Positions 1 through 44,398 of a stretch of 44,398 nt of DNA are shown one piece after another; position 1 is the first letter of the stretch, and every line of letters starts with the position of its first letter. The notes under the pieces were generated by a model that worked only from the letters and a program-made list of their open reading frames with translations, ran no database searches and was not told the DNA's origin. The DNA lies in the NCBI GenBank assembly GCA_902789445.1, contig CADAOB010000016.1, forward strand, positions 1-44,398. The letters are read 5' to 3'. The stretch comes from an uncultured Bacteroidia bacterium. GTDB taxonomy: Bacteria > Bacteroidota > Bacteroidia > Bacteroidales > UBA932. The translations under genes were made by a program, and so were the position numbers.

Positions 1-427
1 TAGGGGATCGCGCACATGACTCTTGTTGATTCTCTGTTGATTCTAATTCTTCCACGATCATAGGGAGCAGAACCTCATCAGCTGGTAGCCAGTTAACGGA
101 ATGAATTTCATCCTTATCCAGCCATCTGGCAGCTTCATGTTCGTTCAGATGAAGAGCATCATTTCGTAATGAAGATATGAAACAATGCATGGTAAGATGG
201 AATTTGGGATAATCCCAGTCAACCGTGTAAAGGAATTTATCCACGCTTATATCCGCATCAAGCTCTTCGTGAATCTCGCGAATAAGCGCATTTTCCGGCG
301 TTTCGCCGGGTTCCATCTTTCCGCCTGGGAATTCCCACCAGTCTTTGAAATCTCCATATCCACGCTGGGTGGCAAAAATCTTATCCTCTTTCCGTATAAT
401 AGCGGCGACTACTTCTATTGTCTTCAT
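1..427 (-). CDS. NUDIX hydrolase (MutT-like), 3' end beyond window
   Basis: Translation of the minus strand from the ATG at 425-427 gives at least 142 residues with no stop before the window edge, so the gene is partial at its C-terminus. A Nudix box spans about residues 35-60, with GGKMEPGE followed seven residues later by REIHEEL. The usual Gly after EExG is Asp here. Flanking residues such as FKDWWEFPGG are typical of the MutT/(deoxy)nucleoside triphosphate pyrophosphohydrolase branch, which hydrolyses oxidised or non-canonical NTPs to the monophosphate. The ATG overlaps the TGA of the upstream helicase gene (ATGA), so the two are surely co-transcribed and translationally coupled. The DNA is AT-richer than the core of the window. 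The family is clear; the substrate is inferred. Confidence 0.85.
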   Translation of the reverse strand, partial: MKTIEVVAAIIRKEDKIFATQRGYGDFKDWWEFPGGKMEPGETPENALIREIHEELDADISVDKFLYTVDWDYPKFHLTMHCFISSLRNDALHLNEHEAARWLDKDEIHSVNWLPADEVLLPMIVEELESTENQQESCARSP

Positions 428-3363
428 AATGATTGTTCTGTAATATATTCGTATAGATTGCTCTCTATAGGTGTGTCAAGACGATACCCAATTTCTACTG
501 CTGTTACGTCTTCTGTGTCATTCATCACAAACTGATGAAGATGGCCATTATGACGCATTGTGCCCAAGAAATAAAACTCTTTTGAGGACTGATCGTCTTT
601 GTTCTTCCGTACAAATAAAGGCATTAGAATACCCCGCTCCTGGCTATGTACGGCATTCTGAACATCATCGGAGTCTATAGTTCTACGACTCTTTGAGATA
701 GCCGTTAACGAGGAAGGATCGGTAAAGCGGTCTTCATAACGTGTCGTGGCGGTAATGTCCTCCTCTTTCTCGTAATTGATAAAGATAGGATAAGTCTTTG
801 AGTATGAATCGTATTTGTATCCGCCAATATTCAATGAGACCTCTTCTTTCCTCCAACCGAGAAGCCAACACACTTCGGAATAGGTATACTTCTTATACAG
901 ATTGAACTGAGTCCCAGCGTAAGGCTTGGAATAATCTCTACGATATCTGTAAATGCCAAAATCTAGGAGTTCCCTGATCGCAGCATGGAAGGCCTCATTC
1001 TTCAAGGCATCCTCAAAAATGGCGGACAGTTGAAAGCCGCTTGGCGTTCTGCATGCAAGAGCAATCTGAAAACGATCTCCTCTGAAGAATTTTCCGGCTA
1101 AAACATCCTCGACATTCTGCACTAGGTGGTCGTCCAATACAACTCCATAACGGTTTGCCAGCAAGGATTCCCATAGATCCGAAAGTTCAGGCTCATCAAT
1201 CAGAATTCTAAGAAGAGCTAGCTCGTGGATGCGCATACCTGACGCAAACTTTCTGGAAATATACTCCAGAATCTGATACTGCTTATCGGACCACATCTCT
1301 GTGAAATCATCATCATATTTCTTGAGAAATGCCTGATATGACCCCATTTTGTCAATAATACGGAGAGGATCCAGCTCACCCATAACATCGAAGTCCTTCA
1401 AATTCGGAATGCGGCCCAGCTTGTATTTCAGCGATTGGTACTCCTTCTTAAGTAGTCGAATCTGGTTAAGGTCTGCGGCATCAATGGATTTGTAAATCCG
1501 GTCTCTAGATATTTCATCAAAATAGATGGTCGAAGCGCCTTTGATGACGTTATTACCCTCCATTAAAGAACGACGAATGTTGTCCTTATTTCCTGTCCTG
1601 TCTCCTGATAAAGCTATGGGAATCATGTAGTTAGTCTGATAATTCCCAATGAAATCAAGGACAATCACGAATTCTTTCCCTTCAGCCTTGCGAAGTCCAC
1701 GTCCAAGCTGTTGAACGAAAATAATGGGCGATTCAGTAGGACGCAGTAATATGACCTGATTGATTTCAGGGACATCCACGCCTTCGTTGAAAATATCTAC
1801 CGTGAAAATGTAATCAAGTTTGTCTATCCTTGTATCTGAGACCAGTCTCTCGATGGCATCCTCACGATCCTCCTGAGAGTCATCACCTGACAACATTACC
1901 GTGTTATAACGTCCTGTGGCATTGAACTTTTCGCTCAACTCCCGTGCTTCCTCTTTTCTGCTACAGAAAATCAAGCCCTTTACGCGCTGCCCACTGAAAC
2001 CATAATACTCGGCACGTTCCAGAATATACTTCACCCTACGGTCGGATGTTAAATGCCGGAATCGACGAAGATCGTCATTGTCTTCCCCCTCAATCTCAAG
2101 GTCAGTAATGCCAAAGTAATGGAAAGGACATAGCATTTCATTCTCCAGAGCCTGCTGTAGACGAACCTCACATGCTATGTTATGATCGAACAGCTGAAAG
2201 ACGTCAAAACTGTCTGTTCGTTCAGGAGAAGCAGACATTCCCAAGAGAAGTTCGGGGCGGAAGTATTTGATAATCTTCTGGTAGCTCTCAGCACCGCTTC
2301 TATGGCACTCATCTAAAACTATGACCGAAAACTCCTGAGGGGCAAACTGTTCCCGAACATTCTCTTTTGCCATCATGTTCATGGTGGAAAAGAGAAATGA
2401 AGCCGAGCGTGCTTTCTTGATATCGTTGTGTGTTCCGCTAAGAAGCTCCATTGGGATATTCTTCCCGAAAATCCGCTTATAACTGCCCAGTGCTTGCCGG
2501 TTAATCTGCTCACGGTGAGAAAGGAACAGAGCCTTCTTTCCGTGTAGGATATTCTCCGAGAAAAGCTTACGGATGGCAAAAGCAGATGCATATGTTTTGC
2601 CTGTTCCTGTTGCAGAAATCAATAGTGCCCGTTTTCCTCCTGAGCGTATTATCTCCTCGATGTTTAACGTGAACACTTCCTGCATCGAATTCGGCTGAAG
2701 TACTTGGGAATAGCCTAAATCAAGAGTTCTCGTTAATCTTGTAATCTCATCCCTCTCCTTCTGACTGCTTTCGTATAAATCGGCATACTCGTCCCGGTAC
2801 TCCTCATAGCACACTGATGACACCCATAGCTCATTGAACTCGGTTTCGATATCCTTTGCATATGCGCCTTCCGTAGATGAGACCAAGCGTGTATTCCATT
2901 CGTGGTTTTTGGTAATGGCATCTTGGGTAAGATTTGAGCTGCCAATGATAATGCGAAGGTTATCACCATTATGGAACATATATCCCTTGGTGTGGAAACC
3001 GACATTGTTTTCACCGGTCTTGAAGACGCGAACATCAAGATTGTTAAGTGAAGCGAGTTTATCTAATGCACGTGGGTCGCTGAACATTAGATAATCCGTC
3101 GTTAAAATGCGGCCCCGAGTCCCCTGTTTTTCCAAGTCCTTTAGCGTGCCAAGAAGCGGAGCTATTCCTCCCATGGTAATGAATGCGACACTTATGAACA
3201 AGTCGTCGCAACCTTTCATCTCCTTCTCAATAACAGTTAATACCTTCTTACCGTGTGAATTTGATATTAGGCTCGGAGAAAATGTCGGATCTGATTCGCG
3301 CGTAGCATCGATGAATGCCTTGTGGTACCCATCTACAAGTTTTCGAGTAGACAAATTGTTCAA
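424..3363 (-). CDS. PLD-nuclease / DECH-box superfamily 2 helicase with DUF3427-like C-terminus
   Basis: A protein of about 980 aa with three parts. The N-terminus (about residues 40-190) is a phospholipase-D-like nuclease module with HTKGYMF and GSSNLT, matching the HxK...GSxN signature. The middle is an SF2 helicase core with Walker A SATGTGKT, DECH box VIVLDECHRSG, motif III GMSASPERTD and motif VI QLGRGLRKAEG. The last 300 residues resemble DUF3427. Such proteins are predicted to act on DNA, and relatives occur in defence and repair contexts; the role here is inferred. The frame stays open to 3396, but the TTG there forms the end of a TAATTTTG promoter element, so I place the start at the TTG at 3361-3363 (MNNLSTRK...); the TTG at 3352-3354 is another option. 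It overlaps the NUDIX gene by four bases. Its low GC suggests acquisition. Confidence 0.88.
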   Translation of the reverse strand: MNNLSTRKLVDGYHKAFIDATRESDPTFSPSLISNSHGKKVLTVIEKEMKGCDDLFISVAFITMGGIAPLLGTLKDLEKQGTRGRILTTDYLMFSDPRALDKLASLNNLDVRVFKTGENNVGFHTKGYMFHNGDNLRIIIGSSNLTQDAITKNHEWNTRLVSSTEGAYAKDIETEFNELWVSSVCYEEYRDEYADLYESSQKERDEITRLTRTLDLGYSQVLQPNSMQEVFTLNIEEIIRSGGKRALLISATGTGKTYASAFAIRKLFSENILHGKKALFLSHREQINRQALGSYKRIFGKNIPMELLSGTHNDIKKARSASFLFSTMNMMAKENVREQFAPQEFSVIVLDECHRSGAESYQKIIKYFRPELLLGMSASPERTDSFDVFQLFDHNIACEVRLQQALENEMLCPFHYFGITDLEIEGEDNDDLRRFRHLTSDRRVKYILERAEYYGFSGQRVKGLIFCSRKEEARELSEKFNATGRYNTVMLSGDDSQEDREDAIERLVSDTRIDKLDYIFTVDIFNEGVDVPEINQVILLRPTESPIIFVQQLGRGLRKAEGKEFVIVLDFIGNYQTNYMIPIALSGDRTGNKDNIRRSLMEGNNVIKGASTIYFDEISRDRIYKSIDAADLNQIRLLKKEYQSLKYKLGRIPNLKDFDVMGELDPLRIIDKMGSYQAFLKKYDDDFTEMWSDKQYQILEYISRKFASGMRIHELALLRILIDEPELSDLWESLLANRYGVVLDDHLVQNVEDVLAGKFFRGDRFQIALACRTPSGFQLSAIFEDALKNEAFHAAIRELLDFGIYRYRRDYSKPYAGTQFNLYKKYTYSEVCWLLGWRKEEVSLNIGGYKYDSYSKTYPIFINYEKEEDITATTRYEDRFTDPSSLTAISKSRRTIDSDDVQNAVHSQERGILMPLFVRKNKDDQSSKEFYFLGTMRHNGHLHQFVMNDTEDVTAVEIGYRLDTPIESNLYEYITEQSL

Positions 3364-3393
3364 TGATGCTATTGTATTACGTTCTCTGATTTG

Positions 3394-3401
3394 CAAAATT
3401 A
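3394..3401 (-). promoter_or_regulatory. Bacteroidota -7 element (TAATTTTG) of the helicase-NUDIX operon
   Basis: On the minus strand this reads TAATTTTG, matching TAnnTTTG. It lies about 30 nt before the proposed TTG start and overlaps the longest possible start codon, which argues against that longer start. No clear -33 box was identified. Confidence 0.5.
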
Positions 3402-3742
3402 CAAAAAAAAAGGAGAGAGAGGAAGGATTAAAACTATTTTAGTGTTTGCCAGCAATCAGAATTGAACAACCCTTGGTCGTTGGATAAGGTATGAGTTCAG
3501 AAGGAAAGGGAACAATCCCTCTTGGAAGAGGTGAAATCCAGGTGGCAATTTCCTTTTCACTCTGCATAAACAGACGGGAATCGCCATGCACCTGTTTTTG
3601 GGATACGAAAAGCCGTTTTGGGCACATTAGAAACGAAAATCCCTCACAGAGCACTCTGCAGGGCATTTCAGCGAGGAGTATGTGAATCGTTAACCGAGTA
3701 CAAGCCTCTTGTGACGGAACAGCGGAATGGGTGGGTGAACAA

Positions 3743-3916
3743 AACCCGAAATTCGCGGGGTGCGCTGTCGGATTTGAGGATACTGATAATCAATGTGTTA
3801 TATTGTTGCGCCGCGCTCCCTGAGGCAAAAATGGCCCGGGGAGCGCGGGAGGCACTTGTAACAACTTTATTATCAGTGCTGTTTAAATGGTGAACGCGCT
3901 CCGTGAATTTCGGGTT
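3743..3916. repeat. 174-bp gapless imperfect palindrome (MITE-like or structured RNA)
   Basis: Comparing 3743-3829 with the reverse complement of 3830-3916 without gaps gives roughly 55 matches in 87 positions. There are perfect blocks at the outer ends (AACCCGAAATTC, 12 bp), in the middle (ACTGATAAT, 9 bp) and near the centre (CCGCGCTCCC at 3811-3820 with 3839-3848, 10 bp). All blocks share the same centre of symmetry, so this is one folded element rather than separate hairpins. It lies in a gene-free stretch between the helicase operon and mrp. It could be a small non-autonomous mobile element, the fused ends of a lost insertion, or a transcribed structured RNA. No coding potential is evident. 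Confidence 0.7.
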
Positions 3917-3937
3917 CAGCAGAAAAGGGGCATAGCG

Positions 3938-3982
3938 AACGGGGTAGGTCGCCTGCGGTTGTTGCAGGGGACCTACCCCGTT
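3938..3982. terminator. Long perfect hairpin downstream of mrp
   Basis: AACGGGGTAGGTC (3938-3950) pairs perfectly with GACCTACCCCGTT (3970-3982). An inner CCTGC/GCAGG stem is separated from it by one G-G mismatch, with a 7-nt loop. It begins 24 nt after the mrp stop on the minus strand, so it may end that transcript. A strong U-tract is lacking on either strand, so intrinsic termination is uncertain. Confidence 0.5.
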
Positions 3983-4006
3983 GAGGTTTGCGTTTGCGGC
4001 CGGGAG

Positions 4007-4915
4007 TTAATCCTGGACCGTGGTGGTGATGGCCTGGGCGGCTTCGCGCAGGGCGTCGAAGAGGGGGCCGTCGGAGAGTGCGGCGGGCGTGCCTTCGTCG
4101 CCGCCTTCGCGGACGCTTTGGACGAGGGGGATCTGGCCCAGGAGCGGGATGCCGTATTTATCGGCCATGTCCTGGCCGCCGTCACGCCCGAAGATGTAGT
4201 ACTTGTTGTCGGGCAGTTCGGCAGGCGTGAACCACGACATGTTCTCGATGATGCCCAGGATGGGTTTTTCCACCTGGGGATTGCGGAACATGTTGATGCT
4301 CTTCTCGACATCCGCCACGGCGACCTGCTGCGGCGTGGTGACGATGACGGCGCCGCTCAGCGGAATGTCGTGGACCAGCGAGATGTGGATGTCACCGGTT
4401 CCCGGCGGCAGGTCGATCAGGAGATAGTCGAGTTTGCCCCACTTGACCTGCAAGAGCATCTGTTTGAGGGCGTTGCAGGCCATCGGGCCGCGCCAGATGA
4501 GGGCCTGTTCCGGACGGGCGAAGTAACCGATGCTCATCCATTTGACGCCGTATTTCTCGATCGGGACGATGATCTCCTTGCAGGAGTCGTCGATCTCGGC
4601 GTCGATCGGGAGCGGATTGCCCATTTCGTCATAGACTTCCACTTCCGGGATGCCGCCCTGGGTTCCGGTCATGGTCGGGATGGAGGGACCATACACGTCG
4701 GCGTCGGCCAGGCCTACCTTGTAGCCCATGCGGGCCAGGGTGACGGCCAGGTTGACAGCCACGGTGGATTTGCCCACACCGCCTTTTCCGGAAGCGATGG
4801 CGATGATGTGCCCTACATCGGCGAGCTGCTCCATACCGAGCTCGAGCGGCCGTTTCTTCGGCTGGGGTTTCGGGGGATTCGGGTTATAGGGACCCTTGAT
4901 TTCGTAAGGATTCAT
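4007..4915 (-). CDS. mrp: Mrp/NBP35 family Fe-S cluster carrier ATPase
   Basis: A 302-aa P-loop protein of the ParA/MinD-like Mrp (ApbC) group, which binds and transfers Fe-S clusters in the cytoplasm. It has the deviant Walker A ASGKGGVGKSTVAVNLA near residue 42 and the switch-like LIDLPPGTGDIHISLV. Near the C-terminus, ENMSWFTPAELP precedes YYIFGRDGG. The cluster-binding CxxC usual at that position in proteobacterial Mrp is absent. The N-terminal DUF59/MIP18 domain of many homologues is also missing. A longer frame starts at a TTG at 4958-4960, but that TTG belongs to the TATCTTTG promoter element. The first ATG downstream (4913-4915, MNPYEIKGPYNPN) is therefore the better start, giving a leader of about 40 nt. 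Confidence 0.93.
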   Translation of the reverse strand: MNPYEIKGPYNPNPPKPQPKKRPLELGMEQLADVGHIIAIASGKGGVGKSTVAVNLAVTLARMGYKVGLADADVYGPSIPTMTGTQGGIPEVEVYDEMGNPLPIDAEIDDSCKEIIVPIEKYGVKWMSIGYFARPEQALIWRGPMACNALKQMLLQVKWGKLDYLLIDLPPGTGDIHISLVHDIPLSGAVIVTTPQQVAVADVEKSINMFRNPQVEKPILGIIENMSWFTPAELPDNKYYIFGRDGGQDMADKYGIPLLGQIPLVQSVREGGDEGTPAALSDGPLFDALREAAQAITTTVQD

Positions 4916-4926
4916 GGAATATTTCG

Positions 4927-4934
4927 TAATTTTG
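4927..4934 (+). promoter_or_regulatory. -7 element TAATTTTG of the glycerate kinase-RNase HII gene
   Basis: Exact TAnnTTTG match, 19 nt upstream of the ATG at 4954. The minus-strand mrp promoter lies downstream of it (4958-4965), so the two transcripts are predicted to overlap at their 5' ends. Confidence 0.6.
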
Positions 4935-4953
4935 TCGTGTTTGTTCTTGGTAG

Positions 4954-6564
4954 ATGACAAAGATACGCAATATTCTGATTGTTCCCGATAAATTCAAGGG
5001 ATCTCTTTCAGCGGCGGAAGTGTCCGAAGCGCTCGAGACGGCGGTCAGGCGGCAAATGGTCGGCGGAGACGCGGCCTGCGTCGTCAAGCTCCCGATGGCC
5101 GACGGCGGGGATGGTTCGATGGAAGTGGTTGAGGCTGCGCTCGGTAGCGGATGCCGCCGGGTAAGCGTCGATACCTTCGATGCGCTGATGCGTCCCATCC
5201 AGGCCCCGATACTCCTGTTCGACCGCGACCGGCAGGCCTTTATCGAGATGGCCAAAGTCTGCGGCCTGACGATGCTCGCCCCCACCGAGCGGAATCCCGA
5301 GAAGACGACGACCTACGGTCTCGGCGTGATGATAGCTGAAGCAATGATGCATGGGTGTGAGAGAATTGTGATTGGAATTGGAGGTTCGGCTACCAATGAT
5401 GGGGGAGAGGGCTTGCTGAAAGCGCTTCAAGAAGTCAATAAAAATGAGCGGGCTTGGGGCAGAGCCCCAGTAATAACCGTCGCCTGCGACGTGGACAATC
5501 CCTTGCTGGGTCCCGATGGCGCGACCATGGTCTATGGCCCGCAGAAGGGGGCGGATGCGGCGATGCTGGAACGGCTGGAGCGCCGGATGGAACGCTTTGC
5601 GGCCGAGGCCGGGCTGGACACCGCCCTGCCGGGCGGCGGCGCGGCGGGCGGCGTGGGCGCCGCCCTCCACAAACTCGGCGCCGAGCTTGTGCCCGGCTGG
5701 AAACTCTTCGGCGAGATGACCGGCCTGGAAGAAAAGATTGCCCAAGCCGACTTTGTCATCACCGGAGAAGGCCGCTTCGACGGCCAGAGCCTCGACGGAA
5801 AACTGGTCGCCGGCGTCCTGACCCTCTGCCGGAAGTACGGAAAAAAGCCCGTCGTGGTCTGTGGCCAGAGCTTGTTGCCGGTCTCCGTCTGGCGGAAAGC
5901 CGGGATCGCCGATGTCTATTCCCTGACCCAAGTCGAAAAAGACTTCAGCCGCTGCATGACCGACACGCAGGCCCTGCTCGCCGGCCGGTGGACCCTCGTC
6001 GCCGGCTGCGACGAGGCGGGCCGCGGCTGCCTGGCCGGCCCCGTCTTCGCCGCCGCCGTCATCCTGCCCGAAGACTTCCGCCATCCGCTGCTGAACGACT
6101 CCAAGCAGCTGACCGAAGCCCAGCGCGACGAACTGCGGCCCATCATCGAGCGCGAAGCCCTCGCCTGGGCCGTCAAGGCCGTGGACGCCGCAGAGATCGA
6201 CCGGATCAACATCCTCAACGCCTCCATCGAAGGGATGAAACGCTCGCTCGACGCCTTGCCGGTGAAACCGGGCCTCGTCCTGGTGGACGGCAACCGCTTC
6301 TCTGCCTGGCGCGACGTCCCCGCCCATACGGTGGTCAAGGGCGACGCCACGGTGCAGGCCATCGCCGCCGCCAGCGTCCTGGCCAAGACCCACCGCGACG
6401 AGTATATGCGCAAGATCGCGCAGGAGTATCCCCAGTATGGCTGGGAGCGGAACATGGCCTATCCGACCGAAGAGCACCGCGCCGCCATCCGGCGCTACGG
6501 CATCACCCCGTACCATCGCAGATCCTACAATCTGCTGGGAGAGGGTAACGACTTGTTGTTTTAA
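4954..6564 (+). CDS. rnhB: Fusion: glycerate kinase (GlxK family) + ribonuclease HII
   Basis: One uninterrupted 536-codon frame. Residues 1 to about 335 match the glycerate kinase GlxK/GckA family: IVPDKFKGSLSAAEV, MADGGDGS, GGSATNDGGEG, CDVDNPLLGP, GPQKGAD, ITGEGRFDGQ. These enzymes phosphorylate D-glycerate with ATP. Residues from about 349 onward are a complete RNase HII, which cuts RNA in RNA/DNA hybrids: GCDEAGRGCLAGPV with the catalytic Asp-Glu, LNDSKQL, LVDGNRF, VVKGDATVQAIAAASVLAKT, and the terminal TPYHRRSYNLLG. The kinase half is short for its family. About 35-40 residues after GGSATNDGGEG are missing, and that stretch (about 5333-5478) has AT-rich codons unlike the rest. An in-frame ATG at 5956 could give a free RNase HII of about 203 aa, the usual length. 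Family assignments are firm; whether one or two proteins are made is open. Confidence 0.92.
   Translation: MTKIRNILIVPDKFKGSLSAAEVSEALETAVRRQMVGGDAACVVKLPMADGGDGSMEVVEAALGSGCRRVSVDTFDALMRPIQAPILLFDRDRQAFIEMAKVCGLTMLAPTERNPEKTTTYGLGVMIAEAMMHGCERIVIGIGGSATNDGGEGLLKALQEVNKNERAWGRAPVITVACDVDNPLLGPDGATMVYGPQKGADAAMLERLERRMERFAAEAGLDTALPGGGAAGGVGAALHKLGAELVPGWKLFGEMTGLEEKIAQADFVITGEGRFDGQSLDGKLVAGVLTLCRKYGKKPVVVCGQSLLPVSVWRKAGIADVYSLTQVEKDFSRCMTDTQALLAGRWTLVAGCDEAGRGCLAGPVFAAAVILPEDFRHPLLNDSKQLTEAQRDELRPIIEREALAWAVKAVDAAEIDRINILNASIEGMKRSLDALPVKPGLVLVDGNRFSAWRDVPAHTVVKGDATVQAIAAASVLAKTHRDEYMRKIAQEYPQYGWERNMAYPTEEHRAAIRRYGITPYHRRSYNLLGEGNDLLF
4958..4965 (-). promoter_or_regulatory. -7 element TATCTTTG of mrp
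   Basis: Reads TATCTTTG on the minus strand. It overlaps the first codons of the glycerate kinase gene on the other strand and includes the TTG that would otherwise be taken as the mrp start. Confidence 0.6.
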
Positions 6565-6578
6565 TGAAAAAGAATGTA

Positions 6579-6586
6579 TAAATTTG
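6579..6586 (+). promoter_or_regulatory. -7 element TAAATTTG of the EF-G2 gene
   Basis: Exact TAnnTTTG match 44 nt before the ATG at 6631, in a short AT-rich gap after the RNase HII stop. A T/G-rich tract about 19 bp upstream (around 6553-6561) could serve as the -33 region. Confidence 0.55.
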
Positions 6587-6611
6587 CAGGCTATTCGTAC
6601 GAAGAACAATA

Positions 6612-6627
6612 ATATAAACGTTTATAT
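6612..6627. promoter_or_regulatory. 16-bp perfect palindrome ATATAAACGTTTATAT before the EF-G2 start
   Basis: Perfect dyad three bases before the ATG. It has no unpaired loop, so a protein-binding DNA site is more likely than an RNA hairpin. A near-identical palindrome (14 of 16 bases) overlaps the start codon of the lipoprotein gene at 34356. Confidence 0.5.
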
Positions 6628-6630
6628 CAC

Positions 6631-8728
6631 ATGAAGAACTACACCACTGAACAAATCCGCAACGTCGTCCTGCTTGGCGGCACGCGGTCGGGCAAGACCA
6701 CCCTGGCTGAAGCGATGCTTTTCGAAGGCAAGGTGATTGACCGCCGCGGTACCGTTGAAGGCAAGAACACCGTTTCCGACAACACGGAAGTCGAACAGAT
6801 CTTCCAGCGTTCCATCTATTCCACGCCGCTCTACGCTGAGTACAAAGACCACAAAATCAATGTGATCGATGCTCCGGGCGCCGACGATTTCGTCGAAGGT
6901 GTCATCCTGGGCCTCAACGTGTGCGAATCGGCCGTGATGCTGGTCAACGCCGGACAGGGCGTCGAAGTCGGCACCGAGATCCATGGCCGTTATGCCGAGC
7001 AGTACAAGAAACCGGTGATCATCGCCGTCAACCAGCTCGACACCGAAAAGTCCAACTGGGACAACACGCTCGACAGCCTGCACCAGGCCTTCGGCGGCAA
7101 GCCGGTGGTGATCCAATTCCCCGTCAACGCGGGTGTGAACTTCGACAGCATCGTGGACGTGTTCAAGATGAAGATGTACAAGTTCAAGGACGAGAACGGC
7201 AACTTCGAGGAGTGCGAGATTCCGGCCGACCTCAAAGGCAAAGCCGAAGACCTCCACGCCGAACTGATGGAGAAAGCCGCCGAAGGCGACGAGGAACTGA
7301 TGATGAAGTTCTTCGACGAAGGCGAGCTTACCGAAGAGGAGATGCACCAGGGCCTGCGCGTCGGATTCGACAAGGGTGAGACCTATCCCGTGTTCTGCGT
7401 CTGCGCGAAGAAGGACATCGGTGTCCGCCGCCTCATGGAATTCGTCACCGAGTTCTGCCCGGCTCCCGCCCAGGAAGTCGGCGGCCAGACCTCGCTGTTC
7501 GTTTACAAGACCGCTCTCGAGCAGCATCTGGGCGATGTCACCTACTTCAAGGTGATGTCCGGCAAGATCACGGAAGGACAGGATGTGATCAACATGGCCA
7601 GCGAGACCAAGGAGCGCATCACCACGCTCTACGCCGTGGCCGGCAAGAAGAAAGAGCGCGTCACCGAACTGGTGGCCGGCGACATGGGCTGCACCGTGAA
7701 GCTGAAATCCGTCAAGACGAACCAGACGCTCAACGCCCCGGGTTACGACAAAGTCGTCGATCCCATCACCTTCCCGCCGTTCAAGTACCGTTGCGCCATC
7801 AAGGCCGTGGACGAGAAAGACGAGGAGAAGCTGGGTGAAGCCCTCAACCGTGCCAGCGCCGAAGACCCGACCCTCCGCGTCGAGTATTCCCGCGAACTGA
7901 AGCAGACCATCATCAACGGCATGGGCGAACAGCAGATCAACATCCTCAAGTGGAACCTCAACAACAACTATAAGATTGACGTCGAGTTCCTCGCGCCGAA
8001 GATCCCGTACCGCGAGACCATCACCAAGGTCGCCAACGCCATGTACCGTCACAAGAAACAGTCCGGCGGCGCCGGCCAGTTCGGTGAGGTGCACCTGGTG
8101 GTCGAGCCGATCGTCGAGGGTGTGGAAACTACCGCCAAGTTCAAGATCGACGGCAAGGAGACCCAGCTCAACATCAAGAGCCGTGAAGAATTCGAGCTGC
8201 CTTGGGGCGGCAAATGGGAATTCCTCAACTGCGTGGTCGGCGGCGCCATCGACGCCAGCTTCATGCCCGCCATCAAGAAGGGTATCACGCAGCGCCTCGA
8301 AGAGGGCCCGCTTACCGGTTCCTACGCCCGCGACATCCGCGTCTTCGTCTATGACGGCAAGATGCACCCGGTGGACTCCAAGGAAATCGCCTTCATCATC
8401 GCCGGCCGCAACGAATGCCGCGCCGAAGATCCTCGAGCCGATCTACATGGTGGAAGTGATGGTTCCCGCCGACTGCATGGGCGACGTGATGAGCGACCTC
8501 CAGAACCGCCGCGGCATGATCGAGGGTATGAACTCCGAGAAGGGCTTCCAGATCCTCCGCGCCCGCGTTCCCCTCGCAGAACTCTACAAGTATTCCACGA
8601 CCCTGAGCTCCCTGACCTCCGGCCGTGCCACCTTCACGCAGGAATTCATCGAATACCAGCAGGTGCCCGCCGACGTCCAGGACAAGCTGCTCAAGGCTTA
8701 CGAGGCAGAGCAGCAGGAAGAGGACTAA
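6631..8728 (+). CDS. fusA2: EF-G2-like translation factor, frameshifted near 8413-8416
   Basis: Resembles the Bacteroidota EF-G paralogue EF-G2, which supports translocation with little or no GTP hydrolysis. The G domain is degenerate: P-loop GGTRSGKTT (residues 16-24), DAPGADDF (80-87) where canonical EF-G has DTPGHVDF with the catalytic His, and NQLD (134-137) for NKxD. The first frame follows EF-G to GRNE (about residue 594). The last 100 residues ([19 protein letters not shown] ... EAEQQEED, stop at 8726-8728) are in the next frame. The expected AF.EAF.NA helix is missing at the join, fitting a 20-nt deletion around 8413-8416; adding 20 nt restores a 705-aa protein. Reading on in the first frame meets no stop and runs into lolD, giving a 920-codon chimeric frame. 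It is either a real lesion or an assembly error. Promoter and palindrome precede it. Confidence 0.85.
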
Positions 8729-8739
8729 TCTCCTTCCTG

Positions 8740-9393
<654 letters not shown>

Positions 9394-10206
9394 TTATTTC
9401 GGAAGGCCGAACGCGTCCCGGAGCTCCGTCATCTGGGCGTCGGTCATACCGTCGGGTTCGAAACCCATGTTGCGGGCCGAGACATAGATCTGCGCGGCTT
9501 TGTTGAGCACGTCCACCTGGTCGAAGGCGTTCAGGATATCGGTATCGACGGCCAGGACGCCGTGCTTTTCCCACATCACCACGTCGTAGTCTTCGTCGAG
9601 GGCGCGGATCGTCGCTTCGGCCAGCGCCTGGCTCGAGGGCATCAGGTAGGGTACGATGCCCAGGCCGCGCGGGCAGAAGGCGCGGGTTTCGGGAATCATG
9701 GACCAGAGCATCCGCGTGGCAGCGTCTTTTTCCAGCCAGCGCGGGCTGTGGGAAAGGGCCACCAGCTCAATCGGATGGGTGTGGAGGCAAGCGCGGTAGG
9801 GCGAGCCTTTTGCCAGCAGGTAATCGTGTACGGCCAGGTGGGCGGGGAGTTCCGAAGTGGGGGCCACGGGCTCGTCGGCCACGATCTCATAGTGCGTGCA
9901 GCCGGGCAGGATGCGGATCACGGAGCCGCAGGCCATCGGCTCGCGGGCCAGGTCGCGCATCCGCTTCCCGGTTCCCTTGCAGTAGAACCAGCATCCTTCC
10001 AGATGCGGCAGGGTGGTCCCGATGGGACGCGGCTCGCTGATGGCGGGCAGTGCCCGCAAGGCATCGTCCACAGATTCCGTGATGTTGAGGGTGATATTGC
10101 CGCCGTTGCGCTCGGCCCAGCCTTTCTGCCAGAGATAGCCGGCCACTTCGGCCACTTGGCCGATCTGCCGGCGGAGCGCCGGACGGTCATTGAGAATACT
10201 TTCCAT
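9394..10206 (-). CDS. rhaD: Rhamnulose-1-phosphate aldolase
   Basis: 270-aa class II (zinc) aldolase that splits L-rhamnulose 1-phosphate into DHAP and L-lactaldehyde in the cytoplasm. The N-terminal WAERNGGNITLNITE is the phosphate-binding segment. SELPAHLAVHD supplies the catalytic Glu, LHTHPIEL the two zinc His, and WEKHGVLA the third His. Length matches E. coli RhaD (about 274 aa). It is the last gene of the minus-strand rhamnose cluster, 6 bp after the permease gene, and its TAA abuts the lolD stop. Confidence 0.95.
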   Translation of the reverse strand: MESILNDRPALRRQIGQVAEVAGYLWQKGWAERNGGNITLNITESVDDALRALPAISEPRPIGTTLPHLEGCWFYCKGTGKRMRDLAREPMACGSVIRILPGCTHYEIVADEPVAPTSELPAHLAVHDYLLAKGSPYRACLHTHPIELVALSHSPRWLEKDAATRMLWSMIPETRAFCPRGLGIVPYLMPSSQALAEATIRALDEDYDVVMWEKHGVLAVDTDILNAFDQVDVLNKAAQIYVSARNMGFEPDGMTDAQMTELRDAFGLPK

Positions 10207-10212
10207 GTCTGA

Positions 10213-11556
10213 TCAATAATTGTCGCCGTAGCGGTCTTTCGTAATTTTTGCCAGGGATTTACCGCGCGTATCGGGGCAGCCCGCCACGCCCACGACAAGC
10301 GAGATGAGCAGCAGCGCAATCATGCACCAGGCCGCCACGGTGAAGCCTTCGCCGTTTTCTCCATAGATAAAGGTAAACACCAGACCCCAAACCGCCGAGA
10401 GGCCGCGGACAATGAAGAACATAAGTCCCTGTGCCCCTGCGCGGAATTTGGCCGGAAAGAGTTCAGAGCCCCAGAGCGCATAGAAGATCTGCACCGACAT
10501 GCCGCCTTCGATGCCCCAGAGGATGGTGAACAGCCACAGGCCGGCCTGGCCGTTGACCCCTACGGTCACGATGATCACCCAGGCGCTGATGGCAAAGAGC
10601 AGTCCCAGGATGTAGATCAGCTTGTGGCTGGTCTTGTCGATCACTTTGGAGAGCAGGAAGGTGACGGCCACGATGATGGCCCATTGGATGCAGTTCATCC
10701 AGTTGGCCTGCTCGTTGCTGATGCCGCCGGCCGTCTCGTAGATATGCGGCTGGAAAAATCCCAGCACCGAGGCCACGAGATTCCAGCAGAGGTAGATGGC
10801 AGCCAGGTACACCACGGTCCTGACAGCGGTCTTGTTGGAGAACAGCAGCTTGAACGCGTGCAGGATCCCCGTGTCCTCGCCCTTGCGCCGGGCGGCATCG
10901 CGGCTGGCCTGCCACGCGCTGCTTTCTTCGAGCCTGCGCTGCAGGATCCAGGCGACCAGCGCCACGACGAGCAGGGCGAAAAATACGATGCGCGAACTGA
11001 ACACATCGACCGCCTCCTGTGACAAACCCGCGCCGCCGATGCCGCGGGCCACGCTTTCCACCCATCCCGACAGATAACCGCCGGGTGCGAAGAACATGCC
11101 CAGCAGCAGGATGATCATGGGCCCGAAGCCCCAGGACATCTGGGAGATACAGATATTCCGGCCCCGCTTGTCGTTTTCGGAACTTTCGGAAATGTAGGTC
11201 CACGAGGCCGGTACGCCGATGCCGACCGAGATGCCTGTGACCAGGAATCCCGCCAGCAGCATGGGGAAGCTGGCCGAGCAGATGATCAGCAGCACGCCCG
11301 CCATGTAAACCAGCAGATTATAGGTATAGATGAATTTGCGTCCGTAGCGGTCGGCCAGGAAACCGCCGAGGATCGCGCCCAGGGCGGCACCCAGACAGTT
11401 GGCGCTGATGAAATTGAGCCAGCCCAGATGGACTTCGGACAGGCCGAGATAGTTCTGCCACAGGGTGAGGCCGCTGGCGCCGGCCACGATCGCGCCCGCA
11501 TCCAGGAAATTGGTCAGGGATACGGCAATCGTACTTTTCAGGCTTCCTTTACTCAT
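10213..11556 (-). CDS. MFS sugar transporter (probable rhamnose permease)
   Basis: 447-aa polytopic inner-membrane protein with about 12 hydrophobic segments. The MFS motif GGFLADRYGRKF follows TM2, and PETKGK-like CPDTRGKSLAKI near the end is a sugar-porter signature. A central charged loop (about residues 205-230) separates the two six-helix halves. It lies between rhaA and rhaD in the same operon, with 3 bp to the restored rhaA stop, so uptake of L-rhamnose or a rhamnose-containing product is the natural inference. Bacteroides rhamnose loci usually encode a RhaT permease of the DMT type; here an unrelated MFS protein takes that place. Substrate is not shown by the sequence. Confidence 0.88.
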   Translation of the reverse strand: MSKGSLKSTIAVSLTNFLDAGAIVAGASGLTLWQNYLGLSEVHLGWLNFISANCLGAALGAILGGFLADRYGRKFIYTYNLLVYMAGVLLIICSASFPMLLAGFLVTGISVGIGVPASWTYISESSENDKRGRNICISQMSWGFGPMIILLLGMFFAPGGYLSGWVESVARGIGGAGLSQEAVDVFSSRIVFFALLVVALVAWILQRRLEESSAWQASRDAARRKGEDTGILHAFKLLFSNKTAVRTVVYLAAIYLCWNLVASVLGFFQPHIYETAGGISNEQANWMNCIQWAIIVAVTFLLSKVIDKTSHKLIYILGLLFAISAWVIIVTVGVNGQAGLWLFTILWGIEGGMSVQIFYALWGSELFPAKFRAGAQGLMFFIVRGLSAVWGLVFTFIYGENGEGFTVAAWCMIALLLISLVVGVAGCPDTRGKSLAKITKDRYGDNY

Positions 11557-11559
11557 GAC

Positions 11560-12782
11560 TTATCGTTTTGCGGTCACTTCCCGTTCGTAGCGCTCGATCT
11601 CCGGAATGAAGTCCTCGCCCACCGGTACACCGTTCTTGCAGTTGAAATATTGGCCTCTTCGAGGAGTGCAAGCCGCTGGAAGCCGCGCCCGCTGTCTTCA
11701 TATTCCCGCAGGCGGTCAAGGGGCTCCAGCAAGGCGCTCAGCAGGCATTTCTGGGTAGCGCGGGTCCCGATGACATAGGCGCCGATGCGGTTGATGGCGG
11801 CGTCGAAATAGTCGAGTCCGATGTGGCTGCGGTCCAGCGCACCGGCCCGGACGATTTCCTTGAACAGGTCGAGCGTCTGGTCGTTCATGATGGTCACATG
11901 GTCGGAATCCCAGCGGATGGGCCGCGACACATGGAGCATGAGTTCGGGAACGAACAGCAGCAGCGAAGCCACCATGTCGGAGACGTTTTCGGTCATCTCA
12001 TAGTGGCCGGTATCGAGGGTGTACATCAGTTTGCGGGTGGCGCAGTAGCCGGCCACGAAATCGTGCGAGCCCACGGTGTAGCTTTCCAAACCGATCCCGA
12101 AGAGTTTGGCTTCCAGGCAGGTCTTCATGCCGGGCAGGTCTTCGGCGAGGATTTCGTCGAGGCTTTCGGCGAAGATCTCCCGATAGCGCTTGCGCTCGAC
12201 GGTCTGGTCTTTCGACCCGTCGTGGACCCAGATGTTCATGATGCAGGGATCGCCCTGGGCGCGGCCCATCGCGTCGGCGATGCGCCGGCAGCGTTTGGTA
12301 TGTTCGATCCAGAAGGCCCGGATGGCCGGATCTGGGCTGGCCAGCGAGAGGTCGCCGCTCTTGGGATGGCCGAAGGAAGTGGAGTTGAAATCGAGTTTCA
12401 TCCCGTTCTCGCGGGCCCATTGGATCCAGCTCTCGAAATGCCGGACTTCCACCTGGTCACGGTCCACGAAGCGGCCGCCGAAATCGCCGTAAATCTCGTG
12501 GAGGTTGAGGCGGTGATGGCCGGCGATCAGGCTTTTGGCGAAAAGGATGTCGCGGCGGACCTCGTCGATGTTGCGGGCGCGGCCCGGATAATTGCCTGTG
12601 GTCTGGATGCCTCCGCTCAGGCCGGTATCCCGCTCGAAGCCGATGACGTCGTCGGTCTGCCAGCAATGGAGCGAAATGGGCGTGTTTTCGAGGATTTCGA
12701 CAGCCTTGTCGGTGTCCACGCCGAGCGCGGCGTAACGCTCACGTGCATATTGATAGGCGTTCAGGATGGCGGTTTCGTTCAT
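11560..12782 (-). CDS. rhaA: L-rhamnose isomerase, frameshifted near the C-terminus
   Basis: Interconverts L-rhamnose and L-rhamnulose. The frame from 12782 matches RhaA closely: ISLHCWQTDDVIGFE, SGGIQTTGNYPGRARN, KLDFNSTSFGHP, MNIWVHDGSKD, CLEAKLFGIGLESY, and the metal-binding LDTGHYEM and RWDSDHV. After LALLEEAN the open frame goes off into non-homologous STARTVYRW and stops at 11574. The next frame continues as FNCKNGVPVGEDFIPEIER and ends REVTAKR at the TAA 11560-11562. Restoring one base near 11650 (GCC AAR TAT TTC) gives a normal 407-aa enzyme. Because only about 30 terminal residues are affected and the neighbours are intact, a base-calling error is as likely as a real mutation. It lies 15 bp downstream of rhaB. 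Confidence 0.92.
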
Positions 12783-12797
12783 GGTATGGGAAAGGTG

Positions 12798-14222
12798 TTA
12801 GCGGTTCGGGTAAAATGTCTTGACGGCACAGCTTTCGGCGACCAGCCGCCGCATCTGCCAGCGGTCGGCGACCAGGCCGGCCGCCCGGGCCTGGATCATC
12901 AGGTTGCCGATGGCCGTGGCTTCGGTCGGGCCCGCGATGACCGGAAGGCCGATGGCGTCGGCCGTCCATTGGTTGAGCAGTCCGTTGGCGCTGCCCCCGC
13001 CGATGATGTGCAGCTGTTCGATGGGGAAGGGCGCGAAATCCTGCAGCATTGCGAGCACGTCGCGGTAGCGCTCTGCCAGGCTGTGGAAGATGCAGCTGAC
13101 GATCTTGGCGTCATGCCCGGCCTGACCGGGCATCCCGCCCAGCGCAGCGCAGATCTCCGCCACCATGTCGCCCGGATGGGCAAAGCGCGGATCATCCGGA
13201 TTGATGCGCCCGGGGAAGCTGGCTTCGGCGCGGGCCATGTCCACCAGCTGCGGGTAGCTGTAGTCCCGTCCGGCTTCCTTCCAGCTTTTCCGGCACTGTT
13301 CCAGCAGCCACATGCCGGTGATGTTTTTCAGGAATCGGGTGGTTCCGTCGATGCCGCCTTCGTTGGTGAAATTGGCGGCGGCGCTGGCCGGGTTGATGAT
13401 GGGGGCGGGCACTTCGATGCCCATCAGGCTCCAGGTTCCGCTGCTCAGATAGGCGAAATGCGCGTTGGCCGCCGGGACGGCGGCGATGGCCGAAGCCGTG
13501 TCGTGCCCGGCTACGGCGATGATCGGTACGGGTCCGAGTCCCGTTTCTTCGGCGAGCGCTTCCCGCAGCGTTCCCACCCGAGTGCCCGGCTGGACGATGG
13601 GCAGCAGGATATCGGTCCGGATGCCCAGCCGGGCCAGCAGCGACTTGTTGAACTGCCGCGACGTCTGGTCCATCATGCCGGATGTCGAAGCGTCGGTGTA
13701 TTCGCATACTTTCCGGCCGGTGAGCAGATAGGACAGCAGGTCCGGCATGAAGAGAATGCTTTCAGCGGCAGCGAGGGCGGCATCGTCCGCTTTCTGCTGG
13801 GCATAGAGTTGGAAGATCGTGTTGAAATCCATGATCTGGATGCCCGTGGCGGCGTACAGGTCCTTCCTCGGAATCGTATCGAAGACCTGCTGCGGAATGC
13901 CGGCCGTGTAAGGGTCCCGGTAGGCGCGGGGCAGGCTCAGCAGGGTGCCGTCGGCCGCGATGCAGCCGAAATCGACGCCCCAGGTATCGATGCCGATGGA
14001 ATCCGGCCGGATTCCCTGCCGGCCCAGCTGCCGGAGGCAGGCCAGCAGCTGCCCGTACAGGGTATACACGTCCCAATAGATCCGTCCGCCGATCGCAAGT
14101 GTCTGGTTCGGAAACCGATAGACTTCTTCCATGGAAAAAGTGCCGCCTTCGAACGAACCCAGTACGGCGCGGCCGGAGGTGGCGCCGCAGTCGAAAGCCA
14201 GGAAAGTATGTTGCTCAGCCAT
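12798..14222 (-). CDS. rhaB: Rhamnulokinase
   Basis: 474-aa FGGY-family kinase that phosphorylates L-rhamnulose at C1. It has the N-terminal ATP-binding turn FDCGATSGRAVLG, then IGIDTWGVDFG, MPDLLSYLLTG, AVAGHDTASAI, LSSGTWSLMG, and the C-terminal adenine-site motif HIIGGGSANGLLNQ. Length is normal for the family (about 480-490). It is the first gene of the rhamnose operon, with a TATATTTG element 20 nt before the ATG. At about residues 361-370 the segment GGMPGQAGHD is encoded by a 19-nt palindromic repeat also found in the TolC gene of this window; RhaB homologues have a different, non-palindromic sequence there. Confidence 0.95.
   Translation of the reverse strand: MAEQHTFLAFDCGATSGRAVLGSFEGGTFSMEEVYRFPNQTLAIGGRIYWDVYTLYGQLLACLRQLGRQGIRPDSIGIDTWGVDFGCIAADGTLLSLPRAYRDPYTAGIPQQVFDTIPRKDLYAATGIQIMDFNTIFQLYAQQKADDAALAAAESILFMPDLLSYLLTGRKVCEYTDASTSGMMDQTSRQFNKSLLARLGIRTDILLPIVQPGTRVGTLREALAEETGLGPVPIIAVAGHDTASAIAAVPAANAHFAYLSSGTWSLMGIEVPAPIINPASAAANFTNEGGIDGTTRFLKNITGMWLLEQCRKSWKEAGRDYSYPQLVDMARAEASFPGRINPDDPRFAHPGDMVAEICAALGGMPGQAGHDAKIVSCIFHSLAERYRDVLAMLQDFAPFPIEQLHIIGGGSANGLLNQWTADAIGLPVIAGPTEATAIGNLMIQARAAGLVADRWQMRRLVAESCAVKTFYPNR
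13116..13134. repeat. Coding-embedded palindromic repeat, copy 1 (in rhaB)
   Basis: CCCGGCCTGACCGGGCATC, with inverted arms GCCCGG/CCGGGC around CTGA, followed by C-CGCC. The identical 19 nt plus t-CGCC recur at 28460-28483 in the TolC gene. Here it is read on the minus strand as part of MPGQAGHD. Confidence 0.7.
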
Positions 14223-14241
14223 GAAATCTTCAGTTAATCTC

Positions 14242-14249
14242 CAAATATA
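14242..14249 (-). promoter_or_regulatory. -7 element TATATTTG of the rhamnose operon
   Basis: Minus-strand TATATTTG, 19 nt before the rhaB ATG. The plus-strand promoter of the phosphorylase gene lies only 13 bp away, so the two divergent promoters share a compact control region with no room for a large operator array. Confidence 0.6.
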
Positions 14250-14262
14250 CTAAAAAATGGCG

Positions 14263-14270
14263 TACCTTCG
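14263..14270 (+). promoter_or_regulatory. -7 element TACCTTCG of the cellobiose phosphorylase gene
   Basis: One mismatch to TAnnTTTG (TTCG for TTTG), 23 nt before the ATG at 14294, and correctly oriented away from rhaB. Confidence 0.45.
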
Positions 14271-14293
14271 CAGGAAATATTGACAATCCGGAT

Positions 14294-16708
14294 ATGAAAC
14301 AATACGGTCATTTCGACGATGCGCAGCGGGAATACGTCATCACCGACCCGGCAACGCCCTGGCCCTGGATCAACTACCTGGGCACCGATGACTTCTTTTC
14401 CCTGATTTCCAATACGGCGGGCGGCTACTGTTTCTGCCGTGACGCCCGTTTCCGCCGCATTCTGCGCTACCGCTACAACGGTGTGCCGATGGACAGCGGA
14501 GGCCGTTACTTCTATATCAAGGACGGCGATACGGTCTGGAATCCCGGCTGGAAACCCTGCCGCACGCCCCTGGATTTCTATGCGTGCCGGCACGGAATGG
14601 GCTATACCCGCATCACGGGCGAAAAGGACGGCCTGCGGGCCGAAGTGCTCTTTTTCGTCCCCCCGGGCGCGCGCTGCGAGATCCACAAAGTCACGCTGAG
14701 CAACCGCAGTCCCCGGCCCCGGCATTTCCAGCTTTTCTCTTTCGTGGAATGGTGCCTGTGGAATGCGCAGACCGACATGGAGAATTTCCAGCGCAACCTC
14801 TCCACCGGCGAAGTCGAGGTGGAAGGCAGCGTGATCTATCACAAGACGGAATACCGCGAGCGGCGCGACCACTACGCTTTCTACGGGGTCAATGTCCCCG
14901 TGGACGGCTTTGACACCGACCGGGAGTCCTTCCTGGGGCCCTACAACGGCTTCGACCAGCCGCAGCGGGTGCTCGAAGGGCGCTGCGGCGGTTCGGTGGC
15001 GCACGGCTGGAGCCCTGTGGCCGCCCACCAGATCGACCTGGCGCTTTCGCCGGGTGAGACGAAAGAGCTGGTTTTTGTCCTGGGATATGTGGAGAACGCC
15101 CCGGACGAGAAATTCATCGCGCCCACGGGCCGGGAGATCAACTCCTGCTCGGCCATTGTCAACAAAGCCAAAGCCTACGCGATCCTGCAGGCCTTCGACA
15201 CGCCCGAAAAGGCCGATGCGGCCTTCGAGGCGCTTGGCCGCTACTGGGATGGCATCCTCGACCGTTTCAGCGTGCGTTCCGACACGCCCGAACTGGACCG
15301 GATGGTCAATGTCTGGAATCAGTACCAGTGCATGGTGACCTTCAATATGAGCCGCAGTGCCAGCTTCTTCGAAAGCGGCATCGGCCGCGGGATGGGCTTC
15401 CGCGATTCGAACCAGGACCTGGTGGGATTCGTCCACCAGATTCCCGACCGCGCGCGGCAGCGCATCCTCGATATCGCCGCAACCCAGTTCCCCGACGGCG
15501 GCTGCTATCATCAGTACCAGCCGCTGACGCGCCGCGGCAACAACGACATCGGCGGCGGCTTCGGCGACGATCCGCTCTGGCTCATCTTCGGCACGGTCGC
15601 CTACATCAAGGAGACGGGTGACTTCTCGATTCTCGACGAGCCGGTCCCGTTCGACAACCAGCCCGGCAGCGAAAAGACCCTGCTGGAGCATCTGCAGATT
15701 AGTTTCGACCACGTCGCCGGCGACCTCGGCCCTCACGGCCTGCCGCGCATCGGCCGGGCCGACTGGAACGACTGCCTCAATCTGAACTGCTTCTCCGACA
15801 ATCCCGACGAATCCTTCCAGACCACCGAGAACAAGACCGAGGGCAGCCAGGCCGAGTCGCTGATGATCGCCGGCCTGTTCGTCGTGGAGGGCCGGGACTA
15901 TGCGGAACTGCTCGCCCGCATCGGCGCCCCGGCCGCGCAGATTGCCGCCGTGCAGGAAGCGGTCGCAGCGATGGAGGCGTCGGTCAGGCGCTTTGGCTGG
16001 GACGGGGAATGGTTCCTCAGGGCCTACGATTTCTATGGCCGGAAAGTCGGATCGAAAGAGAACGACGAAGCGAAGATCTTCATCGAAAGCCAGGGTTGGT
16101 GCACCATGGCCCGCATCGGCGCCGGGGAAGGTCTGTGCGACAAGGCGCTGGATTCCGCCTGTCGGATGCTGGAATGCGAGCACGGCCTGGTGCTCAACAA
16201 CCCCGCCTTCACGCACTACAAGATCGAATACGGGGAAATCTCCTCCTACCCGCAGGGCTATAAGGAAAATGCCGGCATCTTCTGCCACAACAACCCCTGG
16301 ATCATCATCGGCGAGGCTTTGGCGGGCCGTGCCGAAGATGCCTGGCGGCATTATTGCAAGATTTCGCCCGCCTTCATCGCCGACCAGCAGTTGCACAAGG
16401 TCGAACCTTACGTCTATTGCCAGATGGTGGCCGGCAAAGACGCCGCGCGTCCGGGCGAGGGCAAGAACAGCTGGCTCACCGGCACGGCCGCCTGGAACTG
16501 GTATGCCGCCACACAGTATCTGCTGGGTGTCAAGCCCTGCTACGACGGCCTGCTCATCGAGTCCTGCCTTCCGGAATCCTTCGGAACCTTCCGGATCCGC
16601 CGCCGTTTCCGCGAAGCGGAATACCGGCTGACCATCCATCCTTCGGCGTTCGGCCGGCAGACCTTCCTGCCTTACGAACCCGGCCTCCACGAGCTGGACA
16701 TCGCCTGA
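14294..16708 (+). CDS. Cellobiose phosphorylase (GH94)
   Basis: 804-aa cytoplasmic enzyme that splits cellobiose with phosphate into glucose 1-phosphate and glucose. The N-terminus ([25 protein letters not shown]) and [16 protein letters not shown] are near-identical to characterised cellobiose phosphorylases, rather than to the chitobiose or cellodextrin branches. The GH94 beta-sandwich (about 1-300) leads into the (alpha/alpha)6 barrel. The catalytic general acid is the Asp of [10 protein letters not shown], about residue 493. [13 protein letters not shown] and the end region STRN-like IRRRF.EAEY are also conserved. There is no signal peptide. No beta-glucosidase or cellobiose transporter is adjacent, and it is transcribed divergently from rhaB. 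Its own promoter is predicted 23 nt upstream. Confidence 0.94.
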
Positions 16709-16743
16709 AGCGGAAGCCTGTTTGATTTATGGGAGATGTTTCG

Positions 16744-16751
16744 TATCTTTG
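16744..16751 (+). promoter_or_regulatory. -7 element TATCTTTG of the transketolase-sigma operon
   Basis: Exact TAnnTTTG match 34 nt before the ATG at 16786. Because transcription should start just after it, the upstream in-frame ATG at 16729 is excluded as the start. Confidence 0.6.
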
Positions 16752-16785
16752 TTATCCGGATATCGAAACATCTCTTTCTTATACT

Positions 16786-17631
16786 ATGGAATACACACTT
16801 GAACAGATCGCTTCACAGGTCAGGCGGGACATCGTGCGTATGGTCACGGCGGCCGCGTCTGGGCATCCGGGCGGCTCGATGAGCGCCACGGATGTCCTCA
16901 CTTACCTGTTTTTCAAAGAAATGAACGTCACGCCGGAGAACTGGCGCCGCGACGGGGAAGGCCTTGACCAGTTCTTCCTCTCGGCCGGCCACATTTCCCC
17001 CGTGCTCTACAGCTTGCTCGCGCGCCGGGGCTATTTCCCGGTCGATGAGCTCGCCACCTTCCGCCGTTACGGCTCCCGCCTCCAGGGTCATCCTTCGGTG
17101 GACAAGAACCTGCCGGGCGTCAACCAGGCGGCCGGTTCGCTGGGCCAGGGCCTGTCGGTGGCCCTCGGTGCGGCCGTGGCCAAACGGATGAAAGGCGACC
17201 CCCATACCGTCTATGTTCTCATTGGTGACGGTGAAAGCGAGGAAGGCCAGATCTGGGAGGCTGCGATGGCGGCAGCGCACTATAAGGTGGACAACCTCAT
17301 CGCGATGACCGACTGGAACCACCAGCAGATCGACGGCCGCGTCGAAGACGTCGCCGGCCTGGGCGACCTGCGCAGCAAATGGGAAGCCTTCGGCTGGACC
17401 GTCCTGGAAGGCGACGGACACGATTTCACGGACATCGAGCGGGTCTTCAAGAAAGCCCGTTCCCGCAGCCGCCTCGGCTCCCCGGTGATGATCCTCTGGC
17501 ATACGGAAATGGGCCATGGCGTCGATTTCATGGCCGGTACCTGCAAGTGGCACGGGAAGAATCCTTCCGTGGAGCAGTGCGCCGAAGCAATGAAACAACT
17601 GGAAGAAACAATGGGAGACTTTGCCTTATGA
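16786..17631 (+). CDS. Transketolase, N-terminal (TPP-binding) subunit
   Basis: 281 aa covering only the first third of a normal transketolase (about 660 aa). It carries the thiamine-diphosphate site: SGHPGGSMSATDV, HISPVLYSLLA, GSLGQGLSVALGAA and GDGESEEGQIWEAA, then TDWNHQQIDG. Transketolase moves two-carbon units between pentose, tetrose and hexose phosphates. The start at 16786 (MEYTLEQIASQ) is chosen because it follows the promoter; a longer frame from 16729 precedes it. The TGA overlaps the ATG of the next gene by four bases (ATGA), as expected of two subunits made in equal amounts. Enzymes of this split type are also annotated as 1-deoxyxylulose-5-phosphate synthase-like or apulose-specific transketolases, so the exact substrate is open. 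Confidence 0.9.
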   Translation: MEYTLEQIASQVRRDIVRMVTAAASGHPGGSMSATDVLTYLFFKEMNVTPENWRRDGEGLDQFFLSAGHISPVLYSLLARRGYFPVDELATFRRYGSRLQGHPSVDKNLPGVNQAAGSLGQGLSVALGAAVAKRMKGDPHTVYVLIGDGESEEGQIWEAAMAAAHYKVDNLIAMTDWNHQQIDGRVEDVAGLGDLRSKWEAFGWTVLEGDGHDFTDIERVFKKARSRSRLGSPVMILWHTEMGHGVDFMAGTCKWHGKNPSVEQCAEAMKQLEETMGDFAL

Positions 17632-18569
17632 AAGAATACATAGATACCGGTAAGAAAGATACCCGTTCGGGCTTCGGCGCAGGCCTCGCCCTCCTGGGTG
17701 ACAGCAACCCGAAGGTGGTTGCGATGACCGCCGACCTGAAAGGTTCGCTCAAGATGGACGCTTTTGCGGCGGCACATCCCGACCGCTTCTTCGACGTCGG
17801 CATCGCCGAGGCCAACATGGTCGGCATGGCGGCCGGCCTCGCCATCGCGGGCTATATTCCTTTCATCGGCACGTTCGCCAATTTCGCGACGGCCCGCGTG
17901 CTGGACCAGATCCGCCAGTCCGTCTGCTATTCCCGGACCAATGTGAAGATCGCCGCTTCCCATGCCGGCATCACCCTTGGCGAAGACGGGGCCACGCACC
18001 AGACCCTCGAAGACATCGGCCTGATGCGCCAGCTGCCCGGCATGGTGGTCCTCAACCCTTGCGACTACAACCAGACCCGGGCGGCGACCCTCGCCGCAGC
18101 TGCCTGGAACGGACCCGTGTATCTGCGCTTCGGACGCCCCGGCGTGCCGAATTTCACCCCGGCGGACCAGCCCTTCGAGATCGGCAAGGCCATCCACTTG
18201 GAAGAAGGCAGCGACGTGTCGATTTTCGCCACCGGCCACCTCGTGTGGGAAGCCATCCAGGCGACCCGGGAGCTGGAGGCTCGCGGCGTCAGCGTCGATC
18301 TGATCGACATCGCGACCATCAAGCCGCTCGACAAGGAAGCCGTCATCGCTTCGGCCCGCAAGACCGGCAAGGTCGTCGTGGCCGAAGAACACCTGATCGC
18401 CGGCGGACTTGGCGAGGAAATTGCAGCAGTGCTCGCGGCAGCGTGCCCCACGCCGATGCGTTTCGTAGCCATTGACGACCAGTTCGGTCAAAGCGGCAAA
18501 CCCGCTGAACTGATGGCCGCCTACGGACTCGACGCCGCACATATCATCGAGGCCGCGCTGTCATTTTGA
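17628..18569 (+). CDS. Transketolase, C-terminal subunit
   Basis: 313-aa partner of the preceding gene, holding the pyrimidine-binding and C-terminal domains. DVGIAEANMVGMAAGLA contains the catalytic Glu that activates TPP. SHAGITLGEDGATHQ and YLRFGRPGVP follow, then the C-terminal domain with IFATGHLVWEA and VVVAEEHLIAGGLGE. Together with the upstream subunit it makes one complete transketolase. The ATG overlaps the upstream TGA, and its own TGA shares a base with the ATG of the ECF sigma gene (TGATG), so all three are translationally linked. Confidence 0.9.
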   Translation: MKEYIDTGKKDTRSGFGAGLALLGDSNPKVVAMTADLKGSLKMDAFAAAHPDRFFDVGIAEANMVGMAAGLAIAGYIPFIGTFANFATARVLDQIRQSVCYSRTNVKIAASHAGITLGEDGATHQTLEDIGLMRQLPGMVVLNPCDYNQTRAATLAAAAWNGPVYLRFGRPGVPNFTPADQPFEIGKAIHLEEGSDVSIFATGHLVWEAIQATRELEARGVSVDLIDIATIKPLDKEAVIASARKTGKVVVAEEHLIAGGLGEEIAAVLAAACPTPMRFVAIDDQFGQSGKPAELMAAYGLDAAHIIEAALSF

Positions 18570-19111
18570 TGGCAACGGACCGGGAAATACTTGAATTGTA
18601 CAGGGAAGGCGGACGCGAAGAGGCGTTCCGCCTTCTTGTGCGCTCATACCAGGAGCGCCTCTACTGGCACATCCGCCGCATGGTGCTCGATGCCGACGAT
18701 GCCGACGACTGCCTCCAGAATACTTTCCTGAAAGCCTGGCGTTCTTTGGAAAACTTCCGGGGCGACGCCCAGCTCTACACCTGGCTCTACCGGATCGCCA
18801 CCAACGAAACCCTCTCCTTCCTGTCGCGCCAGCAGACCCGCGGCGAATATGCCGGTCTCGAAGCGGCCGACCGCTTGCCGTCCGACCCCTGGTTCGACGG
18901 CGACCAGGTGCAGACCGCCCTTCACCAGGCCATCGCCAAGCTCCCGCCCAAGCAGAAAGCCGTCTTCCTGCTCCGCTATTTCGAAGAAATGCCCTATGAG
19001 AAGATCGCCCAGGTGCTGGAAACTTCGGAAGGTGCGCTGAAAGCCTCCTATCATCATGCCTATGAGAAGGTCAAGGCGTGGATGAAGGAGTCGCTCGAAG
19101 CAAAGTATTGA
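18569..19111 (+). CDS. ECF-type RNA polymerase sigma factor
   Basis: 180-aa sigma-70 family protein of the extracytoplasmic-function type, with only regions 2 and 4. Region 2 includes DADDADDCLQNTFLKAW and LYTWLYRIATNETLSFL. Region 4 (about 115-170) has the helix-turn-helix LPPKQKAVFLLRYFEEMPYEKIAQVL. The preferred start is the ATG at 18569 rather than the TTG one codon earlier; it overlaps the transketolase stop. Downstream come a single-TM protein likely to be its anti-sigma factor and a CpxP-like periplasmic protein, an arrangement that suggests control by envelope conditions. Physical coupling to transketolase genes is unusual and probably only places it in a highly expressed transcript. 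Confidence 0.92.
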   Translation: MATDREILELYREGGREEAFRLLVRSYQERLYWHIRRMVLDADDADDCLQNTFLKAWRSLENFRGDAQLYTWLYRIATNETLSFLSRQQTRGEYAGLEAADRLPSDPWFDGDQVQTALHQAIAKLPPKQKAVFLLRYFEEMPYEKIAQVLETSEGALKASYHHAYEKVKAWMKESLEAKY

Positions 19112-19154
19112 ATTGAAATTAAACTTTTGCGAAACCTTGCAGTCTAAGAGTCGT

Positions 19155-19607
19155 ATGAACGAACAAAGAGATTTCTTAAGCAGCCGCGAGCTTCACGACA
19201 ATCCTTTCCGGGTTTCTGAAGGATACTTCGATTCCCTGGAGGATCGTATGATGGCTCGCATTGCTGCTGAAGATGCGGCACTCGCTGCCGAGCGCCCGAA
19301 GCGTCCGGCGTGGCGGATCCTCAAGCCCGCCCTCACGCTCGCCGCGATGTTCGCCCTGATTTTCGGAATGGGATACGGAGTCCTTTCTCTCACGCATACG
19401 CTCGACCGCGGAACCGGTACCACCTCCGTCGAGGACTATGCATCGGCCGAAGAGCAGATGATCCGTCCCCTTTCAATCATCAACTATTACCAGACGGCCG
19501 AGCCGGCCGACGAGACCGGCGAAATCGACGAAGAGACCCTGGTCAGCTACCTGACCTCCGAACTCACCTATGCCGACCTGGCCGCCATTTACGCACAATC
19601 GTTTTAA
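19155..19607 (+). CDS. Single-TM protein, putative anti-sigma factor
   Basis: 150 aa from the ATG at 19155. A charged N-terminal region of about 55 residues (likely cytoplasmic, LHDNPFRVSEGYFDSLEDRM) is followed by one membrane helix at about 58-80 and an acidic C-terminal tail. The PF.VPEGYF-like motif is common in small proteins encoded next to ECF sigma genes in Bacteroidota, where they are thought to hold the sigma factor at the membrane. There is no recognisable zinc-binding anti-sigma motif. The role is inferred from topology and position, 43 nt after the sigma stop. A longer frame from a TTG at 19113 exists but starts almost at the sigma stop and is less likely. Confidence 0.7.
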   Translation: MNEQRDFLSSRELHDNPFRVSEGYFDSLEDRMMARIAAEDAALAAERPKRPAWRILKPALTLAAMFALIFGMGYGVLSLTHTLDRGTGTTSVEDYASAEEQMIRPLSIINYYQTAEPADETGEIDEETLVSYLTSELTYADLAAIYAQSF

Positions 19608-19618
19608 ATGGTTTGAAA

Positions 19619-20152
19619 ATGAAAAAGTTCATTGCAATTACCACTTGCCTTTTTGCAGCCGTCCTTTTGTTTGCGCAGCCGCAGGGCAAGTCCAGCGAAG
19701 AGCAGCGCAAGAAAGAATGGGAACGCATCCAGTCTGAGAAGATTGCCTTCATTACCCAGGAGCTTGACCTGACTCCCGAAGAAGCCCAGGTTTTCTGGCC
19801 CGTGTACAACCAGTGCTGGAAAGAGGCCCACGCCGCAAACAAACAGATGCGCGAAGCTTTCGGTGAATTCCGCGGCAAAAAAGCCGACGAACTCTCCGAC
19901 AAGGAGCTTGAAAAGAAAGTCGATGCCTATGTCCAGGCCTACAAAGCCGCCAACCAGGTACTTTCCGACTGGTATCCCAAATTCAAACAAGTGCTGCCCA
20001 TCCGCAAGGTGGCCAAACTCTATCAAGCGGAAGAGGCCTTCCAGCAGCGGATGATCAACAACCTGCGCAAGCATCCCCAGCAGCCCCCGAAACAGGGCTC
20101 TGTCTTCAAAGAAGGACGCGAACGCGACAAAGACAAGAACAAACAGGAATAA
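19619..20152 (+). CDS. CpxP/Spy-like periplasmic protein
   Basis: 177 aa with a cleavable signal peptide (MKKFIAITTCLFAAVLLFAQ) and a helical, highly charged mature part. QELDLTPEEAQVFWPVYNQ resembles the LTxxQ repeat of CpxP/Spy and of the heavy-metal sensor family, which bind misfolded proteins or metals in the periplasm. The C-terminus is lysine-rich (EGRERDKDKNKQE). It is the last gene of the sigma/anti-sigma unit, 11 nt after the previous stop, and is followed by a strong intrinsic terminator. A feedback role in envelope stress is inferred from the family and context. Confidence 0.75.
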   Translation: MKKFIAITTCLFAAVLLFAQPQGKSSEEQRKKEWERIQSEKIAFITQELDLTPEEAQVFWPVYNQCWKEAHAANKQMREAFGEFRGKKADELSDKELEKKVDAYVQAYKAANQVLSDWYPKFKQVLPIRKVAKLYQAEEAFQQRMINNLRKHPQQPPKQGSVFKEGRERDKDKNKQE

Positions 20153-20163
20153 GCCTGCGTAAA

Positions 20164-20190
20164 AACCCCGGCCGACGGCCGGGGTTTTTG
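20164..20190. terminator. Intrinsic terminator (bidirectional)
   Basis: CCCCGGCC-GAC-GGCCGGGG with A5 before and T5 after, giving a perfect 8-bp GC stem with a 3-nt loop. It ends the sigma operon on the plus strand and also serves the minus-strand gene relic to its right. Confidence 0.88.
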
Positions 20191-20193
20191 CTG

Positions 20194-20289
20194 TCAGATC
20201 CATTCGGTATGGAAAAGCCCCATCAGGGTCAGGACTGTCACGACCGTCAGGGCGATGATCCACAGGAGGAAGATCACCAGGCCCGGCCG
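20194..20289 (-). pseudogene. 3' relic of a PspC-type membrane protein gene
   Basis: On the minus strand this encodes GRPGLVIFLLWIIALTVV and on to GLFHTEW-Ile-stop, the last 30 or so residues of the PspC protein encoded at 30646-31677. Bases 20207-20289 are identical, inverted, to 31582-31664 (83 bp). Homology fades on both sides and no upstream part of the gene remains: the next bases are low-complexity CGCCCGTC repeats. It looks like a fragment left by a recent duplication or rearrangement. The stop and an adjacent terminator are kept. Confidence 0.75.
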
Positions 20290-20355
20290 TCACCCGTCGC
20301 CCGTCATCCTTTGCCCGCCGCCCGTCGCCCGTCTCTCCCTCCCCCACCAACCAGT

Positions 20356-20705
20356 CTTTCTGTTCCGCGCAGAACAGAAAGAATTCGCCATCTACCTGAT
20401 TATCAACTATCTTAGTAGAACATTTTCTTCATCCCCAGTATTTCCCCTCCAGCCATCCACCGTCTTTCTGTTCCCATCGGAACAGAAAGAATCTCGTAAT
20501 CAATTGACTCCCAGCATCATGAAGAAAACAATTTTCCCCTCCACAACGACTCCCTCCCAGTCATCCACCGTCTTTCTGTCCCATCTAGGACAGAAAGAAT
20601 ATAGAAACGATCTGATTATAAGGAATTTGATGGCGAATGGCCGATTGAATCCGCCCATCGGCCTACTGTCAACTAACGCCTTTCTGTACCAAACAGGACA
20701 GAAAG
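20356..20705. repeat. Array of four hairpin repeats with exact 108-bp period (REP-like)
   Basis: Each unit starts with a 26-bp dyad of the form CTTTCTGTTCC-N-GGAACAGAAAG, at 20356, 20464, 20572 and 20680, exactly 108 bp apart. Stems are 10-11 bp in the first three and 7-8 bp plus a mismatch in the fourth. In units 1, 3 and 4 GATTAT follows the dyad after exactly 16 bases. Units 1 and 2 end in CATCCACCGT before the next dyad. The rest of each unit has diverged. The array lies directly beyond the 3' end of a REP-type transposase gene, and two further copies of the dyad lie beyond its 5' end, which is the arrangement of REP/RAYT systems. The spacing and dissimilar spacers do not fit CRISPR. Confidence 0.8.
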
Positions 20706-20750
20706 AAAACAGCAAAGTACAGATTATCAAATAGCTATATGGCTACTTAT

Positions 20751-21761
20751 TTACAGACGTAAGAATTTTTCAATCTGTCGCCGGGTACAACCGGTAATAG
20801 TCTTCAGCTGGACTCCGATACGCCGGCGCTCATATTCCGGCGCCGACAAAAGGTCGCGGATATCGCGATACTCAGACAGTCCATCAACAGCCTTCGCCAA
20901 TGCATAGTAGATCCTGTCAGAACCTGGCTCAAAAACTTCTTTGACATCGTATTCCGCTCCCGTATTGCCATTGATTGCATCGACCATCTTCTGGAAGCTT
21001 TTATAATAAGATGTGGATTTCTGGTAATCAACAAACGCATACTCTTTGATGGTCATATCGGTTAGCCTTTGTTTCTCGGCCAATGACAATGGGGCCATCA
21101 GACGATCGAGCATCGCAAAGTTTACGGGCTCATTATCTCGTTTTTGCGCCTGAATCATTTTGACCGCCCGGTAGTAATCCTTACTCATTTTTTCGTTCGC
21201 TTCCGAAAAAGGATACGTCTTCTGGGCGTAGGCCAGGAAGTTCCAGCGATAATCCATCACGTTGGAGCAGATCTTTCGCTCAACCGGGTTATTGTACAGA
21301 TAAGCAATGGCCATCCGGACTTTCTTCTCGCCAACTTTGGACGCACTGCCGAAACGCGGCGTAAAGATAGATCCTTTTCGACCATAGTGCTGATTGAACA
21401 ATAAGGCATACCATCGTGTCAAATCGCGCATGAAAGCAGAAAACTGTTTCTTGCTCTGGCAGATACACAGAACATGAAAATGATCGACCATCAGACATAA
21501 GCCCAAAACCTGAACGCCATATCGGCGGGCAACGACAGCTGCAATCGTGTAAAAGACCAGGTAATCCTTGATGGAATAAAACAACAGATGCCCCTTGATG
21601 GTTCTCTGATAAACGTGTTGCACCGTGTTCGGCCGGAATTTTTTGTAACGTCCCTTCATATCTCTTGCACGTATTAGAAAGAAAGACATCATCGTCTTCC
21701 TTTCAAAGGTCGGAAAACTTCGGCATATTTCCAAATCATTCTGAAATTTGTTTTTTACCAT
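20751..21761 (-). CDS. REP-associated tyrosine transposase (Y1/HUH family)
   Basis: The longest frame is 336 aa. The Y1 transposase fold begins at about residue 50 ([15 protein letters not shown]). The HUH pair is H94/H96 in MVDHFHVLC, and the likely catalytic tyrosine is Y154 in [14 protein letters not shown], matching YIHLNPV of RAYTs. A C-terminal region of about 150 residues contains a helix-turn-helix-like end ([13 protein letters not shown]). RAYTs nick single-stranded REP hairpins and are usually single-copy, domesticated genes. The first 34 residues look non-conserved; the ATG at 21657-21659 ([16 protein letters not shown], 302 aa) may be the true start. Hairpin repeats with CTTTCTG/CAGAAAG arms flank the gene on both sides. 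GC is well below that of the neighbours. Confidence 0.85.
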
Positions 21762-21787
21762 ACTGTTTTACAGATGATTACGAAATT

Positions 21788-21813
21788 CTTTCTGCGCTTT
21801 TCGGAACAGAAAG
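21788..21813. repeat. REP-like hairpin, copy 5
   Basis: CTTTCTG and CAGAAAG arms (7 bp) around a 12-nt centre, the same 26-bp overall size as the array units. It lies 27 bp upstream of the transposase frame. Confidence 0.6.
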
Positions 21814-21894
21814 AGCGCGCGGGGGGAAATGTTTGATGCTCTTGCTGAGAATTTTTGATTTTTATCATTCTGAAATACAGCGTATTATAAATAT

Positions 21895-21920
21895 CTTCCT
21901 GTCCCACGCGGAACAGAAAG
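21895..21920. repeat. REP-like hairpin, copy 6 (degenerate)
   Basis: CTTCCTGTCC then GGAACAGAAAG, 26 bp in total with mismatches in the stem, 107 bp after copy 5. The near-108 spacing repeats that of the main array. Confidence 0.5.
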
Positions 21921-21991
21921 GGGAATGGGGAGGCAAGGGAGAAGGCCGTGAAAAGGAAAAGGGAGAAGAGGAAAGAATCGGTAAATCTTCC

Positions 21992-21999
21992 TATCTTTG
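21992..21999 (+). promoter_or_regulatory. -7 element TATCTTTG of lepA
   Basis: Exact TAnnTTTG, only 7 nt before the ATG at 22007, so the mRNA should be nearly leaderless. This decides the start against the longer frame that opens at 21665. Confidence 0.65.
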
Positions 22000-22006
22000 C
22001 AGCATT

Positions 22007-23794
22007 ATGAAGAACATCCGGAATTTTTGCATCATTGCGCACATCGACCACGGCAAGAGCACGCTGGCGGACCGCATGCTCGAGCGGACACATACGCTCG
22101 ACCAGCGGGAAATGGAAAACCAGGTGCTGGACTCGATGGATCTGGAACGGGAGAAGGGCATCACGATCAAGAGCCACGCCATCCAGATGAACTACAGCCG
22201 CGGCAGTGAGCAATATGTCCTCAACCTGATCGACACCCCCGGCCACGTGGACTTCTCTTATGAGGTCTCGCGCGCCATCGCTTCGTGCGAAGGGGCGCTG
22301 CTGGTGGTCGATGCCACGCAGGGCATCCAGGCACAGACGATCTCGAACCTCTACCTGGCCATCGAGCACGATCTGGAGATCATCCCCGTGCTCAACAAGA
22401 TCGACATGGATGCGGCGATGGTCGATGTGGTGCGCGACCAGGTGGTGGACCTGCTGGGCTGCGATCCGGACGACGTGCTGCTGGCCTCGGCCCGTACGGG
22501 CGAAGGCGTGGATGCCATCCTCGACGCCATCGTGGACCGCATCCCCGCGCCGAAGGGCGACCCCCAGGCGCCGCTGCAGGCCCTGATCTTCGATTCGGTG
22601 TTCAATTCCTTCCGCGGCATCATCGCTTATTTCAAAGTCGAAAACGGCTCGATCCGTACGGGCGACCGCGTGAAATTCGTCAACACGGGCAAGGAGTACA
22701 CAGCCGACGAGGTGGGCGTGCTCAAGATGAAACTCTGCCCGACGGGCGAGATTCCCTGCGGCTCGGTGGGCTACATCATCTCGGGCATCAAGACGGCCGT
22801 GGAGGTGAAGGTGGGCGATACCATCACGCACGTGGCGAACCCCTGCAAGGAAGCCATCGCCGGCTTCGAGGATGTGAAGCCGATGCTCTATGCGGGCATG
22901 TTCCCCGTGACGGCGGACCAATATGAAGACCTGCGCTCCTCGCTGGAGAAATTCCAGCTCAACGACGCTTCGCTCGTCTTCGAGCCGGAGAGCTCGCTGG
23001 CCCTGGGCTTCGGTTTCCGCTGCGGATTCCTGGGCCTGCTCCACATGGAGATCGTGCAGGAGCGCCTCTTCCGGGAATTCGACATGGACGTGGTGACGAC
23101 CGTCCCGAATGTTTCTTATAAGGTATATACGACGCAGGGCGCCGTCATCGACGTCCACAACCCTTCGGGCCTGCCGGCCCCTACGCTCATCGACCACATC
23201 GAAGAGCCTTTCATCCAGGCGCAGGTCATCAGCAAGAGCGAATTCTACGGCCCGATCATGAAACTCTGCCTCGACAAGCGCGGTATCCTCAAGAGCGAGC
23301 ATTACCTGACGGCCGACCGCGTGGAGCTGACCTACGAGATGCCGCTCTCGGAAATCGTCTTCGACTTCTACGACAAGCTCAAATCGATCTCCAAGGGTTA
23401 CGCCTCGTTCGACTACCACGTCATCGGTTTCCGCCCGGCCAAACTCGTCAAGCTCGACATCCTGCTCAACGGTGAACCGGCCGACGCCCTCTCGACGCTC
23501 ATCCACCAGGACCACGCCTACGACTTCGGCCGCAAGATCTGCGAAAAGCTCAAGGAACTCATCCCCCGCCAGCAGTTCGACATCGCCATCCAGGCGGCCA
23601 TCGGCGCGAAGATCATCGCCCGCGAGACGGTCCGTCAGGTCCGCAAGGATGTGACGGCCAAATGCTACGGCGGCGATATCACCCGCAAGCGCAAACTGCT
23701 CGAAAAACAGAAACAGGGCAAGAAGCGTATGCGCCAGATCGGTCAGGTGGAAGTGCCCCAGTCTGCGTTTATGGCGGTCCTCAAGCTCGACTGA
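22007..23794 (+). CDS. lepA: Elongation factor 4 (LepA)
   Basis: 595-aa translational GTPase, full family length. G1 is AHIDHGKST (residues 11-19), G3 DTPGHVDF, G4 [16 protein letters not shown] starts domain 2. The signature C-terminal domain replaces EF-G domain [25 protein letters not shown], and the basic end [18 protein letters not shown]. LepA binds stalled or initiating ribosomes and can back-translocate tRNAs. It is a single-gene unit with its own promoter between the transposase island and the efflux operon. Confidence 0.97.
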
Positions 23795-23848
23795 CCACCA
23801 CCTCTTTTTGCGCTGCAATGTACACATCAGTCATTCAGCGAATTATGT

Positions 23849-23883
23849 AAAGTGATCCCCCTGAAACAAAGGGGGATCACTTT
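23849..23883. terminator. Hairpin terminator candidate after lepA
   Basis: AAAGTGATCCCCC and GGGGGATCACTTT form a perfect 13-bp stem around a 9-nt loop, 55 nt after the lepA stop. The U-tract is weak (the TTT is inside the stem, followed by GTGTAAT). The following 100 bp up to the efflux promoter hold no gene. Confidence 0.7.
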
Positions 23884-23990
23884 GTGTAATAGCTTGATTT
23901 TCAGCTGTGTCCGTTGCAGCGCAAGAGAAGGCGACGATTGTTGGGCGGGAGAAGTAGAGGCTGAAAATAAAAAATATTTTTAAAAAATAG

Positions 23991-24011
23991 GTACTTTGTG
24001 ATACAAGGTAC
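23991..24011. promoter_or_regulatory. Palindromic operator candidate of the efflux operon
   Basis: GTACTTTGT-GAT-ACAAGGTAC: 9-bp arms with one mismatch, ending 13 bp upstream of the TATCTTTG promoter element, so a bound protein would cover the -33 region. The operon encodes a PadR-family repressor, which makes autoregulation through this site a reasonable inference. Confidence 0.5.
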
Positions 24012-24024
24012 TAAAATTTTTATA

Positions 24025-24032
24025 TATCTTTG
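24025..24032 (+). promoter_or_regulatory. -7 element TATCTTTG of the efflux operon
   Basis: Exact TAnnTTTG, 22 nt before the ATG at 24055, in a strongly AT-rich stretch. Confidence 0.6.
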
Positions 24033-24054
24033 CAGCGTCAAAACTAAACACTGT

Positions 24055-24777
24055 ATGCTAATCGAACTCAAGGGAGTCCACAAGACTTACGACAACGGGC
24101 AGCCGCTCCACGTGCTGAAGGGGATCGATCTGGAGATTGAGAAGGGAGAATTCGTGTCGATCATGGGCGCTTCCGGATCGGGAAAGTCGACTCTGCTCAA
24201 CATTCTGGGCATCCTCGACAATTATGACGAAGGGGAGTATCACCTGGCCGGCAAGCTCATCAAGAACCTGAGCGAGCGCGAAAGCGCGACCTATCGCAAC
24301 GAGATGATCGGGTTCGTGTTCCAGTCTTTCAATCTCATCGGCTTCAAGACGGCCGTCGAGAATGTGGAACTTCCGCTGTTCTACCAGGGGGTAAGCCGTC
24401 ATCGCCGCCAGGAAGCGGCGATGGCTTACCTCGAGAAGATGGGCCTCACCGACTGGGCCTCGCACTATCCGAACGAGATGTCGGGCGGCCAGAAGCAGCG
24501 CGTGGCGATCGCCCGGGCGCTGATCACACATCCGGAAATCATCCTGGCCGACGAACCGACCGGCGCTCTCGACTCCAAGACTTCCGTTGAAGTGATGGAT
24601 CTCCTCACGCGGCTCAACCGCGAGGACGGCGTGACCATCATCGTGGTAACCCACGAGAGCGGCGTGGCCAACTGTGCCGACAAGATCGTCCACATCAAGG
24701 ACGGCCTCATCGAAAAGATCGAAGACAACCGCCAGCACCACAGTTCGGTGTTCGGCGCCGATACCATTATGAAATAA
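24055..24777 (+). CDS. MacB-type ABC exporter, ATPase subunit
   Basis: 240-aa ATP-binding protein with Walker A GASGSGKSTLL, Q-loop GFVFQSFNLIGFKTAVENV, signature [15 protein letters not shown], Walker B IILADEPTGALDSKT and switch His in VVTHESG. It belongs to the MacB/LolD-like group, which powers mechanotransmission export without moving substrate through the membrane itself. It is the first gene of an eight-gene operon; the two permeases, adaptor and TolC that follow make a complete tripartite pump. The start is the ATG after the predicted promoter; the frame is open further upstream but only into promoter DNA. The C-terminal tail (EDNRQHHSSVFGADTIMK) extends past the usual end of the family. 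Confidence 0.92.
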   Translation: MLIELKGVHKTYDNGQPLHVLKGIDLEIEKGEFVSIMGASGSGKSTLLNILGILDNYDEGEYHLAGKLIKNLSERESATYRNEMIGFVFQSFNLIGFKTAVENVELPLFYQGVSRHRRQEAAMAYLEKMGLTDWASHYPNEMSGGQKQRVAIARALITHPEIILADEPTGALDSKTSVEVMDLLTRLNREDGVTIIVVTHESGVANCADKIVHIKDGLIEKIEDNRQHHSSVFGADTIMK

Positions 24778-24787
24778 GGAGAAAGCG

Positions 24788-26059
24788 ATGCGCGACCTCT
24801 TCATCGAAATCTGGGAGTCCATCCGGCGCAACAAGGTGCGCACCTGCCTGACGGGTCTGGCCGTGGCGTGGGGCATCTTTATGCTGATCGTGCTGCTGGG
24901 CGCCGGCAACGGCCTGCTCAACGCGTTCATGGGCGATTCCGACGATTTCGCTACCAATACGATGAACGTGTTTCCCGGCGTCACCTCCAAACCATACGAC
25001 GGCTTGAAGCAGGGCCGCCGCATCCGGATGACCGAGCAGGATATGGAGATGCTGCGGCAGCCCGCCTTCGCCGATCACGTGGACAAGGTTTCCACGCAGG
25101 CGACGCAGGGCGGCTACGCGATGACCTATGGCCGCCGCTACTTCCGGAACATCGTGCTGACCGGCTGTATGCCGGATGTCGAAAAGGTGGACCGGATCCA
25201 GATGCACGCCGGCCGCTTCATCAACGAGAGAGACATGAAGTCCCGGCGGAAGGTGGCCGTCATCACGCATCTCCACGCCAAAAACTTCCTCTCCGGCAGT
25301 ACGGATTATGACCGGTTGCTGGGCAAGCGGATCAAAGTGGGCAACCTGTCCTTCGTCATCGTCGGCATCCGCCACGGTGCCGAAAACGAGGACGACCGCG
25401 CCGTCTATATTCCCTATTCCACCTACAAGCACCTGTTCAGCCTGGGCAACCGGATCGACGAACTCAACATCTCGTTCCACGATCTGGAGACCGAAGCCGA
25501 AGCCCAGGCCTTCGAAGACGAGATCCGCGCCTCGCTGAACGCGGCGCACCGGGTCGCGCCCGATGACAAACGGGCCTTCTGGATCTGGAACCGCTTCACG
25601 CAGAGCATCCAGATGGAGAAAGGCCGCTCACTGCTGATCACGGCCCTTTGGATCATCGGCCTGTTCACGCTGGTGAGCGGCATCGTGGGCGTGAGCAACA
25701 TCATGCTGATCACCGTGAAGGAACGGACCCACGAGTTCGGCATCCGCAAGGCCCTGGGCGCCCGCCCGGGTAATATCCTGAAGTTGATCGTTACCGAAAG
25801 CGTCCTGATTACGGCCTTTTTCGGCTACATCGGCATGCTGCTGGGCATGATCGCCTGCAAGGTGCTGGATCTGACGGTCGGACAGTCGAAGGTGGAGCTC
25901 TTCGGCGAGAGCTTCAAGATGCTCGAGAATCCGACGGTCGGCCTGAGCACGGCCGTCGGTGCAACCGTCGTCCTGATCATCGCCGGCACCGTGGCCGGCA
26001 TCTTCCCGGCCATGAAGGCCGCCAAAGTAAAACCCATCGAAGCGTTGAGGGCCGAGTAA
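24788..26059 (+). CDS. MacB-like ABC permease 1
   Basis: 423-aa FtsX/MacB-type permease. One N-terminal membrane helix (about 20-43) is followed by a large periplasmic MacB_PCD domain (about 45-270) and three C-terminal helices. The last group contains GVSNIMLITVKERTHEFGIRKALGA, the coupling-helix region that contacts the ATPase, and the protein ends KAAKVKPIEALRAE as in the family. It starts 10 nt after the ATPase stop. With the next, different permease it probably forms a heterodimer, a common arrangement in Bacteroidota. Exported substrate unknown. Confidence 0.9.
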   Translation: MRDLFIEIWESIRRNKVRTCLTGLAVAWGIFMLIVLLGAGNGLLNAFMGDSDDFATNTMNVFPGVTSKPYDGLKQGRRIRMTEQDMEMLRQPAFADHVDKVSTQATQGGYAMTYGRRYFRNIVLTGCMPDVEKVDRIQMHAGRFINERDMKSRRKVAVITHLHAKNFLSGSTDYDRLLGKRIKVGNLSFVIVGIRHGAENEDDRAVYIPYSTYKHLFSLGNRIDELNISFHDLETEAEAQAFEDEIRASLNAAHRVAPDDKRAFWIWNRFTQSIQMEKGRSLLITALWIIGLFTLVSGIVGVSNIMLITVKERTHEFGIRKALGARPGNILKLIVTESVLITAFFGYIGMLLGMIACKVLDLTVGQSKVELFGESFKMLENPTVGLSTAVGATVVLIIAGTVAGIFPAMKAAKVKPIEALRAE

Positions 26060-26060
26060 G

Positions 26061-27299
26061 ATGAGACACCGTCTGGACATCGATACGTTCCGCGAGATCG
26101 GCGATTCGCTCTTCCGCAACAAGCGGCGGACGATCCTCACCGGCTTCGGCATCTTCTGGGGCCTGTTCATGCTCCTGTTCCTGGTGGGCGGCGGCCAGGG
26201 CCTCAAGCAGATGCTTTCGATGAATTTCGAAGGCTTCGCCACCAACACGATGGTGATGATCTCTTCCAATACCTCGAAGCCTTACAAGGGAATGAAGGAA
26301 GGCCGTTACTGGAATATGAACACCCGGGACGTGCAGCGCCTGAAGGCCCTGGTCCCTGAACTCGACGCCGTGGCTCCGATCGTGAGTATGTGGAGCCAGA
26401 CCGCTTATTATCAAGGCAACACCGCCGCGCCCAATGTGAAGGGCATCGCCGGCGACTATCATAAGATCGAGGAGCCGATCCTCAAGTACGGCCGCACCAT
26501 CAGCGATGCGGACGTGGAGCAGGTCCGCAAGGTCTGCGTGCTGGGCAAGCGCATCTACAACGACCTCTTCCCGCAGGGCGGCAATCCGTGCGGCGAATTC
26601 ATCCAGGTAGGATCCATCTTCCTGCAAGTGATCGGCGTGGACGTTTCGTCCGGCAATCTGAATATCAACGGCCAGTCGTCCGACGCCGTGCTGGTCCCGT
26701 ACTCGCTGGCGGCACAGCTCTATCATCGCGGCCAGATCGTCGACCTGATCTGCATGTCGGGCAAGCCGGGCGTGAAGATGAGTTCGCTGGAGAGCCGGGT
26801 GCGGGGCATCATGGCCCGCGAGCACCAGTTCGACCCGACCGACAACCTGGCGATGCCGCTCATCAATACCGAGCAGTTCTTCGGCATCATCGACCGGCTC
26901 TTCCGGGGCGTGAACTTCCTGATCTGGCTGGTGGGCATCGGCACGCTGCTGGCCGGCGCAGTGGGCGTGAGCAACATTATGATGGTGACGGTGCGCGAGC
27001 GGACCGTGGAGATCGGCATCCGCCGGGCCATCGGCGCCGTGCCGCGCGACATCCTCTCGCAGATCATCTGGGAGAGCGTGGCGCTGACCCTGGCCGCCGG
27101 CAGTGCGGGCATCGTGTTCTCGGTGCTGATCCTCAACGTGGTGGAGGCCCTGACCAAGCACCAGGCCGTGTTCCAGATCAGTTTCTGGACGGCCATCGTG
27201 TCGGCGCTGCTGCTGAGCATGCTGGGCGTGCTGGCTGGCCTGACACCCGCCCTGCGGGCGATGAAGATCAAACCGGTCGATGCGATGAGAGACGAATAA
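26061..27299 (+). CDS. MacB-like ABC permease 2
   Basis: 412-aa paralogue of the preceding permease with the same layout: N-terminal helix (TGFGIFWGLFMLLFLVGGG), periplasmic domain, and three C-terminal helices with GVSNIMMVTVRERTVEIGIRRAIGA, ending MKIKPVDAMRDE. Only one base separates it from the upstream stop. The two permeases share the TNTM...F/I.. and TSKPYKG/TSKPYDG segments, evidence of an old duplication. Confidence 0.9.
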   Translation: MRHRLDIDTFREIGDSLFRNKRRTILTGFGIFWGLFMLLFLVGGGQGLKQMLSMNFEGFATNTMVMISSNTSKPYKGMKEGRYWNMNTRDVQRLKALVPELDAVAPIVSMWSQTAYYQGNTAAPNVKGIAGDYHKIEEPILKYGRTISDADVEQVRKVCVLGKRIYNDLFPQGGNPCGEFIQVGSIFLQVIGVDVSSGNLNINGQSSDAVLVPYSLAAQLYHRGQIVDLICMSGKPGVKMSSLESRVRGIMAREHQFDPTDNLAMPLINTEQFFGIIDRLFRGVNFLIWLVGIGTLLAGAVGVSNIMMVTVRERTVEIGIRRAIGAVPRDILSQIIWESVALTLAAGSAGIVFSVLILNVVEALTKHQAVFQISFWTAIVSALLLSMLGVLAGLTPALRAMKIKPVDAMRDE

Positions 27300-27318
27300 T
27301 AAAACTGTAACAAACGAT

Positions 27319-28413
27319 ATGAAACGCATTTTCAAGTACATTCTGGTCGCGCTGATCGCGATTGTGTTCCTCGGAACCTTCCTCTTCCTGTTCTGGAATT
27401 CCAAACCAAAGGAACTGCAGTATCAGGAGGTCACCGTGGCGCGTGCCGACATACAGCGGAGCGCCGTGGTCACGGGCAAGATCGTGCCTCGCAACGAGGT
27501 GAACATCAAGCCGCAGATCAACGGCATCATCGCCGAACTCTACAAGGAGGCGGGACAGCCGGTGCAGCAGAACGAGGTGATCGCCAAGCTGAAGGTCATC
27601 CCCGACATGAACTCGCTGAGCTCCGCCCAGAGCCGCGTACGCCTGGCCGATATCAACCTCAAGCAGGCCGCGACCAATCTGGAGCGCGAGAAAGCCCTGC
27701 ACGACAAGAACCTGGTGAGCGACGACGAATACGACAAAGTGCTCCAGCAGTACAACCAGGCCAAGGAAGAGCGGGCCGCCGCTCAGGATGCCCTGGAAGT
27801 GATCCGCGACGGCGTGTCGAAGGCCAACGCCAAGTCGAGCTCCACGCTGGTGCGCTCCACCGTGACCGGCCTGATCCTCGACATCCCCGTGAAAGTGGGC
27901 AACTCCGTGATCCAGGCCAACACGATGAATGACGGTACGACCGTGGCCACCGTGGCCGATATGAACGACCTGATCTTCGACGGCCAGATCGACGAGACCG
28001 AGGTCGGCGCCCTGTCGGAAGGCATGCCGGTGGTCATCACGATCGGTGCTCTGCAGGACTACTCGTTCGACGCCACGCTGGAGTACATCTCGCCGAAGGC
28101 GGTGGAAAGCAACGGCACCAACCAGTTTGAAATCAAGGCCGCCGTGCGGACCGACCCCGGCAAGACCATCCGCTCGGGTTATAGCGCCAATGCGGAGATC
28201 GTGCTCCAGCGGGTCGAGCAGGTGCTCTCCGTGTCGGAAAGCGCCCTGGAATTCGCCGGCGACTCGACCTTCGTCTGGCTGAAGGGTGCCGACGGCAAAT
28301 ACGCCCGCACAAGCGTCGTCACCGGCATCAGCGACGGTCTCAACATCGAAGTCAAGGAAGGCCTCAAGGAAGGCGACATCGTCCGCGGCAACCAGATCAT
28401 TGAAGAGAAGTAA
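27319..28413 (+). CDS. Periplasmic adaptor (membrane fusion) protein, MacA/HlyD-like
   Basis: 364 aa. A single N-terminal membrane anchor (about residues 6-27) is followed by a lipoyl-like half-motif (VTGKIVPRNEVNIKPQINGI), an alpha-helical hairpin with coiled-coil character (about 95-165), the second lipoyl half (VRSTVTGLILDIPVKVGN) and beta-barrel and membrane-proximal domains. Adaptors of this kind bridge the ABC permease and TolC across the periplasm. It begins 19 nt after permease 2 and ends one base before the TolC gene start. Confidence 0.92.
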   Translation: MKRIFKYILVALIAIVFLGTFLFLFWNSKPKELQYQEVTVARADIQRSAVVTGKIVPRNEVNIKPQINGIIAELYKEAGQPVQQNEVIAKLKVIPDMNSLSSAQSRVRLADINLKQAATNLEREKALHDKNLVSDDEYDKVLQQYNQAKEERAAAQDALEVIRDGVSKANAKSSSTLVRSTVTGLILDIPVKVGNSVIQANTMNDGTTVATVADMNDLIFDGQIDETEVGALSEGMPVVITIGALQDYSFDATLEYISPKAVESNGTNQFEIKAAVRTDPGKTIRSGYSANAEIVLQRVEQVLSVSESALEFAGDSTFVWLKGADGKYARTSVVTGISDGLNIEVKEGLKEGDIVRGNQIIEEK

Positions 28414-28414
28414 T

Positions 28415-29752
28415 ATGAAAAAGCATCTGATCATCATTCTTTGGATGACCTTCGTCCTACCCGGCCTGACCGGGCATCTCGCCGGTGCCCAGGAAAAACC
28501 CTGGACGCTACAGGATTGCATCGGCTACGCGCTCGACCACAACCTGAGCGTGCAGCGGAGCGCCCTGCAGGTTCTGCAGCGCGAGGTCGACGTCAATACG
28601 GCGGAAAACAACCGGCTTCCGGGCGTGCACGGCAGCGCGTCGCAGAACTTCTCGTTCGGCCGCGGCCTGACCGCCGACAACACCTACGCCAACACAAATA
28701 CGACCAACACCTCGTTCAGCCTGGGCGCCGATATGACCCTGTTCAACGGCTTTCGCCTGCGCAACAACATTTTACTCAGCAAGCTGAACCTCGAAGCGGC
28801 GACGGTCGACCTGGAAAAGGCGAAAGACGACATCCGCGTGGCCGTGGCCAAGGCCTACGTGCAGATTCTCTACAACCGGGAGATCCTCGCCGTGGCGCAG
28901 CGCCAGATCGAGATCGATTCGCTGCAGGTGGTCCGGCTCGAGACCCTGAAGGCCAACGGAAAATCGACGGCCGCCGAGGTGGCCGCGCAGGAAGCCACGC
29001 TGGCGCACAGCCGCCTGACCTGCGTGCAGGCCGACAACAACCTCCGCCTGGCCCGGCTCGACCTGGCCCAGTTGCTGGAACTGCCTTCGCCCGAAGGGTT
29101 CGACGTGGTGGTCCCCGATGACGACGCGCTGGCCGTTCCGATGCCTGCCGGACCGGAGGCCATCTATGAGGAAGCCGTCGGCATCAAGCCCGCCGTGCGG
29201 GCCGAGGAGACCCGGCTGGCCTATGCGGAACGCAACATCGACCTGGCCCGCAGCGGCTACCTGCCTTCGCTCTCGCTCAACGGCGGCCTCGGAACGAACT
29301 TCTATACCAGTTCGGGCTACCCGTCGAAGACCTTCTTCGAGCAGCTGGGCAACAACTTCAGCCAGTATGTCGGCCTGTCGCTCAACGTCCCGATCTTCTC
29401 GCGCATGGCCAACCGCAACCAGGTGAAGACCGCGCGCATCAGCTACGACAATCAGCAGCTGCAGCTCGAAACGGCGAAGAAACAACTCTACAAGGAGATC
29501 CAGCAGGCCTGGTACAACGCCCTGGCCGCGCAGAGCAAGTTCGAAAGCGGCACGCAGGCCGCCGCCGCCGCGGGCGAGAGCTTCGCCCTCACCCAGGCGA
29601 AATACGAGAACGGCAAAGCCTCGATCACCGAATTCAACGAATCCAAAAACCAATATCTCAAAGCCTGCTCCGACCTGGCACAGGCCCGTTACGAATTCCT
29701 TTATCAAACCCGCCTGCTCGATTTCTACCGGGGACGGGAACTGACGCTATGA
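28415..29752 (+). CDS. TolC-family outer-membrane efflux protein
   Basis: 445 aa: signal peptide, then two outer-membrane-efflux repeats rich in long amphipathic helices (WTLQDCIGYALDHNLSVQRSALQV, LAYAERNIDLARSGYLPSLSLNG, the C-terminal ALTQAKYENGKASITEFNESK). It is the exit duct of the pump encoded upstream. The signal peptide is unusual: MKKHLIIILWMTFVL is followed by PGLTGHLAG before AQEKPW, and that insert is encoded by the 19-nt palindromic repeat also present in rhaB. A functional signal peptide still seems possible. The longer frame from 28286 overlaps the adaptor gene and is rejected. The stop overlaps the next ATG (ATGA). Confidence 0.92.
   Translation: MKKHLIIILWMTFVLPGLTGHLAGAQEKPWTLQDCIGYALDHNLSVQRSALQVLQREVDVNTAENNRLPGVHGSASQNFSFGRGLTADNTYANTNTTNTSFSLGADMTLFNGFRLRNNILLSKLNLEAATVDLEKAKDDIRVAVAKAYVQILYNREILAVAQRQIEIDSLQVVRLETLKANGKSTAAEVAAQEATLAHSRLTCVQADNNLRLARLDLAQLLELPSPEGFDVVVPDDDALAVPMPAGPEAIYEEAVGIKPAVRAEETRLAYAERNIDLARSGYLPSLSLNGGLGTNFYTSSGYPSKTFFEQLGNNFSQYVGLSLNVPIFSRMANRNQVKTARISYDNQQLQLETAKKQLYKEIQQAWYNALAAQSKFESGTQAAAAAGESFALTQAKYENGKASITEFNESKNQYLKACSDLAQARYEFLYQTRLLDFYRGRELTL
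28460..28478. repeat. Coding-embedded palindromic repeat, copy 2 (in tolC signal peptide)
   Basis: CCCGGCCTGACCGGGCATC, identical to 13116-13134 in rhaB, read here in the plus strand as PGLTGH. The neighbouring base differs (t for c), then CGCC is shared again. Confidence 0.7.
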
Positions 29753-30315
29753 AAAAGACCCTCAACATCGGCCTCGGCGGCAAAAGCTTCATCATCGATG
29801 AAGATGCGCACGAGCGCCTCAAGAACTACCTCGACACCTTCCGCTCCCGTCTCACGGAGGAGCAGGGCGGCGAGGTGATGGACGACATCGAAGCCCGCAT
29901 CGCGGAGCTTCTGCTCTCAAACCTCGGTTCGGGCCAGCAGTCCGTGAGTCTGGCCCTCGTGAACCGGATTACCGCCCAGCTCGGCATGCCCGACGGGAAA
30001 CCCGAATTTGAAAACAATGAAAATATGGAGGAAAAAACTATGAGCACCCCTGTCAAAAAACTGTATCTGGATGTGGAAAGCCGCAAGATCGGCGGCGTTT
30101 GCAGCGGCCTGGCTGCTTATTTCGATATTGACGTGACCCTGATCCGCATCGTCTTCCTGGCCCTGCTGCTGGCCGGCAGCTTCGGCTTCTGGCTCTACCT
30201 GATCATCTGGATCGTGGCGCCCAAAGCCCTGACGCCGGCCCAGAAATGCGAACTCCGCGGCCTGGAGACCACGGCCGAGAATCTGGCCAAATTTACGGAC
30301 AGCAGCAAGCGCTAA
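29749..30315 (+). CDS. PspC-domain protein 1
   Basis: 188 aa. The N-terminal half (about 1-95) is soluble and shares a pattern with PspC protein 2 encoded two genes on (DEDAHERLKNYLD, EVMDDIEARIAELL). The C-terminal half is a PspC domain: KLYLDVESRKIGGVCSGLAAYFDID followed by a hydrophobic hairpin and GFWLYLIIWIVAP. PspC proteins are inner-membrane partners in envelope-stress responses, often encoded with PadR regulators. It overlaps the TolC stop by four bases. A role in sensing the load on the efflux operon is inferred only. Confidence 0.85.
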   Translation: MKKTLNIGLGGKSFIIDEDAHERLKNYLDTFRSRLTEEQGGEVMDDIEARIAELLLSNLGSGQQSVSLALVNRITAQLGMPDGKPEFENNENMEEKTMSTPVKKLYLDVESRKIGGVCSGLAAYFDIDVTLIRIVFLALLLAGSFGFWLYLIIWIVAPKALTPAQKCELRGLETTAENLAKFTDSSKR

Positions 30316-30316
30316 G

Positions 30317-30649
30317 ATGATGGAACTCAATACGGAAAACATTCGCTCCCAGATGCGCAAAGGCGTGCTTGAGTATTGCATCCTCAGCATCCTGGACAAG
30401 AAGGAAGCCTATGCTTCCGCAATCATCGAGGAACTGAAAGGGGCCAACATGATCGTGGTCGAGGGGACCCTCTATCCGATGCTCATCCGGCTCAAGAACC
30501 AGGGAGCGCTGACCTACCGCTGGGAGGAGTCCCCGCAGGGACCGCCGCGGAAATACTATTGCATCAGTGAGGACGGCCGCCTGCTCCTGCAGGAGATGGA
30601 CGCCTCGTGGACGGATCTTGTCGAAACCATCAAAACCTTGAAGTCATGA
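30317..30649 (+). CDS. PadR-family transcriptional regulator
   Basis: 110-aa winged-helix protein: RKGVLEYCILSILDKKEAYASAIIEEL (helices 1-3), then NMIVVEGTLYPMLIRLKNQGAL (recognition helix region), and the wing YRWEESPQGPPRKYYCISEDG, all diagnostic of PadR. A short C-terminal helix for dimerisation completes a family subgroup of about 110 aa. It is encoded between two PspC genes inside the efflux operon and overlaps the next gene by four bases. By family and position it is probably the operon's own repressor, acting at the palindrome at 23991-24011. Confidence 0.92.
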   Translation: MMELNTENIRSQMRKGVLEYCILSILDKKEAYASAIIEELKGANMIVVEGTLYPMLIRLKNQGALTYRWEESPQGPPRKYYCISEDGRLLLQEMDASWTDLVETIKTLKS

Positions 30650-31677
30650 CGGAAGTTGAGAAAGTAAGCATCGGCGGCTACGCCTTCACGCTGGAAAAAG
30701 AGGCTTACACCATCGTCCGGGAATACCTGGATGAACTGGAGGCGCACTATGCACCGCTGGAAGGCGGCAGCGAGGTGATGGAAGGCTTCGAAGAACGGAT
30801 GGCGGAGCTTCTCTATGAGAAATGTGCGGATGACGGCGTGGCCTCGGTCGAGGAAGTCCGCCGCATCATCGAAATTCTCGGCAAACCGTCGGCCATCGAG
30901 GCGGAAGACGATCCGCAGCCCAAAATGCCGGGTGCGGTGGATGGCAAGGACGAAAAAGGAAAACAGAAGAAACGCCTCTATCGCGACCCGACCAACAAGA
31001 TGATCGGCGGCGTGTGCAGCGGACTGGCTGCGTATTTCAAGATCGACGTGGTGCTCATCCGCATCATTTTTATTGGCTTGTTTATACTGACAGGCGTAGT
31101 GCTGGGCTGCGACAGCTGGCATAGCTTCGACAGTTTTTCGCTCAATCTGTCTGTACCGGTCCTGTATGTCATCCTCTGGATTGCCATGCCGGAGGCCCGG
31201 ACGGTACAGCAGCGTTGGGAGCTGGGGATCAGCAATCCGCCGGCAGGCGCCGCAGCGGCGGCTCCCGCCGCCGCCCCGGCCAGCCAGCCGGTCGGCAGCG
31301 GCCTGGGTCGCGTGCTGCGCATCGGAATCGGCTGCCTGTTGCTGCTGACGGCTGTATGCGGCCTGACTTTCGGCCTGGCCGCCCTCTTCGGCCAGACCAT
31401 CTTTGATTGGAATATCCTGGAGGAAATCCGGGACGAGCTCGCCTTCAATGCGCCGGGCGCCCTGCCGCTGGTCTCCTCGGTCCTGTACCGGGTCGCGGTG
31501 CTGCTGTCCTGCTTCCTGCCTTTCGTGGGGATGCTCTACGGCGGCATCATGATGATCTTCGACCTGCGGACGCCGCGCTGGCGGCCGGGCCTGGTGATCT
31601 TCCTCCTGTGGATCATCGCCCTGACGGTCGTGACAGTCCTGACCCTGATGGGGCTTTTCCATACAGAGTGGTTATAA
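30646..31677 (+). CDS. PspC-domain membrane protein 2
   Basis: 343 aa from the ATG overlapping the PadR stop. It has an N-terminal soluble region (EKEAYTIVREYLDE, EVMEGFEERMAELL) similar to PspC protein 1, then a PspC domain at about 107-190 (KRLYRDPTNKMIGGVCSGLAAYFKID). An Ala/Pro-rich linker (AAAAAPAAAPASQP) leads to a further membrane region of about three helices at the C-terminus. The last 30 codons are duplicated, inverted, at 20207-20289. It ends the operon and is followed by a terminator. Confidence 0.85.
   Translation: MTEVEKVSIGGYAFTLEKEAYTIVREYLDELEAHYAPLEGGSEVMEGFEERMAELLYEKCADDGVASVEEVRRIIEILGKPSAIEAEDDPQPKMPGAVDGKDEKGKQKKRLYRDPTNKMIGGVCSGLAAYFKIDVVLIRIIFIGLFILTGVVLGCDSWHSFDSFSLNLSVPVLYVILWIAMPEARTVQQRWELGISNPPAGAAAAAPAAAPASQPVGSGLGRVLRIGIGCLLLLTAVCGLTFGLAALFGQTIFDWNILEEIRDELAFNAPGALPLVSSVLYRVAVLLSCFLPFVGMLYGGIMMIFDLRTPRWRPGLVIFLLWIIALTVVTVLTLMGLFHTEWL
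31582..31664. repeat. 83-bp segment duplicated in inverted orientation at 20207-20289
   Basis: Base-by-base comparison shows 83 identical positions between this part of the PspC gene and the reverse complement of 20207-20289, 11.3 kb away. Similarity weakens outside the block on both sides. Confidence 0.9.
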
Positions 31678-31710
31678 AAAAAGCGCTGCCAGCCGGCAGC
31701 GCTTTTTTTT
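31676..31710. terminator. Bidirectional intrinsic terminator
   Basis: A7, GCGCTGCC-AGCC-GGCAGCGC, T8. It lies between the convergent efflux operon and secG, and works as a U-tailed hairpin on both strands. Confidence 0.93.
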
Positions 31711-31725
31711 GCTCAATTATCGCTG

Positions 31726-32067
31726 TTATTCTCCTTCCGGGGCCGGTTCGGCCGGGGTCACCGGGATTTCAGGGGCGCCTTCCACGGGAACCGTCTGCTC
31801 GATCTGGTTCTTGATGTTGGAGTGGCGCGAACTGCGCTGCGGGATCACGAAAGTGGCCACGACGCTCAGGACGATGACGACAGCGGCCAGGGTCCAGGTG
31901 GCTTTCTCGAGGAAGTCCGCGGTCTGGCGGACGCCGAAGGTCTGGTTGCCGGTCGCGAAATTGGCTGCCAGTCCGCCGCCCTTGGAGTTCTGGAGCAGGA
32001 CGACGATGGTCAGCAAAATGCTCGCAATCACGATGATGACGGAGAGAGTGATGTATGCTGCTTGCAT
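31726..32067 (-). CDS. secG: Preprotein translocase subunit SecG
   Basis: 113 aa. Two membrane helices (about 3-25 and 52-72) enclose the family loop VVLLQNSKGGGLAANF, with FGVRQTADFLEKATW before the second helix. SecG assists SecYE/SecA in protein export. A Pro/Glu-rich tail after TM2 is typical of Bacteroidota SecG. It is the last gene of a minus-strand cluster, 4 nt after the TPR-like gene, with an A-rich leader favourable for translation initiation in this phylum. Confidence 0.95.
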   Translation of the reverse strand: MQAAYITLSVIIVIASILLTIVVLLQNSKGGGLAANFATGNQTFGVRQTADFLEKATWTLAAVVIVLSVVATFVIPQRSSRHSNIKNQIEQTVPVEGAPEIPVTPAEPAPEGE

Positions 32068-32071
32068 AGTT

Positions 32072-32614
32072 TTATTGTTTTTTATTTTTTACTTTTTCGA
32101 TAAGAGACGCAAAATAAGCACTTTTTTCTGGAAATAACAAAATAAGTTTCTCGTAAATGGCTATGGCTCGCTGATAAAGCTCCTGCTGGACATAGATTTC
32201 GGCCAGGGTTTCGCTGACCATCGTGCGGTCGCGGTCCACTTCTTCGGCGACGGCGGGGGCGTAATCGACGCTTCCGGCATTGGCGCCGAACACAGGTGTG
32301 GTGACGGAAAAGCCTTCCTGCTCCAGCCGCTCGAAGTCTTCCTGTCCGAAATAGTCGCCGCCCACGACGTAGTACTGGGGACGGGCGGGCTTCTCTTCGG
32401 CGGCGGGCTCGGGCTCCCGGACCTTGCCGGTAAGCAGGCGGAGCATCTCGTCGCGTGAGAGGAAGAAGATGGCGTCGCGGCCCACGGCCCGGCGCAGGGC
32501 GGCTTCGTCATCGCCCTGCCGGGCGATGGCTTCCCGCCGTGCCACGGTAAACCACGGGCGGTCTTCCAGCAGCTGCTGGAGTTCGGCGGAGGAAAGGCGG
32601 GCGAGTTCTACCAT
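32072..32614 (-). CDS. Small TPR-like protein of the lptE-secG cluster, function unknown
   Basis: 180 aa. The C-terminal third ([33 protein letters not shown] and on) is a clear tetratricopeptide helical pair. The N-terminal half is Ala/Arg/Glu-rich and helical, and the middle (about 85-125) is low-complexity and acidic. No signal peptide or membrane segment. It overlaps lptE by seven bases and lies before secG, a conserved neighbourhood in Bacteroidota, so a scaffold role near the translocon or LPS transport is possible but unproven. Confidence 0.8.
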
Positions 32615-33117
32615 TGGGCGACGGTTGCGTTGAATATATCGTCCACGAGCTTCTTGACGATGGTCTCGCAGAGCTGTCCTTCCACCATGTCGAGCGGGTT
32701 GTTGGAGTCGTAGTCTTCGTAGCTGGCGAACGACTGCTCCAGGTTATCTTCGGGGTGGAGTACATTTGTAAACTTCACCTTGCAGGTGACGGTGAGCCGG
32801 TTGAGGGCGGCCACCTCGTTGGCGGTCACGGCGGCGGCGCGCACGTCGTACGATTCGATGGTCACCAGCAGGTTGAGGTCGCCTTCTTCGGTCACCTGCT
32901 CCAGTTTGGTGAGCTTGCGGAATTTGTCGTTGAGCTCCTCGGTGATCTGGTTGGCCAGGGACGGGTTGATCTTGGTGGCCTTGTTGACCACGGGTTCGAT
33001 GCAGATGGTCTTGACGTCGGGCTGGATGGAGGTCCCGCTGAACGAGTAGATGCCGCAGGCGGCCAGCGTCGCGAGGGCGGCGGCAAGGACCAGGGCGATA
33101 CGGGTGGTCTTTTTCAT
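32608..33117 (-). CDS. lptE: LptE-family LPS-assembly lipoprotein
   Basis: 169 aa with a lipoprotein signal ([21 protein letters not shown], lipobox Cys21), followed by [23 protein letters not shown] and a repeated beta-strand pattern typical of the LptE/RlpB fold. LptE plugs the LptD barrel and helps insert LPS in the outer leaflet. It overlaps the regulator gene upstream (ATGA) and the TPR gene downstream. Confidence 0.9.
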
Positions 33118-34265
33118 TGGATGCCGAGTTCTTTGATTTTGCGGTAGAGGGTCCGTTCGGAAATGCCGAGTTCCTCGGCGGCTTTTTTCCGCCGTCCGCC
33201 GTGGCGCTCCAGGGCCTTGCGGATGAGTTCGGCACTGACTTCCTGGATGGAAACGGGTTCGGCGCTTTCCGTGCTGCTGGAATGGACGTCTTCCGGACTG
33301 ATGAGCAGATGGCCCGGGCCGCTTGGCATTTCTTCCGGCTCGTGCGGCAGCGGGCTTTCGTCGAGCCGCGCCTTGATCTCGTCGATTTCGTGGCGCAGCT
33401 GGTAGAGGATCTTGAAGATGATGTCGCGGTCGCTCAGGTAGTCGGCGCCGGACTCGCCGGTGCGCACGGGCAGGGCGGAGGAGCCTTCCGACGGGAGGTA
33501 GCGGGCCAGGACTTCGGCCGAGACCGTCCGGTTGGTCTCCAGGACGGAGATGCGGTTGACCACGCTCTGGAGCTGCCGCACGTTGCCGGGCCAGCGGTAG
33601 GTGCGGAGCATTTCCTGGGCGTCAGGCGTCAGCCGGATGGCCGGCACCATGTTCTGGTCGGCGAAGTCGAGGGCGAATTTCTTGAAAAGAAGGTGGATGT
33701 CACCCTTGCGTTCGCGCAGCGGCGGTACGGTGATGGGTACCGTGCACAGGCGGTAGTAAAGGTCTTCGCGGAATTTGCCGTCGCGGATGGCGTTCAGCAG
33801 GTTGACGTTGGTGGCGGCCACCACGCGGACGTTGGTCTTCTGCACCTTGGCCGAGCCGACCTTGATGAATTCGCCGGTCTGCAGGACGCGGAGCAGGCGC
33901 ACCTGGGTGGAGAGGGGGAGTTCCGCCACCTCGTCGAGGAAGAGGGTGCCGCCGTCGGCTTCCTCGAAATAGCCTTTGCGGGTTTCGATGGCGCCGGTGA
34001 AGGAGCCTTTCTCGTGACCGAAGAGTTCGGAGTCGATGGTTCCTTCGGGAATGCCGCCGCAGTTGATGGCCAGATAGACGTTATGTTTGCGTGCGCTGTA
34101 CTGGTGGATGATCTGCGGAATGACCTCCTTGCCCACGCCGCTCTCGCCCGTGACCAGCACGGAGAGGTTGGTGGGCGCCACCTGGCGGGCGATTTCCAGG
34201 GCCCGTTCCAGCTCGGGGTCGCTGCCGATGATACCGAAGCGCTGCTTGATCTGATTCAAATCCAT
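33114..34265 (-). CDS. Sigma-54-interaction AAA+ regulator with Fis-type HTH
   Basis: 383 aa without a receiver or sensor domain. AAA+ domain: Walker A GESGVGKE (40-47), loop 1 GSFTGA (87-92), Walker B TLFLDEVAELP, arginine-finger region LYYRL, and WPGNVRQLQ. A variable linker (about 265-340) precedes the Fis-like HTH GGRRKKAAEELGISERTLYRKIKELG. Enhancer-binding proteins use GAFTGA to touch sigma-54; the Ala-to-Ser change here is also seen in functional members. It is co-transcribed with lptE and overlaps it by four bases. Its targets are not visible in the window; control of envelope genes is only a guess from context. Confidence 0.93.
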   Translation of the reverse strand: MDLNQIKQRFGIIGSDPELERALEIARQVAPTNLSVLVTGESGVGKEVIPQIIHQYSARKHNVYLAINCGGIPEGTIDSELFGHEKGSFTGAIETRKGYFEEADGGTLFLDEVAELPLSTQVRLLRVLQTGEFIKVGSAKVQKTNVRVVAATNVNLLNAIRDGKFREDLYYRLCTVPITVPPLRERKGDIHLLFKKFALDFADQNMVPAIRLTPDAQEMLRTYRWPGNVRQLQSVVNRISVLETNRTVSAEVLARYLPSEGSSALPVRTGESGADYLSDRDIIFKILYQLRHEIDEIKARLDESPLPHEPEEMPSGPGHLLISPEDVHSSSTESAEPVSIQEVSAELIRKALERHGGRRKKAAEELGISERTLYRKIKELGIQ

Positions 34266-34270
34266 AGTTG

Positions 34271-34278
34271 CAAAGTTA
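34271..34278 (-). promoter_or_regulatory. -7 element TAACTTTG of the regulator-lptE-secG operon
   Basis: Minus-strand TAACTTTG only 5 nt before the ATG at 34263-34265, predicting a nearly leaderless mRNA. The divergent promoter lies 13 bp away. Confidence 0.6.
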
Positions 34279-34291
34279 CGAAAAAATGTAT

Positions 34292-34299
34292 TATATTTG
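34292..34299 (+). promoter_or_regulatory. -7 element TATATTTG of the lipoprotein gene
   Basis: Exact TAnnTTTG on the plus strand, 56 nt before the ATG at 34356, divergent from the regulator operon. Confidence 0.6.
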
Positions 34300-34341
34300 T
34301 GAGGTATTACCAGACGAATGAACTAAACCAACAAATCTCAA

Positions 34342-34357
34342 ATAAAAACGTTTTTAT
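34342..34357. promoter_or_regulatory. 16-bp perfect palindrome ATAAAAACGTTTTTAT overlapping a start codon
   Basis: Perfect dyad whose last two bases are the AT of the ATG at 34356. It matches the palindrome before the EF-G2 gene (6612-6627) at 14 of 16 positions; consensus ATAnAAACGTTTnTAT. Confidence 0.5.
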
Positions 34358-36002
34358 GAAAAAATCACTCATCAGCCTGCTGCTCATCGCAGTTGTTTCG
34401 TTCGGGCTTGCTTCCTGCAATCAGGCCCAGAAGATGATCGATGCGGCCGACTCGATCACCATCAAGTGCAATCCGGAAGTGCTTGAGGTCATCGACGGCA
34501 AGATCGATGCTACCGTTTCCGTGACCTTCCCGCCGGAGTATTTCCTCCCGAAGGCCACCCTCGAAGTTACCCCGGTCATCCTTTATGTCGGCGGTGAAGC
34601 CGTCGGCAAGCCGTTCACCTACCAGGGTGAAAAGATCACCGACAACTTCAAGACCGTCACCCGCGACGGCGCCACCATCACCGAGAAGGTGCACTTCGAC
34701 TATGTGCCGGGTATGGAGAAATCCGAACTCGTCGGCCGTGCGAAGGTTTATTACAAAGGTAACGAGTATGAATATCCCGCCGACATCAAGATCGCGGACG
34801 GTGCCAACACCACCTATATGCTCGCCGACTGCAATGGCAGCTACCACTACATGGCCGATGGCTACCAGGAAGTGATCCCGGAGACCGCCGAGGCCCAGAT
34901 CATGTATCTGATCAACAGCTCCGACGTCCGTAACTCCGAGCTCAAGAGCAACGACGTGAAAGACTTCCAGGAAGCTCTTAAGGCGCTTGCCAACGACGAC
35001 CGCCGCGAGATCAAGGGTACCGAGATCGTTGCCTACGCTTCCCCGGACGGCCCCGAGGCCCTCAACAACAAGCTCTCCGCCAACCGTGAGAAGAGCGCTT
35101 CCAAGGCTTTCGACAAGATCACCAAGAAGCTCAACGCCGGCGAAGTCTCTTCCCGCACCATCGGTGAGGACTGGGAAGGCTTCCAGGAACTGGTGAACAA
35201 CTCCAACATCGAAGACAAGGAACTCATCCTCCGCGTCCTGTCGATGTACAGCGACCCGAATGTCCGCGAACGTGAGATCAAGAACATGTCGTCGGTCTAT
35301 TCCGCACTGAAGACCAACATCCTCCCGCAGCTGCGCCGCGCCCGCTTCATCACCAACGTGGAGTACACCAACTACACCGCTGAAGAACTGGCCGACCTGG
35401 TTGAGAACAACATCGACGTGCTCGACGAGCCCGCCCTCCTGCGTGCCGCCGCCAACGCCAAGGATATCGACGCCAAGATCGCCATCTACAAGAAGGCCGT
35501 TGACAAATACGGCACCGACAAGGCCAAATACAACCTCGGCGTGGCTTACCTCGACAAGGGTGACAACAAGGCCGCCAAGGATGCTTTCGCCAAGATGGAC
35601 AAGAAGGAAGGCAACTGCTACAACAACGTGATGGGTGTCCTCGCCATGCGCGACGGCAAACTCGACGAAGCTGCTAACTGGTTCTCCAAGGTCAGCTGCA
35701 AGCACGGCAAGATCAATCAGGGCACGATCGACATCTTCAAGGGCAGGTACAACGACGCCGCCACCAAGCTGGCCGGCAGCGGTACGCACAACGAGACCAT
35801 CGCTTACATCCTGACCAACCAGCTCGACAAAGCCTCCGAGACCATCAAGGGCAACTGCCCGTACTGCAACTACAAGAAGGCCATCATCGCAGCCCGCAAG
35901 GGTGACGTGAACGCCTACAATGCAGCCATGGAGATCGTCAAGAAGAACGAGAAACTCGCTGAGCGCGCTTCGAAGGACGTTGAATTCCTGAAGTTCAGAT
36001 AA
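34356..36002 (+). CDS. TPR-containing outer-envelope lipoprotein with OmpA-like segment
   Basis: 548 aa. Lipoprotein signal MKKSLISLLLIAVVSFGLASC with Cys21. Residues about 25-190 look like beta-rich repeats. Then IVAYASPDGPEALNNKLSANREKSA resembles the peptidoglycan-binding OmpA C-terminal motif (YASPEG..N..LS..RA). The C-terminal 180 residues are TPR-like (AAANAKDIDAKIAIYKKAV, YNLGVAYLDKGDNKAAKDAF, NWFSKVSCKHGKINQG). A structural role linking outer membrane and wall is suggested by the motif. Codon use is very strongly biased (highly expressed type). It is a single-gene unit ending in a terminator; the frame is open far upstream but only antisense to the regulator gene. Confidence 0.85.
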   Translation: MKKSLISLLLIAVVSFGLASCNQAQKMIDAADSITIKCNPEVLEVIDGKIDATVSVTFPPEYFLPKATLEVTPVILYVGGEAVGKPFTYQGEKITDNFKTVTRDGATITEKVHFDYVPGMEKSELVGRAKVYYKGNEYEYPADIKIADGANTTYMLADCNGSYHYMADGYQEVIPETAEAQIMYLINSSDVRNSELKSNDVKDFQEALKALANDDRREIKGTEIVAYASPDGPEALNNKLSANREKSASKAFDKITKKLNAGEVSSRTIGEDWEGFQELVNNSNIEDKELILRVLSMYSDPNVREREIKNMSSVYSALKTNILPQLRRARFITNVEYTNYTAEELADLVENNIDVLDEPALLRAAANAKDIDAKIAIYKKAVDKYGTDKAKYNLGVAYLDKGDNKAAKDAFAKMDKKEGNCYNNVMGVLAMRDGKLDEAANWFSKVSCKHGKINQGTIDIFKGRYNDAATKLAGSGTHNETIAYILTNQLDKASETIKGNCPYCNYKKAIIAARKGDVNAYNAAMEIVKKNEKLAERASKDVEFLKFR

Positions 36003-36026
36003 CAAAAACATTTTTGTTACAAAATT

Positions 36027-36058
36027 TAGCCGGTTGGAGTATCAACCGGCTATTTTTT
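36027..36058 (+). terminator. Intrinsic terminator after the lipoprotein gene
   Basis: TAGCCGGTTG-GAGTAT-CAACCGGCTA followed by T6: perfect 10-bp stem, 6-nt loop, 24 nt after the stop codon. Confidence 0.92.
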
Positions 36059-36061
36059 GTT

Positions 36062-36069
36062 TAACTTTG
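36062..36069 (+). promoter_or_regulatory. -7 element TAACTTTG of nrdDG
   Basis: Exact TAnnTTTG right after the previous terminator's T-run, 44 nt before the nrdD ATG. Confidence 0.6.
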
Positions 36070-36113
36070 TAAACCCGACAACACATCACATTTACCCCCG
36101 TTGGGATATAACT

Positions 36114-38267
36114 ATGGAATATACTGACCTTTACATCATCAAAAGGGACGGTAAACGCGCCCCTTTCTCGCTTGACAAGATCAAGAACGCCATCCGGAAG
36201 GCTTTCCTGGCTTCCGGCAGTTTCGCAACTGAAGAGACCCTGACCAACATCCTCAGCCGCGTGCACATTTCCAACGGGATGCACGTCGAAGAAATCCAGA
36301 ACCAGGTGGAAGTTTCGCTGATGAGCGAGCGCTACTTCGCCGTGGCGAAAGCCTACATGCTCTACCGGCAGCACCACACCGAAGACCGCGAAGTCCGCGA
36401 CCGCCTGAACTTCCTGATCGACTACTGCTCGGCCTCGAACCCGGCCACCGGCAGCAAGTACGACGCCAACGCCAACGTCGAGAAGAAGAACATCGCCACC
36501 CTCATTGGCGAACTGCCCAAGGCCAGCTTCATCCGGCTCAACCGTCGCCTGCTGACCGACCGCATCCGCGAGATGTACGGCAAGGAACTGTCGGACCGCT
36601 ACCTTGACCTGCTCAACAAGCACTACATCTACAAGAACGACGAGACCAGCCTGGCCAACTACTGCGCCAGCATCACGATGTACCCCTGGCTCCTCCAGGG
36701 TACCATCCCCCTGGGCGGCAACTCCACGCCGCCGACCAACCTCAAGAGCTTCTGCGGCGGATTCGTGAACCTGGTGTTCATCGTCTCCAGTATGTTGAGC
36801 GGCGCCTGCGCCACGCCGGAATTCCTGATGTACATGAACTATTTCATCGAACAGGAATACGGGGAAGACTACTACCAGCGTGCCGACGAGGTCGTGGACC
36901 TGTCCAAGAAACGCCGCACCATCGACAAGGTCATCACCGACTGCTTCGAGCAGATCGTCTATTCCATCAACCAGCCTACCGGTGCCCGCAATTTCCAGTC
37001 CGTGTTCTGGAACATCTCCTACTACGACCGCTTCTATTTCCAGAGCATCTTCGGCGATTTCATCTTCCCCGACGGCAGCCGTCCGCACTGGGATTCGCTT
37101 TCCTGGCTCCAGAAGCGCTTTATGAAATGGTTCAATGCCGAGCGCACGAAGACCATCCTCACCTTCCCGGTCGAGACAATGGCCCTGCTGACGGAAAACG
37201 GCGACGCCAAAGATCCCGAATACGCCGACTGGACCGCGAAGATGTACAGCGAAGGCCACAGCTTCTTCACCTACATGAGCGACAATGCCGACTCGCTGGC
37301 CTCCTGCTGCCGCCTGCGCAACGAGATCCAGGACAACGGCTTCAGCTACACCCTCGGCGCCGGCGGCGTGAGCACCGGCAGCAAGAGCGTGCTGACGATC
37401 AATCTCAACCGCTGCGTCCAGCATGCCTTCAAGAAAGGCATCCCCTATATGGAATTCCTCGAGGAGGTGGTGGAACTGATGCACAAGGTGCAGCTGGCCT
37501 ATAATGCCAACCTGGCCGACCTGCAGGCTAAGGGCATGCTGCCGCTCTTCGACGCGGGCTTCATCAACATCGGCCGCCAGTACCTGACCATCGGCGTGAA
37601 CGGCCTGGTGGAAGCCGCTGAGTTCCTGGGCATCCGCATCACCGACAACCCGGACTACGTGGCCTTCGTCCAGGAAGTCCTCGGGATGATCGAACGCCTC
37701 AACAAGAAATACCGCAGCAAGGACGTGATGTTCAACTGCGAGATGATCCCGGCCGAGAACGTCGGTGTCAAACACGCCAAATGGGACAAGGAAGACGGGT
37801 ACATCGTGCCGCGTGACTGCTACAACAGCTACTTCTACATCGTGGAAGACCAGAACCTGAACATTCTCGACAAGTTCCGGCTCCACGGCAGCAAGTACAT
37901 CGAGCACCTGACGGGTGGCAGCGCCCTGCACATGAACCTGGAAGAGCACCTGAGCGAAGGCCAGTACCGCCAGCTGCTGCGCGTGGCGGCCAAGGAAGGG
38001 TGCAACTATTTCACCTTCAACATTCCCAATACCATCTGCAACACTTGCGGCCACATCGACAAGCGCTATCTGCACGAATGTCCCAAATGCGGCAGCCATG
38101 ACATTGACTACGCGACCCGCATCATCGGCTATATGAAGCGCGTGAGCAGCTTCTCGCAGCCGCGCCAGAAAGAGGCGGCCCGCCGCTTCTACTATAACGG
38201 CAACCGTCCGGACGCCGTGCAGCTTACGCCCGAGCCGGTCGCCGAGCCCGTGGCCCAGGATGCTTAA
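36114..38267 (+). CDS. nrdD: Anaerobic ribonucleoside-triphosphate reductase (class III)
   Basis: 717 aa. It makes deoxyribonucleotides without oxygen using a glycyl radical. An N-terminal ATP-cone (about 5-95, IIKRDGKRAPFSLDKI) gives allosteric control. The barrel contains SFCGGFVNLVF and DSLASCCRLRNEI with the thiyl-radical Cys. A C-terminal zinc site (CNTCGH ... CPKCG) precedes the radical glycine, G672 in RIIGYM. The ATG at 36114 is the first start after the promoter. nrdG follows with an 8-bp overlap. Its presence indicates growth under anoxia; no class I or II enzyme is seen in the window. Confidence 0.97.
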   Translation: MEYTDLYIIKRDGKRAPFSLDKIKNAIRKAFLASGSFATEETLTNILSRVHISNGMHVEEIQNQVEVSLMSERYFAVAKAYMLYRQHHTEDREVRDRLNFLIDYCSASNPATGSKYDANANVEKKNIATLIGELPKASFIRLNRRLLTDRIREMYGKELSDRYLDLLNKHYIYKNDETSLANYCASITMYPWLLQGTIPLGGNSTPPTNLKSFCGGFVNLVFIVSSMLSGACATPEFLMYMNYFIEQEYGEDYYQRADEVVDLSKKRRTIDKVITDCFEQIVYSINQPTGARNFQSVFWNISYYDRFYFQSIFGDFIFPDGSRPHWDSLSWLQKRFMKWFNAERTKTILTFPVETMALLTENGDAKDPEYADWTAKMYSEGHSFFTYMSDNADSLASCCRLRNEIQDNGFSYTLGAGGVSTGSKSVLTINLNRCVQHAFKKGIPYMEFLEEVVELMHKVQLAYNANLADLQAKGMLPLFDAGFINIGRQYLTIGVNGLVEAAEFLGIRITDNPDYVAFVQEVLGMIERLNKKYRSKDVMFNCEMIPAENVGVKHAKWDKEDGYIVPRDCYNSYFYIVEDQNLNILDKFRLHGSKYIEHLTGGSALHMNLEEHLSEGQYRQLLRVAAKEGCNYFTFNIPNTICNTCGHIDKRYLHECPKCGSHDIDYATRIIGYMKRVSSFSQPRQKEAARRFYYNGNRPDAVQLTPEPVAEPVAQDA

Positions 38268-38748
38268 GTACTACAACTACGATATCGTATTCCAGGAGAT
38301 ACCCGATGAGGTGACGCTGGCCGTCAACCTCACCGGGTGTCCGGTTCATTGCCCCGGCTGCCACAGCCCGCATCTGTGGGAGGACATCGGCGAAGCGCTC
38401 GACGAGGCGGAGCTGCGGCGCCTGTACGCCGGGTATGCCGGCGAAGTGACCTGCATCTGCCTGATGGGCGGCGATGCCGATCCGGCCGCCGTGGACCGCC
38501 TCTGCGCCTACATCAAACAGGAAATGGGCCTGCGCAGCGCCTGGTGGTCCGGCCGCGACGTGCTCCCCGCAGGCGAGGCCCTCGGCCACTTCGACTACGT
38601 CAAGACCGGCCCTTACATCGCCGCCCGCGGCGGCCTCAAGTCGCCCACCACCAACCAGCGCCTCTACCGCATCCGTCATAGCGAAGCGCCCGCTGCCGGA
38701 AGCGTCCCCGAGGATATCACCCGCCGCTTCTGGAAAGACCGTCTGTAG
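38260..38748 (+). CDS. nrdG: Anaerobic RNR-activating protein (radical SAM)
   Basis: 162 aa. The radical-SAM cluster motif CPVHCPGC (C27, C31, C34) is preceded by VNLTG, and the SAM-binding stretch CLMGGDADP follows. It installs the glycyl radical on NrdD. Size is normal for Bacteroidota NrdG. It overlaps nrdD by eight bases, so it is translationally coupled. Confidence 0.95.
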   Translation: MLKYYNYDIVFQEIPDEVTLAVNLTGCPVHCPGCHSPHLWEDIGEALDEAELRRLYAGYAGEVTCICLMGGDADPAAVDRLCAYIKQEMGLRSAWWSGRDVLPAGEALGHFDYVKTGPYIAARGGLKSPTTNQRLYRIRHSEAPAAGSVPEDITRRFWKDRL

Positions 38749-38777
38749 ATTTTATTTGCCGTTTCGGAAAAACTGTT

Positions 38778-38785
38778 TAACTTTG
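38778..38785 (+). promoter_or_regulatory. -7 element TAACTTTG before the cobalamin riboswitch
   Basis: Exact TAnnTTTG, placed so that transcription would start at or just before the first base of the riboswitch. Confidence 0.6.
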
Positions 38786-38788
38786 TGG

Positions 38789-38967
38789 ATGCAACGGGTT
38801 CCGCTGCCGGCCGCCGGCCGGTTCGGATCAAAAGGGAATCGGGTGAAAATCCCGGACAGTTCCCGCTGCTGTAAGTTCCTCTCAAGTCGCGGCACTCTTT
38901 TGCCACTGGGCCCCGGGCCCGGGAAGGCGCCGCGGCGGAACAAGTCAGAAGACCTGCCTGTTGCACC
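38789..38967 (+). ncRNA. Cobalamin (B12) riboswitch
   Basis: All core elements of the family are present in order: AAAAGGGAATCGGGTGAAAA, CCCGGACAGTTCCCGCTGCT, TGTAAG, GCCACTGGGCC, CGGGAAGGCG, and the B12 box AAGTCAGAAGACCTGCC. TGCAAC near the start pairs with GTTGCA at the end to close P1. Such RNAs sense adenosyl- or hydroxo-cobalamin and usually shut off B12 transport or synthesis genes. Here no recognisable gene follows on the same strand for more than 3 kb (next plus-strand gene at 42196), so its target is unclear. Confidence 0.95.
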
Positions 38968-39090
38968 ATGTTGAACCGGCCTGCGGGAAAACGGGCCACA
39001 AAACAGACATAGATGCAAAACTTTGCCTTTCCAGAAACGTTTTATTTATAGTGTCCCGCTCCCAGGAGCAGTATGCCGTCGTGCATACAG

Positions 39091-39120
39091 GAGGGAAGGC
39101 AAGGAAGGTTGCCTTCCCTC
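39091..39120 (+). repeat. Hairpin GAGGGAAGGCAA/TTGCCTTCCCTC
   Basis: Perfect 12-bp stem, 6-nt loop (GGAAGG), about 120 nt beyond the riboswitch. It has no U-tract; it could be a processing or antitermination structure. Confidence 0.6.
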
Positions 39121-39205
39121 TTGCCGTTATCTACGAACCCGGGGCGGCAGCATTTATGCATTTACCGGATGAACCTTTTTATTGCTGATCCGTCGGCAAA
39201 CAAGT

Positions 39206-39254
39206 CTGCCATCCTCAAAGAAGCCTGTCTTTGAGGATGGCAGTTCATTTTTTC
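39206..39254 (+). terminator. Intrinsic terminator of the riboswitch transcript
   Basis: CTGCCATCCTCAAAG and CTTTGAGGATGGCAG form a perfect 15-bp stem with an 8-nt loop, then TTCATTTTTTC. It ends a predicted transcript of about 465 nt starting at the riboswitch. Confidence 0.85.
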
Positions 39255-39258
39255 GTCT

Positions 39259-39292
39259 CCCATCCTCAAAATAGGCTTAATTTGAGGACGGG
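39259..39292. repeat. Second hairpin sharing the ATCCTCAAA/TTTGAGGA core
   Basis: CCCATCCTCAAA and TTTGAGGACGGG pair with one mismatch around a 10-nt loop. The stem core repeats that of the preceding terminator, suggesting a local duplication. Confidence 0.55.
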
Positions 39293-39349
39293 TGACCGCT
39301 CTTTAGTCACACTCCCTGTATCGGAAGGCCGCTGGCAGCGGCTTCGCTT

Positions 39350-39559
39350 TTAAGGATCCGGACGATATTCCAGCAGGTCGCCGGGCTGGCAGTCGAGGGC
39401 ATGGCAGATGGCCTCGAGCGTTGAGAAACGCACGGCTTTGGCTTTGCCGGTCTTGAGGATCGAGAGGTTGGCGGCTGAGATGCCGATCTTCTGCGCCAAC
39501 TCTCCCGATGACATCTTCCGGCGGGCCAGCATCACGTCAACATTGATAATGATGGGCAT
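39350..39559 (-). CDS. XRE-family (Cro/CI) DNA-binding protein
   Basis: 69 aa consisting only of a helix-turn-helix domain: MLARRKMSSGELAQKIGISAANLSILKTGKAKAV and FSTLEAICHALDCQPGDLLEY, matching the YozG-like subgroup. The start is the ATG at 39557-39559, 3 nt after the flotillin stop, so it is the third gene of the NfeD-flotillin unit. Regulators of this subgroup often accompany small membrane proteins and act locally; targets unknown. Confidence 0.88.
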   Translation of the reverse strand: MPIIINVDVMLARRKMSSGELAQKIGISAANLSILKTGKAKAVRFSTLEAICHALDCQPGDLLEYRPDP

Positions 39560-39562
39560 GGC

Positions 39563-40990
39563 CTACGCTTCCTCCGCTTTGATCTCCTCGGCCCCGTCCT
39601 GCTTTTCCGGACCTTTGCCTTTCAGGTAGGACGGCAGTTCCATGCCGGCCAGCTTGAAGAGATCCTCGAGCGGCGGTACCGACTTCATGAGACCGGAGAT
39701 GAAATTGGACGTAGCCGTCTTGCCGTCTGTGCCGTTTCCAGTATCCCAGACAGTGACCTTGTCGATGTTGATGCCCTTGACGGCCTCCACCTGCGTGGCC
39801 ACCAGTTCGGGCAGCTTGTCGGTGATGAGCATCGTGATGGCCTGCTGGGCATCGCCGCCGGCTGCCGCGACCAGCTGGCCGAAACCGGCCGCCTGCTTGG
39901 AGAGAATCTCCAGGGTACCGCGGGCCTGGGCATCCATCTTGGCGAAGATGGCATCGGCCTCACCTTTGGCCATCCGGCGGATCTTCTCGGCTTCCGCCTC
40001 GGCGTCGATGATGGCTTTCTCCTTCTCGATCTGGGCCGCCACCACGACATTGGCCTGCTGCGTGGCCTTCTCCCGTTCGGCACGGGCCAACTCGGCGTCA
40101 CGCTCGCTCTTGTAAGCCTCTTCGAGGGCCTTGGCCGCCTGCACCTTTTCGGCCGCCACGGCGATACGCGAAGCCTCGGCTTCCTTCTCGCGGCGGGCCG
40201 CATCGGACTGGGCGATGGCGATCTTCGAATTGTTTTCACCCTCGACGGCCTTCGCATTGGCATCGGCCGTCCGGATACGGGTGTCTCGCGTGGTCTCGGC
40301 GATCCGGATATCCTTGTCCCGGTCGGCCTCGGCCTTGCCGATCTCACCGAAACGGTTCTGCTCGGCCACGCTCTTCTTGGCATCGTTGATGGCTTTGGCG
40401 GCCGCTTCCTTACCGAGGGCCTCGATATAGCCCGATTCGTCGCGGATATCGGTCACGTTGACGTTGATCAGTTTCAGGCCGATCTTGCGGAGTTCGGCTT
40501 CCACATTGGCGGAAACATTGGCCAGGAACTTGTCGCGGTCGGCGTTGATTTCCTCGATATCCATCGTGGCAATCACCAGACGGAGCTGTCCGAAGAGGAT
40601 ATCGGTGGCGATGCTCTGGATCTGCTCGGTGGTCAGGCCCAGCAGGCGCTCTGCGGCGTTGGTCATGTTTTCCGGCTCGGTGGAAATACCCACGGTGAAG
40701 CGGCAGGGCACGTCCACGCGGATATTCTGTTTCGAAAGGGCGTTGGTCAGGTTGCACTCGATCGAAATGGGGGTCAGGTCGAGGAATGCGTAGCTCTGGA
40801 ACACGGGCCAGATGAAGGATGCGCCGCCGTGGATGCAGCGGGCCGAGGAGATGCCGCCTTCCTTGTTCTTGCCGGTCTTGCCGTAAATGACCAGGATCTT
40901 GTCGGACGGGCAGCGCTTGTAGCGCCGCAGGATGGCGGTGAAGGTGACGAACACCACCGCCACGATGATCAGAATCAGATAGAGTTCCAT
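39563..40990 (-). CDS. Flotillin-like SPFH-domain membrane protein
   Basis: 475 aa. One N-terminal membrane helix (about 3-22) precedes an SPFH/PHB domain (about 30-200) with FLDLTPISIECNLTNALSKQ and LGKEAAAKAINDAKKSVAEQ. A long Ala/Glu/Lys-rich coiled coil (about 200-340) follows, and then a C-terminal region with GQLVAAAGGDAQQAI. Flotillins scaffold ordered membrane microdomains and oligomerise. The NfeD gene lies 11 nt upstream, the usual partner in the same operon. The tail is acidic and ends in EEIKAEEA. Confidence 0.93.
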   Translation of the reverse strand: MELYLILIIVAVVFVTFTAILRRYKRCPSDKILVIYGKTGKNKEGGISSARCIHGGASFIWPVFQSYAFLDLTPISIECNLTNALSKQNIRVDVPCRFTVGISTEPENMTNAAERLLGLTTEQIQSIATDILFGQLRLVIATMDIEEINADRDKFLANVSANVEAELRKIGLKLINVNVTDIRDESGYIEALGKEAAAKAINDAKKSVAEQNRFGEIGKAEADRDKDIRIAETTRDTRIRTADANAKAVEGENNSKIAIAQSDAARREKEAEASRIAVAAEKVQAAKALEEAYKSERDAELARAEREKATQQANVVVAAQIEKEKAIIDAEAEAEKIRRMAKGEADAIFAKMDAQARGTLEILSKQAAGFGQLVAAAGGDAQQAITMLITDKLPELVATQVEAVKGINIDKVTVWDTGNGTDGKTATSNFISGLMKSVPPLEDLFKLAGMELPSYLKGKGPEKQDGAEEIKAEEA

Positions 40991-41001
40991 ATACGTTAGA
41001 A

Positions 41002-41613
41002 TTAGATGATCTGGGGTTCAAGCGGTTCGACCAGAACCGTATTGGCATTGATGACTTCGGTCACGCGGATCGGCGTCCCGGTCTTCAGGGCGTCGCCGTC
41101 GGTCACGGCGTCGTATTCGCGGACAGCGTTGTTGATGGAGATCTGCACCTTCCCCTCTCCGCCGCGTTCGCCGGGAATGGTCAGATAGACCGTGCCGTTG
41201 CAGCCGACGGCCGACTTATAGACATTGATGTTGCCCGACTGCTGCATGCCGCTGAGCCATTTGAACAGGTACATCACGACGGCCACCAGCGCCACGCCGA
41301 TGATGACCGATACAATCAGCAGCAGGGGAACCGAGTGGATCTTTTCCTGGAGCAGGATGGCCGACCAGCCGAAACCCAGGATAAAGTTCACGAAATTGCG
41401 GAAGGTGTACAGATTGGTCCCGCCCTCCACGGCCGCGTCGGCGGCCTCGGTGTCGAAACCGGTGTCAAAGTCCGTATCGATGCCGCCGTCTCCGGCATCG
41501 GCACCGATGAAGGTCAGGATGCTCTGGATGATGAAGATCAGGGAAGCCGCCAGGGTGACGCCCCACAGGATTTTCATGACAAGGGAAAGAGATGCCCACC
41601 AGGTCGTAATCAT
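41002..41613 (-). CDS. NfeD-like membrane protein (OB-fold)
   Basis: 203 aa from the ATG at 41611-41613. Membrane helices lie near residues 13-35, 70-90 and 95-118, and a C-terminal OB-fold domain (about 130-203) contains AVGCNGTVYLTIPGERGGEGKV and GTPIRVTEV. NfeD proteins pair with SPFH proteins such as flotillin in membrane quality control. An acidic loop rich in Asp/Gly follows TM1. The longer frame to 41664 is rejected because it crosses the TATATTTG promoter. Confidence 0.88.
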   Translation of the reverse strand: MITTWWASLSLVMKILWGVTLAASLIFIIQSILTFIGADAGDGGIDTDFDTGFDTEAADAAVEGGTNLYTFRNFVNFILGFGWSAILLQEKIHSVPLLLIVSVIIGVALVAVVMYLFKWLSGMQQSGNINVYKSAVGCNGTVYLTIPGERGGEGKVQISINNAVREYDAVTDGDALKTGTPIRVTEVINANTVLVEPLEPQII

Positions 41614-41635
41614 AGCTGAAGTGTTTAATTTTCTG

Positions 41636-41643
41636 CAAATATA
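41636..41643 (-). promoter_or_regulatory. -7 element TATATTTG of the NfeD-flotillin-XRE operon
   Basis: Minus-strand TATATTTG, 22 nt before the NfeD ATG, in a strongly AT-rich intergenic region. Confidence 0.6.
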
Positions 41644-41696
41644 AAAATAATTATTGAATAACAATAAAATTTTAATAAAATCTTGAAAAATTTATC

Positions 41697-41728
41697 GCAA
41701 AAAAGCCGACCCGCAATGGGCCGGCTTC
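41697..41728 (-). terminator. Intrinsic terminator of the DUF1508 gene
   Basis: On the minus strand AAGCCGGCCC-ATTGC-GGGTCGGCTT (one mismatch) followed by TTTTTGC, starting 21 nt after the stop. Confidence 0.85.
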
Positions 41729-41748
41729 TATCGTCCTCTGCGGGCTTC

Positions 41749-42075
41749 TCAGAGTTCCACGACCACAGCGACAGGGGCGTTCTTCATCACGGAGTTGATG
41801 CCGTTGTTACGGTTACGCTCCGAGGCATACATCTGGCTCTGGCCGATAATCTGGCCGTTGGTAGCCTTCAGCGTGAAGTACGGCTTGCCGTTCTTCGCCA
41901 CGAGTTTCTCATAACGTTTCTCCTCGACTGCGTTTTTCTTGACGGACTCAACACCGTTCAGGCACGCGGATTTCGTGGTGTAACCCTCGCTGGTGAGGAT
42001 GACCTCGCCATTCGAAGCCTTGAGATTGAACTGGAACTCGCCGTTCTTTCTCATAGTGATTTCAAATTTTGCCAT
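41749..42075 (-). CDS. DUF1508 (YegP-like) protein
   Basis: 108 aa built of two copies of a 45-50-residue motif: GEFQFNLKASNGEVILTSEGY...CLNGVESVKKNA and GKPYFTLKATNGQIIGQSQMY...NGINSVMKNA. This is the DUF1508/YegP signature. These small cytoplasmic proteins are widespread and of unknown biochemical role. Monocistronic, with its own promoter and terminator. The leader is A/T-rich without Shine-Dalgarno sequence, as usual in this phylum. Confidence 0.93.
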   Translation of the reverse strand: MAKFEITMRKNGEFQFNLKASNGEVILTSEGYTTKSACLNGVESVKKNAVEEKRYEKLVAKNGKPYFTLKATNGQIIGQSQMYASERNRNNGINSVMKNAPVAVVVEL

Positions 42076-42110
42076 AGCGTAATTGTTTGAAAAAATGAGT
42101 ATCTATGCTA

Positions 42111-42118
42111 CAAATATA
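42111..42118 (-). promoter_or_regulatory. -7 element TATATTTG of the DUF1508 gene
   Basis: Exact match on the minus strand, 35 nt before the ATG at 42073-42075. Confidence 0.6.
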
Positions 42119-42162
42119 CAAAAAGTTAGTCAATCCAAACAAATTACAAAATCTTTTTTGCG

Positions 42163-42170
42163 TACCTTTG
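42163..42170 (+). promoter_or_regulatory. -7 element TACCTTTG of the glycosyltransferase gene
   Basis: Exact TAnnTTTG on the plus strand, 25 nt before the ATG at 42196. Confidence 0.6.
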
Positions 42171-42195
42171 TGACAGCAAATTTCAAGTCCATGCC

Positions 42196-43311
42196 ATGAG
42201 AATTGCATTCCTGTCTGTCTTCTATCCCTACCGGGGCGGTATCGCCCAGTTCAACGCCCATCTCTGCGAAGCGATGGGGCAGGACGGGGAAGTCCGTGTC
42301 TTCAATTTTTCACGACAGTATCCGGATTTTCTCTTTCCGGGCAAGACGCAGTACGTGACGGAACAGGACAAGGCCATGCCGGTGGAGAGCACCCGCATCC
42401 TCGACAGCATCAACCCGTTCTCCTGGCGACGGACAGCCCGGGAGATCCTGCGCTGGAAGCTGGATATCGTGGTGTTCAGCTACTGGATGTCTTTCTTTGC
42501 CCCTGCCTTCGGATGCGTGGCGTCGGCCCTGCGTCGTCGTGGCGTCAAATGCATCACCGTCGTCCACAATGCCATTCCGCACGAGCCGAAATTCTTCGAC
42601 AAGCCGCTGGCCAGGTGGTTCTTCCGGAAGAACGACCTGCTCGTGTCGATGTGCGATGCCGTGACCGCCGATATCCGGAGCCTCTGTCCGGATGCCCGGA
42701 TCATCCAGCGGCCGCATCCGGTGTACGACCATTTCGGGCAGAAGCAGGATAAGGCTGCCGCGCAAGCCGCGCTCTCGCTCAAGCCCGGCCTCCGCACGCT
42801 GCTCTTTTTCGGCCTGATCCGCGACTATAAGGGGCTGGACCTGCTGATCGACGCCCTGCCGCTGCTCGGAGACGGCTACCAGCTCGTCATCGCCGGCGAA
42901 AGCTACGGCAGCTTTGAGAAATACCAGGCGCAGATCGACGCCTCCGGCTGTGCCGACCGTATCCACGTGCTGAACCGATACATCGACGATGAAGAGGTCC
43001 CCGGCCTGTTCTCGGCCGCCGACCTCTGCGTACTCCCTTACCGGAGCGCTACGCAGAGCGGCATCACGGCCATCGCCCTTCATTTCGACCTGCCCCTTGT
43101 GGCGACGCCCGTCGGCGGCCTGGCCGAAAGCATCGAGCGGCCCGGCATCGGCTTGATGACGGAAGCCATCAGCGCCGAAGCCATCGCCCGCAGCATCAAT
43201 GCCTTCTTTGAAACCGGCCCGGACACCTTCGTCGAAAACATCCGCCGCGCCAAAGCCAACATGACCTGGCCCGCCTTCGCCGAAACCTTGCTGGCAGGCC
43301 TCACCCGCTGA
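42196..43311 (+). CDS. GT-B glycosyltransferase (family 4-like)
   Basis: 371 aa with the two Rossmann halves of GT-B enzymes. The N-terminal half starts RIAFLSVFYPYRGGIAQFN and holds CITVVHNAIPHEPKFF. The C-terminal half has LFFGLIRDYKGLDLLIDAL, YQLVIAGESYG and the donor-binding LPYRSATQSGITAIAL...PVGGLAE. Such enzymes transfer sugars to lipid- or polysaccharide-linked acceptors. No other polysaccharide genes are adjacent, so acceptor and sugar cannot be named. Monocistronic, with own promoter and terminator. Confidence 0.9.
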   Translation: MRIAFLSVFYPYRGGIAQFNAHLCEAMGQDGEVRVFNFSRQYPDFLFPGKTQYVTEQDKAMPVESTRILDSINPFSWRRTAREILRWKLDIVVFSYWMSFFAPAFGCVASALRRRGVKCITVVHNAIPHEPKFFDKPLARWFFRKNDLLVSMCDAVTADIRSLCPDARIIQRPHPVYDHFGQKQDKAAAQAALSLKPGLRTLLFFGLIRDYKGLDLLIDALPLLGDGYQLVIAGESYGSFEKYQAQIDASGCADRIHVLNRYIDDEEVPGLFSAADLCVLPYRSATQSGITAIALHFDLPLVATPVGGLAESIERPGIGLMTEAISAEAIARSINAFFETGPDTFVENIRRAKANMTWPAFAETLLAGLTR

Positions 43312-43325
43312 TTTACCTTAAAAGA

Positions 43326-43363
43326 GGTGACACGCCCAGGGTCGGATGTGTCACCTTATGTTT
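43326..43363 (+). terminator. Terminator after the glycosyltransferase gene
   Basis: AGGTGACAC and GTGTCACCT (perfect 9 bp) around a 14-nt loop, followed by TATGTTTTT, 14 nt after the stop. Confidence 0.8.
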
Positions 43364-43368
43364 TTGTG

Positions 43369-44169
43369 TTATTCTGATGAACTTGTTTCGCGCTGGGAAT
43401 ACTTTTCTTGTAATTTATCCTTTAATTCCCACGAAAACACATCAGGACCATAGGCTCCTCCGCCAAACATCAAAGACATTCTGTCATCGTACGGAATAAA
43501 ATGAGGGTCGGAAAAGGCGGTTTGTCTCTGTTCCTCGGTCATGGGCGCTAAGTAAATCCGATATGAATACATGCCAGCGCCGACTCGTTTATAACCGATG
43601 TCACAATACTCGGGGAAATGAGTATCAATGGAGATGCAGTTAACCGATTTCAATTGCGTTTTGATTGAGTCGAATTCCTCGTTGTCCAGCCCGACATCTT
43701 TCATAAGAACGATTAACAGCGAATCAGAAACGTTCCAGTGTTGGGAGTCCGTCGTATGAAATATCGACACGCCACCATATTCAAATTCAAGATAGATTGC
43801 CTGTCCCTCATCCAACGCAGTTTGCGTAAATCCTATGAGTCCTTGTAACTCCGTTTTGTTCTTCTCGTAATGCGCTATCATTTCTTCTGGATGGAACTTG
43901 TAGGCAGGAACACGAACCACAAAGAAGAGAACAAGAGCCAATGCAACAAGACCACAAAAAGGCGAGATAAAATATCTGTCTGGTCCACCAAGTTTCCAAC
44001 TTCGGCAGAAGGCGATAATAGCCCAAATAATCAAGGGCAGCACTATCCACCAAACGAAAACAACCATCACCGTGACTAAATAAGGCTCGACATATAAGCC
44101 GAGGATGATAAGGGTAAGGAAAATGAAAGGCACGCAACGCTGCGGATATTGTATCTTGGACTTTCTCAT
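43369..44169 (-). CDS. Membrane protein of unknown function
   Basis: 266 aa from the ATG at 44167-44169. I do not recognise a family. The N-terminus (MRKSKIQYPQRC) leads into two or three closely spaced hydrophobic helices (about 15-60) and another at about 73-92 (GLVALALVLFFVV). The remaining 165 residues are soluble, probably outside the cytoplasm, with ISIDTHFPEYCDIGYKRV and several acidic stretches. Its codon use and low GC differ from the core of the window, suggesting recent acquisition. The frame is open to 44253, but the upstream gene's stop is at 44174-44176, so the shorter start, 4 nt after it, is preferred. Confidence 0.75.
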   Translation of the reverse strand: MRKSKIQYPQRCVPFIFLTLIILGLYVEPYLVTVMVVFVWWIVLPLIIWAIIAFCRSWKLGGPDRYFISPFCGLVALALVLFFVVRVPAYKFHPEEMIAHYEKNKTELQGLIGFTQTALDEGQAIYLEFEYGGVSIFHTTDSQHWNVSDSLLIVLMKDVGLDNEEFDSIKTQLKSVNCISIDTHFPEYCDIGYKRVGAGMYSYRIYLAPMTEEQRQTAFSDPHFIPYDDRMSLMFGGGAYGPDVFSWELKDKLQEKYSQRETSSSE

Positions 44170-44173
44170 CGGG

Positions 44174-44398
44174 CTATTGTTTTCTTGGTGATGTGATGAT
44201 GATGCTGCGTCTGATGATGCATTTGTCGTTCTGGTAGGGTTTATCCTCATCAATGTTGAGGTTCTTTAAGTAGGTGTAGGAAACGCCGATGGCCTCTTGG
44301 GGCCAGTGGTCGGTCAACGCCTTTAAGTTGCCATAATAGTAGTGCCGTCCATCTTTTTCAAGGTGGACAACGGCGCGTTCTTGTTTTCTTCTGGTCTG
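44174..44398 (-). CDS. C-terminal end of an unrecognised protein (runs off window)
   Basis: Minus-strand frame open from the window edge for 74 codons to the TAG at 44174-44176: it contains RAVVHLEKDGRHYYYGNLKAL, GVSYTYLKNLNIDEDKPY and ends TSPRKQ. The spacing of 4 nt to the next ATG and similar base composition suggest one operon with the membrane protein. Too short to assign; the composition is like that of small accessory proteins on mobile DNA. Confidence 0.6.
   Translation of the reverse strand, partial: QTRRKQERAVVHLEKDGRHYYYGNLKALTDHWPQEAIGVSYTYLKNLNIDEDKPYQNDKCIIRRSIIITSPRKQ

Follow-up and report, generated by a model that had tools for sequence, protein, structure and literature searches.

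A predicted REP/RAYT system with a head-to-tail hairpin array of exact 108-bp period in an uncultured Bacteroidales bacterium

Why should hairpins beside a transposase gene stand at exactly equal distances when most of the sequence between them has diverged? The question is raised by contig CADAOB010000016.1 of an uncultured Bacteroidales bacterium from the rumen, of which positions 1 to 44,398 (44,398 nucleotides, here called the window) were analysed. In the portions drawn on here, PMC2817692 describes REPs in inverted orientation around proteobacterial RAYTs, PMC8266576 treats REP recognition and cleavage, PMC3116915 finds each RAYT of Pseudomonas fluorescens SBW25 accompanied by an ordered tandem cluster of REPINs, and PMC6006769 reports Bacteroidetes TnpAREP genes with atypical flanking structures that recur elsewhere in the genome. 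The corresponding parts of PMC3733652 describe CGTC-tagged REPs that lack any transposase, with Bacteroidetes among the hosts and negligible head-to-tail dimers. We consider it probable that the locus presented here is a REPtron, in which a RAYT lies between copies of its cognate REP and abutting elements of about 108 bp set the period of the array.

Four dyads lie on the forward strand at 20356-20381 (W1), 20464-20489 (W2), 20572-20597 (W3) and 20680-20705 (W4), with spacings of 108, 108 and 108 bp, and two lie on the reverse strand across the Y1 gene at 21788-21813 (W5) and 21895-21920 (W6, 107 bp outward of W5); these positions and spacings agree with the preliminary description. W5 and W6 carry one mismatch each to the pattern, for which the shuffle mean in the window is 0.00 and at least six matches occurred in 0 of 100 shuffles. 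Each dyad is a central hairpin joined to a conserved arm, at 20382-20422, 20490-20530, 20598-20638 and 20706-20746 for W1 to W4 and at 21747-21787 and 21854-21894 for W5 and W6. The arms of W1 to W4 run to the right and those of W5 and W6 to the left, that is, inward to the RAYT gene from both sides, with W4 as its inner 3′ bracket and W5 as its inner 5′ bracket. The motif GATTAT, recorded earlier as following three of the four dyads after 16 bases, does so exactly in W1, W3 and W4 (W2 has GACTCC there) and is part of this arm. W1 to W4 are arranged head to tail, all facing one way, and the alternating orientation of BIMEs is absent. The array of four 108-bp units in single orientation is drawn as 20315-20746 (dyad centre ±54), its outer boundaries being taken from other REP families. 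When five elements were folded as single strands, the central hairpin formed in four and was missing in W5. Just outside the array, Tandem Repeats Finder reports a degenerate C-rich 7/14-bp tandem tract (20287-20333); a second such tract lies at 874-1097 of another locus (L037), so that two REP/RAYT loci adjoin tracts of this kind.

The spacers had been described as mostly diverged and free in sequence. They are diverged (29-56% identical overall, without net length change) but not simply free. Over the whole 82 bases, U1-U2, U1-U3, U1-U4 and U2-U3 are 40-56% identical in register, with shuffle p of 0.0025 or less and the register the best of all; U2-U4 and U3-U4 are not significant against shuffles over the same 82 bases, nor is U2-U3 with its ends trimmed (p 0.20). 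Divided by side, the arm sides of W1 to W4 are 32-51% alike and the non-arm sides 24-37%, except W2-W3 at 66%. Much of the homology in register is the conserved arm, and outside the arm only W2 and W3 are clearly alike. Partial homology in register, including that of W2-W3 outside the arm, is also what would be seen in an ordinary tandem repeat, one in which a REP-containing stretch of 108 bp gained copies through slippage or through unequal crossing-over between dyads. This alternative overlaps the REPtron reading and differs in how the array grew: the RAYT would have no part in growth, and changes would come in whole units since the dyads are the recombining homology. We give it somewhat less than an even chance. 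It is at odds with the spacing of 107 bp found both at W5-W6 and at an unrelated site in the same genome (C2:98497/98604), where the non-arm sides bear little likeness to those of W1 to W4.

The Y1 gene is intact and open, in a minus-strand frame of 336 amino acids (20751-21761). An MKGR start within this frame is conserved in relatives, and this N-terminus suggests that the gene begins at 21659, giving a protein of 302 amino acids (20751-21659, minus strand) with a C-terminal helical extension. The protein matches Pfam Y1_Tnp above its cut-off and scores 43 bits with the NCBIfam RAYT model, below the cut-off of 80; H60, H62 and Y120 are invariant in 49 sequences. A structure model (pLDDT 93) based on 49 sequences from the window and the loci matches 4er8 best among PDB entries, a TnpAREP in complex with a REP hairpin (TM 0.72 by target length and 0.41 by query); the ISDra2 and IS608 transposases follow. 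As modelled, the gene product is predicted to fold like E. coli TnpAREP and hence to be a RAYT, probably a domesticated single-strand DNA transposase with the dyad element as its probable target. Its motifs are DHFH and YLYNNP, without WQ.

Three further RAYTs of this family are encoded in the same genome at 37-41% identity, along with one distant match (26%, at C12). Each of the three is flanked on both sides by hairpins of its own, with stems CCTATACGG, AATCCTGCCC and AGTTGACCCCC; the match of the paralogue at C6:28310 contains two counted TGA codons. In relative G033 an orthologue 70% identical to the window RAYT is bracketed by the same dyad and, as in the window, adjoins lepA. These relationships bear on whether the locus might be an active IS200/IS605 insertion sequence with subterminal hairpins, as the HUH/Y1 fold and the fairly constant size of the bracket (39 of 47 between 1,050 and 1,230 bp, see below) might suggest. 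We consider this very unlikely, as the paralogues are not near-identical copies, the orthologue keeps its place beside lepA in G033, and solo hairpins are dispersed.

Dispersal was surveyed in the genome of the window (G000) and in a set of 40 genomes of the genus. With the corrected pattern, G000 holds 19 dyad sites, 17 of them without mismatch, and the reversed-pattern control gives 0; restriction of the dyad to this locus, named earlier as a ground for taking the link to the RAYT as chance, is thus not what was found. Open frames of 150 amino acids or more hold 12 of these 19 sites and 245 of 280 random positions, opposite-strand frames being long here; a perfect TTTCTG dyad at G000:C43:4764 (L034) lies inside an open frame of 935 codons. 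Dyads occur in 9 of the 40 genomes, with 19-20 in G022, 19 in G000, 19 in G034, 9-10 in G033, 7 in G017 and one in each of the remaining four, and the reversed pattern has one match over all 40, in G008. Both genomes with a close RAYT hold nine or more dyads; among the other 38, three (G022, G034 and G017) hold 7-20 and four hold 1. The linkage of dyad and RAYT across the 40 genomes is therefore loose, and dyads apart from any close RAYT in the assembly, one part of the other ground for chance named in the preliminary description, do occur in these three genomes. In the AGTTGAYCCCC family, five genomes with a RAYT at most 700 bp from a copy hold 4-26 copies, and in the other 35 three hold 4-9 and one holds 1, in both cases counted over the places listed, among which G037 does not figure. 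Contig 9 of G033 and contig 9 of RUG12415, of equal length and with a RAYT at the same place, were counted as one. The best 80 of 242 related loci are all from Bacteroidales or Bacteroidia records and mostly from metagenome-assembled genomes labelled rumen, other forestomach or gut, some being without a source. G022 also contains dispersed repeats, as long as about 1 kb, that carry the TTTCTG dyad (L107, C23 1838-2504, with similar ones in C1, C2, C31, C42 and C45), and the C23 repeat includes a tandem array of another hairpin, CCGCGACAGGAT...ATCCTGTCGCGG (72 bp × 9.3, 90% matches).

The many dyad copies in genomes without the RAYT, together with a 26-bp palindrome that is perfect or near-perfect, would also fit an array of operators, in which the dyad is a transcription factor site and its proximity to the RAYT coincidental. 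That reading has very little probability in our view, given that the arm stands at a fixed distance, that stems change with the RAYT, and that other RAYTs have private hairpins. A stem common to both flanks was found at 44 of 82 related Bacteroidales RAYT loci, against 64 of 6,642 cross-locus comparisons and 0 of 62 distant flanks; 38 of the 82 showed no shared stem by the same test. Two of 84 loci had been dropped for short flanks, and the hairpins of the paralogues at C6:51611 and C1, which the test missed, are counted as misses. A looser rule, which superseded a noisy loose clustering of hairpins, gives 47 of 84 loci bracketed, with hairpin centres 1,050-1,230 bp apart in 39 of the 47 (extremes 1,025 and 1,716; W4-W5, 1,108). 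Most bracketed loci have one hairpin per side; extra copies within 300 bp occur at 4 of the 47, and the window has the most. Among RAYT pairs at least 80% identical, 4 of 4 share a 7-mer of the stem; the figures are 5 of 24 for pairs at 60-80% and 11 of 468 below 60%, a gradient by which stems appear to diverge along with the RAYT, being common to close RAYTs and mostly not to distant ones. Hence the earlier identification of the locus as a REP/RAYT system stands: the dyad is dispersed, brackets the RAYT with inward arms, brackets the orthologue in G033, and is replaced at other RAYTs by hairpins of their own.

What these elements have in common lies outside the hairpin. For the window family, 61 non-redundant dyad sites (17 of 78 with near-identical arms removed, up to three mismatches admitted) were oriented by likelihood, and one arm holds 12.0 bits, the other side 3.2 and shuffles 2.5-2.8; the arm consensus is A..tt.G.AA...gcTGAt..tCAg....tT...aaac. 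This outer arm, GTAA...CTGATaaTCAG...TTA, stands at a fixed distance from the hairpin and recurs beside RAYTs with unrelated central hairpins. Of 180 arms, 8 belonged to the window's own family and were left out; among the remaining 172, all from other families, the window-arm profile matched 123 at p ≤ 0.005, with an offset of 5 or 6 in 119 of these. The arm is present at 41 of 43 RAYT loci of other families; at the paralogues at C6:51611 and C1 it was identified by eye only. Hairpins far from RAYTs matched in 34 of 729 cases, many at the same offset, and these are probably dispersed copies. A strict arm pattern proved too narrow to be useful across relatives, matching in 15 of 41 genomes.

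The extent of an element can be read from the other families, in which 98 non-redundant arms (25 of 123 removed as redundant) give the consensus TTT..gTAA.t.gCTGAtaaTCAG..a.TTA..cGCCAcgg. Conservation in these families ends about 53 bp from the centre and is near zero beyond, for an element of about 106-108 bp including the hairpin; the arms end in CCAC (GTGG reversed) in 31 of 98 and in CCAG in 23 of 98. A REPIN joins two inverted REPs in one element; the other families and the copy at 23806-23926 carry an arm on both sides, the window family on one. As the second arm is not conserved there, we infer the outer boundary of the window elements from the other families. The copy at 23806-23926 is a two-armed REP of a second family after lepA, 121 bp long with a AGTGATCCCCC hairpin and TTGCGCTGCAA ends; its hairpin class brackets the RAYT at C1:140473, and it is not found at that place in G010. 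An element finder made from the other families' arms caught W1, W2, W4 and W6, missed W3, W5 and the 23806 copy, and returned 105 elements in 561,020 bp against 0 in 185,717 bp of shuffled sequence (54 of 84 loci left out of this control). Directly before the dyad, GTAG or GTGG occurs at 0 of 61 sites on either side. Before TTTCTG the non-arm side has CGTC at 14 of 61 sites, TGTC at 3 and CCTC at 4 (arm side 5, 3 and 2), and the C of CGTC pairs within the dyad. No CCA tail was seen in the window elements, and the three Rfam matches (E as high as 1) all fell short of their gathering scores.

With an element of about 106-108 bp and an array period of 107-108 bp, the elements probably abut, and one element length is the likeliest source of the exact 108-bp spacing. 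A period equal to element length in other families also weighs against an ordinary tandem repeat. Should each repeat unit be simply one element, the length-measuring copy mechanism proposed in the preliminary description would not be needed. Its other proposal, selection on a spacing of about 10 helical turns, would keep the dyads in phase for joint binding by the RAYT or a DNA-bending protein, and finds some encouragement in array spacers that are 29-56% identical yet show no net change in length. It was rejected on the spacings elsewhere, which are 108, 107, 96, 45 and 44 bp within the family (the 44-45 bp pairs in G033 and G034) and 163-167 bp between same-family hairpins at unrelated RAYTs (L035, at C6:28310, L176 and L193); with one hairpin per side at most bracketed loci as well, we regard helical phasing as improbable. 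The spacings of 96, 44-45 and 163-167 bp also count against the element-length reading, as they do not equal one element. At C6:28310 and L176 the elements 163-167 bp apart have, by eye, about 50-60 bp between them.

Arrays differ between relatives by whole units. The interval from asd to thrA holds a single dyad in the window genome and four at exactly 96 bp in G022, a difference of 288 bp, or three units; the flanks are 97% identical over 427 and 279 bases, and the junction lies in the dyad. No RAYT was found in the 6 kb read around this G022 array, so that regular units apart from a RAYT, which the preliminary description had counted against the link, exist in part, with a period of 96 rather than 108 bp. 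Both the absence of a close RAYT and the whole-unit difference with its junction in the dyad favour the ordinary tandem repeat. Among themselves the G022 spacers show 54-71% identity, against a difference of about 3% in the flanks, from which the units are probably older than the split of the genomes. By this comparison of sequences, three units were probably lost by the window genome, though G022 may instead have received an old array by transfer. At the same spot a different hairpin is present in G033 and G010, and G016 and G035 showed none. In G010 the upstream gene and lepA at the RAYT locus are, by eye, about 26 bp apart, so a block of about 1.85 kb with the RAYT and array is absent there. 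The lepA gene and neighbouring blocks are rearranged among relatives (window 20150-24000 compared with G022, G033, G034 and G010), and four groups of dyads in G033 and G034 are situated 10-28 bp from where matching blocks end. REPs may act as recombination points.

The system described here is a predicted REP/RAYT system that is a variant in protein motifs and in element build. The preliminary description called such systems best known from Proteobacteria; PMC6006769 already has Bacteroidetes RAYTs with atypical flanks. Gammaproteobacterial REPtrons such as that of E. coli TnpAREP, as presented in parts of PMC2817692 and PMC8266576, are alike in HUH/Y1 fold, inverted bracketing, dispersed REPs and a RAYT that diverges faster than its neighbour (here lepA); the window system differs in having no GTAG foot, a long C-terminal extension and a shared arm with a private hairpin. 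Bacteroidetes TnpAREP subclass 2.6 (Bertels RAYT group 5) shares the host phylum, atypical flanks without GT[AG]G and copies elsewhere, but has in the table of PMC6006769 NH[LIV]H, WQ, YIH[QN]NP and 179 amino acids, where the window RAYT has DHFH, no WQ, YLYNNP and 302. The SBW25 clusters, in the portion of PMC3116915 used, are likewise ordered beside RAYTs and consist of nearly identical REP doublets, whereas the window units are diverged, single-armed and of exact period. CGTC-tagged REPs, from the section of PMC3733652 seen, resemble the window elements in their Bacteroidetes hosts, the CGTC before the dyad (14 of 61 sites) and TT/AA at the stem base; they differ in stems of 8-9 bp, CCA tails and lack of a transposase, the window elements lying beside a RAYT, head to tail, with stems of up to 11 bp. 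E. coli BIMEs, in the excerpt of PMC2817692, also place several REPs in a regular array but alternate in orientation, unlike the four units here. The arrangement of shared arm and private hairpin was not met in the portions of PMC6006769, PMC3116915 and PMC8266576 covered, and it may be in print.

The REPtron reading would work as follows. An element of about 108 bp would consist of a 26-bp central hairpin with a RAYT-specific stem and an outer arm, the arm bearing a small palindrome, CTGAT-n-ATCAG, at a fixed distance and being of a type common to other RAYTs of the family. Multiplication of such elements beside the RAYT gene would have placed four at its 3′ side and two at its 5′ side, each abutting the next head to tail. 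The RAYT would act on REP DNA in single-stranded form, nicking it close to the arm or foot and joining an excised unit to the side of an existing one, and arrays would then also grow or shrink by recombination between dyads. For the window system we infer cleavage, transposition and the direction of array change from these patterns.

To the unsettled questions of how REPs spread and how a RAYT distinguishes its own REP, the system adds RAYTs, several in one genome and dozens in its relatives, that carry a common outer arm beside a central hairpin of their own. More tentatively, and with doubt outweighing confidence, RAYTs of a large clade in uncultured Bacteroidales may use a two-part address, in which the common arm serves as cleavage or foot module and the private hairpin as specificity, so that new specificities could arise through the hairpin alone and exact end-to-end insertion would yield length-exact arrays. 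The common arm and the specific hairpin are separable, and specificity would thus be testable by exchanging hairpins between oligonucleotides. The asd-thrA site, with one unit in one genome and four in another, offers a natural case of array change.
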